Source: Methanomicrobiales archaeon HGW-Methanomicrobiales-2 (GTDB lineage Archaea; Halobacteriota; Methanomicrobia; Methanomicrobiales; Methanoculleaceae). From it: a stretch of 45,642 nucleotides of DNA. The notes under the pieces were generated by a model that saw only the letters and a list, made by a program, of their open reading frames with translations, did no database searches and was not told the origin of the DNA. Where the stretch lies: assembly GCA_002839645.1 (NCBI GenBank), contig PGYL01000016.1, positions 49,686-95,327 of the forward strand. Direction: 5' to 3'. Shown piece after piece: positions 1-45,642 of this stretch. Every line of letters begins with the position of its first letter. Within the stretch, counting starts at the first letter, position 1. Made by a program: the position numbers and the translations under genes.

Positions 1-346
1 TATCGTCAATTGCCCCGTAGCGGTGCACGACGATATTTCGGAATCCCTTCATTGCCTTCAGGTTCTGCCGCATCTCCGGAGCGAGCACCTCATGCTGCAC
101 GAGGTTATCGAGGATATTCTCATCGGTGCCGGGGACACCGAGATGGAGGTCGGCGTTCAGGATAGCGCATACATCAAAGACGCTTTCGACGGCATACTCG
201 ATGCGCTTGTAGATGCCGTCCTTTACGATGCCGAGCTGCCTGAACAAATCGGGTGAATCGGGGAGATGTTCTTTGACCATATCGACACTCTCCGTCATCT
301 CCCGGAGTTTGATGCGGATTGCCGTATCCCGGAGTTTTTCCGTCAC
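1..346 (-). CDS. hepT: HepT-like HEPN toxin (DUF86), C-terminus cut by window edge
   Basis: This reading frame starts with GTG at 346, overlapping the stop of the upstream nucleotidyltransferase by 4 nt, and runs off the window at 1, so about 115 residues are visible. It contains the HEPN toxin active-site motif R-x4-H-x-Y (read as RNIVVHRY near nt 14-37). HEPN proteins of this family are RNases, or targets of AMPylation, in the HepT/MntA toxin-antitoxin systems. The visible body is helical with the IYKRIEYAVESVFDVC helix typical of DUF86. The partner gene directly upstream and the translational coupling support the call. The extreme C-terminus is not visible. Family assignment is strong; toxicity in this organism is inference. 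Confidence 0.88.
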   Translation of the reverse strand, partial: MTEKLRDTAIRIKLREMTESVDMVKEHLPDSPDLFRQLGIVKDGIYKRIEYAVESVFDVCAILNADLHLGVPGTDENILDNLVQHEVLAPEMRQNLKAMKGFRNIVVHRYGAIDD

Positions 347-729
347 ACCATAGCCTCTTTACCAATGTAATCGTACAGGCGGTGCTTGAAGTCGTCGAAG
401 TCGCGGATCGTCTGATAAGCAATGTCGTAGAGGAACCGCTCGTCGGGGCAGTAAAGAACCCGTCCGCGCAAGACCTCTATCTGGACGTAAAGCGGCAGGT
501 GAGTGAAGATCTGGATATCGTAGCGGTCATCGGAGAGTTCTGAAAGCGCCGCAAACCGGAACCGGCCAGCCTCCTCACGGCCGCCATCATAGTAAATGCA
601 GAGATCGATGTCGGAGTCCGTTCTCGCCCGCTCTTCGGCAACGGAACCGTAGAGGATGATGAAGCGGACCTTCTCGAAACCCTCGACACTTCTGAGCCGC
701 TCAAGCGCATGTCGGACGTTCCTTTCCAT
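343..729 (-). CDS. mntA: MntA-like minimal nucleotidyltransferase antitoxin
   Basis: A 128-residue protein with the minimal nucleotidyltransferase signature GS-x10-D-x-D (G28 S29, D40, D42; read as GSVAEERARTDSDIDL). Proteins of this size next to HEPN toxins neutralise them, in characterised cases by adding AMP to the toxin's tyrosine. The ATG at 729 is preferred over longer in-frame starts because it follows a GGGGTGAAAG ribosome-binding site and the conserved fold begins there; the longer upstream frame has no recognisable protein. It is followed by hepT with a 4-nt overlap, so the pair is one operon. Substrate and chemistry are inferred from the family. Confidence 0.9.
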   Translation of the reverse strand: MERNVRHALERLRSVEGFEKVRFIILYGSVAEERARTDSDIDLCIYYDGGREEAGRFRFAALSELSDDRYDIQIFTHLPLYVQIEVLRGRVLYCPDERFLYDIAYQTIRDFDDFKHRLYDYIGKEAMV

Positions 730-752
730 CGCTTTCACCCCGGGCGTGCCCG

Positions 753-766
753 AAAATCTATATGTT
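753..766 (-). promoter_or_regulatory. Possible TATA box for mntA-hepT
   Basis: The minus strand reads CATATAGA about 30 nt before the mntA ATG, in an otherwise GC-rich 304-nt gap (730-1033). Spacing is slightly short for a leader that keeps the whole ribosome-binding site, so this is tentative. The rest of the gap holds no gene I can support. Confidence 0.4.
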
Positions 767-1033
767 CTAGATGGGGACGCTTGTGTATTAACGTTACCCG
801 CGATAGGGTAGTTGGGCACCCTTGTTGGAATACTATCCGGCCCTGGCACCGACGGGGCTCTTCCCGGGTGCTCATGGTCGAATCTTCCTCCTGTCCCTAT
901 GAAACCCTGTTCTCTCCTCAGTCTCATCCCCGGCCGGAAAACAGCAGGCTCCGGGTGGATGCCGGCAGCTCCCTGGATCACCCGCCCTTAAGTAGTACAA
1001 AACCTCAACCTCAATCAGGATAGGATTACTCAC

Positions 1034-2557
1034 ATGAAACTGACTGTAAAACTGCTCGACATCGCAAACCGGGGGGTTCTCCTCCACAGCACCGACGCAC
1101 GGAGTATGCGGGTTCGTGACGGCGACCGCGTCCAGCTCGCCGACGAAGCGACCGGAAAGACCGCCCAGGCCCACGTCGACACCACCGGGTCGCTCATCGA
1201 GCCCGGCATCATCGGCGTCTACCGGCCGCTGAACGCCACGCTTGCCGTCGACGAGGGGGCTTTTGTCGAGGTCCGTGGCGCCGAGCGGCCGGCATCGCTC
1301 GCACATATCAAGAAGAAGATGGACGGCGGCCGGTTCACCAAGGACGAGACCCTGGATATCGTCAGGGATATCGTCAACGACACCCTCTCACCCGGTGAGA
1401 TAACTGCTTACATCACCGCATCTTACATCAACGGCCTTGATATGGATGAGGTGGAATTCCTGACGAGAGCCACGGTCGATACCGGGGAACGCCTCCATTT
1501 CACCCGGCACCCCGTCGTCGACAAGCACTCCATCGGAGGTGTGCCCGGGAACAAGATCACCCTCCTGATCGCACCGATCATCGCCGCGAGCGGCCTTTTG
1601 ATCCCCAAGACCAGCTCCCGGGCCATCACCGGCGCCGGCGGGACCGCTGACCTCATGGAAGTCCTCGCGCCCGTCTCGTTCCCGGCGCTCGAGGTGCAGC
1701 AGATGACCCAGAAGGTCGGCGGCGTCATCGTCTGGGGCGGGGCCACGAACATCGCTCCCGCCGACGACAAGATCATCACCTACGAGTACCCGCTCAAGAT
1801 CGACGCCCGGGGACAGATGATCGCGAGCGTTATGGCCAAGAAGTTCGCCGTCGGCGCCGATATCGTGGTCATCGATATCCCGGTCGGCCGGAACACCAAG
1901 ATCGCGACGGCCCAGGAAGGGCGGAAGCTCGCCAGGGAGTTCATCGAACTCGGCGAGCGGCTCGGCATGCGGGTCGAGTGCGCGTTAAGCTACGGGGAGT
2001 CGCTCGTCGGCCACACCATCGGCCCGAACCTCGAGGTGCATGAGGCGCTCGCCATACTCGAAGGGTCGACCGAACCGAACTCCCTGATCCAGAAGAGTCT
2101 CTCCCTCGCCGGGATTGCACTCGAAATGGCCGGGAAGGCCGCACAGGGACAGGGAGCCCAGGTGGCTGCAGATATCCTCCACAGCGGCAAGGCACTCGAT
2201 AAGATGCGGCAGATCATCGAGATCCAGGGCGGTGACCCGGCAGTGAAGGCCGAGGATATTGTTCCCGGGGAGTACCGGTTCGATGTAAATGCGCCGCAGG
2301 ACGGCTACGTCATCGAACTGAACAACAGCGCGCTCGTCACGCTCGCCCGGCTCGCGGGCTCACCCTACGACCACGGTGCGGGGCTCGAAATTCATGCAAA
2401 GAAGGGGACCCGGGTCAGGAAGGGCGATCCCATCTTCACCATCTATGCCGAGCGCGAATGGCGGCTTGAGCGTGCGATCGAGGTGGGCCGGACGCTGATG
2501 CCGGTGGTCGTGGAGGGGATGGTCCTTGAGCGCGTTCCCCCGGAGCGCTGGGTGTAA
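1034..2557 (+). CDS. deoA: AMP phosphorylase (thymidine phosphorylase family)
   Basis: A 507-residue protein of the archaeal AMP phosphorylase family, which phosphorolyses nucleoside 5'-monophosphates to the base and ribose 1,5-bisphosphate. Residues 1-85 form the extra N-terminal beta-barrel domain of the archaeal enzyme; residues 85-420 carry the nucleoside-phosphorylase core with [11 protein letters not shown] (164-174, phosphate site) and the family signature [18 protein letters not shown] (194-211); the C-terminal alpha/beta domain follows. In other archaea the product feeds ribose-1,5-bisphosphate isomerase and form III Rubisco; neither is in this window. The length is typical (about 500). 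It is a single gene, with a weak TATA-like CTTAAGTAG near 987 and no clear ribosome-binding site. Confidence 0.93.
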
Positions 2558-2596
2558 ACCGAAGCACTCAAGTTTTCGGCCGCGATACACTCCAGC

Positions 2597-3991
2597 ATGT
2601 TGGAACGTCGTCTCATCATAGTCCTTCTCGTCTCCTGCGCCCTCCTCTGTTGCACGGCGCAGGCGGTCACCCTGCGCATCAGCGTGGCCGACGAGAAGAC
2701 CGATAACGCGCTCGTCGATGCCTCCATATACGTCGACGGCGACTATGTAGGAAGCACCGCATCTGACGGCACCTACTCCTACGTCCATTCAGGGAAGAAG
2801 GACCTGTATCTGAAGATCGTCCGGAAAGGCTACCGAAACTGGGTAGACTACGTCGATTACGACACAAACCGTGTCCAGATAGATCTGATCCGGGAGGACG
2901 CGACCCTCACGTTCGAGCTCTACGATGCGGGGACGCTGAAACCGATTATCGGTGCCGTGGTGCGCGTCGAGGGTACGGATTACTCCGACTCGGAAGTCAC
3001 CGGCAGCACCGGTAGCACCAATTTCCCGGTGAAAGCGAACGAATTGTACAACGTCGAGATCCGCGCGTCGGGTTACCACGACCTCTCGAAGACCGTGCAG
3101 ATGGAAAGCAGCGCAAAAACTGTCCAGTACTGGCTCTTTTCCAACAACCTCCTGGCGATTCAGGTCCGGGACGGTGAGACCTCTGCTCCCCTCAAGAGCG
3201 CGGAGGTCTTTATCGACGGCACAAGTGCCGGAGTGACCGACGCCGACGGCAGGCTGCCGCTCCACCTGGAACGGGCGAAGCGGTATTCCCTCAGGGTCAC
3301 GGCGCCCGACTACCAGTCCTACCAGGAGAGCCGTTACCTTGAGGTGGACGATGTCCTCCTCGCGGTCTCTCTCTCGAAATCGGCCTACCCTGTCTCGATA
3401 ACGGCCTTCAACGAGGCGACGAAGCCGGTCGAGGGGGCTGAGGTCTACCTCAACGGGACGCTGCAGGGCAAGACCAGCCAGTACGGTCGGTTCGTGCTCT
3501 CCGAGCTCCATGCAGGCACCTACCTGATCGGGGTGAAGGCACCCGGTTACGCGGACTGGAGCGTGACGCGCCAGATCTCCGGGCAGGGGGAGGACATCGT
3601 CGCCGAGCTCGGTTACGACCGGGCGAGCGTCACCATCCGCGCGGAAGGTCCCGATCGGAAAGCGATGGCCGATGCGGTGATTGTCATCGACGGCCAGGTA
3701 GTCGGGGTGACCGACAGCCTGGGATACTTCAAAACGGCGCTCGCTACCAATAAGGTCTATGCCGTCACCGCCGCCCGTGACGGCTACCGGAATATCTCGG
3801 TCAATGCTGAGATCCCGCTCGGCACGACGGAGTTCACCGTTCCGCTCGTCATGGAACAGGACTTTAATGTCTGGGTGCTCGTGGCCGGCGTCGGGGTTGT
3901 CGCCGTGGTTATCCTCGCGGTGGTCGCGATCGTGCGGCACAGGCGGGCCGGACAGAATAGGGGTGGGTCACGCGGCCGGGACAGCCTGTAG
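2597..3991 (+). CDS. Secreted, membrane-anchored protein with five carboxypeptidase-regulatory/PEGA-like repeats
   Basis: A 464-residue exported protein of unknown function. Residues 1-23 are a signal peptide (hydrophobic run ending in AQA). Five beta-sandwich repeats of about 80 residues follow (roughly 24-100, 101-182, 183-262, 263-343, 344-420), each with the pattern 'A-V-hydrophobic-V-D-G-x-x-x-G-x-T-D-x-x-G' then an aromatic 'GY' turn, as in carboxypeptidase-regulatory-like and PEGA domains. Residues 423-446 are one transmembrane helix followed by an Arg-rich cytoplasmic tail (RHRRAGQNRGG). The protein is thus displayed outside and anchored at its C-terminus. It lies 39 nt after deoA but in a different functional setting. 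Binding partner unknown. It may be a structural spacer or adhesin next to the surface-protein island. Confidence 0.85.
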   Translation: MLERRLIIVLLVSCALLCCTAQAVTLRISVADEKTDNALVDASIYVDGDYVGSTASDGTYSYVHSGKKDLYLKIVRKGYRNWVDYVDYDTNRVQIDLIREDATLTFELYDAGTLKPIIGAVVRVEGTDYSDSEVTGSTGSTNFPVKANELYNVEIRASGYHDLSKTVQMESSAKTVQYWLFSNNLLAIQVRDGETSAPLKSAEVFIDGTSAGVTDADGRLPLHLERAKRYSLRVTAPDYQSYQESRYLEVDDVLLAVSLSKSAYPVSITAFNEATKPVEGAEVYLNGTLQGKTSQYGRFVLSELHAGTYLIGVKAPGYADWSVTRQISGQGEDIVAELGYDRASVTIRAEGPDRKAMADAVIVIDGQVVGVTDSLGYFKTALATNKVYAVTAARDGYRNISVNAEIPLGTTEFTVPLVMEQDFNVWVLVAGVGVVAVVILAVVAIVRHRRAGQNRGGSRGRDSL

Positions 3992-4252
3992 GCCCCCAAC
4001 CCCTTTCTTTTGGTTCGGGTTCCCGCAGTGCATTTTTCCCTGGGCTCGGCGACCGGATTGGTCCCTGGAGGAAAGATCGTTGTGTATGACGGGGAGCCAA
4101 TATCTATTGTTTCATATTAGGGCCGGTGTGTGGAAAATATGTTCACTTAGGGCGGATATCGTTCTTTGATTCGATAAAGGGGCTTTTTAAGCGGTCTCTT
4201 TAATTAATAACATTTATATGGCATGGTGTGTCAGGAAGACATACGGTGACGT
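3992..4252. other. Intergenic region ahead of the surface-protein island
   Basis: It holds a pyrimidine-rich stretch with short T runs after the upstream stop (about 4003-4015), a plausible terminator, and the TATA element of the next gene. I see no gene in it. Confidence 0.5.
4212..4220 (+). promoter_or_regulatory. TATA box for the 4253 surface-protein gene
   Basis: ATTTATATG in an AT-rich patch about 37 nt before the ATG at 4253, followed by a GGTGA ribosome-binding site at 4245-4249. This spacing fits a short leadered transcript. Confidence 0.6.
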
Positions 4253-7200
4253 ATGAACAGATGGACGTATGTATGCCTGGTGGTAGGGCTGCTTCTGCTG
4301 GTGGCCCCTGCCAGTGCGCTGATACCTGACAATATTACCCTTAGCACCGATAAGCCGTGGCTGACGGCGGGGAGTGGGGAGACCGCGACCATCACGGTGC
4401 AGGTCTCGAACAGCACTTCCGGCAACGTCTCGTTTCCTGGTGTTGCTATCAATTTTGCAGCAGATAGCGTATATGGCAGTATTTTGCCTGCTTCGGCACT
4501 GACGGACAGTGCAGGTCTGGCAACGGCAGTCTTCACCCCCACGACGCGCAGTGGGGGTGCGACGATCACGGCCGGGTTCTTCTCCCAGGGCCAGGAGGTA
4601 AGCGACGCTACGGTCTGCCGGGTTGATCACGCGGCCCCGTACGTTATTGCCGATACCCTGTACGAGCCGGAGGTGACCGTCGGGGAGACGACGGCGATCG
4701 CCGTCAGGGTGGCGGACCGGTATGGCAACCCGGTGGACAGCCGGCGGGAGGATGCCCTGAATACACCCTCCGAGACCGTGCACTTCATGGTGGGCTCTCC
4801 CACCGGGAACGCGACGTTCATCGGAGCCGTGATGCTGGAAGAAATAGCGGTGAAGGTGGATGCGACCGGGAACGCCACGGCAATGCTTCTGGTCGATACG
4901 ACGGCGGGGGAGCATCTTGTCTTTATCCAGCCACCGGAGCCGGTCAAAAGCGACTACATCTCCATCATCGGCGTAGCGGACGGTGGGGTGTCCAGTGTCA
5001 TATTGACAGCTGATCCGGCCAGCGGTTCCGTCCCGGCCGATGGGGATAAGAAGGTCGAACTCACCTACACCCTGGTTGACAGGTACGGGAACCGCGTCGC
5101 CGGGCAGGGCCTCTGGGTGAACGCCTCGATACAGCGGGGGGACCGGCCGGCAGAGGAGGAGAGCGCTCTCCTGCACTCCAACCGCTACGGGCAGGTGATG
5201 GTCACCTACGGGCCCGAGGACTCCGTCGGCATCGCGACCGTCATCGCAACGGCAGCCGCGAACGCGAGTGTGAGCGTGTCAAAGGAGGTGGTGTTTACCA
5301 GCACCGACCCGACGAACATGCTCCTCTCCGCAAACCCACAGTCGATGCCGAGCCGGGACGTCAAATCCAACAGTGTTTCGCAGATCCGGGCCAAGGTGAT
5401 GGATGTCAAGGGGAACCCGGTCGAGAGCCAGACGGTGGAGTTCGAGATCGTCACCGGGTCGGTCGATGTCGGTGAGTATAACCAGACAGGGGCGCCATAC
5501 CTCGCCACGGGCCTGAATATGACGTCCACTGAGACCAATGCCGATGGGTATGCAATTGTGGAGTTCCACCCGGGCGCGTTTACAATCGATGAGGACGCGG
5601 AGGGCTGGAGCGAGACCGCAACCGGCACGGCGACCGTCCGGGCGACATGGAACGGCACCGTCCGAAATCTCGAACTGACCTGGAAGAACTACCCCTACCT
5701 CTCCGTGGAGACGGCGGTCTCCCCCGAGACGGTCGCGGTGAACGAGACGGTCAACGTCACGATCCGGCTGAAGGGTGACGGCTGGGCGCTCCAGCCGGAC
5801 CCGATCAATGTGGTGCTCTGCACGGATCGTTCGGGGAGCATGCTCAAGGACTACCCTGACCGCATGGTCAAGGCAATGGAAGCCTCCAAGCTCTTTAATG
5901 TTCAGATGAACTATCCACGCGACCGTCTGGGGCTCGTCTCCTTTGGCAAAAACGGGGAAACCGATCTCATCGGTTACGGATATCGTGAATGGTTGGGTCG
6001 GGATAACCGTGAGGATGATGATCTCAGTTATCGTTCTGATCATTACCCCGCCGATCGTAAGGATTATGCTGATTATGCCACCGTTGACCTCCCGATGAGC
6101 GCTGATCCCTCGGTAATTAACGCAACCATCGAACATATGGTCCCCGATTGGGGAACGCCGATGCGGTCCGGTATTTACCGGGCGATCAATGAACTGAGCA
6201 TTAATGGCAGTCCCGATGCCGTGAAAGCCGTTATCGTCCTGTCTGACGGGGACTATAATCACTATGGCGATCCGCTTGCACGCGGCAGCGCACAATGGTT
6301 AGATGCATCGCAGTTCAGTGACTGCACGCAACATTATCTCCCCTTTGTTGGGCTAGGGGAAGGAAAGACGAGCAATCAGAACATGTCGGTGTATGCAACG
6401 AGCAAGGACATCCGCATTTATTCGATTGCGTTTGCAAACGATCTCTCCGATGATGGTAAGAAAACCCTCCGAATTCTGGCGGAGTCGACCGGGGGGAAGT
6501 ACTACTATGCACCCACCGGCGACGACCTCGCCCTGATCTACACGGAAATTGCAGGCGCTCTCAAGACCGAGGCCGGCGTCGACACCGAACTGGACATCGT
6601 CTTTGAGAACGTTGAAGTAAATGGGGTGCCTGAGATGAATGGTGCTGACGTCTTCGACTACGTCCACGAGGACGGGGTCTCGACCGTCATCGAGAGCTGG
6701 GTCGACAACGAGACGGGACCCTATACGATCATCTCCCGTCATACCCGCGACGACACGCCAAACTGGACTCCGACAAACCCGCATCTTCCCTTCGACATCG
6801 GCACCGTGCGTCTCGGCCAGACCTGGGAGACGACCTTCAGTCTCAAGGTTTTGGAAGAGGGGAACATCAACGTCTTCGGTCCCAATTCGAAAATAACCTT
6901 CAATGGCGGCGCTGATTCGCTGGAGCTCCCCGACACCTTCATCACGGCCGTCCCCGACCTCAACAACACGGGGATTACAAGTTCCTGGATCGCCGTGGTT
7001 CTTGATGACCCGGTCCCCCCCGCTGGGCAGGATGCATTCACCGACACCGTCCCGTTGACCTGGACCGTCACCTACAACGGCACCCGGGATATCGACGAGG
7101 CGCTCTCCTACTCGAACGACAACGGACGGTCATGGACCGTTTTCTGGACCAAGACGGTGGATCGCACGGCAGAACCGGGCGAGACTCTGGCGGGCGAGAC

Positions 7201-7345
7201 CCTGATGGATGTCAAGAGCCTCCCTGCTGGCGATTATCACATCCGCACGATCGCCTCGGCTCTCGATGCCCCCGAAGCCACGGATACGACGAATGCCCCG
7301 GTTAGTATCGGGAACGCATCGGGTACCTATATCAGGATCGGGTAG
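4253..7345 (+). CDS. Large surface protein: Ig-like (Big-1/invasin type) repeats plus von Willebrand A domain, paralogue A
   Basis: A 1030-residue secreted protein. Residues 1-23 are a signal peptide ending in ASA. Three to four Ig-like domains follow (about 24-510) of the Big-1/invasin kind, with repeated 'D.YGNPV..' and 'G.A...F.P' motifs; then a von Willebrand A domain (about 515-745) with an intact metal-ion site D-x-S-x-S (D525-R-S-G-S) and a later LSDGDYN; then a C-terminal beta region (about 760-1030). No transmembrane anchor or sorting motif is visible, so attachment to the cell surface is unexplained. It is paralogous along its full length to the gene at 8317. The A-domain core (nt about 5850-6480) uses more AT-rich codons than its flanks. 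Likely an adhesin or cell-contact protein; function is inference. Confidence 0.85.
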   Translation: MNRWTYVCLVVGLLLLVAPASALIPDNITLSTDKPWLTAGSGETATITVQVSNSTSGNVSFPGVAINFAADSVYGSILPASALTDSAGLATAVFTPTTRSGGATITAGFFSQGQEVSDATVCRVDHAAPYVIADTLYEPEVTVGETTAIAVRVADRYGNPVDSRREDALNTPSETVHFMVGSPTGNATFIGAVMLEEIAVKVDATGNATAMLLVDTTAGEHLVFIQPPEPVKSDYISIIGVADGGVSSVILTADPASGSVPADGDKKVELTYTLVDRYGNRVAGQGLWVNASIQRGDRPAEEESALLHSNRYGQVMVTYGPEDSVGIATVIATAAANASVSVSKEVVFTSTDPTNMLLSANPQSMPSRDVKSNSVSQIRAKVMDVKGNPVESQTVEFEIVTGSVDVGEYNQTGAPYLATGLNMTSTETNADGYAIVEFHPGAFTIDEDAEGWSETATGTATVRATWNGTVRNLELTWKNYPYLSVETAVSPETVAVNETVNVTIRLKGDGWALQPDPINVVLCTDRSGSMLKDYPDRMVKAMEASKLFNVQMNYPRDRLGLVSFGKNGETDLIGYGYREWLGRDNREDDDLSYRSDHYPADRKDYADYATVDLPMSADPSVINATIEHMVPDWGTPMRSGIYRAINELSINGSPDAVKAVIVLSDGDYNHYGDPLARGSAQWLDASQFSDCTQHYLPFVGLGEGKTSNQNMSVYATSKDIRIYSIAFANDLSDDGKKTLRILAESTGGKYYYAPTGDDLALIYTEIAGALKTEAGVDTELDIVFENVEVNGVPEMNGADVFDYVHEDGVSTVIESWVDNETGPYTIISRHTRDDTPNWTPTNPHLPFDIGTVRLGQTWETTFSLKVLEEGNINVFGPNSKITFNGGADSLELPDTFITAVPDLNNTGITSSWIAVVLDDPVPPAGQDAFTDTVPLTWTVTYNGTRDIDEALSYSNDNGRSWTVFWTKTVDRTAEPGETLAGETLMDVKSLPAGDYHIRTIASALDAPEATDTTNAPVSIGNASGTYIRIG

Positions 7346-7349
7346 ATTC

Positions 7350-7362
7350 CCTCTCTTTTTTG
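7350..7362 (+). terminator. T-rich terminator after surface protein A
   Basis: CTCTCTTTTTTG starts 5 nt after the stop codon; a T6 run of this kind is the usual archaeal intrinsic termination signal. Confidence 0.5.
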
Positions 7363-7503
7363 AGCGTCCGGTACGTCTGTTCTTCCCGGAACGAACAGGT
7401 CGACGGCCGCCGGAGGACCATCGTTGCTGCACAGGTTGAACCGTGGCCGTGCGTATCCCGGGCTGCGGGCTGGCCTGTCGGCTTTCCCCTCTCATCAACC
7501 CCC

Positions 7504-7836
7504 CTCTGCGACCACCAGTGGGACCGCGACGATCACAGTGACTGTCTCGCGTGAGGACAGCGAGACGGTGATGGTGCAGAAAAAGACGTTTGAGCAGCCG
7601 ATCGATCACGCGGCCCCATACCGGATCGCAAACGCCTGGTATTCGCCGGAAGTGACTGTTGGGAGACTACGGAGATTATCGTCCGGATGGTCGACCGCTG
7701 CGGGAATGCGGTGGACGGCCAGCGGGAGGCCGAGACCGTGCTCTTCATGGTGGGCTCGCCTGAGGATGCCTCAGCCAGGCTGGTCCAGAGTGTAACCGGT
7801 GGAGCGAACGGAAGCGCGTACATACGAATGCAGTAA
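7504..7836 (+). pseudogene. Frameshifted fragment of a third surface-protein paralogue
   Basis: Translating 7508-7660 gives TSGTATITV ... DHAAPYRIANAWYSPEVTVG, which aligns with the second Ig-like domain of the gene at 4253 (DHAAPYVIADTLYEPEVTVG). At the G run 7661-7663 the frame breaks. Dropping back one base restores ETTEIIVRMVDRCGNAVDGQ and ETVLFMVGSP, again matching paralogue A (ETTAIAVRVADRYGNPVDS, ETVHFMVGSP). One G has therefore been lost from a G4 run, and the restored frame then ends at TAA 7834-7836. There is no signal peptide, A domain or C-terminal part, so it is a decayed internal piece of a third gene. Confidence 0.85.
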
Positions 7837-8316
7837 AAATTCACGGTCCCTCTTTTTGGGAGGGGCCCCTTCCCGGAGACGGTGGGGAACCCATGTGGTC
7901 CGCCGCCCCGCCGTGCCTCTCCGGCTCCTCCTCTCCGGTTGCGGGGCCGGGCTCCGCACACGTGGCCTCCCGTTTACCTGCACAAACCTGTATTTAACTC
8001 TCACGGAACACCCTCTTCCCCGTGGAGGTTCTTTTTTAGTTGAAAATGTATAAAATTGTTTCAATCGATAATTTGGGGGTCAATATCCCTCGTTTCGTGA
8101 TCCCGTATGTGCGGAAAATACAGCGAAGGATCACTATATGATTGTTGTGTGGCACACGAGATGGTCCTGCTAAGATTTTGATTGAAAAATACCCTGAGAT
8201 TTCTTTCTTACTGGTAATCAGGGCAATAAATGCGTATATTAAATATACTCTCCAGACTGGGATCAAATAATAATCATTATATATATGATGTGGGATCACG
8301 GCACCTTGATCTCAGT
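7837..8316. other. Intergenic region, AT-rich in its second half
   Basis: The first half is GC-rich. From about 8030 to 8316 the base composition turns strongly AT-rich, unlike the rest of the window, with several TATA-like stretches (near 7990, 8232-8245 and 8276-8287) and a CCCTGA/TCAGGG inverted repeat around 8190-8222. I see no supported gene. It is probably the upstream control region of the 8317 gene, or a scar left when the third paralogue decayed. Confidence 0.5.
8276..8287 (+). promoter_or_regulatory. TATA box for the 8317 surface-protein gene
   Basis: ATTATATATATG about 35 nt before the ATG at 8317, which would give a leader of only a few nucleotides. Confidence 0.6.
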
Positions 8317-11190
8317 ATGAATTTTCAAAAAGTAATCCTCCTCACGATCCTGCTCTGCCTGATCGTTCCTGCGGTGGGTGCGGCAGGTCCGGCGCAGATC
8401 GTCCTCTCAAGCGACGCCGACTGGCTGGTGGCAGACGGGGCTGATTCGGCCGGAATAACCGTGCAGGTGCTCGACGGAGGCGGGGCGCCGCTTCCAAACT
8501 GCACCGTGGCGTTCTCCGTCGACCCGGTCTTTGGGCGCCTCTCTCCTGCGACCGTCACCACCGGTGCGTCGGGGACCGCCGCCGCCACATTCATCACCAA
8601 CAAGACGAGCGGCGTCGCCGTGATAACCGCACGGGCGGGGGCGGTTGAGGGGGCGCTCTCCCTCTCGATCGACCACGACCAGTCCTACCGCATCGCATAC
8701 CTCCATTACGACTCCGAAGTGACCGCGGGCGACAGTACCACCATCACCGTGGGGCTGGCCGACCGGCACGGCAACCAGGTGGACGATCGAAGGGTCGCCG
8801 AGACCGTGCGCTTCAGCGTCGGTTCGGTCGACGACGATGCCGTCTTCATCGACGGCGGGGGGGCGGCGGTGCCCGAGTTGGAGGAGACAGTCAACGCCAC
8901 GGGGTTCGTCGAGGTGCCCCTCAGGACCGGCCGCACCATCGGTGAGAACATCGTCCGGATGACCGTTCTCCCGGGCGGCGTCGACCGCTACATCTCTATC
9001 CACGGGCTGCCCACCGGGCTTCCCGCCGCGATCATCGCATCGGTCAGCCCCGATGCCGACCCGGTCCCCTACCAGCCCGCTGACGGTGGGAGCACGTTTT
9101 CCCTGACCTACAGGCTCTTCGACGCCTGGGGCAACCCGGCAGCCGGCCGCGACCTCCGGGTCGTCACGTCGCTTGCCGGGGAGAGCGCGGTCCTGACGAC
9201 GAACGGCACGGGTGTCGCCTGCCTCACCTACGGCCCGAAAGACACTACCGGCAGGATCACCATCACCGCGACGGCCGTGGACAACGCGAGCGTGACGGTG
9301 CCGCAGGTCGTTGAGTTCATCCATACCGGCCCTGCGGATATGCTTCTGTCGGCAAACCCCCAGTCCATGCCGAGCCGGGATGTCAACCCATCGTCCGTCT
9401 CAACCCTCCGTGCAAAGGTCATCGACGAGAAAGGAAACCCGGTCGGGGGGGAGGACGTGACCTTCTCGATCCGGAACACCGATGTCGGCGGGTTCGTGCA
9501 GGTCAGTGACCCGTACCTCGCCGAGACCTCTGCAGAGACCGATGGCGACGGCCACGCCACCATCCGATTCTACCCGGGCGCGTTCACGACCGATCGGAAG
9601 GATCCGAAGTGGAGCGGCAGCGCCCGGGGCGGGTGCGACGTCGTCGCCACGTGGAACGGCACCACCCGGACGATCCCCCTGACCTGGGAGAACTACCCCT
9701 ACCTCTCCGTGGAGGCGGAGGCCGCCCCCGGGACGGTCAACGTGACCGATACGGTCGACGTCACCATCCGGCTGAAGGGCGACGGCTGGGCGCTCCAGCC
9801 GGACCCGATCGATGTGGTGCTGGTGGTGGACCGTTCGAAGAGTATGGACACCAGGGACAAAGGGGAGACGAGGATGGCGGCGGCAAAGGCTGCAGCACGA
9901 AGTTTCGTAGGGGAGATGGATCCTGCCCGGGATAAAATCGGCCTGGTTTCATATAGCACTGACGCCTCCTGTGATCTGCCGCTGGCTTACGACTATTCGA
10001 AAGTAAACAGCACTATTGACGGACTTAACACCGTATTATATACCGCTACGCGGAAGGCACTGTATATTGCCATCCAGGAGATGACCGCCAACAAAAATTC
10101 GAATCCCGATGCCGTGCAGGCGGTGATCTTGCTCTCCGACGGTGAATACAACTACTACGGCGATCCGCTTGCTCGGGGTACAGGGAGATCTAAGTCTGAT
10201 TGGTCGACGCCTCAGAACGATTATACCCGCTTCTCTAATCTCGGGGACCAGCAGAGTATGGCTGCCTATGCAAAGAACAACAACATCCGGTTGTACATGA
10301 TATCGTTCTCGAACGATATTAGTGAGGAAAGCCCCACATGGAAGACGATGGATACCCTTGCAGGGGCGACCGGCGGCAAACACTACCATGCCGCCACGGG
10401 TGCCGACCTCGCTGCTATCTACGCCGAGATTGCCGGTGCTCTCAAGACCGAGGCCGGCGTCGACACCACCATGGCACTAGACTTCGGCACGATCCGGGTC
10501 AACGACGAAGACCGGGAGGGGGAGACGGTCTTCACCTACATTCACGAGAATGAAACCTCGACCACCATCGAGAGCTGGGTTGAGAACGAGACCGGGAATC
10601 ATACGATCATCCGTCCAACGACCATCAACCAGACCGACGACTGGAACGACGACCACAACCTGAACTTCGAGATCGGCACCGTCCACCTCGACCAAGCCTG
10701 GGTGGCGACGTTCCGCTTCCGGGTCCTCACCGATGGCAACATCAACGTCTTCGGGCCCGGATCGAAGATCCAGTTCAATAACGGTGCGGAGCTCAGCCTC
10801 CCCGACACCTTCATCACGGCCGTGCCTGACCTTGCCAACACGGGCCTGGGCGCCGGAACGCTTGCGATCTCAAACCCCCGCTACACCTGCGCAGAGCCGG
10901 TGCTGGAACTCCTCACCGTCGCCTGGGACCTCACATACACCGGGTCGGGAACCGCGACCGAGTGCGTGGAGTACTCAAATGACGGCGGCCTCTCCTGGGT
11001 GCGGTTCGGCACCCCGACCGCAGGCAGTGGCGTGACCCCCCAGGCCTCCTCCCTCTATGTCGGGGACCTTCCTCCGGGTGAATACCAGGTCCGGATACGC
11101 GCCTCTGCCGACGACGCACCCGATGCCGGGGCACTTCTCTCCCCGATCCGGGTCGGAGAACACCATACGGTGTATATCCGGCTCGCGTAA
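8317..11190 (+). CDS. Large surface protein: Ig-like repeats plus von Willebrand A domain, paralogue B
   Basis: A 957-residue paralogue of the 4253 gene. The start at 8317 is chosen because a good signal peptide (FQKVILLTILLCLIVPAVG) begins there; the 29 extra in-frame residues upstream are AT-rich and not signal-like. Ig-like/Big-1 domains run to about residue 490, then a von Willebrand A domain with intact D505-R-S-K-S and LLSDGEYN, then the same C-terminal beta region. Long stretches are nearly identical to paralogue A (for example NPQSMPSRDV and RLKGDGWALQPDPI, and at DNA level CTCTCAAGACCGAGGCCGGC), while the A-domain core is divergent and AT-leaning. It likely has the same role as paralogue A with a different ligand; that is inference. 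Confidence 0.85.
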   Translation: MNFQKVILLTILLCLIVPAVGAAGPAQIVLSSDADWLVADGADSAGITVQVLDGGGAPLPNCTVAFSVDPVFGRLSPATVTTGASGTAAATFITNKTSGVAVITARAGAVEGALSLSIDHDQSYRIAYLHYDSEVTAGDSTTITVGLADRHGNQVDDRRVAETVRFSVGSVDDDAVFIDGGGAAVPELEETVNATGFVEVPLRTGRTIGENIVRMTVLPGGVDRYISIHGLPTGLPAAIIASVSPDADPVPYQPADGGSTFSLTYRLFDAWGNPAAGRDLRVVTSLAGESAVLTTNGTGVACLTYGPKDTTGRITITATAVDNASVTVPQVVEFIHTGPADMLLSANPQSMPSRDVNPSSVSTLRAKVIDEKGNPVGGEDVTFSIRNTDVGGFVQVSDPYLAETSAETDGDGHATIRFYPGAFTTDRKDPKWSGSARGGCDVVATWNGTTRTIPLTWENYPYLSVEAEAAPGTVNVTDTVDVTIRLKGDGWALQPDPIDVVLVVDRSKSMDTRDKGETRMAAAKAAARSFVGEMDPARDKIGLVSYSTDASCDLPLAYDYSKVNSTIDGLNTVLYTATRKALYIAIQEMTANKNSNPDAVQAVILLSDGEYNYYGDPLARGTGRSKSDWSTPQNDYTRFSNLGDQQSMAAYAKNNNIRLYMISFSNDISEESPTWKTMDTLAGATGGKHYHAATGADLAAIYAEIAGALKTEAGVDTTMALDFGTIRVNDEDREGETVFTYIHENETSTTIESWVENETGNHTIIRPTTINQTDDWNDDHNLNFEIGTVHLDQAWVATFRFRVLTDGNINVFGPGSKIQFNNGAELSLPDTFITAVPDLANTGLGAGTLAISNPRYTCAEPVLELLTVAWDLTYTGSGTATECVEYSNDGGLSWVRFGTPTAGSGVTPQASSLYVGDLPPGEYQVRIRASADDAPDAGALLSPIRVGEHHTVYIRLA

Positions 11191-11221
11191 CAATTTCTGG
11201 ATGCCTACTTCGCGCACCCGG

Positions 11222-11229
11222 GAAAAATG
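11222..11229 (-). terminator. T-run terminator of tRNA-Arg
   Basis: The minus strand reads TCATTTTTCC directly after the tRNA 3' end, a T5 run typical of archaeal tRNA termination. Confidence 0.5.
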
Positions 11230-11230
11230 A

Positions 11231-11302
11231 CGGACCCAGCGGGAATTGAACCCGCGTCCTTGGGTTCGAAGCCCAAAAGGATGTCCACTACCCCATGGAT
11301 CC
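11231..11302 (-). tRNA. tRNA-Arg (anticodon TCG)
   Basis: The minus strand folds as a 72-nt tRNA: acceptor GGATCCA pairs with TGGGTCC (one G-T), discriminator G, D-arm GGGT/ATCC with GG in the loop, anticodon stem TTGGG/CCCAA around loop CTTCGAA, and T-arm GCGGG/CCCGC with loop TTCAATT. The anticodon after U33 is TCG, which reads CGA/CGN as arginine; a G discriminator is common for archaeal tRNA-Arg. Two Ts lie between the D stem and anticodon stem and the variable loop is 4 nt, so the exact pairing at position 26 is ambiguous, but no alternative anticodon gives a proper stem. CCA is not encoded. No intron is seen. Confidence 0.85.
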
Positions 11303-11320
11303 CCTCTCTGATTTCTATCA

Positions 11321-11334
11321 TAAGTTATTAAGCG
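11321..11334. promoter_or_regulatory. Shared AT-rich element between tRNA-Arg and dut
   Basis: TAAGTTATTAAGCG reads as a TATA-like box on both strands. On the minus strand TTAATAA lies about 25 nt before the tRNA 5' end at 11302; on the plus strand it lies about 30 nt before the dut ATG at 11358. It may serve both divergent transcripts. Confidence 0.5.
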
Positions 11335-11357
11335 TTTTTGTGCCAGTACTCTATACA

Positions 11358-11783
11358 ATGATCCTCTCGTCCAGCGAAATCGTTCGCCGACTCCAGGATG
11401 GCGACCTTGTCATCGAGCCATACCACAGCGCATCCCAGCAGCCCGCATCCTACGACCTCCGGGCGGCTGGAGAGACCGTGCTCCCGTGCGGCGCATGCAC
11501 CCTCGTCCCCTCGATCGAGCGGGTGGAACTCCCCCGGGACCTCGCGGCAACCCTCCGATGCCGCTCCTCGCTCGCCCGCCGCGGCATCCTCCTCGGCGGC
11601 GGGTTCGTCGACCCGGGATTCCGCGGGCAGCTGACACTCTGCCTGACGAATGCCGGCGCCGAGGAGGTCCGCCTTCTGGAAGGCGACCGGGTTGTGCAGA
11701 TGATCCTCCAGGAAGTGCTGAGCGGCGACCGGCTCTACCAGGGCAGGTACCAGGATAGCGAAGGCGCGGTGCATACACGATGA
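11358..11783 (+). CDS. dut: dUTPase of the archaeal dCTP deaminase/dUTPase family
   Basis: A 141-residue trimeric-fold nucleotide hydrolase. It carries QPASYDLR (28-35), RSSLARRG (69-76) and VDPGFRGQLTL (84-94), the conserved phosphate- and uracil-site motifs of the dUTPase/dCTP deaminase superfamily. The glutamate that dCTP deaminases use for catalysis (the E in 'TLE') is Cys95 here (TLCLTN), and the protein is shorter than the bifunctional DCD-DUT enzymes (about 200). It therefore most likely hydrolyses dUTP to dUMP and pyrophosphate without deaminating dCTP; that is inference from the missing residue. The ATG at 11358 is used because homologous proteins begin at MILS. It overlaps nrpR by 4 nt (ATGA). 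Confidence 0.85.
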   Translation: MILSSSEIVRRLQDGDLVIEPYHSASQQPASYDLRAAGETVLPCGACTLVPSIERVELPRDLAATLRCRSSLARRGILLGGGFVDPGFRGQLTLCLTNAGAEEVRLLEGDRVVQMILQEVLSGDRLYQGRYQDSEGAVHTR

Positions 11784-12748
11784 GCACGTCGATACGTTCG
11801 GAACGGAAGTACTTTGAGATCCTGCGGATCCTCGCGGAGTCGCACGAACCCCTGGGTGCAAAAAGGTTGAGCGAGAAGATGGCCGAGCGGGGGTTCATCC
11901 TCAGCGACCGCGCCGTCCAGTATTACCTCCAGTACCTCGATGAGATGGGGTTTACGGAGAAGGTCGGGAACCGGGGCCGCATCCTCACCCCGGCGGGGAT
12001 CAGCGAGAGCGAGAGCGCGCTCGTCGACGAGCGGATCGGCTTCATCATCTCAAGACTTGAGCAACTCTCCTTCCGGAGCACCTTCAATCCGGTGACCGCC
12101 ACGGGTAGCGTCGCCTACAACCTCTCCTTCGTGCGGGAGGAGGACCTTCCTGGCGTCACGGCAGCCTTCGACGAGGTCGCAACCGCAGGCTACGGGCTCC
12201 TGAACACCTACCGGATCGTCGATTCGGACCCCCGCATACCCGATGGCCAGGCCGGGATCATGACGGCCTGCAGCGTCACCTTAGACGGCGTCCTCCAGAA
12301 GATGGGCATCCCGGCGCGGCTCGAGTATGCCGGCAGGATTGCCGTTGACAAGAATGGCTCTGCCGGGTTCCTCGATCTCATCGGCTACCGGGGAACATCG
12401 GTCGACCCGCTCCACCTCTTCATATCCGCCGGACTTACCTCAATAAATCGGCTGGTGACGACACGGGCGGGCGTAGGACTTGCAAACGTCCGTGCGGTGC
12501 CTGCGGCCGCGCAGGAGAGGGTTGAGGAGGCCGCCAGGCTGATGACGGGGTGTGGATTCATCTTCCCCGCCGGGGGGTGCATCGGGGAGTTCAACCTCCC
12601 TAAACACCCCTATCGGGTTTCCGTCGTGGCCTATTCCGGTATGAACATGGTGGGGAACGCCATTGAGAAGGGCTATGCCGTCAGAACCGAGGTCGGTGCC
12701 GGGACCATACCGTTTGAACGAATAGCGGACGCTACTGGATCCAGGTGA
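11780..12748 (+). CDS. nrpR: NrpR-type transcriptional regulator (winged helix plus one NrpR domain)
   Basis: A 322-residue regulator. Residues 1-70 form a winged-helix DNA-binding domain (KYFEILRILAESHEPLGAK ... LSDRAVQYYLQYL); residues 80-320 form a single NrpR/DUF128 domain. In methanogens NrpR represses nitrogen-fixation and glutamine-synthetase genes by binding GGAA-N6-TTCC operators, and 2-oxoglutarate releases it. Proteins with a helix-turn-helix plus one NrpR domain correspond to the NrpRI form of Methanosarcina, which works with a separate double-domain NrpRII. The ATGA overlap with dut implies translational coupling to a DNA-precursor gene, for which I know no functional reason. Its 3' end overlaps the convergent gene at 12732 by 17 nt. 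Confidence 0.9.
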   Translation: MSTSIRSERKYFEILRILAESHEPLGAKRLSEKMAERGFILSDRAVQYYLQYLDEMGFTEKVGNRGRILTPAGISESESALVDERIGFIISRLEQLSFRSTFNPVTATGSVAYNLSFVREEDLPGVTAAFDEVATAGYGLLNTYRIVDSDPRIPDGQAGIMTACSVTLDGVLQKMGIPARLEYAGRIAVDKNGSAGFLDLIGYRGTSVDPLHLFISAGLTSINRLVTTRAGVGLANVRAVPAAAQERVEEAARLMTGCGFIFPAGGCIGEFNLPKHPYRVSVVAYSGMNMVGNAIEKGYAVRTEVGAGTIPFERIADATGSR

Positions 12749-14633
12749 TCCCGCCATCATCCGTGTCGGCGTCTGGTTTCTCCCCCTCATCGCTGCTCTT
12801 TTGCCGGGCGGCCGCATCGATCACCGCAAGCCTCCCGCGCGAGGGGCCAACCTCCTTTGGTCGGGGAGCCGGACGTCCAAACCCACGGCCGGTCTGGTCC
12901 AGCAGGGTATCCTTCGGTGTGGGGGCCGCTCCACGCATATGGAGGCCGGGTCTGTCGAGAGCGCCGTCGCTCGGCCGCTGCATCCCGCGGTCCAGCCTGA
13001 CCGTATCGCCGGCAAGCGACCCGTCCTTAGGGTGCTGCACGGGTTTTAAGGATGCAGAGTAGGTTACCGCCTCGTCTTTTGGGGTGACTTTCTCGATGCT
13101 GATCCCCTTCAGGCCGAAGGTGGAGTTCTTCGGTGCGGGCATGGACGAGGTGACCGAGGCGGACCCGGCGAGGTCAATCTCCCTTCCGCCCTGCTTTGGG
13201 GGAAGAATGACGGCGCCGTCGTCCTGTTCCTTCCCGGCTCTCGGGAGTATATCGATGGTGTCGTCCCTGCGTTTTGGGCCGCCCTCGCCGCTGCCCGGGA
13301 GCATGATCATCTCATCTCTTTCAGGTGTAGATGGTTCCGTCATGTATCCGATCTCCTCCAGGTATGCCGACTCGAGAGGAGAGGCAAAACCCGGGATATC
13401 GTCCGACTCCGGGGCGCCGGACTCGGGATCCAGTGCCCGGGCTGCCTCCTCATTGCGCAGCCGCTCCTCCTCTTCGGCCTTCAGTTGTTCTTCCTCACAT
13501 TCAAGCCGATATTCCGCCCGGATATCCCGGATATCCTCGACGCGGGGGACGTTGGAGAGCCCCGAGAGCACGATGATGATCCCGACAAACGATGTGTTCC
13601 TCACCGGATAGTCGCCGGACCGCATCTCCAGCCCGGCGATGCTCCGGTCGATCCACTTCCGAACAGTCTGAAACCCCTTCATCGAGAGCTCGGCCGAAGG
13701 CCCGGCGATCAGCACCAGCGCCTTATCGGCGCTCGTGAGGTCGCAGGGCACCGATATCTCTTCATAGACAGCCTTTTTGGCGAGTGAAACGATCCGGGAG
13801 GCCTTCTCCTGCGAACCCTCGATGAAATACTTCAGTGACTGCCGCCGCTGGAGGAAGTTCAGCCACCCGGTCGGCAGGCGTTCGGCCGCGTAGCCGACCG
13901 CGACGAAACCGTTCCCCTTCAGGGTGTTGAGGACCTCCCCGGCATCCAGGACGACCTCAGCGTAATCGAGCCCTGATTCATTGAACTCACCCGCGCGCAG
14001 AAGGAGGCCGATCTGTCGTGCAATCCGTTCGTTGAGCATATTATAGTGAGTTCTCGGGTCAGACGCCCGGGGGCTCTGGCGGAGCTGGCCCATGACACCG
14101 GTATTCTCCGTCTCGGCCGCCGCTGCGGCTGCCCGGATCTTACGCGACCAGGTCTCGTTGTCGAAAAGGATGACGGCATCGACGATGCTCTGGAGCATAT
14201 CGAGATCGTCGGCGGCCTTGGCCGAGACCCGTTTCCCCTCATCCAGACACGGCAGTATGGCGAGAGCGAAGATCGGCTCCATGTAGGACTTTCGGAGTTC
14301 ATCGATGATGAGCGGCGCGATATCGATGACACTGCCCCCGAGCCCGCAACAGAGAAGGATGGCATCGATCTCCATTGTATCCATACCCTGGAGCCGGGTC
14401 ATCACCTCCTCGATATCGATGACGTCCGTGATTTTGCCGGGATCTGCAATATCGATCCGCGGAAAGAAGACCCTCGCGGGGTCCGGGAGATAGCGGAGTT
14501 GCACCAGGGAGTTTGGGTCGATGTCGATAGCTACCGCACTCATGCAGCAGATTTTGCTTCGCCGGTCGTGATCGTAAAGGCTATCCACAACCCGTGACCC
14601 GGCGCCACCCAGCCCGATCGTCAGCACTCGCAT
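12732..14633 (-). CDS. Divergent tubulin/FtsZ-superfamily protein with long C-terminal tail
   Basis: A 633-residue protein. The N-terminus (VLTIGLGGAGSRVVDSL, 3-19) matches the first nucleotide-binding loop of FtsZ/tubulin/CetZ proteins. The expected tubulin signature GGGTGTG is replaced by CGLGGSVID (96-104), keeping the position after a beta strand but losing the canonical glycines. The globular part extends to about residue 375; then come a Glu/Arg-rich coiled coil (about 378-400) and a low-complexity, Pro/Gly/charged tail to 633. It could be a cytoskeletal or scaffold GTPase, or a tubulin relative that no longer hydrolyses GTP. The gene is convergent with nrpR and divergent from mer. A GGGAG ribosome-binding site precedes the ATG. 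Superfamily placement is reasonable; function unknown. Confidence 0.75.
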   Translation of the reverse strand: MRVLTIGLGGAGSRVVDSLYDHDRRSKICCMSAVAIDIDPNSLVQLRYLPDPARVFFPRIDIADPGKITDVIDIEEVMTRLQGMDTMEIDAILLCCGLGGSVIDIAPLIIDELRKSYMEPIFALAILPCLDEGKRVSAKAADDLDMLQSIVDAVILFDNETWSRKIRAAAAAAETENTGVMGQLRQSPRASDPRTHYNMLNERIARQIGLLLRAGEFNESGLDYAEVVLDAGEVLNTLKGNGFVAVGYAAERLPTGWLNFLQRRQSLKYFIEGSQEKASRIVSLAKKAVYEEISVPCDLTSADKALVLIAGPSAELSMKGFQTVRKWIDRSIAGLEMRSGDYPVRNTSFVGIIIVLSGLSNVPRVEDIRDIRAEYRLECEEEQLKAEEEERLRNEEAARALDPESGAPESDDIPGFASPLESAYLEEIGYMTEPSTPERDEMIMLPGSGEGGPKRRDDTIDILPRAGKEQDDGAVILPPKQGGREIDLAGSASVTSSMPAPKNSTFGLKGISIEKVTPKDEAVTYSASLKPVQHPKDGSLAGDTVRLDRGMQRPSDGALDRPGLHMRGAAPTPKDTLLDQTGRGFGRPAPRPKEVGPSRGRLAVIDAAARQKSSDEGEKPDADTDDGGITWIQ

Positions 14634-14732
14634 AACGTCATACTCCCTGCCTGGTAATTTCGCATGCCCAAAGTGACGTCCGCCGCGAAAAAAGCATGCA
14701 TATCACCCAGAACTACTGATGAATATGTGGGC

Positions 14733-14760
14733 GGACGGACATATACATTTCTGTACGTCC
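14733..14760 (-). promoter_or_regulatory. Inverted repeat around a TATA-like box, candidate operator for the tubulin-like gene
   Basis: Arms GGACGGACA (14733-14741) and TGTACGTCC (14752-14760) are inverted copies with one mismatch and enclose TATACATTTC. Read on the minus strand the centre gives a TATA-like ATGTATATG. This is the layout of a repressor site covering a promoter. It lies about 105 nt from the start codon, so the transcript would have a sizeable leader. Not the GGAA-N6-TTCC pattern of NrpR. Confidence 0.45.
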
Positions 14761-14940
14761 CCGGGGCGGGAGCGCGTCCGTTCACGCAATACCCACTGTT
14801 AAACATTCCGGTTTAACCTCCCCGCGCTGGAGCCCTCCGGAGGATAAGTGAGAAGATTCGCCATATGCCCTGGAGAACACGTTACGCTCCTCCGTTTGGC
14901 ACTACCTGTGCGGTACGTGTCTATTGGCGAGCACAAAATG

Positions 14941-14953
14941 ATAATATATATAA
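14941..14953 (+). promoter_or_regulatory. Strong TATA box for mer
   Basis: ATAATATATATAA lies 22-34 nt before the mer ATG at 14975, so the transcript should start at or a few nucleotides before the ATG and be essentially leaderless. Confidence 0.75.
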
Positions 14954-14974
14954 CTCTCTGCACGTAACTACTCA

Positions 14975-15982
14975 ATGAGGTGCATAGCCTTGACTACATA
15001 TGGAATTGAATTTGTGCCCGGAGCAATCAACGTCAAGCAGGTGGTGAAGTTCACCAAGCTCGCAGAGTCTAAGGATATCGACTACGCTTGGATCACCAAC
15101 CACTACAACAACCGTCATGCCTACCCGACCCTCGCCATGATCGCGGCAAACACCGACTCGATCAAGATGGGGCCCGGCATCATGAATACGTTCACCGACA
15201 CCCCGGCAGCCATTGCATCCTTCATGGCTACCTTAAACGAGATCTCCGACGGACGTGCCGTCCTCGGTATCGGACCCGGTGACCTTTCGACCCTCCCGAA
15301 GCTCGCCATCGACCCCGTCAAGCCCGTCGGCCACTTAAAAGAGGGCGTCGAGCAGATCCGGAAACTCCTCTCCGGTGAGGAAGTCAAGAAGTCCGGCAAC
15401 ATGGAATTCTTCGACTACGACGGCGCCAAGCTGACCGGTGTCAACCTGCCCGGCAAGAAGGGCATCCCGGTATACATCGGTGCCCAGGGACCCAAGGTGC
15501 TCGAGCTCGCCGGTGAGATCGGTGACGGCGCCCTGATCAACGCGTCCAACCCCAAGGACTTCGAGATCGCCATCCCGATCATCAAGGGAGCCATGGAGAA
15601 GGCCGGCAAGAAGACCTTCGACGTCGGTGCCTACACCGCCATGTCCATCGACATGAGCGAGAAGAAGGCCCGGAATGCCGCAAAGATTGTGGCCGCGTTC
15701 ATCGCCGCAGGCTCCCCGCCCGCGCTCCTTCAGCGCCACAACCTCGATCTCGCCAACGTTGCGAAGATCAAGGAAGCGCTCGGCCGCTTCGACTTCAAGA
15801 CCGTCGGCGGACTCGTCGGCGACGCGGAGATCGACGCCTTCACCATTGCCGGAACCCCCGACATGGTCAAGCAGAAGTGCGAAGACCTCGCAAAGGCTGG
15901 AGTTACCCAGATCATCTTCGGCTCGCCGCTCGGCCCCGACATGACCAACTCCATCCGCCTGCTCGGCAAGTACGTTGTGTAA
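14975..15982 (+). CDS. mer: F420-dependent 5,10-methylenetetrahydromethanopterin reductase
   Basis: A 335-residue enzyme that reduces methylene-H4MPT to methyl-H4MPT with F420H2, the fifth step of methanogenesis from CO2. It belongs to the bacterial luciferase-like TIM-barrel family: YGIEFVPGAINVK (N-terminal strand), ITNHYNNRHAYPTLAMIAANT, and the GPGIMNTFTDTP and GIGPGDLSTLP loops that contact F420, with the usual conserved C-terminal TPDMVKQKCEDLAKAG helix. Length is typical (about 320-335). It is a single-gene transcript with its own strong TATA box and a T-run terminator. mtd, the preceding step, lies about 1.4 kb away on the other strand, and mtr, the following step, is at the right edge. 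Confidence 0.97.
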   Translation: MRCIALTTYGIEFVPGAINVKQVVKFTKLAESKDIDYAWITNHYNNRHAYPTLAMIAANTDSIKMGPGIMNTFTDTPAAIASFMATLNEISDGRAVLGIGPGDLSTLPKLAIDPVKPVGHLKEGVEQIRKLLSGEEVKKSGNMEFFDYDGAKLTGVNLPGKKGIPVYIGAQGPKVLELAGEIGDGALINASNPKDFEIAIPIIKGAMEKAGKKTFDVGAYTAMSIDMSEKKARNAAKIVAAFIAAGSPPALLQRHNLDLANVAKIKEALGRFDFKTVGGLVGDAEIDAFTIAGTPDMVKQKCEDLAKAGVTQIIFGSPLGPDMTNSIRLLGKYVV

Positions 15983-16001
15983 GGCCAGGAGAACACTCAT
16001 C

Positions 16002-16012
16002 ACCTTTTTTTA
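16002..16012 (+). terminator. T-run terminator of mer
   Basis: ACCTTTTTTTA begins about 20 nt after the mer stop; a T7 run is a good archaeal terminator. Confidence 0.6.
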
Positions 16013-16132
16013 TTCGAACAGCTCTGCTCAAGAGTTCATGCTGACCGGTTCTGCAGGCATCCCCGACTCTCCCGAACGTTTTGCCCACCCCCCCGAAACC
16101 TTTGATTCTCGTCCCCGGCGGTTTTGAAAGGG

Positions 16133-16140
16133 TTTTATAC
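16133..16140 (+). promoter_or_regulatory. TATA box for the GalT-like gene
   Basis: TTTTATAC about 35 nt before the ATG at 16172, which implies a transcript start near 16162 and a leader of roughly ten nucleotides. Confidence 0.55.
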
Positions 16141-16171
16141 GGTCGGCGCGCTAACCGGGGTACAAAGGGTC

Positions 16172-17101
16172 ATGTTCACCACCCATGAGATCCGGACAGG
16201 TCGGGGCATTCTCCAGTACCGCCGGGAATCCCTCACCGGTATCCGGTGCCGGATCAGTCCTATCCGGGTTGAGAGGCAGATGGACGCCGCCCCTGCCCTG
16301 CCCCCATCCCGTGACGGCTGTCCGTTCTGCCCCGATGCCATAGAACTCTCCACCCCGATGTTTCAGGACGGCAGCCGTCTCCGGTGCGGGGAGAGCGTGA
16401 CGTTCCCCAACCTCTACCCGTTCGCCGAATGCCACGTGGTCACGGTGATCACGCCCGATCACGCGGCCGGCCGGTTCGACAGGAGATGCCTCGCCGACGC
16501 CATATCCGGCACGGCAGAAGCCCTGGCCCGGTCTTCCGGCTACGCGAGCATCAACTGGAACTACCTCCCGTCGGCCGGTGCGAGCATGGTCCACCCCCAC
16601 CTGCAGGGCATCGCCGATCCGGAGCCTACCCGGCTTGCGGACCTCTACATATCCGCCGGTCGCCGCTACCTCGCCGACCACGGCCGCGTCTACTGGAATG
16701 ACCTTGTGGAGCACGAGCGCTGCTCTGAGAGGCTCCTCTTCGAGGACGAGATCTTCTGGTCGGCAAACCCCGTCCCTCTCGGTGAGCGAGAGGTGCGGGG
16801 AGTCCTCCCGGTCTCGACGCTTGCCGAGTTCGGGTCGTATGTCGAGCCGCTGGCCGACGGGATCCTCCGCATCCTCGAGTTCTACCGGGGCCTCGGCACG
16901 CACGCCTTCAATGCCTCGATCTTCTTTGACGCCCCCAAAAAGGAGGGGCGGGGCCACCGGGCCTTCTGCTCCCTTATCGCACGGTTAAACCCGAACCGCC
17001 TCTCCATGTGCGATTCGGCGTTCATGGAGCGGTTGCACCTGGAGCCCGTCATCCTGACGCTCCCCGAGTCCCTGGGAGCCCTCTTTCGGGAGAAAGGTTG
17101 A
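16172..17101 (+). CDS. Galactose-1-phosphate uridylyltransferase-like HIT-superfamily protein
   Basis: A 309-residue protein of the GalT branch of the HIT superfamily. It has a zinc-binding CPFC (C50, C53) and the catalytic H-P-H-L-Q motif (H141, H143, Q145; read as GASMVHPHLQG). GalT enzymes transfer a nucleotidyl group via a covalent histidine intermediate. The protein is shorter than bacterial GalT (about 345) and its N-terminus is distinct, so the sugar or nucleotide substrate is uncertain; ADP-glucose phosphorylase or another nucleotidyltransferase are alternatives. The ATG at 16172 is chosen over the in-frame codon at 16124 because the TATA box lies between them. No sugar-pathway genes adjoin it. 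Confidence 0.78.
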   Translation: MFTTHEIRTGRGILQYRRESLTGIRCRISPIRVERQMDAAPALPPSRDGCPFCPDAIELSTPMFQDGSRLRCGESVTFPNLYPFAECHVVTVITPDHAAGRFDRRCLADAISGTAEALARSSGYASINWNYLPSAGASMVHPHLQGIADPEPTRLADLYISAGRRYLADHGRVYWNDLVEHERCSERLLFEDEIFWSANPVPLGEREVRGVLPVSTLAEFGSYVEPLADGILRILEFYRGLGTHAFNASIFFDAPKKEGRGHRAFCSLIARLNPNRLSMCDSAFMERLHLEPVILTLPESLGALFREKG

Positions 17102-17127
17102 TTTTGTGCCGGCGTTAACTCCTCATC

Positions 17128-17277
17128 GTGACGAGCGCGCGCGGGCTCCTGATAGGCGGGGACTGGCGAAGAAGCAATGAGATCCTGGATCTCCGGTTCC
17201 CATATACCTGGCGCGAAGGGCCGAAGTACGCGATCGAGGAGATGACGGAAGAGCGGATGATGGTCTTCTCTCCGTGA
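17128..17277 (+). pseudogene. Internally deleted aldehyde dehydrogenase remnant (lactaldehyde dehydrogenase-like)
   Basis: A short open frame (GTG 17128 to TGA 17275-17277, 49 codons) reads LLIGGDWRRSNEILDLRFPY, which looks like the first strand of an aldehyde dehydrogenase, and then directly WREGPKYAIEEMTEERMM, which looks like the conserved C-terminal end of the same family ('GREGVKYAMEEM' in archaeal CofA-type enzymes). Everything between, about 420 residues including the catalytic Cys and Glu, is missing. It is most simply explained as one large in-frame deletion of a lactaldehyde dehydrogenase gene (CofA makes lactate for F420 synthesis). It lies between the GalT-like gene and mtd. Confidence 0.7.
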
Positions 17278-17363
17278 AGAAGCGTGGCCTGCCGGCAGTA
17301 TTTTATTCTGGTGACCCGGCAAGGGCTCGTACCTGCGGCCCCCTCTCTGCTGCTGACAGGATA

Positions 17364-17377
17364 CGAAAAAAGAAAAG
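17364..17377 (-). terminator. T-rich terminator of mtd
   Basis: On the minus strand CTTTTCTTTTTTCG follows the mtd stop by about 12 nt. Confidence 0.55.
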
Positions 17378-17388
17378 TGGTGTTGGAT

Positions 17389-18231
17389 TTACTCGGGCTT
17401 GCTGATGAGCGTCGTCTTGGAGACGATCTCGCCGGTCTTTTTGTGCGGCTTGCGGATAACGGCGTCCATGCCCTTATCGAGGGTGCGAGCCTCCTCACAG
17501 AGGAACATCGCCTGGCGCATCATTTCGTGAGCGCTCGCGACGATCGGGATGTACTTCTCCCACTCCTTCGTCATGAAGCAGCCCTTGACGTTGACGCCTG
17601 CAACTGCCTGTGCGATCTCGTAGGCAGCACGGGCCTTCGCGAGCGCGTAGGGGTTGCTGAACTCGCCTTCGACAGCCTTGTCGGAGGTCATGACGACTTT
17701 CGGCAGTGCCAGGTCCGCGCCCTTCTTGCCTGCCTTCACCTGGTCGATCACCTTGTCGAGTTCCATCTGCATCTTGCGGAACGCGCCGGTGAGGGCGAGC
17801 ACCTTGACGAGGTTCCCGTTGTAGTCCGCCATCTCGATGGGGTCAAGGAACTCACGGCGGGCGCCGATCATGGCGTCGGCCTTCATGATGATGTAGCCGA
17901 AGTTGCTCGCCTTGAGCGCTTCGAACTGCTCCTTCTTGGTGGTGACATCGTCGGTGATGACGACGCAGGGGATTCCCGCCGCTGCGAGATCCTCACGGGC
18001 CTTGACGGGTCCGGGGAGAACGCCGTTCGGGGAGACGACGATACAGAAGTCGGGGCCCCATGCCTTCATGTTGCTGACCACACGGTCGATATCCTCGGGC
18101 TGCAGCTTCGTACCGGAGGTCGCCATGAAGGTGATGATATCCTCACGGTCAGCGCGCTCGTCGAGAAGAAGTTCGCCCATTACACCACTGGCGATATTTC
18201 CCAGTTTCGCAATTCCTACTTTAACAACCAC
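17389..18231 (-). CDS. mtd: F420-dependent methylenetetrahydromethanopterin dehydrogenase
   Basis: A 280-residue enzyme that reduces methenyl-H4MPT to methylene-H4MPT with F420H2. The N-terminus [17 protein letters not shown], the [14 protein letters not shown] segment, the [12 protein letters not shown] motif and the long helical C-terminus match Mtd, and the length matches the family (about 276-283). The GTG at 18231 is chosen because homologues start at this point and it follows a GAGAGGTG ribosome-binding site; an upstream in-frame ATG at 18261 would add ten non-conserved residues. It is transcribed alone, divergently from a Tfx-like regulator gene, with palindromic elements in between that could be operator sites. 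Confidence 0.97.
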
Positions 18232-18242
18232 TTTAACACCTC

Positions 18243-18257
18243 TCTCAAAATTTGAGA
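18243..18257. promoter_or_regulatory. Palindrome TCTCAAA-a-TTTGAGA upstream of mtd
   Basis: A perfect 7-bp inverted repeat with a one-base centre lies 12 nt upstream of the mtd start, at the expected mtd transcription start. A second copy of the half site (GTTCTCA, 18276-18282) overlaps the mtd TATA box, so TGAGAAC/GTTCTCA also forms a larger inverted repeat. This suggests an operator controlling mtd. The binding protein is unknown; the adjacent Tfx-like protein is a candidate. Confidence 0.5.
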
Positions 18258-18278
18258 ACACGTTAGTATCACCAAGTT

Positions 18279-18290
18279 CTCATATAAACG
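18279..18290 (-). promoter_or_regulatory. TATA box for mtd
   Basis: The minus strand reads CGTTTATATGAG about 50 nt before the mtd GTG, giving a leader of about 25 nt that includes the GAGAGGTG ribosome-binding site. Confidence 0.65.
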
Positions 18291-18342
18291 TTTTGAAATG
18301 CCCCGAAAACCCCGCCCGGAGACGGGGGGGTTAAGGAAAAGT

Positions 18343-18353
18343 GTTTAAATTTA
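18343..18353 (+). promoter_or_regulatory. TATA box for the Tfx-like regulator
   Basis: GTTTAAATTTA is centred about 25 nt before the ATG at 18373, which places the transcription start on or next to that ATG and supports it as the start codon of a leaderless transcript. Confidence 0.6.
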
Positions 18354-18372
18354 CTCCGTCCATATGTATGTG

Positions 18373-18777
18373 ATGAAACAAGGTCTGCTTACCGATCGCC
18401 AGAAAGAAGTGCTGCGCTACCGGAAGAAAGGGCTGACACAGCAACAGATTGCAGAGATCATCCATACCTCAAAGGCAAACGTCTGTACCATCGAGAAGGC
18501 TGCTGTCGAGAATATATCGCGTGCGCGTGAGACGCTCGAGTTTCTCTACACCCTCGACGCTGTGCACCTCTGTACGCTTCAGAGCGGCCTCGACCTGCTC
18601 AAGGCCCCCGAGATCATCTACGACGAAGCCGAGAAGAAGGGGTTAAAAGTCAAATACGACACAATATCGCTCATTAACAGGCTCAGGGATGCTAATCCCG
18701 AGCGGTTCAGGGGGAGGCAGATCCGCGAGGACGTTGAGATCTATATCAACAAAGACGGTGACCTGTACTTTGGATGA
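18373..18777 (+). CDS. tfx: Tfx-family DNA-binding regulator
   Basis: A 134-residue protein. Residues 1-50 form the Tfx helix-turn-helix (LLTDRQKEVLRYRKKGLTQQ, then IAEIIHTSKANVCTIEKAA); the rest is the Tfx C-terminal domain ending IYINKDGDLYFG. Tfx of Methanothermobacter binds downstream of the fmdECB promoter (molybdenum formylmethanofuran dehydrogenase) and is thought to activate it. The start at 18373 rather than the in-frame ATG nine bases upstream is preferred because of TATA spacing. The gene is divergent from mtd and the 141-bp gap is rich in palindromes, so control of mtd or of itself is plausible but not shown. Confidence 0.88.
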   Translation: MKQGLLTDRQKEVLRYRKKGLTQQQIAEIIHTSKANVCTIEKAAVENISRARETLEFLYTLDAVHLCTLQSGLDLLKAPEIIYDEAEKKGLKVKYDTISLINRLRDANPERFRGRQIREDVEIYINKDGDLYFG

Positions 18778-18973
18778 TTGCGGTTCCCCGAGCGCGCGCA
18801 CAGGTCCCGCACCGGAGCGGGAGCCCTGTGGAAGAATCGCTCCCGGTTGCATGCCCGTGACGGGGTCACCGCAGCCCTTCGTTCATCCCCCCGACCGCTC
18901 TGTTCGGCGAACTGATGCCGTGCCTGCAGCAAATAGCGGTTTTGCGCAAATTCCCCGGGAATCCGATAACAAG

Positions 18974-18982
18974 GTTTATATC
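18974..18982 (+). promoter_or_regulatory. Strong TATA box upstream of the ribosomal cluster
   Basis: GTTTATATC in an AT-rich patch inside a GC-rich gap. Expected transcription start is near 19002, about 590 nt before rpl3. It is the best promoter in the gap and no gene directly follows it. Confidence 0.6.
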
Positions 18983-19525
18983 TCATTTTAAGTAATGTTT
19001 AAGAAACCGCTCTGCACAATTCCGCCCGGATCCGGGAGTCAGCCGGCATCAATAATGCCTGTGATCTCCGGGATCTCTCTGGATTGGCATTATATGCCGA
19101 TCAGGGACGCGCGGCGGAGGGTGCAGAAGGTACCAGACAAAGCGAAGATCGAACCCTCCGTAGGGAGGGCCGATGTCGATATGGAGTTGTGCTCGTCACA
19201 ACGGGATGACAGGAGCTGGATCTGATCGAGACGTTGGGCCAACGCCAGTGCAGCGCGCCCGGTTCCGGGAACACTCTTTCCGGAAACGTCGGAGAATCAG
19301 GATCTATTAGCGACGATTGGAATGCACCCGGTGCACACCGGGACGGCGACAAAGAGAGCGATCAAAACGCGCAGAGACGCATGTCTCTCTGATCCTCTCG
19401 CTTTGCCGCCTCCATCAACTGTTTCCTGGCACCCGGCCAAAACGCCCGGGTGTTCGATATCCTGCCCCAGATGGGTTCGCTAGAAGGCCGATCGTGCCGG
19501 CACATCCGGCGCGCGGTCCGGCGCA

Positions 19526-19559
19526 TGCATCGCCCTGCAGTTTACCTGCAGTCGATGCA
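19526..19559 (+). promoter_or_regulatory. Two-part stem-loop just before rpl3
   Basis: Outer arms TGCATCG (19526-19532) and CGATGCA (19553-19559), inner arms CTGCAG (19535-19540) and CTGCAG (19546-19551), loop TTTAC. Thirteen base pairs with a small bulge, located 33 nt before the rpl3 start. A candidate autoregulatory site for a ribosomal protein such as uL3 or uL4, or a processing site. Confidence 0.5.
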
Positions 19560-19592
19560 CCACGCTACAATGCACGAAGGATTGATTGAAAC

Positions 19593-20606
19593 ATGCCGAA
19601 GATTAACAGACCACGCAGAGGATCCCTCGCGTACAGCCCGAGAAAGCGGGCGAAGAGTCCGGTTCCCCGCTACGGCTCATGGCCGGAGTATTCGGGAGCC
19701 CCGGCTGTGCAGGGATTCGCAGGCTACAAGGTGGGGATGACCCATGTCATCATGGTCGATGACCACAAGAGCAGCCCCACCGAAGGTAAGGATGTGATGG
19801 TGCCGGTGACCGTGGTTGAGGTTCCGCCCATGCGGGTGGCAGGCGTGCGCGCATACGGCGAGGACACCTACGGAAAGCACCCGCTGACCGAGGCCTGGAC
19901 GACCGAACTCGACGAGGAGTTGTCCCGTCGCGTCAACGTCCCGAAGAACCACGATACCGCTGCAGCCCTTGCTACCATCAAGAGCGCAATCGGCGAAGGC
20001 AGGGTCGCGGAACTTTACGCCCTTGCTTACACCCGGCCTATGGAACTCACCGGTGTCCCGAAGAAGGTCCCCGACCTGATGGAGATGCGGATCGCCGGCG
20101 GAAGCCTTGACGACCAGATCGCCTACGCCGCTGGAATCCTCGGGAAAGAGGTTACGATCTCCGGCAACCTTGAAGTCGGTGAATTCGTCGACGTGACCGC
20201 CATCACCACAGGTAAGGGCACACAGGGCCCCGTCAAGCGCTGGGGTGTTCAGGTCCGGAAGCGGAAACACTCCCGCGGCGGCAAGAAGCGTCACATCGGC
20301 ACCCTCGGTCCATGGCACCCACACCATGTCCGGTGGCAGGTCCCGCAGTCGGGCCAGATGGGCTACCAGCAGCGCACCGAGTTCAACAAGCGGATCATAA
20401 AGATCGGCACCAACGGCGACGACATAACGCCGGCAGGCGGGTTCCTGCACTACGGCCTTGTGCGCGGTCCCTACGTGCTGATCACGGGTTCCGTCCCGGG
20501 ACCCAACAAGCGGCTGATCCGGATACGGTCCGCGATACGGCAGGGTGAACAGACCATCCACACGCCGGCGATCAGTTTCGTCAGCGCGCAGAGCCAGCAG
20601 GGGTGA
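19593..20606 (+). CDS. rpl3: 50S ribosomal protein L3 (uL3)
   Basis: A 337-residue archaeal uL3, which nucleates assembly of the large subunit near the peptidyl-transferase centre. The N-terminus [20 protein letters not shown], the [14 protein letters not shown] segment, the central loop that reaches the active site ([19 protein letters not shown]) and [19 protein letters not shown] are all present, and length matches archaeal L3 (about 335). It opens the run of ribosomal genes; rpl4 starts 6 nt after its stop. The ribosome-binding site is weak (GGATTGAT) and a strong hairpin precedes it, which may limit translation until it is opened. Confidence 0.98.
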
Positions 20607-20612
20607 GCAGCG

Positions 20613-21362
20613 ATGAAGGCACAGGTTCGAACACTGACAGGTGAGATCGCTCACGAGATCGATCTCCCGGAAATCTTTACTGAAGAGTACAGGCCAGACC
20701 TGATTAAGCGGGCCGTCCTCGCGCTCCAGAGCACCCGGTTCCAGCCGCATGGGACAGACCCCTATGCAGGCATGCGCACCTCGGCAGTCTCCTGGGGTAG
20801 CGGCCGGGGTGTCGCTCAGGTCCCCCGCTTAAAGAACGGCAGCAGGGTGGCCAGAGTGCCACAGGCAACCGGCGGGCGTGCAGCACATCCCCCGAAGGTC
20901 GCAAAGATCCTCGTCAAGGATATCAACCGGAAAGAGAAGCAGAAGGCCTTCCGGTCCGCCGTCGCAGCCAGCACATACCAGGATCTCGCCCGGGAACGCG
21001 GGCACCTCTTTGAGGGCGCTCTCCCACTGGTCTTCGAGGATCGGTTTGAAGAGATCACCCGGACGAGCGATGTCATCTCGGCGCTCTCTGCACTCGGTGT
21101 CTATGCCGATGTCGAGCGGGCGAAGGAGAGCAAGAAAGTCCGTGCAGGGCGGGGCACCATGCGTGGTCGCCGCTACAAGCAGCGCAAGAGTGTTCTCATC
21201 GTCACCGGGAACGAACCGCTCCGGGCAGCCCGGAATCTTGCCGGTGTCGATGCCGTGACGGTCAACCAGTTGAACACCGAACTGCTGGCACCCGGCACGC
21301 AGGCAGGACGCCTGACGATCTGGACCGAGTCTGCAATCAGGAGACTGGAGGAGTTCTCATGA
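20613..21362 (+). CDS. rpl4: 50S ribosomal protein L4 (uL4)
   Basis: A 249-residue archaeal uL4 with the long basic loop (SWGSGRGVAQVPRLKNGSR ... ATGGRAAHPPK, about residues 50-95) that lines the peptide exit tunnel, and the C-terminal globular part ending LAPGTQAGRLTIWTESAIRR. It follows rpl3 by 6 nt with a GGGGTGA ribosome-binding site and overlaps rpl23 by 4 nt. In bacteria uL4 also regulates its own operon; whether that holds here is not visible from the protein. Confidence 0.98.
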   Translation: MKAQVRTLTGEIAHEIDLPEIFTEEYRPDLIKRAVLALQSTRFQPHGTDPYAGMRTSAVSWGSGRGVAQVPRLKNGSRVARVPQATGGRAAHPPKVAKILVKDINRKEKQKAFRSAVAASTYQDLARERGHLFEGALPLVFEDRFEEITRTSDVISALSALGVYADVERAKESKKVRAGRGTMRGRRYKQRKSVLIVTGNEPLRAARNLAGVDAVTVNQLNTELLAPGTQAGRLTIWTESAIRRLEEFS

Positions 21363-21607
21363 TATTGAAACACCCCTTCGTTACTGAAAAGGCAACGATG
21401 ATGCTCGAAGGCGAGAGCAAGCTCCAGTTTATCGTGCAGAGGGATGCCACCAAGCAGGACATCAAGCGTGAACTGGCGTCGATCTTCGAGCAGGAAGTGA
21501 CCGAAGTTCGCACAATGATGACCATGAAAGGCAAAAAGAAGGCCATTGTAAAGTTTGCGGACGCGAAGGCGGCTGAAGAGATCCTCAGCCGGTTAGGAAT
21601 TATGTAA
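21359..21607 (+). CDS. rpl23: 50S ribosomal protein L23 (uL23)
   Basis: An 82-residue uL23, the tunnel-exit protein that docks signal recognition particle and the Sec channel. ILKHPFVTEKATMMLEGESK at the N-terminus and KKKAIVKFADAKAAEEIL near the end are the conserved parts. It overlaps the rpl4 stop by 4 nt (ATGA), as is usual for this operon. Length is typical for archaea. Confidence 0.97.
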   Translation: MILKHPFVTEKATMMLEGESKLQFIVQRDATKQDIKRELASIFEQEVTEVRTMMTMKGKKKAIVKFADAKAAEEILSRLGIM

Positions 21608-21619
21608 GGTGAGTGACGA

Positions 21620-22339
21620 ATGGCACATCGCATTATAGCACAGAGCCGCGGAAAAGGCGGCCCGACCTACCGTGCACCGTCGCACCGGTATAAGGCCGAA
21701 CTGCGGCACATCGGGAAGAATGACGCCCTGACCACCGGGATCGTCGTCGATATCGAGCACGACCCGGCTCGCCACGCACCCATCGCTCTCACCAAGATCG
21801 AGAATGGTGGGAAGGTCTACGTCCTCGCCACCGAAGGACTCGGTGTCGGAGATGCAGTCTCCTGGGGCCCGGGAGGCGCGGTGAAGAACGGAAACACCCT
21901 GCCGCTCCGGGAGATCCCGGTCGGTGGATACGTCTGCAACATCGAAGGCCAACCCAACGACGGCGGCAAGTTCGTCCGCTCGAGCGGTGTCCAGGCCCTT
22001 GTCATCGGTAAGGCCGATGACGGCAGAGTCGGTGTTCGGATGCCGAGCGGCAAGAACAAGTGGTTCAACGGTGCCTGCATGGCAACCGTTGGTATCGTTG
22101 CCGGCGGCGGACGGGGCGAAAAACCGTTTGCCAAGGCAGGAAAGAAGCACATGCACGTCAGGTCCTCCTCCGAGAGGTGGCCTCGCGTCAAGGGTGTCTG
22201 CATGAACGTCATCGACCACCCGTTCGGTGGCGGTGGACACCAGCACTGCGGACGGCCGAAGACTGTATCTCACGGTACGTCTCCCGGCAGGAAGGTAGGG
22301 CATATTGCCGCCCGGAGAACCGGCAAGTGGAAGAAGTGA
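21620..22339 (+). CDS. rpl2: 50S ribosomal protein L2 (uL2)
   Basis: A 239-residue archaeal uL2, which binds 23S rRNA and supports subunit joining and peptidyl transfer. The N-terminus HRIIAQSRGKGGPTYRAPSH, the SH3-like middle, and the highly conserved NVIDHPFGGGGHQHCGRPK near the C-terminus (with the functional His) are intact. It starts 12 nt after rpl23 with a GGTGAGTGA ribosome-binding site. Confidence 0.98.
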   Translation: MAHRIIAQSRGKGGPTYRAPSHRYKAELRHIGKNDALTTGIVVDIEHDPARHAPIALTKIENGGKVYVLATEGLGVGDAVSWGPGGAVKNGNTLPLREIPVGGYVCNIEGQPNDGGKFVRSSGVQALVIGKADDGRVGVRMPSGKNKWFNGACMATVGIVAGGGRGEKPFAKAGKKHMHVRSSSERWPRVKGVCMNVIDHPFGGGGHQHCGRPKTVSHGTSPGRKVGHIAARRTGKWKK

Positions 22340-22349
22340 GGGGTGAAGC

Positions 22350-22763
22350 ATGGCAAAGAAGACACAGAAGCGAATGCCGCGGCGGCGTGAAGAATTCACC
22401 TACCGTGGCCACTCCGTTGAGGCTCTACAGCAGATGGCTCTCTCTGAGCTGCTGCCGATCATGCCGGCCCGGGTACGCAGGAAGTTTGACCGGGGTCTCT
22501 CCCGGGACCACGAAAAACTCCTTGCCAATCTCCGGGCGGGAGACGGCACCATCCGTACCCATCTGCGTGACATGATCGTCATGCCCGAGATGGTCGGCAG
22601 GACGTTTGAGATTCACAACGGCAAAGAGTTCCTGGCAGTGGAGATCCAGCCTGAGGCGGTCTTCCACTACCTTGGAGAGTTTGCACTGACCCGCAGAAGG
22701 GTATCCCACGGCAGCGCCGGTATCGGTGCAACCCGGTCGAGTAAATACGTACCGCTGAAGTGA
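22350..22763 (+). CDS. rps19: 30S ribosomal protein S19 (uS19)
   Basis: A 137-residue archaeal uS19 of the small-subunit head, contacting the A site region. The conserved segment [39 protein letters not shown] and the C-terminal [19 protein letters not shown] are present; the extended N-terminus ([20 protein letters not shown]) is typical of archaea. A GGGGTGA ribosome-binding site precedes it. Its TGA overlaps the first possible start of rpl22. Confidence 0.97.
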
Positions 22764-22768
22764 TGGCT

Positions 22769-23230
22769 ATGGCAAGAACAGATTATTCAGCAAAGATCGA
22801 GGGTGAGAACGTCGCTCGCGCCAAGGCGAACGAGCTTCCCGTCTCTCCCAAGCACTCGATCGAGATTGCCAGTTTCATCCGGAAGATGACCACCACCGAG
22901 GCAAAGGCGTATCTTGCCGATGTGGTGGAACTCAAGAAGGCCATCCCCTTCAAGCGGTTCAACCGGAATGTCGCCCACAAGCGTGGTCTCTCAAAGTGGC
23001 CCGCTGGCCGGTACCCGGTCAAGGCTGCAGAGGCTTACATCAAGCTGCTTGAGTCCGTCGAGAAGAACGCCGAGTACATCGGCCTTGACACCGAAAAACT
23101 CCGAATCAACCACGTTGCCGCCAACACGGGCCGTGGCGTCAAGGCGTTCTTCCCGCGTGCGATGGGTCGCGCTACCCCGAAACACAGGCAGACCGTGAAC
23201 ATCGAGATCGTCGTGACTGAGGTGGCGTAA
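22769..23230 (+). CDS. rpl22: 50S ribosomal protein L22 (uL22)
   Basis: A 153-residue archaeal uL22 with the beta-hairpin that lines the exit tunnel (RRVKAF-like region about 115-140, read as [20 protein letters not shown]). The start at 22769 gives the usual archaeal N-terminus ARTDYSA and places GAAGTGATG in front as the ribosome-binding site; ATG 22763, overlapping the rps19 stop, is a possible alternative that would add two residues. Its stop overlaps the rps3 ATG by 1 nt. Confidence 0.96.
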
Positions 23231-23931
23231 TGGCAATAGAGAAGAAATTTATCACTGACGGCGTGCGCAACGTCCGCGTCGAGAAGTTCCTCACGAAGGA
23301 ACTCAAGCGGGCAGGATACGGCGGCATGGACATCACCCGGACGCCGCTCGGCACCCAGGTGACCATCTTTGCAGAGAAGCCCGGTATCGTGATCGGGAAA
23401 GGCGGTAAGCAGGTCCGTCAGCTCACTCAGGACCTCGCCACAATCTACGATATTGAGTCCCCGCAGGTGGAGGTCCAGCAGGTCCAGAACCCCAACTTCA
23501 ACGCCCAGATCATGGCTGAGCGGCTCGCAAACGCTCTCGAACGCGGCTGGTATTTCAGAAAGGCCGGGCAGAGCACGATCCGCCGGGTTATGGAATCCGG
23601 TGCGCTCGGTTGCGAGGTCATCGTTGCCGGGAAACTGACCGGCGCCCGGTCACGGACCCAGAAGTTCATCGAAGGCTACGTCAAGCACTGCGGTGAGCCC
23701 AGCGAGACAATCGTCGAGCATGGCTACGCACTTGCGATCAAGAAACTCGGGACCATCGGTGTCCAGGTCATGATCGTTCCGCCGGATGCACGGCTGCCCG
23801 ACACCTTCGATGTCCTTGAACCCGCCCCGAAGAAGGCTCCGGTCGAGATCCCCGAGCCTGAAGAGGTTGGCGACGAGTTCGAAGAAGAGTTAGAGGCGAC
23901 CTCCGGTGAGGAGTACGTGGAGGAGAGATAA
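23230..23931 (+). CDS. rps3: 30S ribosomal protein S3 (uS3)
   Basis: A 233-residue archaeal uS3. A type II KH domain is in the first 90 residues with the GKGG loop at 56-59 (PGIVIGKGGKQVRQL); the S3 C-terminal domain follows (ANALERGWYFRKAGQSTIRR ... GAEVIVAGKLTGAR-like). The last 40 residues are very acidic (EEVGDEFEEELEATSGEE), common in methanogen S3. It shares one base with the rpl22 stop and rpl29 begins directly after its stop. Confidence 0.98.
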   Translation: MAIEKKFITDGVRNVRVEKFLTKELKRAGYGGMDITRTPLGTQVTIFAEKPGIVIGKGGKQVRQLTQDLATIYDIESPQVEVQQVQNPNFNAQIMAERLANALERGWYFRKAGQSTIRRVMESGALGCEVIVAGKLTGARSRTQKFIEGYVKHCGEPSETIVEHGYALAIKKLGTIGVQVMIVPPDARLPDTFDVLEPAPKKAPVEIPEPEEVGDEFEEELEATSGEEYVEER

Positions 23932-24135
23932 ATGGCAATCTTTCGCGCACAGGAAGTGAAGCAACTCTCCGACGTTGAACTCCTTGAACAGGAGCAGAAA
24001 CTCTCCCTCGAACTGATCCAGGAGCGGGGGAAAGTCAGCGCCGGCGGTGCCACCGAGAACCCCGGAAGGATCCGTGAGGTCAGAAGGACGATTGCGCGCA
24101 TCCGAACCGAACAAAACGCACGGAGGAGCGCATGA
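23932..24135 (+). CDS. rpl29: 50S ribosomal protein L29 (uL29)
   Basis: A 67-residue two-helix protein at the tunnel exit. It contains the conserved VKQLSDVELLEQEQKLSLEL and the C-terminal RIREVRRTIARIRTEQNAR. Start at ATG 23932, directly after the rps3 TAA. Overlaps rnp1 by 4 nt. Confidence 0.96.
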   Translation: MAIFRAQEVKQLSDVELLEQEQKLSLELIQERGKVSAGGATENPGRIREVRRTIARIRTEQNARRSA

Positions 24136-24404
24136 TCTCTCCCCAGAACGTCCTGCGGCACGAGTTGATCGGCCTCGACGTTCTGGTCGCTCATGCGAGC
24201 AACCCGGGTCATGCCGGGGTATCGGGTCGCATCGTCGATGAAACCCGTAATACCCTGGTCATCCTGACCGGGCGGGGAGAAAAGCGGATACCGAAACGGT
24301 TCAGCGTCTTCCGCCTCCGGCTCCCTGACGGTACGACCGTCGATGTGGACGGATCGAGCCTGGAGACACAGCCGGAACGGCGGATCAGTATGCGCATCAG
24401 ATAA
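24132..24404 (+). CDS. rnp1: RNase P protein component 1 (Rpp29/Pop4)
   Basis: A 90-residue Sm-like barrel protein, the archaeal Rpp29 subunit of RNase P, which with Rpp21 helps the RNA component trim tRNA 5' ends. The core NVLRHELIGLDVLVAHASNP, GRIVDETRNTLVILTGRGEK and RIPKRFSVFRLRL match the family. Its place between rpl29 and rps17 is standard in euryarchaea and supports the call. It overlaps rpl29 by 4 nt. Confidence 0.95.
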   Translation: MISPQNVLRHELIGLDVLVAHASNPGHAGVSGRIVDETRNTLVILTGRGEKRIPKRFSVFRLRLPDGTTVDVDGSSLETQPERRISMRIR

Positions 24405-24417
24405 TCGAGGATGAATA

Positions 24418-24744
24418 ATGGCACGAAACATTGGGTTGGACGTCCCCACTCCGGAAACGGAATGTGAGGACGCAAATTGTCCGTTTCACGGCACTTTACC
24501 GGTACGCGGCCAGGTGATTACCGGCAAAGTCGTGAGCGACCGTATGAACGGTACCGTCGTCGTGGAGCGTGAGTTCCTCCACTACGTCAAGAAATACAAG
24601 CGGTACGAGAAACGCAGATCCCGGTACCATGCCCACAGCACGCCCTGCATCAATGCGGGTGTTGGCGATGTGGTCCGGATCGCAGAGTGCAGGCCGCTCT
24701 CAAAGACAAAGAACTTCGTGGTGGTTGAGGTGATGAAGGAATGA
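24418..24744 (+). CDS. rps17: 30S ribosomal protein S17 (uS17)
   Basis: A 108-residue archaeal uS17, an OB-fold protein of the small-subunit body. It has the archaeal N-terminal extension with cysteines ([19 protein letters not shown]), then [37 protein letters not shown] and [29 protein letters not shown] ribosome-binding site precedes it. Overlaps rpl14 by 4 nt. Confidence 0.97.
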
Positions 24745-25139
24745 AGGCGATGCAGGCGAAGATTCCGCGGGCCCTCGCCACCGGTTCCCAGATGGTCTGT
24801 TCCGACAACACCGGCGCACGGCTTGTGGAGATCATCTCGGTCGACCGTTACCACGGTGTCAGGCGTCGGCAGCCCTGTATGGGCCTCGGCGACGTCGCGA
24901 CCGTGAGCGTCAAGAAGGGCACCCCCGATATGCGGAGGAAGCTCGAGAAAGCGGTGGTCATCCGGCAGAAGAAGGAGATCCGCCGCCCGAACGGGATGCG
25001 TCTCTCGTTCGAGGACAATGCCATGGTGCTCATCAACGAGCGCGGCGAGCCGAAGGGAACGGAGGTCAAAGGTGCCGTCCCCCGCGAGATCGCGGAGCGG
25101 TTCCCGAAGATCGCCTCCATGGCGACGATAATTGTCTAA
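24741..25139 (+). CDS. rpl14: 50S ribosomal protein L14 (uL14)
   Basis: A 132-residue uL14, which sits at the subunit interface. The conserved stretch [19 protein letters not shown], the [20 protein letters not shown] part and [15 protein letters not shown]-like segment (read [17 protein letters not shown]) are present. Start at 24741 overlaps the rps17 stop by 4 nt; the ATG at 24750 is an alternative that matches many homologues' N-terminus. Confidence 0.97.
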
Positions 25140-25152
25140 GGTGTGGTGAAGA

Positions 25153-25518
25153 ATGGTACGCATAGTAAGTAAACAACCCAGAAAACAGCGTAAGGCGCGT
25201 TACAACGCACCGAACCACACCCGGGGCCGATACCTCTCCGCATCGCTTGCCCCCGAACTCCGTGGAAAGCACAACGCCCGGAGAACCCGTGTGGTCAAGG
25301 GCGACACCGTCAAGGTGCTCCGTGGAGATTTCGCCGGTAACGAAGGCGTCGTCGATGCGGTGGATATGAGGATGTGCCGGCTGGTCGTGCACGGCGTGAT
25401 GGTGACCAAGTCCGATGGAACCGAGGTTCCCCGGCCGGTCGATCCCTCGAACGTGCAGATCACGAAGCTCAACCTGAAAGACAAATTACGCGAGGAGCGG
25501 CTCGGAGGCGGAGCTTAA
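25153..25518 (+). CDS. rpl24: 50S ribosomal protein L24 (uL24)
   Basis: A 121-residue archaeal uL24 (eukaryotic L26 type) with a KOW motif (VVKGDTVKVLRGDFAGNEGV, residues about 47-66) and the archaeal basic N-terminus QPRKQRKARYNAPNHTRGRY. It assembles early and sits near the tunnel exit. GGTGTGGTGA precedes the ATG. Its TAA overlaps the rps4e ATG by 1 nt. Confidence 0.97.
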   Translation: MVRIVSKQPRKQRKARYNAPNHTRGRYLSASLAPELRGKHNARRTRVVKGDTVKVLRGDFAGNEGVVDAVDMRMCRLVVHGVMVTKSDGTEVPRPVDPSNVQITKLNLKDKLREERLGGGA

Positions 25519-26252
25519 TGTCAAACTATCTCAAGCGATTGGTAGCGCCAGGGTCCTGGCACATCCCGAAGAAAGTACAAAAATTCGTCATGAAGACCGC
25601 TCCGGGTCCCCACAACGCCGGCGCCCTGCCGGTCGGTGTCTGGCTCCGTGAGCACATCGGTCTTGCACAGAACGCGAGCGAGGTCCGGAAGATCCTGCAC
25701 CAGCGCGATGTCATCGTCAACGGTCGGGCCTGCAGGAACCCCCAGATGGGCCTTGGTGTCTTTGATATCGTCTCGATCCCGAAGCTCGGGAAGCACTTCC
25801 GCATCCAGCTGGACAAGCGGGGCAACCTGGTTGCCGTCGATATCCCGGCGGAGTCTTCAACGACCCGGCTCTGCAAGATCCGGAACAAGACCACGATTCG
25901 GGGCGGCAAGGTACAGCTGAACCTTGCGTTCGGCGCAAACATCCTGGCCGACAACACCTACAAGGCAAGAGACTCCATCGTGGTGACCCTCGGTGCCCCG
26001 AAGTCCGATGAAGGACGGTTCCAGATCATCGACCACTTCCCCTTCGCAGAAGGCAACGTGGCCATGGTCGTCGGTGGAAAACACTCCGGGAAAGTCGGCA
26101 AGATCGTCGAGGTCATCAGGACCCCGAGTTCCGTCCCGAACCGCGTCATTCTCATGGACGAATCGGCCGGCGAGCAGTTCGAGACCATTGACGATTACAT
26201 CTTCATGGTCGGCCGCTCCGCGATTGCCCCCGAACTGGAGGCCTCAGCATGA
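25518..26252 (+). CDS. rps4e: 30S ribosomal protein S4e (eS4)
   Basis: A 244-residue eS4, found only in archaea and eukaryotes. N-terminal SNYLKRLVAPGSWHIPKK, an S4 RNA-binding domain (GALPVGVWLREHIGLAQNAS ... VIVNGR), the central domain, and a C-terminal KOW motif (GNVAMVVGGKHSGKVGKIVE). The ATG at 25518 overlaps the rpl24 stop; a longer in-frame extension upstream is only a shadow of rpl24. Overlaps rpl5 by 4 nt. Confidence 0.97.
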   Translation: MSNYLKRLVAPGSWHIPKKVQKFVMKTAPGPHNAGALPVGVWLREHIGLAQNASEVRKILHQRDVIVNGRACRNPQMGLGVFDIVSIPKLGKHFRIQLDKRGNLVAVDIPAESSTTRLCKIRNKTTIRGGKVQLNLAFGANILADNTYKARDSIVVTLGAPKSDEGRFQIIDHFPFAEGNVAMVVGGKHSGKVGKIVEVIRTPSSVPNRVILMDESAGEQFETIDDYIFMVGRSAIAPELEASA

Positions 26253-26752
26253 GTGCGATGAGAGATATCTACATAGACAAGGTCGTCGTGCATATGGGCG
26301 TCGGAGAGAGCGGTGAGCGGCTGGTCAAGGCTGAGGATCTCGTAAAGAAGATCACCGGCCAGAAGCCCGTCCGCACCATCGCAAAGCGGACCCAGCCGGC
26401 GTTCGGTATCAGGAAGGGCGCTCCCATCGGGTGCAAGGTCACCCTGCGCCGGGGGAACGCCGAGAAGTTCGTCGCGACTGCGCTTAACATCATCGAGCGG
26501 CAACTGGCCGTCACGCAGTTCGACCGGACCGGCAACGTCTCCTTCGGCATCGAAGAGCACACCGACTTCCCGGGCATGTCGTATGATCCGACGATCGGCA
26601 TCTACGGCATGGACGTCAACGTGGTGCTCGAGTACAAAGGCGCGCGGATCGCACGCAGAGTCGCCGAGCGCAGAAAACTGCCGTCGGACCAGAAAGTGAG
26701 TACAGAGGAAGCCATCGCGTTCATGCGCGAGCACTACCAGGTGGAGGTGTAA
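26249..26752 (+). CDS. rpl5: 50S ribosomal protein L5 (uL5)
   Basis: A 167-residue uL5 of the central protuberance, binding 5S rRNA and contacting P-site tRNA. DKVVVHMGVGESGERLVKAE, RTIAKRTQPAFGIRKGAPIG and HTDFPGMSYDPTIGIYGMDV are the conserved segments. It overlaps rps4e by 4 nt; rps14 begins 3 nt after its stop. Confidence 0.97.
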   Translation: MSAMRDIYIDKVVVHMGVGESGERLVKAEDLVKKITGQKPVRTIAKRTQPAFGIRKGAPIGCKVTLRRGNAEKFVATALNIIERQLAVTQFDRTGNVSFGIEEHTDFPGMSYDPTIGIYGMDVNVVLEYKGARIARRVAERRKLPSDQKVSTEEAIAFMREHYQVEV

Positions 26753-26755
26753 GGA

Positions 26756-26935
26756 ATGGCGGAAGAGTCAGGAGCACCTTCAGTGGGCGCTAAAGCAAAG
26801 AAGTTCGGCCGTGGGGCCAACGAGTGCCGCATCTGCGGCCGGAAGCAGGGCCTTGTACGCAAGTACGGCATCTACTTCTGCCGTCAGTGCTTCCGTGAGT
26901 GGGCCCGGAAAATGGGCTTCAAGAAGATGAACTAG
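26756..26935 (+). CDS. rps14: 30S ribosomal protein S14, zinc-binding (uS14)
   Basis: A 59-residue uS14, found by reading the gap between rpl5 and rps8. Four cysteines in two C-x2-C pairs (C24, C27, C42, C45; CRIC and CRQC) form the zinc site, followed by the conserved [15 protein letters not shown]-terminus. The ATG at 26756 follows an AAGGA ribosome-binding site and the TAG is at 26933-26935. The position between uL5 and uS8 is standard. Slightly longer N-terminal tail than the shortest archaeal forms. Confidence 0.96.
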
Positions 26936-26947
26936 GGGTTAGAGAAT

Positions 26948-27340
26948 ATGGCACGACTCAATCCAATCGCTGACGCGATGAGCACGATCAAGAATGCCGG
27001 CGACGCTGGGAAGAACGAGGTTATTGTTGAACCCGCCAGCAAGTTGTTAGGCGCCATGCTCCGCGTTATGCAGGAAAATGGCTATATCGGCGGCTTCGAG
27101 TTCATCGACGACGGCCGCGGCGGCCAGTTCCGGATCCAGCTTTCCGGAACGATCAATAAGTGTGGCGCTATCTCCCCCCGGTTCCCGGTGGGGATGGCTG
27201 ATATGGAATCCTGGGAGTCACAGTACCTCCCCGCAAAGAACTTCGGCATCCTGATCATCTCCACCTCGAAGGGAGTCATCTCCCATGCAGAGGCCCGGAG
27301 CGCGGGTGTCGGCGGGCAGCTGCTGGGATACGTCTACTAA
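26948..27340 (+). CDS. rps8: 30S ribosomal protein S8 (uS8)
   Basis: A 130-residue archaeal uS8, which binds the central domain of 16S r[22 protein letters not shown] at the N-terminus and [20 protein letters not shown] near the C-terminus are diagnostic. It starts 12 nt after rps14 with GGGGTTAGAG upstream, a weak ribosome-binding site, and ends 13 nt before rpl6. Confidence 0.97.
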
Positions 27341-27353
27341 AGGAGGGAGAGAT

Positions 27354-27878
27354 ATGGCAATAACACGACAGGTCGAGATCCCTCCCGGTGTGGACGTCAC
27401 GCTCGAAGGCAGCATGCTCAAGGTCTCCGGACCGAAGGGCACGCTGGCCCGTGACATGCGCTTCCCCCAGATCGATATCAAGGTTGAAGGCGGCGAAGTC
27501 GTCGTCTCCACGGCGTCCAGTAAAAAGCGGTTCCTCGCCATGAGCGGCACGCTTGAGGCCCATGTGAAGAACATGGTCCGGGGCGTCGCCGAAGGCTACG
27601 AGTATCGCATGAAGGTGGTCTACAGCCACTTCCCGATCCAGTTAAAACAGCAGGGCGAGCGCCTCGAGATCAACAACTTCCTCGGCGAGAAACAGCCGCG
27701 GATGGCAAACATCATCGAAGGCGTCACCATCAAGATCGGAAGCGACGAGGTGACTCTCACCGGTATCGATAAGGAGAAGGTGGGCAACACAGCCGCAAAC
27801 ATCGAGCACGCGACCAGGATCACGAAGCGTGACCCCCGGGTGTTCCAGGACGGCATCTACATCACCGAGAGGGCGTGA
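27354..27878 (+). CDS. rpl6: 50S ribosomal protein L6 (uL6)
   Basis: A 174-residue archaeal uL6 with its two related domains, near the factor-binding site. QVEIPPGVDVTLEGSMLKVS, HVKNMVRGVAEGYEYRMKVV and the C-terminal RDPRVFQDGIYITE are conserved. The ATG at 27354 is preceded by a perfect AGGAGGGAGAG ribosome-binding site; a longer frame upstream is a shadow of rps8. Confidence 0.97.
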   Translation: MAITRQVEIPPGVDVTLEGSMLKVSGPKGTLARDMRFPQIDIKVEGGEVVVSTASSKKRFLAMSGTLEAHVKNMVRGVAEGYEYRMKVVYSHFPIQLKQQGERLEINNFLGEKQPRMANIIEGVTIKIGSDEVTLTGIDKEKVGNTAANIEHATRITKRDPRVFQDGIYITERA

Positions 27879-27883
27879 AACCA

Positions 27884-28315
27884 ATGGATGAAACAAGAAG
27901 ATTGATCCGCGTCCGCACCCGGCACAACAAGCCCGCCTTCAAGAGGCGGGGGCTTCACCGAAAATCGAGGCTGGCAGATGTCTGGCGGCGTCCGCGTGGT
28001 CTGCACAACAAGCAGAGACGGCAGTTCGCCGCAAAGGGCGCTCTTCCCCGGCCGGGATACGGGAGCCCCGCGGCAATCCGCGGCATGCACCCCAGCGGCT
28101 ATGAGGATGTACGGGTCTTTACCCCGACAGAACTCGTGGGACTGAACCCCGAGACGCAGGCCGTCCGGATCGGTGGATCCGTAGGCAACAGAAAGCGTGG
28201 AATGATTCAGACGCGGGCCCTGGAACTGGGGCTCAAGGTGCTGAACGCAAAGGACCTCACTCGTGCGGCTGAAATTCCTGCCGAGAGCGAAGAAGAGGTG
28301 AACGAAGATGAGTGA
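27884..28315 (+). CDS. rpl32e: 50S ribosomal protein L32e (eL32)
   Basis: A 143-residue eL32, an archaeal/eukaryotic protein. HNKPAFKRRGLHRKSRLADV, WRRPRGLHNKQRRQ and GYGSPAAIRGMHPSGYEDV are diagnostic. ATG 27884 is preferred over an in-frame GTG nine bases earlier that overlaps the rpl6 stop. The C-terminus is acidic. Overlaps rpl19e by 8 nt. Confidence 0.96.
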   Translation: MDETRRLIRVRTRHNKPAFKRRGLHRKSRLADVWRRPRGLHNKQRRQFAAKGALPRPGYGSPAAIRGMHPSGYEDVRVFTPTELVGLNPETQAVRIGGSVGNRKRGMIQTRALELGLKVLNAKDLTRAAEIPAESEEEVNEDE

Positions 28316-28760
28316 TCTCGCCAGCCAGAAGAGAATAGCAGCCTCTGTTCTCAAGTGCGGTGTCAACCGTGTCTGGTTCGATCCCGAGCGCCAGTCTGAT
28401 ATCGAGGCGGCTATCTCCAGAAACGATCTGCGCGAGCTGATCGGTGAAGGCGTGATCAAGGCTCACGTCGTGAAGGGGAACAGCCGCGGCAGGGCCCGGG
28501 CACGGATGGCAAAGCGTTCCTACGGCCACCGGAAAGGACCGGGGCGGAGGAGAGGCGCGGCTGGAGCGCGTGGCCCCAGCAAGCGGGCTTGGATAAGGAA
28601 GATTCGCGCGCAGCGTCGCACTCTGCGTGTGATGCGTGCAGACGGCACAATCGAGCGGAGTCTCTACCGCGTGATGTACCGGCGGGCTTCCGGAGGCCAG
28701 TTCCGGAGCGTGGCGCACCTTGCGGCTCACGTTGAGACTATGGCAGGGAGGATGAAATAA
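28308..28760 (+). CDS. rpl19e: 50S ribosomal protein L19e (eL19)
   Basis: A 150-residue eL19 with the N-terminal helical domain (SQKRIAASVLKCGVNRVWFD) and the long basic helix (SRGRARARMAKRSYGHRKG). It is an archaeal/eukaryotic protein that forms an inter-subunit bridge. It overlaps rpl32e, and shares one base with the rpl18 start. Confidence 0.97.
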   Translation: MSDLASQKRIAASVLKCGVNRVWFDPERQSDIEAAISRNDLRELIGEGVIKAHVVKGNSRGRARARMAKRSYGHRKGPGRRRGAAGARGPSKRAWIRKIRAQRRTLRVMRADGTIERSLYRVMYRRASGGQFRSVAHLAAHVETMAGRMK

Positions 28761-29287
28761 TGGCAACCGGCCCAAGATACTTTGTGCCCTTCCGAAGGCG
28801 GCACGAGGGCAAGACTGATTACTACAAGCGGATGTCGCTCCTGTCATCAGGAATACCGAGAATGGTCGTCAGAAGGACGAACCGGCAGATCATCGTACAA
28901 CTGGTCGTCCCCGAGATTGAGGGAGACCGCACCCTGGTAGCTGCATACTCGGCTGAACTTGCCGATTACGGCTACGAGGGATCGACCTCCAGCACCCCGG
29001 CCGCCTACCTGACCGGAATGCTGTTCGCGGTCAAGGCGTTGAATGCAGGATACGAGGAGAGTATCCTTGATATCGGACTCGCCCGGGCAAAGCCCGGAGC
29101 GCGCGTATTTGCCGCTCTCAAGGGAGCGGTGGATGGCGGTCTCGATGTCCCCTATGGCGAGTCGATCCTCCCCGATGAGGAGCGGCTCAAGGGTGCCCAC
29201 ATCGCCAGGTATGCTCCCGAGCGGGCAGGTAACCTGGTAGAGAATGTAGAGGCTGTGGCTCTGGCCATCAAGAAGGAGCTGGTCTGA
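28760..29287 (+). CDS. rpl18: 50S ribosomal protein L18 (uL18)
   Basis: A 175-residue archaeal uL18, the 5S rRNA-binding protein. [40 protein letters not shown] and [20 protein letters not shown] are conserved. Start ATG overlaps the rpl19e stop by one base; rps5 follows after 1 nt. Confidence 0.97.
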
Positions 29288-29288
29288 C

Positions 29289-29906
29289 ATGGCATACGTA
29301 CAGGAAGAATGGATTCCGCTCACCGGTCTCGGGCGCATGGTCGCCGCAGGCGAGATCACCAGTATCGATGAGGTGCTCGCGAGCGGCAGGCCGATCAAGG
29401 AGCCTCAGATCGTCGACTTCCTCCTGCCCGATCTGGAGGACGAGGTGCTGGACATCAACATGGTCCAGCGAATGACCGACTCGGGTCGCCGTGTGAAGTT
29501 CCGCACCGTCGTGGTGGTTGGCAACCGGAACGGCTACGTCGGGTTCGGCCAGGGAAAGGATGTCCAGGTTGGCAATGCGATCCAGAAGGCAATCGTAAAC
29601 GCAAAGCTGAATCTGATCAAGGTCTCCCGGGGATGCGGGAGCTGGGAGTGCGGTTGCGATACCGGGCACTCAATCCCGATCGAAGTGACCGGGAAGGCGG
29701 GCAGCGTCCGTGTGACGCTCAAGCCCGCCCCGCAGGGGATCGGTCTTGTGACCGGAGAGACCCCTAAGAAGGTCCTGACGCTTGCAGGCATCAGGGATGT
29801 CTGGGCTTTCAACCGGGGACAGACCCGGACGACCATCAACTATGCCAAGGCGACCTTCGAGGCGCTCAAGCAGACGAATATCGTCAGAATCGGAGGGACT
29901 GAGTGA
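29289..29906 (+). CDS. rps5: 30S ribosomal protein S5 (uS5)
   Basis: A 205-residue archaeal uS5, lining the mRNA entry and important for accuracy. It contains an N-terminal archaeal extension, the double-stranded-RNA-like domain ([20 protein letters not shown]) and the C-terminal domain ([20 protein letters not shown]). Cysteines in [16 protein letters not shown] are usual for archaea. The stop overlaps the rpl30 start. Confidence 0.97.
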
Positions 29907-30367
29907 TGTACGCGGTAGTACAGGTGCGCGGCGTGGTCAATACCAACCGCGAGATCAAAGACACCCTCAAGATGCTTCGTCTGCACCATGTCAACCACTG
30001 CGTCCTCGTGCCCGATACGCCTGCGTATCTCGGCATGATTCGCAAGGTGAAGGACTTCGTGGCGTACGGCGAGGTGGACCGGGAGACCCTGGCCACCCTC
30101 CTGCACACCCGGGGCAGACTGACCGGGAACGACCAGCTGACTGACGACTACGTCCGTGCGCATACCCCGTATGCCGACATCGATGAATTCGCAACAGCGC
30201 TCTGCAGCGGTGAGACAAGTTTCCGCGATCTGGTAGAGATCAAGCCGGTGTTAAGACTGCACCCCCCACGAAAGGGCTATAAAACTATCAAGCGAACCTT
30301 TCAGCAGGGTGGAGCTCTCGGCTACTATGGCCCCCAGATCAACGATCTCCTCTACAAGATGAGGTGA
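29906..30367 (+). CDS. rpl30: 50S ribosomal protein L30 (uL30)
   Basis: A 153-residue archaeal uL30, longer than the bacterial 60-residue form. YAVVQVRGVVNTNREIKDTL and MLRLHHVNHCVLVPDTPAYL at the N-terminus, and FRLHPPRKG-like (read VLRLHPPRKGYKTIKRTFQQ) at the C-terminus. ATG 29906 shares a base with the rps5 TGA. rpl15 starts 5 nt after its stop. Confidence 0.97.
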   Translation: MYAVVQVRGVVNTNREIKDTLKMLRLHHVNHCVLVPDTPAYLGMIRKVKDFVAYGEVDRETLATLLHTRGRLTGNDQLTDDYVRAHTPYADIDEFATALCSGETSFRDLVEIKPVLRLHPPRKGYKTIKRTFQQGGALGYYGPQINDLLYKMR

Positions 30368-30372
30368 GACTG

Positions 30373-30798
30373 ATGCCCGTAAACAAGCGATCGAAATATA
30401 GGGGTTCACGGACCTGTGGTGGCGGCACGCACAAGAACCGGCGTGGCGCTGGTAACAGGGGTGGACGAGGTAGAGCCGGGCAGCGGGACCACCGCTTCTC
30501 GCACTTCTACCTGAAGGGTGAGATATCCAACGGCAAGCACGGTTTTGTCAGCAAGACTTCCGTGTCGGTATCCGCTCTTGACATCGGGGAGATCGACCAG
30601 ATGGCCGAGACACTGCTCCGTGAGGGGCTTGCAAGCCAGGAAGGAGACCTCATTGCCCTCGATGCTACCGAAATCGGTATCGAGAAGGTACTGGGTGGCG
30701 GAAGAGTCACCCACAAGATGAGCATCTCCGCCCGGGAGTTTTCAGAACGGGCCCGGGCAAAGATTGAGGAGATGGGCGGTCAGGCAACGACCGTCTGA
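30373..30798 (+). CDS. rpl15: 50S ribosomal protein L15 (uL15)
   Basis: A 141-residue archaeal uL15. KRSKYRGSRTCGGGTHKNRR with the glycine/arginine-rich N-terminal tail and VTHKMSISAREFSERARAKI at the C-terminus. ATG 30373 is preferred over an in-frame GTG at 30364 that overlaps the rpl30 stop; GAGGTGAGAC serves as its ribosome-binding site. secY follows after 21 nt. Confidence 0.96.
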   Translation: MPVNKRSKYRGSRTCGGGTHKNRRGAGNRGGRGRAGQRDHRFSHFYLKGEISNGKHGFVSKTSVSVSALDIGEIDQMAETLLREGLASQEGDLIALDATEIGIEKVLGGGRVTHKMSISAREFSERARAKIEEMGGQATTV

Positions 30799-30819
30799 TC
30801 TCCTTTTTTAGGTGAAACC

Positions 30820-32253
30820 ATGGGAGATCTGCTGGATAGATTTGAACCGATCCTTGCAGCGATGCCTGCAGTCCGAAGTCCGGAGGGGCACGTCCATTTT
30901 AAGAATAAACTTATGTGGACGCTTGCGATTCTGCTCCTCTACTTCACATTGACCAACATCGATATCTTCGGGCTCTCTCCGGAGTCACAGGATATTTTCG
31001 GAATATATCGTGCCCTGCTTGCCGGTGCAAGCGGTTCGCTTCTGCATCTTGGTATCGGGCCGATTGTCACCGCATCCATCGTGCTGCAGCTGCTCAAGGG
31101 CGCCGGAATCCTGCAGATCGATACCAGCGATGCACGCGGCCAGGTCATGTATATGGGCCTGCAGAAGCTGCTCATCTTCGTGATGATCGTCGTCGAAGCG
31201 CTCCCCATGGTCGCGAGCGGGCTGATGATGCCCGACCCGTCGGTGGCAACGCAGTTCTTCGGCGGTAATATGTTCACGGTCTCGCTCCTGATCTTCCTCC
31301 AGCTCTGCATCGGCGGACTCCTGGTGGTGCTGATGGACGAGGTCGTCACCAAATGGGGTGTCGGTTCGGGTGTGGGGCTCTTCATCGTTGCGGGAGTCTC
31401 GCAGGGCCTCGTGAACGGCTTCCTGAACTGGCAGACGGGGACTGATCCCTTCCCGATCGGGTTCTTCCCGCGGCTGTTCGCCATAGGTACGTCGGGGGCA
31501 AACTTCCTCGAGTATTTCGGCACGGACATGCTCGCCCTCGTTACGACGGTCGTGATCTTCATGGTCATCGTCTACGTGGAGTCGACCCGTATCGAGATCC
31601 CGCTCGCGCATACCGCTGTCCGCGGCGCCCGCGCGCGGTTCCCGGTGAAGCTCATCTACGCGAGTGTCCTGCCGATGATCCTGGTCCGGGTGCTGCAGGC
31701 GAACATCCAGATGATCGGGATGTTCCTCTCCAATGCCGGGATAACCATCTTCGGCGAGTTCCAGGGGCAGACGCCGGTGAACGGCCTCATGTGGTATATC
31801 GCTCCCATCAACCAGCCGCAGGACTGGATGTGGTGGCTCTCCGAACTCGGACACGCCCCCTGGGAGATCCTCCTGCGCATGGGCATCGATATCACCGTTA
31901 TGGTGGTCGGGGGTGCGGTCTTCGCGCTCTTCTGGGTCAAGACCGCAGGCCTCGATTCAAAGGATGTGGCCCGGCAGATCCAGAGAAGCGGGATGCAGAT
32001 CCCCGGTTACCGGCGGAATGCTCAGGTGCTTGAGAAGTACCTCGACCGCTACATACCAAGGATCACCGTCATCGGCGGTGTGTTCATCGGCCTCCTCTCG
32101 GTTGTCGCGAACCTCTTTGGTGTGATCGGTGCAGTCGGCGGAACGGGGCTGCTGCTTGCGGTGAGTATCACCTACCGCCTCTACGAGGAGGTCGCAAGCC
32201 AGCAGATCATGGAGATGTATCCGTTCATGCGGTCGTTCTTTGGGAAGGAGTAA
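30820..32253 (+). CDS. secY: Protein translocase subunit SecY
   Basis: A 477-residue SecY (Sec61 alpha), the ten-helix membrane channel for secreted and membrane proteins. Conserved features include the plug region after helix 1 (ILLLYFTLTNIDIFGLSPES), IGPIVTASIVLQLLKGAGIL in helix 2, the cytoplasmic loop with RIEIPLAHTAVRGARARFPV, and the end RLYEEVASQQIMEMYPFMRS. It closes the spc-type cluster, as usual in archaea. GGTGAAACC precedes the ATG. A hairpin that includes the stop codon follows. Confidence 0.98.
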   Translation: MGDLLDRFEPILAAMPAVRSPEGHVHFKNKLMWTLAILLLYFTLTNIDIFGLSPESQDIFGIYRALLAGASGSLLHLGIGPIVTASIVLQLLKGAGILQIDTSDARGQVMYMGLQKLLIFVMIVVEALPMVASGLMMPDPSVATQFFGGNMFTVSLLIFLQLCIGGLLVVLMDEVVTKWGVGSGVGLFIVAGVSQGLVNGFLNWQTGTDPFPIGFFPRLFAIGTSGANFLEYFGTDMLALVTTVVIFMVIVYVESTRIEIPLAHTAVRGARARFPVKLIYASVLPMILVRVLQANIQMIGMFLSNAGITIFGEFQGQTPVNGLMWYIAPINQPQDWMWWLSELGHAPWEILLRMGIDITVMVVGGAVFALFWVKTAGLDSKDVARQIQRSGMQIPGYRRNAQVLEKYLDRYIPRITVIGGVFIGLLSVVANLFGVIGAVGGTGLLLAVSITYRLYEEVASQQIMEMYPFMRSFFGKE

Positions 32254-32297
32254 GTTCGAAGACCCCGCCCCTGGGCGGGGTCGGAGAAGTTACTCCT
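32247..32297 (+). terminator. Long hairpin at the secY 3' end
   Basis: Inner arms GACCCCGCCC (32261-32270) and GGGCGGGGTC (32273-32282) are perfectly paired; outer arms GGAGTAA, containing the secY stop, and TTACTCC (about 32291-32297) also pair. There is no T run after it. It probably marks or protects the 3' end of the long ribosomal-secY mRNA. Confidence 0.6.
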
Positions 32298-32344
32298 GGA
32301 GAAGCGATGCATCAGCGTTCGCTTCGACCCGGAGTAAGTCCGTA

Positions 32345-32399
32345 GGCCCACTCCCCTCGCGGGAGTGAGCCCATCCTACTCTCTTTTTCCAGAACCGCA
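32345..32399 (+). terminator. Second hairpin with pyrimidine/T tail
   Basis: CACTCCC and GGGAGTG pair around a CTCGC loop, extended by GGC/GCC with one mismatch, followed by CTACTCTCTTTTTCC. It has the form of an intrinsic terminator and closes the operon before adkA. Confidence 0.6.
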
Positions 32400-32482
32400 C
32401 AACATTCATTTTTTGCCCGGGTGGTTGTCATGACCGCCCGGGTCCGGAATGATTCCGAAAAGAATTACTCTTTTAGGCGTGG

Positions 32483-32491
32483 ATTTATTTT
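32483..32491 (+). promoter_or_regulatory. TATA box for adkA and downstream genes
   Basis: ATTTATTTT about 40 nt before the likely TTG start at 32525, separated from secY by the two hairpins above, so adkA, the insertase gene and cmk probably have their own transcript. Confidence 0.5.
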
Positions 32492-32524
32492 GCAGGGAAC
32501 TATATTCTACATGGAGTGATAGAG

Positions 32525-33100
32525 TTGGGGAAGAAAGTCGTCGTAACGGGGGTTCCCGGCGTTGGGAAGACCACCGTCATCAACGGTGCGATGGAGAGAC
32601 TGGCGGCCCAGGGCGTTAGCTACACGGCCGTCAACTTCGGTACGTTCATGTTTGACGTGGCCCAGAAGGAGAACCTGGTCTCGAATCGCGATGAGATGCG
32701 CAAGCTTGGCAAAGATGCACAGAAACGCCTCCAGCAGGCAGCTGCGTCAGGGATCGCCGCCATGAGCGGGGATGCAAATATCATCATCGATACCCACAGC
32801 AGCGTCAAGACCCCGACGGGGTTCCTTGCGGGGTTGCCCGAGTGGGTGCTCCGCGAACTGATGCCCGATATGGTCGTGCTGGTGGAGACCGACCCTGACC
32901 AGATCCTGATGCGCCGGCTCGGGGATGATTCCCGGGTTCGCGACATGGAAGGAGCCCGCGCGATCACCGAGCACCAGGAGTTCAACCGCGCTGTTGCCGC
33001 GGCATATGCAATGTATACCGGCTGCACCATCAAGATCGTCAGGAACGAAAACTTCCTGCTCGAACGAGGCATCGACGACCTTGTGGGTGTGCTGAGGTAA
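32525..33100 (+). CDS. adkA: Archaeal adenylate kinase
   Basis: A 191-residue AMP kinase of the archaeal type: P-loop GVPGVGKT (9-16), the VNFGTFMFDVA segment, IIIDTHSSVKTPTGFLAGLP and RRLGDDSRVRD. It makes 2 ADP from ATP and AMP. TTG at 32525 is chosen because it aligns with the M-x-K-K-V start of homologues and follows GGAGTGA by 5 nt; a GTG at 32516 would add three residues. Co-oriented with the insertase gene and cmk (gap 6 nt), the usual archaeal order after secY. Confidence 0.95.
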   Translation: MGKKVVVTGVPGVGKTTVINGAMERLAAQGVSYTAVNFGTFMFDVAQKENLVSNRDEMRKLGKDAQKRLQQAAASGIAAMSGDANIIIDTHSSVKTPTGFLAGLPEWVLRELMPDMVVLVETDPDQILMRRLGDDSRVRDMEGARAITEHQEFNRAVAAAYAMYTGCTIKIVRNENFLLERGIDDLVGVLR

Positions 33101-33106
33101 CCTGAC

Positions 33107-33733
33107 ATGGTGGACCTGAAGAAGCAAGGGCCGACGATCGCCCTCATCTTTACCCTGCTCGTGATGCTCTCGTACAGTGTCGAATGGATACGGGTGACGG
33201 TCGGTTCGGCGATGAATGTAGTGCTGGGCCCCTTCATCGATAACTTTGGCGTGCCGTTTTTCGTCATGATTCTCATCCTCTCCGGCATGACAGGCCTGTA
33301 CTCATCCCTCGTCCAGAAATACACTATCGATTACGAGAAGATGCAGGAGACGCAGGCGAAGATGCGGGTGTTCCAGAAGGAGTTCCGGGAGGCCCAGCTC
33401 TCCGGGGATGAAAAGAGGGTCAAGAAACTCCAGGGGAAGCAGGAACGGATGATGCAGGACCAGCTCGATATCTCCCGGCAGCAATTTACGCCGATGGCGA
33501 TCATTCTCGTGCTATCCGTGCCGATTTTCTTCTGGCTCCTCCTGCGGCTCCCACCGGTCGGCGTGGCGACCGCCATTAGCCTGCAGAACGGTATCGTTTT
33601 GCCCTTCATCGGAACAGTCGTCCTCTCGGACTTCGCGTTCTGGATCGTCCCTGCGTGGATCATCTGGTACATGATCTGCTCGCTGACAGTCAGTCAGGTG
33701 ATCCGGAAGGCTCTCAACATCGGAGGGCTTTGA
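33107..33733 (+). CDS. EMC3/TMCO1-type membrane insertase (DUF106, YidC/Oxa1 superfamily)
   Basis: A 208-residue membrane protein. Hydrophobic helices at about 10-30, 43-63, 127-147 and 175-198, with a charged coiled coil (about 70-118, EKMQETQAKMRVFQKEFREA) between the second and third. This is the layout of archaeal DUF106/Ylp1 proteins, relatives of YidC, Get1, EMC3 and TMCO1 that insert membrane proteins next to SecY. Its place between adkA and cmk, just after secY, is conserved in euryarchaea and fits a role in membrane-protein insertion. No enzyme motif is seen. Confidence 0.88.
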   Translation: MVDLKKQGPTIALIFTLLVMLSYSVEWIRVTVGSAMNVVLGPFIDNFGVPFFVMILILSGMTGLYSSLVQKYTIDYEKMQETQAKMRVFQKEFREAQLSGDEKRVKKLQGKQERMMQDQLDISRQQFTPMAIILVLSVPIFFWLLLRLPPVGVATAISLQNGIVLPFIGTVVLSDFAFWIVPAWIIWYMICSLTVSQVIRKALNIGGL

Positions 33734-34278
33734 TGCGGATCACCATCAGCGGCCCGCCGGGGAGCGGCACCACATCGCTCGCCCGGTATCTGGCCGGGAA
33801 GTACGGGCTTGACTTCATCTCCGCAGGAGAGGTCTTCCGCCAGCTCGCCCGGGAGCACGGCATGGACCTCGCCGAGTTCGGAAGGTTCGCCGAGAGCGAT
33901 CCCGCGGTCGACCGGATGATAGACGCCCGGCAGAAAGAGATCGGTGAGGGCGCCGGCAACATTATCATCGAGGGCAGGCTCTCGGGCCGGATGGTCGGGA
34001 ACGCCGATCTCCGTATCTGGCTCTCTGCATCGATCTCCTGCCGGGCAAAGCGGATATCGGGCCGTGACGGGATGGACGAAGAAGCGGCCCGGGTCTACAC
34101 CGAGAACCGGCAGCGCTCGGAAGCCACCCGTTACCGGAACTACTACGGTATCGAGATCGACGACCTCTCGGCGTATGACGTCGTCCTCTCGTCAGAGACC
34201 TTCGGTGTGGATGCCCTCGCCGCGATTGTGGATGCCGCAATCGCGTGCCTGCAGAAGCAGCAGGCCGGCGCCCTCTAG
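33733..34278 (+). CDS. cmk: Cytidylate kinase (archaeal CMK)
   Basis: A 181-residue P-loop kinase, GPPGSGTT at 7-14, followed by KYGLDFISAGEVFRQLAREH, IIIEGRLSGRMV and the lid region RAKRISGRDGMDEEAARVYT. It phosphorylates CMP/dCMP. The ATG shares one base with the insertase stop. Usually truB/cbf5 or rpl14e follow in archaea; here the next gene is the convergent atpD, whose 3' end overlaps by 4 nt. Confidence 0.95.
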   Translation: MRITISGPPGSGTTSLARYLAGKYGLDFISAGEVFRQLAREHGMDLAEFGRFAESDPAVDRMIDARQKEIGEGAGNIIIEGRLSGRMVGNADLRIWLSASISCRAKRISGRDGMDEEAARVYTENRQRSEATRYRNYYGIEIDDLSAYDVVLSSETFGVDALAAIVDAAIACLQKQQAGAL

Positions 34279-34919
34279 GGGCTCCCTGCTCTTTTTGCCT
34301 TTATCTTTTTGATCCGTCGGAGCCGTGTCCGCTCCTGCCGCTCCATCTCATCGCGCTGATTCACGATGAACCGCAACGTCTCTGTAAGATCCGGGATTAC
34401 TTTGAACTCCAGCGCGTTCACCCGCCGTCGGGTCCGTTCGATATCGTCCAGCAGCCGTTTGATCCCTCCTTCGAGTTCGGCGCTTGTGATAATGGCCATA
34501 AGAAGGTCCTCGTAGGCGTCAGCGGCGTCATCAATGACCGACGAGGTCCCGAGGATGCCGTAACCCCGCTGGGCGAGAGTTTTTTTGACCATCACCGGTT
34601 CGAGATCCGGGAGTCGTACGCCAAAGACGTTCTTGTATTCGGTCGTATAGGTGGGGGAGGTCTCCACGGAGAGCGCCGCAAGGAGCACTCCCGTAGCCCC
34701 CTCCATCATGGCGGCGACCGCCATCATCTCCTGCGCCCCGGCGTACTTCTCATCGAGTTCCCTGCGCTCCCGGGCAGCCTGCTCGGTGAGTCTGATCAGT
34801 TCCAGCATCATGCCGTCGAGCTTCATCGCTAACAGCCGATGTATCCGCTCGGCGAGCGCCATCCGCCGCCTGGCGAGCAGGAGGCCGGATCGGGTGGGTT
34901 TGATGTCGTCAACCGGCAT
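34275..34919 (-). CDS. atpD: A-type ATP synthase subunit D
   Basis: A 214-residue subunit D, the central-stalk coiled coil that turns inside the A3B3 head. The N-terminal DDIKPTRSGLLLARRRMALA and the C-terminal RVNALEFKVIPDLTETLRFI are diagnostic. The ATG at 34919 is 10 nt after the atpC stop with GGAGAGG as ribosome-binding site. Only D and C are present here, whereas archaeal operons normally run H-I-K-E-C-F-A-B-D, so these two are separated from the rest of the complex. Confidence 0.95.
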   Translation of the reverse strand: MPVDDIKPTRSGLLLARRRMALAERIHRLLAMKLDGMMLELIRLTEQAARERRELDEKYAGAQEMMAVAAMMEGATGVLLAALSVETSPTYTTEYKNVFGVRLPDLEPVMVKKTLAQRGYGILGTSSVIDDAADAYEDLLMAIITSAELEGGIKRLLDDIERTRRRVNALEFKVIPDLTETLRFIVNQRDEMERQERTRLRRIKKIKAKRAGSP

Positions 34920-34929
34920 GATACCTCTC

Positions 34930-36054
34930 CTACAGGACGATATACTGCCATATTCGCTCGGGCGGCAGATCGAATGCCTTCCCTCGCGCGATCGCCCGCA
35001 GGTTGAAGACCTCGTACTTCTTCCGTTCCAGGTATGCAAGCACCGGCAGGACCGAGAACGGATGACGCCGGGAGAGGGACTCTAAGTGGTGAAGCCTGAT
35101 GCGGGTGACCGCTATCTCGACCTCGTGAATGGGTCGCCGGTGCTGGTGCCACCGCTGCCAGACCAGTTCCGCGGCGTCAACGCTGGAGAAGCCCGGGTCC
35201 TGCCGGAGTTCCCGCATCGCCTGGGCCAGGACCGGGACGATATCGGTCTGGAGGAAGGCGTTGACGAACTCTCCCTCCGTCTCGATACCGTAGAGCCGCT
35301 GGAAGAAGGCGATGGGGATACGACCGCCCGGGATCATGGTCTGGTCAATGACCGTGAGATCGCATGCCTCTTCTGCGCAGTGGAGCCGGATGAGGTTCCT
35401 CATGTTGGTGATATCGATCTCGAACCGGAGGTAGGCGATCAGTTCCTGGCACCCGCTGCATCCGAATGTGCCGGGATTGAGCAGTCCGGCGTAATACTGC
35501 CGGTAGAGTTCGTTCTCGATCCGGGCAAAGATGCCCTGCTCTCCGCAGGTCCGGTAGTATTCTGCAAGGACAGGGTAGAGCCGCCAGCCCTGGAGGGCCT
35601 CGACGACCTCGTTGCAGGTGGTGAAGCCGAGGAGGCGGTCGAGGAGCGCGCTGTCGACCTCCCCTGCTGGAATAAGGAGGTCGCGGATCTGCTGTCGGGG
35701 TATGTCGTGAACCGTGCCCCGCAGGATAGCCATGATGTTTGCGATGTCCCACCGGTTGAGATATTCCCCGGTCAGGGTCTGCAGATCCCCGGGAGCAATC
35801 GCGATGGCGTGCTGGAACGACTGCGCCAGGTTGCGGTTTACCGCCTCTTCGATGAGCTGGGCGCCGGCGAAGTCGTGCGCGAGGTCCATGAGTTCCTGCC
35901 CGTACTCCCGCTGGCCGAGGTGGGCGACGACCTCGGGTATGCTCATCCGCATGATGCGCAGGTACTCATCACGGGGGAGGAGTGTAGTTCTCCGGACCCG
36001 GAACCGGGTGCAGGCATAGATGCACGAGGGAGAGATCAACCCCTTCGGGGGCAT
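34930..36054 (-). CDS. atpC: A-type ATP synthase subunit C
   Basis: A 374-residue subunit C (V-ATPase d/AC39 family), which couples the central stalk to the membrane ring. The start CIYACTRFRVRRTTLLPRDE and the three-fold repeated helical bundle are typical. It has eight cysteines, including GCSGC near residue 200 and CAEEAC shortly after, which is more than usual for this family. The TATA box is about 30 nt before the start, so the transcript should be nearly leaderless and the atpC-atpD pair forms its own operon. Confidence 0.92.
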   Translation of the reverse strand: MPPKGLISPSCIYACTRFRVRRTTLLPRDEYLRIMRMSIPEVVAHLGQREYGQELMDLAHDFAGAQLIEEAVNRNLAQSFQHAIAIAPGDLQTLTGEYLNRWDIANIMAILRGTVHDIPRQQIRDLLIPAGEVDSALLDRLLGFTTCNEVVEALQGWRLYPVLAEYYRTCGEQGIFARIENELYRQYYAGLLNPGTFGCSGCQELIAYLRFEIDITNMRNLIRLHCAEEACDLTVIDQTMIPGGRIPIAFFQRLYGIETEGEFVNAFLQTDIVPVLAQAMRELRQDPGFSSVDAAELVWQRWHQHRRPIHEVEIAVTRIRLHHLESLSRRHPFSVLPVLAYLERKKYEVFNLRAIARGKAFDLPPERIWQYIVL

Positions 36055-36075
36055 AAAACCCTATTATCGTCCCCT

Positions 36076-36087
36076 CTATAAATGCAC
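36076..36087 (-). promoter_or_regulatory. TATA box for atpC-atpD
   Basis: The minus strand reads GCATTTATAGAG about 25-33 nt before the atpC ATG at 36054. Confidence 0.6.
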
Positions 36088-36315
36088 ACTCGGTTGATCG
36101 GGATAGGGGGACGGGCCGGGAGACTCGATCCGGATTGTCCATGCCAGAGAGCGTTGCTCAAAAGAAGCGGGTCAGGGCTGTGACGGTCTCCCCGGGGGCG
36201 AAGTGGCGCCATCGTCTCTCCGGGAGCCGCGCCGCCGGTGACCCGCAGTGCTCTCTGTATTCGTGGGGGCTGCCTCCCGCTCTCCGGAGAACAGGACGGA
36301 GGGCTTACCGGATGC

Positions 36316-36777
36316 TTATGTTATCGGCATGACAATCATCGTCAACAGTTCGCTCTCCGGATACTCGGGCCCGTTGTAGTAGCATTCGTAAACGGTGCCG
36401 ATAGGCTTAAGCCCGTTTTCCTCTATCCAGTTTGCCATCTCGCTGTATGTCGATACCATTTCTCTGTATGCACCGCGATACATGCAGAAGACAACGTTGC
36501 CTTCTGGAATAGAGTCCGATTGAATCTCTCCCTTCTCCGGCAATGCCTTCGATCCGGGAAACCCTATCTCTACATCAAGGTTCTGCATATCCATGTTGCG
36601 ATAAGCCACGTATGGAATGTCTGCGGGAGATTCCCCCAGTTCCTTCAGATAAACAGCCATCTTGCCGTAACTCTCGCCGATCAGCACGGGTAAATCTTCG
36701 ACTTTTGTTCTGGTGCGGATCGATAGGGTGGGCTGGTCTCGTTTTCGTAAAATCTCAATGTTCGATACTCTTGGCAT
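36316..36777 (-). CDS. GyrI-like (AraC effector-binding type) small-molecule-binding protein
   Basis: A 153-residue stand-alone GyrI-like domain. It starts with VSNIEILRKRDQPTLSIRTR, contains GMPY-like PADIPYVAYRN, the conserved central Glu-rich segment (LDVEIGFPGSKALPEKGEI), and MVSTYSEMANWIEENGLKPI followed by YECYYNGPEYPESELLTMI, the C-terminal pattern of the family. Such domains bind hydrophobic or cationic small molecules, in some cases hydrolysing them; without a DNA-binding part it is not itself a transcription factor. A GGAGG ribosome-binding site lies 5 nt before the ATG. It is preceded by a possible 70-residue gene whose stop is 1 nt from its start. Confidence 0.85.
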   Translation of the reverse strand: MPRVSNIEILRKRDQPTLSIRTRTKVEDLPVLIGESYGKMAVYLKELGESPADIPYVAYRNMDMQNLDVEIGFPGSKALPEKGEIQSDSIPEGNVVFCMYRGAYREMVSTYSEMANWIEENGLKPIGTVYECYYNGPEYPESELLTMIVMPIT

Positions 36778-36778
36778 C

Positions 36779-36991
36779 TTACTCCTCCCATCCGGTATGT
36801 GGTATCATGTTACTCCCTGCCGGCGCCTCTCTTTCCCTGGAAGCGGTCCGGACTCCGTCCTTCAGTCTGGTGATCTCTTTTTCCACTTCAAATATCTTTT
36901 GCCGGTGGGCCTGTCTCCCGCCCGACAGGGCAAGGTTCATATCCGGTACCGACAATCCGGCCTCGATCACCATGCCGTACTCGGTTGTCAT
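36779..36991 (-). CDS. Possible small coiled-coil protein upstream of the GyrI-like gene
   Basis: A 70-residue frame with a heptad-like helix (RQKIFEVEKEITRLKDG) and no recognised family. In favour: its TAA is 1 nt before the GyrI-like ATG, its end carries the ribosome-binding site of that gene, and it fills the gap on the same strand. Against: its first 20 nt overlap the divergent deacetylase gene and no promoter or good ribosome-binding site is visible before it. Confidence 0.38.
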   Translation of the reverse strand: MTTEYGMVIEAGLSVPDMNLALSGGRQAHRQKIFEVEKEITRLKDGVRTASREREAPAGSNMIPHTGWEE

Positions 36992-37964
36992 GGGAGATGT
37001 ATTCCGGGCTCATGACGATCCCGGCCACCCCGAGTCGCAGGCACGCCTCGAGGCCGTCCTCGCCGGGTTGCCGGCCGATGCCCGTTGCATCGCCCCCGAG
37101 CAGGCGACGCCCACGGATCTGGCACGGGTGCACACGAACCAGCACATCGCGGCTATCCGCTCGTTCTGCAGGGAGTGTCCCCCCGGTCGGGCCTGCTACC
37201 TCGACCCTGATACCTACGTCACCCGCGAGTCGTTCGATGTGGCCCTGTACGCGGCGGGGGCAGCCTCTGTAGCGGTGGAACGGGCGCTCAACGGCGAACA
37301 CTCGTTTGCCCTGGTCCGCCCGCCGGGACATCATGCCACGCCGGACCGGGCCATGGGGTTCTGCCTCTTCAACAATGCTGCCGTCGCGGCAGCCCGGGCG
37401 CTCCGCGGGGTCGACCGGGTGGCGATCGTGGACTGGGACCTGCACCACGGAAACGGGACGCAGACGATCTTCTACGCCTCGGACCGGGTGCTTTACTGCT
37501 CGGTCCACCAGGCAGGCCTCTTCCCCGGGACCGGGTGGCCGGATGAGCAGGGTGTCGGCCAGGGCTTCGGGTACACCATCAACGCTCCGCTGGCGGCAGG
37601 CTCGACCGGCGCCGACTACGCTCTGGTCTTTTTGGAGGTCTTCATCCCGGCAATCCGACGCTTCAAGCCGGACCTCGTGGTGGTCTCAGCAGGCCAGGAT
37701 GCGCTCTTCGACGACCCGCTTGGCTCTATTCTCCTCCGGCCGGACGACTTTGGGGCCCTGACGGGGATGCTCGCGGCCGCGAGTCCCGTGGCTCTTGCTC
37801 TCGTCCTGGAAGGGGGCTATGGGCCATCGCATGCGAAAGCCGTTCGGGCGATTGTTGCCGCCCTCGACGGAGCGGATTATGTGCCCGGGGGCGGTGAGGC
37901 GATGGCGAGCACCCGGCTACTCGTAGAGGCGTATGCCGGAGGCGGGCATGCTGTCCTTATGTGA
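36972..37964 (+). CDS. Histone-deacetylase-like amidohydrolase (acetoin-utilisation/APAH family)
   Basis: A 330-residue zinc hydrolase with all HDAC-fold motifs: RPPGHHAT (H120, H121 catalytic), GFCLFNNAAVAA, VAIVDWDLHHGNGT (D156 and H158 as zinc ligands), the SVHQAGLFPGTG loop, and VVSAGQDALFDDPLG with the third zinc Asp. It removes acetyl groups from protein lysines, polyamines or small amides; the substrate is not predictable here. Start ATG at 36972 (MPYSVVMGD) with ATG 36990 as alternative; a much longer upstream frame is a shadow. Divergent from the GyrI-like gene. Confidence 0.9.
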   Translation: MPYSVVMGDVFRAHDDPGHPESQARLEAVLAGLPADARCIAPEQATPTDLARVHTNQHIAAIRSFCRECPPGRACYLDPDTYVTRESFDVALYAAGAASVAVERALNGEHSFALVRPPGHHATPDRAMGFCLFNNAAVAAARALRGVDRVAIVDWDLHHGNGTQTIFYASDRVLYCSVHQAGLFPGTGWPDEQGVGQGFGYTINAPLAAGSTGADYALVFLEVFIPAIRRFKPDLVVVSAGQDALFDDPLGSILLRPDDFGALTGMLAAASPVALALVLEGGYGPSHAKAVRAIVAALDGADYVPGGGEAMASTRLLVEAYAGGGHAVLM

Positions 37965-38004
37965 CGGGAGCAGATTCATCACCTCCGGGGTCGATCGGGT
38001 GACG

Positions 38005-38600
38005 ATGAAGCGTATGGCTGATAGAACCCTGATTCCGGGTATCCTTCTCCTCATCGCCCTCGTCATCGCTCCGGCTGCCTCTGCCGTCACGGTGTATCCG
38101 GGAAGCGAGGTCACGATCGCGGGGACGAGCACAGGGAGCGATACCGTCTACCTCTTCGTGACCGGCCCGAACCTCCCCGCCACCGGCGGACGGCTTGAAG
38201 ACCCGCATACGCCTGTGCGGTCCGGGGACCCGGCCAGTTTCACGACGGTGACGGTCGGTGCCGATGACGGCTGGACCTACCGCTGGAAGACGGATGACGC
38301 CGGGCTCGATCCCGGAACCTACACCGTTTACGCCGTGGAAGCGCCCGTCGACCGATCGAACCTCTCCGGCCACGGTTACACAACCATTCCCGTCACCATC
38401 GGGACACCCCCGGGAACCCCCCGGGCCCCGGGGGGCCCCCCCCCGCCACTCCGCCTGCCACGATGCCCACGGAGCCGTGGACCCCGACGATCCCGGCAGC
38501 CACAGCCTCCCCCACGCCGACGGCAGCGGCACCTGCGGCGGCTGTCCTCACGACGGCCGGGACGGTGCTTGGTGCGGCGCTCCTGCTCTCGCGCCGGTGA
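38005..38600 (+). pseudogene. S-layer-related secreted protein, frame broken at a C9 run
   Basis: The first frame gives a signal peptide (LIPGILLLIALVIAPAASA) and the beta domain found in Methanomicrobiales S-layer-type proteins (VYPGSEVTIAGTSTGSDTVY, VTGPNLPATGG, GWTYRWKTDDAGLDPGTYTV), ending in a Pro/Gly stretch. At the tract G6-C9 (38430-38444) that frame turns into Arg/Pro-rich nonsense. One extra C restores PATPPATMPTEPWTPTIPAA and a hydrophobic C-terminal anchor (AAAVLTTAGTVLGAALLLS) ending RR-stop at 38598-38600. So the gene is intact but for one base: a mutation, a phase-variable run or an assembly error. The intact product would be an anchored surface protein of about 198 residues. 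Confidence 0.75.
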
Positions 38601-38631
38601 CATGCCCAGGCCGCGGTCCCGGACCCACGGA

Positions 38632-38642
38632 AAATATATATG
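38632..38642 (+). promoter_or_regulatory. TATA box upstream of the ECF transporter operon
   Basis: AAATATATATG in a GC-rich setting, about 200 nt before ecfS, implying a leader of around 170 nt that includes the hairpins at 38708-38760. Confidence 0.5.
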
Positions 38643-38707
38643 CACGAATGTACTATTTTATACAATGATGTGCAGCATCCTGCCGGGGTCTTCTACCCCA
38701 CCTATCG

Positions 38708-38760
38708 CCTCCGAAAGCACCCCCGGAGGACTCTTCAGGCCTCGAAGACCGGAGGTCTTC
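38708..38760 (+). promoter_or_regulatory. Two adjacent hairpins in the leader of the ECF operon
   Basis: CCTCCG (38708-38713) pairs with CGGAGG near 38724-38729, and GAAGACC (38744-38750) with GGTCTTC (38754-38760) over a GGA loop. They lie between the TATA box at 38632 and the ecfS start and could be a ligand-sensing leader or an attenuator. I recognise no known riboswitch consensus. Confidence 0.4.
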
Positions 38761-38838
38761 TCACGCTGGCGTCCATACTGATCTCTTCTATACCCAGACC
38801 CGATCGCCCGTCGAACCCTATATTACGAAACTGATACC

Positions 38839-39405
38839 ATGAAATCGAGAGATATTGCAATCGTCGGCATACTCCTTGCCATAGGGGCCATCATCAGGTA
38901 CATGTCCCTCCTGATCCCCGGCCCCATCGTATCGAACCTTGTGATCGCCTTCTATAGCCTTGCCATCATCCTCATCGCGCCCACGTTCCGGGAGGCGCTC
39001 GGGATCGGCGTTGTGGCAGGTGCCGTCTGTGCCCTTCTCAGTCACTCGCTCTTCCCGCCCGCAAACCTGCTCAGCGAACCTATCGGAGCGGTCGTCTGTC
39101 TCGCGACCTACCTGGTGCTGAGAGACCGGTTCATTCTCGCCCCGGCAGTGGCGACGCTCGTTGCCACCTTCGCGAGCGGGTTCTCCTTCATCATCATCGC
39201 GCTCCTCGCGGTGGCCCCGACGGTCCTTGACAAGTTCGGGACCATGGAAGCGTTCCTCGTAGTCACCGTGCCGATCGTCCTCATCACGGCGGCGGTCAAC
39301 GCCGTCGTTAGCCAGGTGCTCGAGGTGCCGGCATCGCGGGCACTGATGCGGGGGGCCCGGCAGGCGGCCCCGGCACGGGACGCGAGGCCGGCAGATGACT
39401 TCTGA
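38839..39405 (+). CDS. ECF transporter substrate-binding (S) component
   Basis: A 188-residue membrane protein with five to six hydrophobic helices (first at about 6-25, last at about 142-165) and the small-residue-rich helix of S components (GIGVVAGAVCALLSHSLFPP). It is followed with an 11-nt overlap by a fused double ATPase and then by the T component, so this operon encodes a complete dedicated ECF importer. The ligand is not predictable: there is no neighbouring vitamin or metal gene. It resembles the 'tryptophan/unknown ligand' group more than CbiM or BioY, which is only an impression. Confidence 0.82.
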   Translation: MKSRDIAIVGILLAIGAIIRYMSLLIPGPIVSNLVIAFYSLAIILIAPTFREALGIGVVAGAVCALLSHSLFPPANLLSEPIGAVVCLATYLVLRDRFILAPAVATLVATFASGFSFIIIALLAVAPTVLDKFGTMEAFLVVTVPIVLITAAVNAVVSQVLEVPASRALMRGARQAAPARDARPADDF

Positions 39406-40843
39406 GGCCGGCCAGACCGCCCTCTCCCTTGAGAACGTCTCCTACACCTACTCCGGATCCGGGACGCCGGCACTCAACGGGATCAGCCTCGATCTCGGGA
39501 GAGGGGAGATCGTCTTCGTCACCGGCCCTACCGGGGCCGGGAAGACGACCCTCTGCCTTGCGGCGTCCGGCATTCTCCACCACGAGTACGGCGGCACACT
39601 CGAGGGTGCGATCACCATCCTCGGGAAGAGCGTCCGGGACTACCGGAGCATGGCCGAGATCGGGAGAACCGTCGGGGTGGTCTTCGACGACGCCGACGCC
39701 CAGCTCATCTTCACGACCGTCGAGGAGGAGGTGGCCTCCGGGCTTGAGAACCTCGGGATCCCCCGTGAGGAGATGCGGCAGAGGCTCTGCCAGGTGATGG
39801 AGGCGACCGGGATCACCGACCTCGCGGACCGGGCCCCACACACGCTCTCCGGGGGACAGAAACAGCGGGTCGCGATCGCCGCGACCCTCGCCCTCGGGAC
39901 AGCGGTCCTGGTCCTCGACGAACCGACCGCCGAACTGGATGAAGAGGCGACCGGTGCGATATCCGCCCTCCTCCGGCGGCTCTCGGGCGAGGGCACGGCC
40001 GTGCTCATCGTCGAGCAGAAACTTGGCGAACTCGCCGCCATCGCGGACCGGATGGTCCTCGTTGAAGACGGAGCGATCGTTGCACAAGGGTCTCCTGCGC
40101 AGATGCTGCAGGAAGACCGCCTGCAGCACCTTGCCTTCGACGACGCCCGGCCCACTGCACCGGCGGAAACTCCCCTGGCAGGGGCGCCCTCTATCATATC
40201 CGTCCACGGGCTCGTCCACCGTTACGACGGGGTTACGGCCATCGGTGGTCTCGACCTCGAGATTGCTCCCGGTGAGATCGTGGCCGTGGTCGGGGAGAAC
40301 GGGTCCGGAAAGACGACACTCGTCAAGCACTTCAACGGGCTGCTCCGCCCCACCGAAGGCAGCGTCACGGTCGACGGTCTCGATGCCGCGACCGTCCCGA
40401 TAGCAGATCTCGCACGCCATGTGGGTCTCGTCTTCCAGAACCCGGATACCATGCTCTTTGCGGAGACCGTCGAGGACGAAGTGGCCTTTGGTCTTGGGAA
40501 CATCGGCGCCGGCGACCCGGGGCAGTCGGTAGACGCGGCCCTCCGCGAGGTCGGCCTCCTCCACCGGAAGGCGACCTACCCGCGTTCACTCTCGCGGGGC
40601 GAGCGGCAACGCCTGGCGATCGCCTGCGTCATCGCCATGAAGCCGAACGTGATCGTGCTCGACGAGCCTACGACCGGGCTCGATGCCCGGGAGTCAGGAA
40701 GGGTCATGGAGATCCTCGGGCACCTGCGGCAGGATGGCCACACGGTCGTCATGGTGACGCACGACATGCGTCTTGGCGTGGAGTATGCGGACCGCATCGT
40801 CAGGATGGAGCAGGGAAGGATCGTCCGCGACGAGAGAACCTAG
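39395..40843 (+). CDS. ecfA: ECF transporter energy-coupling ATPase, two ABC domains fused (EcfA1-EcfA2)
   Basis: A 482-residue protein with two ABC ATPase domains in one chain. Domain 1: Walker A GPTGAGKT (44-51), signature LSGGQKQR, Walker B VLVLDEPTAELD. Domain 2 (from about 270): Walker A GENGSGKT (about 302-309), signature LSRGERQR (about 399), Walker B VIVLDEPTTGLD. Both sites look catalytically complete, with LSGG changed to LSRG in the second. The domains power uptake with EcfT and the S component. It overlaps the S gene by 11 nt. Confidence 0.93.
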   Translation: MTSEAGQTALSLENVSYTYSGSGTPALNGISLDLGRGEIVFVTGPTGAGKTTLCLAASGILHHEYGGTLEGAITILGKSVRDYRSMAEIGRTVGVVFDDADAQLIFTTVEEEVASGLENLGIPREEMRQRLCQVMEATGITDLADRAPHTLSGGQKQRVAIAATLALGTAVLVLDEPTAELDEEATGAISALLRRLSGEGTAVLIVEQKLGELAAIADRMVLVEDGAIVAQGSPAQMLQEDRLQHLAFDDARPTAPAETPLAGAPSIISVHGLVHRYDGVTAIGGLDLEIAPGEIVAVVGENGSGKTTLVKHFNGLLRPTEGSVTVDGLDAATVPIADLARHVGLVFQNPDTMLFAETVEDEVAFGLGNIGAGDPGQSVDAALREVGLLHRKATYPRSLSRGERQRLAIACVIAMKPNVIVLDEPTTGLDARESGRVMEILGHLRQDGHTVVMVTHDMRLGVEYADRIVRMEQGRIVRDERT

Positions 40844-40853
40844 GAGAAGAACC

Positions 40854-41639
40854 ATGGCCGAAATCATGCAGTACGTCACCCGGGAGAGCGCCTTTCACCG
40901 CCTCCACCCGCTCACCAAACTGATCTTTGCCGCCGTCGTCGTGGCCCTTGCGGTGCTGACGAGCGATACCCTGATGCTCGCGGTCCTTGCCGGGGCGGTC
41001 GTAGCCGTAGCGGTAGTGAGTGGGCTCGCCCGCGACCTCCTTCGCCAGGTCCCCCTGTTGATCTCGCTCGTGGTGAGTCTGCTTGCCCTCACCATCCTCA
41101 CCATCCGGAGCGGGGATACCCTCGGCTACCTGGTCCCTCCGTCGGTCCCGGTCATCGGCGGGGCTTTCCCTGTCACGGCGGGAGCGATCGACCTTGCGCT
41201 CGCGATGTCGCTTCGGTTCGCGGCGATGCTCTTTGCGTTCCAGCTCCTGGTCATATCCACCCAGCCGCGCGACCTCGTCCACGTCATGGACCGCCTCCGG
41301 ATGCCTGTCGACTACACGCTCATGTTCCTGATTGCACTCCGGTTCATCCCGAGCCTGCAGCTCGAGGGGAAGCGGATCCACGAGGCGCAGCTCGCCCGTG
41401 CCTACAACCCGGGGAGAGGCCCTGCCGGCAGTATCAGGGGGCTCTTTCCCATCATCATCCCGCTGGTCTCAAACTCTCTCGGGAAAGCCACGGTCCTCGG
41501 TCTGACCATCGACCTCCGGGGCTACCGCTCCGGCAGGCGGACGCCGATGCGGGACCTCGCCCCGGGCAGGGTCGATGTCGCGGGGATCTGCTGCATGAGC
41601 CTTGCGGTCGCAGGGTATTTGGCCGTGCTGCTCGTATAA
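40854..41639 (+). CDS. ecfT: ECF transporter transmembrane (T) component
   Basis: A 261-residue membrane protein with about five to six helices and the two coupling motifs of EcfT proteins, here QLARAYNPGRG (about 181) and LRGYRSGRRT (about 222), which contact the ATPases. N-terminal YVTRESAFHRLHPLTKLIFA is typical. The ATG at 40854 follows AGGAGAAG and is 10 nt after the ATPase stop; the longer in-frame upstream extension is a shadow of the ATPase. Confidence 0.92.
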   Translation: MAEIMQYVTRESAFHRLHPLTKLIFAAVVVALAVLTSDTLMLAVLAGAVVAVAVVSGLARDLLRQVPLLISLVVSLLALTILTIRSGDTLGYLVPPSVPVIGGAFPVTAGAIDLALAMSLRFAAMLFAFQLLVISTQPRDLVHVMDRLRMPVDYTLMFLIALRFIPSLQLEGKRIHEAQLARAYNPGRGPAGSIRGLFPIIIPLVSNSLGKATVLGLTIDLRGYRSGRRTPMRDLAPGRVDVAGICCMSLAVAGYLAVLLV

Positions 41640-41645
41640 CCTGGT

Positions 41646-42071
41646 ATGTGCGGCGGTGCATCTCCCTCTCCCCATACCTCCCTTCCGGCAGCGTTCGAGT
41701 TTTACCTGGGCGGGAGCGTCGGGCCGTCCCTCTACGTCAGGCTCGTCGACGGCCGGCTCCTCTACGAGTGGGCGAGTGCTGGCGGCTACTCCGGGGTAGT
41801 GATGGAGGCGTCGCCCACAGAGGAGGAGTGGGTGAGGTTCCGGGAGGCCGCAACCCGGCTTGGGGTATGGGAGTGGGAGCCGGAGTACATCTCCGCCTAC
41901 TCCTGCTGCGATGTCACCTACTGGCACCTTCGGATGGAGATGGACGGGCACAGCACCGTTGTGCGGGGCGCGAACGCCTATCCGGGCTCGTCCGGGCCGG
42001 AGGTCTCACGGCAGTTCCGCGAGTTTCGCGCGGCGATTGAGCGGCTGATCGGGCGAGAACCCTTTTCTTGA
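41646..42071 (+). CDS. Hypothetical protein, about 141 residues
   Basis: I do not recognise this protein. It begins 6 nt after ecfT and has a plausible composition with many aromatic residues (LYVRLVDGRLLYEWASAGGY, WEWEPEYISAYSCCDVTYWH) and a charged helix at the C-terminus (SRQFREFRAAIERLIG). No signal peptide or membrane segment. It may be transcribed with the ECF operon but no functional tie is visible. The first 10-15 residues are low-complexity, so the true start could be slightly downstream. Confidence 0.7.
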   Translation: MCGGASPSPHTSLPAAFEFYLGGSVGPSLYVRLVDGRLLYEWASAGGYSGVVMEASPTEEEWVRFREAATRLGVWEWEPEYISAYSCCDVTYWHLRMEMDGHSTVVRGANAYPGSSGPEVSRQFREFRAAIERLIGREPFS

Positions 42072-42155
42072 GTTTCGGGAAGGTTCACAGGGGGCCATGC
42101 CCGTCATAACACTTGAGTTAACCTCATACTCTCGGATAACCAAGAGATCTGGCAT

Positions 42156-43121
42156 ATGGGCAATCTGAATGTTGCCGTGCTGGGACCCGCGGGGTACGCG
42201 AAGGACCTCGGGAAGAAGGGCACGGAATCCGATATCACCTTCTATAACCTGAAGAAGGGCGACGATACCGTCACCATCATCGAGCCTACGCGGTATCCCG
42301 AGCGGCTGGCCCCGCTCTTCTACGCCGCATCGATGGCGGATACGGTTCTCATCGTGGTGAGTGAGATCACTCCCATGCTCGGGGAGTGGGTGCTGATGCT
42401 CGATGAGGTGGGGGTAGAACAGGGCTGCATCATTCTCAGAAACTATGTAACGCCCGAGCAGATAGCGCCGCTCCTCCGCGGAACGGTGCTCGAGCACTAC
42501 GAGTTCGTGGACGCCGACCCGATCGCGCTGCGCGACCGCCTGCTCCGCGAGGCGCACGCCCGGCCCTCCGTCCAGCCCGGCGCCGGTGCCGTGGGAACGA
42601 TCCCCATCGATCACCATTTCAACGTCCGCGGCATCGGGACGGTCATTCTCGGCGGCGTGGTGCGAGGGGGTATAAAGAAGCACGATACCCTGAAGATCTA
42701 CCCCGGGGAGCAGGCGATCATGGTGCGCTCCATCCAGAAGCATGACGACGACTTCGACTGGGCCGCCGAGGGCGACCGCGTGGGGCTCGCGCTCAAGAAC
42801 ATCGAGTCCGACGACCTCGACCGGGGCTTTGTCCTCTCAGACGATCCCGCCATCCGGACCCGGACGACCCTTGAGGGCCGGGCGACGCTGGTCAAATACT
42901 GGCCGGCAGCGCTCACGGCAGGGACGGTGCTCCACATCGGCCACTGGATGCAGTTCATCCCGGCGCGGGTAGAGGCGGTACGGGATGACGGGAACTGGCG
43001 GCAACCGACGCTCACGCTTGCGCTGGAGAAAGATCTCGTCTACCTCCCCGGCGATATGGCGGTGCTCCACTACCTTGAGGGTGGGAAGCTCCGGATTGCC
43101 GGGCATATCGAACTGCCCTGA
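42156..43121 (+). CDS. EF-Tu/SelB-like protein with a degenerate GTPase domain (archaeal SelB-like family)
   Basis: A 321-residue paralogue of EF-1A/SelB. The beta-barrel domain 2 is well conserved (FNVRGIGTVILGGVVRGGIK, KIYPGEQAIMVRSIQKHDDD, GDRVGLALKNIESDDLDRGF) and domain 3 follows (ATLVKYWPAALTAGTVLHIG). The N-terminal G domain has lost its motifs: the P-loop position reads GPAGYAKDLG instead of GHVDHGKTT, and no DxxG or NKxD can be found. It is also shorter than working factors (about 400 or more). It fits the archaeal SelB-like group rather than a working selenocysteine factor. A role in translation or tRNA binding without GTP is inference. Confidence 0.85.
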   Translation: MGNLNVAVLGPAGYAKDLGKKGTESDITFYNLKKGDDTVTIIEPTRYPERLAPLFYAASMADTVLIVVSEITPMLGEWVLMLDEVGVEQGCIILRNYVTPEQIAPLLRGTVLEHYEFVDADPIALRDRLLREAHARPSVQPGAGAVGTIPIDHHFNVRGIGTVILGGVVRGGIKKHDTLKIYPGEQAIMVRSIQKHDDDFDWAAEGDRVGLALKNIESDDLDRGFVLSDDPAIRTRTTLEGRATLVKYWPAALTAGTVLHIGHWMQFIPARVEAVRDDGNWRQPTLTLALEKDLVYLPGDMAVLHYLEGGKLRIAGHIELP

Positions 43122-43375
43122 GCGGTTTTCCGGATACTATACTCTTTTTGTGCCTTGAGAGGATCTCCAGCAAGGGTGTGACGCCTCGGGTTCACCGTAC
43201 AATTGTCGAGGTCGCCCCGGAACCCATGCAAGGGTTTTCCTCTAGTACTCGTTGTCATGTAAGTCTATTCCCTTTCACGCCCTTCGCACTCCTCACGGCC
43301 TGCCCTCTGTGTGGGACCATGGGCATGCCCCTGCAGTGGACCGTGGGGATATCGCCTCGCGGGGGTGGGGCTGAC

Positions 43376-43398
43376 GGGGAGGGGGTCTCCCCCTCCCC
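43376..43398. terminator. Strong G/C hairpin
   Basis: GGGGAGGGGG (43376-43385) pairs perfectly with CCCCCTCCCC (43389-43398) over a TCT loop. There is no T run, so it may be an mRNA end structure rather than a classic terminator. Confidence 0.4.
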
Positions 43399-43428
43399 TG
43401 TCTCTACCGCATAATGGGATACCCGTAA

Positions 43429-43491
43429 CCCCCACCCCGCCCGGCCTCCGGCCTCCTCCACCCCCACCCCGCCCGGCCTCCGGCCTCCTCC
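43429..43491. repeat. Two tandem copies of a 32-bp C-rich repeat
   Basis: The unit begins CCCCCACCCCGCCCGG and ends CCTCCGGCCTCCTCCA; copy one is 43429-43460 and copy two 43461-43491, identical except for the last base. Each contains the internal GGCCTCCGGCC palindrome-like core. Confidence 0.85.
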
Positions 43492-43636
43492 CCCGCCCCT
43501 GGGGCGGGGGCAGTCATGGCGATATCCGGTGGAAAGCCGTGGTCTTCCGGGAGTATGGTGATGAGATGAGGGCCCTGTAGGGCAAAAGACGATTAATGGT
43601 TTCCGCGCTCTATCTAGAAGTGAGGAGGTTGGAACG

Positions 43637-43816
43637 ATGAGTGCTGCAGGAGAACAATATGTTGTCGATGAGCATGGGAACCGGGTTGCGGTTATTCTCC
43701 CGCTTCGGGAGTACGAGCAACTGCAGGAAGATCTTCATGACCTTGCCGTGGTAGCAGAGTGGCGTGAAGAACCGACCGCAGGGTTCGACGAGTTCAGGAA
43801 GCGGTACGGGCGGTAA
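43637..43816 (+). CDS. Phd/YefM-like antitoxin, intact
   Basis: A 59-residue antitoxin. EQYVVDEHGNRVAVILPLRE followed by EYEQLQEDLHDLAVVAEWRE is the DNA-binding half of the Phd/StbD type, and the C-terminal FDEFRKRYGR is the toxin-binding tail. GAGGAGG precedes the ATG by 8 nt. Its TAA shares a base with the start of the RelE-like gene, the classic coupled layout. The partner is broken, so the antitoxin is now alone, perhaps still repressing its promoter. Confidence 0.8.
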   Translation: MSAAGEQYVVDEHGNRVAVILPLREYEQLQEDLHDLAVVAEWREEPTAGFDEFRKRYGR

Positions 43817-43999
43817 TGACAGGGTACGCCATCCGCATCAAGGCGAGCGTTGAGAGATATAGCGACATTGCCGCGGGATGTTGTTTTGCGTATTCTCCAG
43901 GGTATAGAGACTCTATCAGAAACACCTCTGCCGTCTGGTGCATGCAAATTAAGCGGAGCAGAGTTTCTCTACCGTCGCAGCGCATATCGTGGGTTGTGA
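43816..43999 (+). pseudogene. RelE-like toxin, broken by a frameshift
   Basis: The frame begins as RelE toxins do (TGYAIRIKASVE) but shifts near 43849. In the other frame the RelE body continues as DIATLPRDVVLRILQGIETL, then SETPLPSGACKLSGAEFLYR and RRSAYRGL-stop (TGA 43997-43999). Two bases appear lost at GTTGAG|AGATATAGCG, and the final strands and catalytic C-terminus (the usual 'YEV ... RHR..Y') are missing too. The toxin is therefore dead in two ways. RelE toxins cleave mRNA on the ribosome. Confidence 0.82.
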
Positions 44000-44264
44000 C
44001 CCCAGCCCCCGGTAACGGCTATGCCGTCAGGGTCCGATCCCTCTTATCGTGATCTTCACGAATGTTCTCCGGTAAAAGAGGTTGCCAGCGCACCTCAGCC
44101 ATTTGCAAAGGACACCGTCAGTACTTGAACTCGTGGCTCGCTTCTCTCCTGGTGGCCTTCCCATAATCGTTATACTCCCAGGATACCGGCCGCATCCGGA
44201 GACCTGCATTCACGCCCGGCGAGTGTACCCCTCGGGGCAATCGCGATAGGAGTCAGGCAACTTT
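44000..44264. other. Intergenic region between the RelE remnant and mtrH
   Basis: I see no gene. Parts could be the decayed tail of the toxin gene. A terminator for mtrH lies at its right end. Confidence 0.4.
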
Positions 44265-44278
44265 AAAAAAAGGGGGGT
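44264..44278 (-). terminator. T-run terminator of the mtr operon
   Basis: The minus strand reads CCCCCCTTTTTTTAAAG immediately after the mtrH stop: a T7 run that ends the operon. Confidence 0.6.
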
Positions 44279-45316
44279 TTAGACGAGTCTGAAGAGTGGG
44301 TGAGTATCCACCTTGGGCTCGATACCGAGGTCGCGCACCGCTTCCAGCACAACGATATCGACGTAGGCCTGTGCGGTGATCATCGCCTCGACATTCTCGA
44401 TCGGGCCGTACATGATCAGGTCGGCACCGAGCGTGCTTGCAACCATGTTGCATCCGATATCGGGTGCAGACCAGGCCGCCTGGCGCATTCCATCCACGCC
44501 ACCGAGATAGTGGTGGGTGAGCTGCTCGATAAGGGCATCTTTGCCCTCGAGGCCGGCCAGCTGCTGGGAGGGGTTCTTCTTGGTTCCCTTCCACCGCTTC
44601 AGCCAGGTCCAGGAAACCGTCATGTTGTGGTAAGCACCACCGGTCGGCAGGCCGTGGATCGCCTTGCAGGCGAGAATCTCACGGTATGAACCGCCGGAGC
44701 CGAGACCGAGCGGGGTTGCTGCGGTATCGAGGATGGGGCGGGTGATGCCGCACTTCTCTGCGATCTCGAGCATACCGAGCTCCTGCCCGGCTACGCCACC
44801 CTCGACCAGAACCTTCTCACGGCCGGTGACCGACGGGTCGGCGGGGTTGAAGGCGAGGACGATGGCTGCGCTCACATCGCTCTTGGCCAGCGCTTCGATG
44901 TTCTCGGGTATGATCGAACCGTTGATCGAGTTGTAGATCGCACGGTCCGCGATGCCCGCCTGAGTGACGTAATCGCACGCATGGGCGAGCGCCGCCGGGA
45001 CGGAAGAGTCCATCAGGAACGCGGTCTTGTCGTCGATTCCACAGAACCAATCGATATAACTCTCGAAGGCCTCGCCGTATTCCGCGATGATCTGAATGAA
45101 GTGCGGAATGCCGGTGATATCCGAGAGTTCCCGGCAGCGGTTCCAGAGCGCCTCTGCCTTCAGCTTGTCGATCTTTCCGGTGTGGTCATCCAGAACAACT
45201 TCGTGTTTGTTGTAGAAGATGGATGCACCGAGCACGGTCGGGTACTCTCCAGGCTGCCCGCCGATCATGGTACCGTTGAAGTTGTGTACCGTCTGCTCTT
45301 TTTCGAACTTGAACAT
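44279..45316 (-). CDS. mtrH: Tetrahydromethanopterin S-methyltransferase subunit H
   Basis: A 345-residue MtrH, the soluble subunit that moves the methyl group from methyl-H4MPT to the corrinoid on MtrA, in the complex that couples methyl transfer to coenzyme M with sodium export. FKFEKEQTVHNFNGTMIGGQ, YPTVLGASIFYNKHEVVLDD and GLGSGGSYREILACKAIHGL, LGADLIMYGPIENVEAM are conserved, in a TIM-barrel fold. ATG 45316 matches homologues' start; a TTG nine bases upstream is in frame. GGAGG lies before it. It is the last gene of the mtr operon. Confidence 0.97.
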   Translation of the reverse strand: MFKFEKEQTVHNFNGTMIGGQPGEYPTVLGASIFYNKHEVVLDDHTGKIDKLKAEALWNRCRELSDITGIPHFIQIIAEYGEAFESYIDWFCGIDDKTAFLMDSSVPAALAHACDYVTQAGIADRAIYNSINGSIIPENIEALAKSDVSAAIVLAFNPADPSVTGREKVLVEGGVAGQELGMLEIAEKCGITRPILDTAATPLGLGSGGSYREILACKAIHGLPTGGAYHNMTVSWTWLKRWKGTKKNPSQQLAGLEGKDALIEQLTHHYLGGVDGMRQAAWSAPDIGCNMVASTLGADLIMYGPIENVEAMITAQAYVDIVVLEAVRDLGIEPKVDTHPLFRLV

Positions 45317-45331
45317 ATTCGTCAATCCTCC

Positions 45332-45642
45332 TTACAGGAACCCAACCAATTTGGGCAGTAATACCAACAACATCATGAATACAATCAAACCTGCAACCAG
45401 TCCGTACAGGATGCCGATGTCGCGCCCGACTTTTCGTCCGACGCGCTGGGCTATCTCTGCATCGACGAACTCGATCCTCTCTTCGATAGCGTTGAGCCGC
45501 TCTTCGATCTCGAGGAACTGTGGGTTTGCGCCTGCAGCGGCAACCTCTGCCGCCCCGCCTGCTTCCTTGACCTCAACAATCATGGGTTCTGCGCCGAACG
45601 CACCGGGATCTTTGGCCTTGAGTTCGTTGATCTTGGCCTTGA
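45332..45642 (-). CDS. MtrA C-terminal linker joined in frame to MtrG (subunit A-G fusion), 5' end outside the window
   Basis: The last 103 codons of a frame that is open to the window edge. The upstream part, KAKINELKAKDPGAF followed by GAEPMIVEVKE, matches the region that follows the corrinoid domain of MtrA (KDPGAFDADP in Methanosarcina). The downstream part, EERIEFVDAEIAQRVGRKVG then RDIGILYGLVAGLIVFMM, is the conserved MtrG signature and its transmembrane helix. No stop or gap separates them. The internal ATG at 45583 would give an 83-residue stand-alone MtrG, but the upstream MtrA-like residues are in the same frame. mtrF, which normally lies between, is absent. mtrH follows after 15 nt. 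Confidence 0.75.
   Translation of the reverse strand, partial: KAKINELKAKDPGAFGAEPMIVEVKEAGGAAEVAAAGANPQFLEIEERLNAIEERIEFVDAEIAQRVGRKVGRDIGILYGLVAGLIVFMMLLVLLPKLVGFL

Follow-up and report, generated by a model that had tools for sequence, protein, structure and literature searches.

The last minus-strand reading frame of the DNA analyzed here (a stretch of 45,642 nucleotides, referred to below as the window) is almost certainly the 3' end of mtrA-2b in a Methanoculleus-like genome, whose operon would read mtrE-D-C-B-A1-F-A2::G-H; an ordinary mtrA-1 and mtrF are to be expected, with about 1.24 kb lost from the draft. The fusion and its arrangement have been known since 2015, when Wang et al. 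described a second mtrA of the Methanomicrobiales that is fused to mtrG and lies between mtrF and mtrH, namely, mtrA-2b (PMC4632066); as a discovery, the frame reported here adds nothing new.

Fused frame at the end of the window

In this genome, MtrA and MtrG are one polypeptide. The minus-strand frame 45640–45332 is a single open reading frame of 102 aa, open at its 5' end, in which residues 1-30 match positions 142-171 of the Pfam MtrA profile (PF04208; E = 5e-6) and residues 41-93 match positions 11-63 of the MtrG profile (PF04210; E = 7.5e-24). The MtrG part scores 83.9 bits, which is above the curated PF04210 cut-off of 27, and the fused frame is independent of chance matching. The initial annotation had proposed one continuous frame for MtrA and MtrG, which is confirmed, and anchorage of the corrinoid domain of the fused copy by the MtrG helix, which is supported. 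It had also advised extending the sequence past 45642 and translating it. This assembly has no sequence beyond that point, and the check was run on close relatives, in which the frame stays open all the way back through an entire MtrA domain (e.g., 245 aa in L035, L036, and L050). The gene for MtrH comes directly after the fused frame, making the fusion the upstream neighbor of mtrH (Table 1).

Table 1. Features at the right end of the window
Feature	Position	Strand	Evidence
3' part of mtrA-2b (the mtrA-2::mtrG fusion), truncated at the contig end	45332..45640	-	102-aa open frame; PF04208 142-171 and PF04210 11-63
Final 30 residues of the MtrA corrinoid domain, with the PMIVEVKE segment	45551..45640	-	PF04208 on frame residues 1-30; match G000:C50:95236-95325
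Short Gly/Ala-rich linker from MtrA domain to MtrG helix (bounds approximate)	45521..45550	-	Between the two Pfam stretches; 13-14-residue tether in 18/18 relatives
MtrG portion, with its cytoplasmic stalk helix and its transmembrane helix	45335..45520	-	PF04210 11-63; complete fusion of a close relative matches MtrG chains 9qtq/8q3v
mtrH, next operon gene	44279..45310	-	PF02007, E = 1.8e-96

Contig ends and the apparent loss of mtrF

The right end of the window is also the end of contig C50 (C50:95327), and it falls inside the MtrA domain. Besides this, the genome holds just one piece of mtrA sequence, the first 38 positions of a copy that directly follows mtrB and is cut off where contig C59 ends. 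When placed on relatives, C59 breaks off 105 nt past the conserved SGWP anchor in mtrA-1, and the C50 sequence picks up 406 nt past the same anchor in mtrA-2; between these two points the relatives have 1228–1249 nt, a stretch that holds the helix of mtrA-1, then mtrF, then the first part of mtrA-2. Comparison with the relatives thus suggests that C59 and C50 would join and that the draft has lost approximately 1.24 kb, namely, most of mtrA-1, mtrF in its entirety, and the first part of mtrA-2.

The gap in the assembly is best explained by the near-identity of the two mtrA copies. In the relatives, the DNA of the A1 domain is 82.6 to 100% identical to that of the A2 domain, including exact tracts as long as about 500 bases, and such identity is enough to collapse a short-read assembly. 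In this genome, the mtrA-1 (C59) and mtrA-2 (C50) fragments share no overlap, and A1 was compared with A2 only in the relatives.

Our survey of mtrF and mtrA covered 41 genomes, this one and 40 relatives. mtrF was present in all 30 genomes whose mtrA is unbroken; it was not found in the other 11, this genome included, and in each of these mtrA is absent or cut at a contig end. Elsewhere in this genome, a profile search gave just two sub-threshold PF09472 matches, and the MtrF protein of a close relative, used as a query, found no match. The sub-threshold match on contig C51, which sits within a 419-aa frame, was rejected as a chance match. We conclude that the apparent loss of mtrF is an assembly artefact.

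At least one scaffold of another genome imitates the single mtrA–mtrG gene of the earlier reading: in G163 (L059; G163:C54:5500-9000, about 1785-2471), the start of mtrA-1 is joined to the end of mtrA-2::mtrG over 57 N, without mtrF. This join is likely to be a mis-join and would mislead annotation. Draft Methanomicrobiales genomes call for caution, since mtrF and parts of both mtrA copies vanish from them through the near-identity of the copies.

Operon layout in relatives and alternative explanations

In all 18 relatives inspected, which represent six families of the order, the genes follow the order …B–A1–F–A2::G–H, so that mtrA-1, with its own C-terminal helix, is followed by mtrF and then by mtrA-2::mtrG. 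The mtrA-1 and mtrA-2 domains have been reported to be homogenized by gene conversion (PMC4632066), and our tree of 36 domains, in which A1 pairs with A2 by genome in 18/18 relatives, agrees with that process. In family f2 (L039, L041, and L044), the identity of mtrA-1 and mtrA-2 is only 82.6 to 90.7%, compared to 95.8 to 100% elsewhere; homogenization in f2 is therefore weaker or older, although the copies are still paired by genome. His85 of the GTEVKGH motif, the axial ligand, is present in every A1 and A2 copy of the relatives; in this genome, the corresponding position of mtrA-2 falls in the unassembled part. The A2 tether, which links VEVKE to the beginning of the stalk helix, has 13–14 residues in the 18 relatives, and the comparable A1 measure, for which the end mark is placed differently, is 17–18 residues.

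mtrG was found in 179 of the 232 Methanomicrobiales genomes, with one match per genome, and the listed frames are mostly 240–320 aa long, which is the fused length. Twenty short mtrG frames were inspected: 18 came from contig ends and 2 had an N gap inside the domain. No separate, unfused mtrG was found in the order, either among these 20 cases or wherever flanking sequence was present. Outside the order, elsewhere in the phylum, no listed mtrG frame exceeds 143 aa, a size that fits a separate gene, and most of these frames align with the profile from close to its first position. One of the 18 contig-end cases of the order, G137 (L060; end of C5), holds a full domain; the MtrA domain of its mtrA-2::mtrG is interrupted by a one-base frameshift (...VNI / MESED...), which is probably a sequencing error in that draft genome.

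The initial annotation had read the fused gene as the sole mtrA, with mtrF lost and a complex of fewer subunits, and the draft assembly does lack mtrF and a second complete mtrA. However, the gap is flanked on both sides by contig ends that lie inside mtrA, and one unique mtrA would offer the assembler no repeat to break on. Moreover, mtrF occurs in all genomes with an unbroken mtrA and is absent from precisely those in which mtrA is broken or lacking, and two mtrA copies are present in the 18 relatives inspected; we consider this explanation highly improbable. Searches of the draft found neither mtrF, for which it had advised looking, nor a second complete mtrA, but recovered the opening part of mtrA-1 where C59 ends, which tells against a sole, fused MtrA. 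The claim that mtrF is missing is not confirmed, as its expected place is not in the assembly and the relatives have a separate mtrF immediately upstream of the fusion; the suggestion that MtrF is dispensable is unsupported, since the same relatives keep that gene beside the fusion. Nor do the data support a subunit count changed through lost subunits, given the full-length mtrA-1, with its own helix, and the mtrF that stand as separate genes in the relatives. The initial annotation had itself named such a pair as evidence against its reading, and the relatives carry both genes.

It can also be envisioned that misassembly has joined mtrA to an mtrG that is really a separate gene, the frame stopping as it does at a contig edge; yet the same continuous frame is found in many independent genomes, single-contig ones included (G003, G019, G023, G025, G033, G037, and G038), and we give this idea virtually no credence, as the closed genomes refute it. 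A further proposal, that free MtrG is also made, by internal initiation (e.g., at ATG 45583, M-IVEVKE) or by proteolysis, so that the stalk contains ordinary MtrG, draws on an in-frame ATG that precedes the linker here and in many relatives and would give an 83-aa product, near the length of MtrG. However, this codon sits within the conserved end of the MtrA domain, and in several families the Met is swapped for Ile or Leu (PIVVEV, PIIVEV, PLVVEV, and PIVIEV). Furthermore, the ATG is not preceded by a GGAGG- or GGTGA-like site, whereas GAGGTGA is found at many of the operon's own starts. Because the ATG is not conserved and has no visible ribosome-binding site, internal initiation is unlikely, and we regard free MtrG by either route as improbable.

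Known systems and the proposed role of the fused subunit

Our preferred reading, the 3' end of mtrA-2b, agrees with the published gene of the Methanomicrobiales in its domain order and its operon place directly upstream of mtrH and, through the relatives, in an MtrA domain nearly identical to that of mtrA-1 and an upstream mtrF; it differs only in the contig-end cut of the gene (PMC4632066). The arrangement is reminiscent of mtrA-2a, the mtrA-mtrF fusion of the Methanococcales and Methanocella arvoryzae, which is likewise a second mtrA copy that has lost its own helix and been joined to a downstream single-helix subunit. Unlike mtrA-2b, its partner is MtrF, not MtrG, and its origin is reported to be independent (PMC4632066).

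Both solved Mtr complexes that we found come from lineages without the fusion. The MtrA soluble domain and the MtrG helix match by sequence those of the canonical complexes of Methanothermobacter marburgensis (8Q3V) and Methanosarcina mazei (9QTQ); however, in those complexes MtrA and MtrG are separate chains and there is one corrinoid domain per protomer. Residues 1–167 of a close relative's complete fusion match the MtrA domain chains, and the MtrG chains match from residue 183 (9qtq and 8q3v). Compared to canonical MtrG, the fusion has the MtrA linker in place of the first 12-16 residues. Each of the stalk subunits A, B, F, and G of the solved complex is a single helix whose N terminus is cytoplasmic, and a flexible linker carries the corrinoid domain of MtrA (PMC10998594; PMC12774963).

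We postulate that the MtrG helix of the fusion would take its normal place in the central stalk and that the cytoplasmic N terminus of MtrG would carry a second, catalytically complete corrinoid domain on the tether of 13-14 residues. MtrA-2 may then be a working second methyl carrier, anchored via the MtrG helix, and MtrA-1 and MtrA-2 would provide two methyl-carrying domains per protomer that shuttle between MtrH and MtrCDE. Because no separate mtrG was found, each protomer is expected to have two corrinoid domains; judging from the gene content, it is on balance probable that every Methanomicrobiales Mtr protomer would necessarily carry two working corrinoid domains, giving the sodium pump twice as many mobile methyl carriers as in the solved structures. 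The fusion of the genes is itself published; the literature searched held no measured stoichiometric consequence of the fusion. A Methanomicrobiales complex would show whether the stalk can accommodate two corrinoid domains in one protomer. An AlphaFold2 model of the fusion, built with 13 sequences, was poor (mean pLDDT, 51), with only the C-terminal helix (204–244) partly confident.

Elsewhere in the window, the genes at 38839-41639 (plus strand) form a predicted ECF-type transporter cassette; they encode a double ABC ATPase (PF00005) and a CbiQ-like T component (PF02361), together with a small membrane protein that matches no Pfam family. The 321-aa protein encoded at 42156-43118 (plus strand), which has no recognized GTPase domain and matches only one Pfam family, elongation factor Tu domain 2 (PF03144), is perhaps a degenerate EF-Tu/SelB-like protein.
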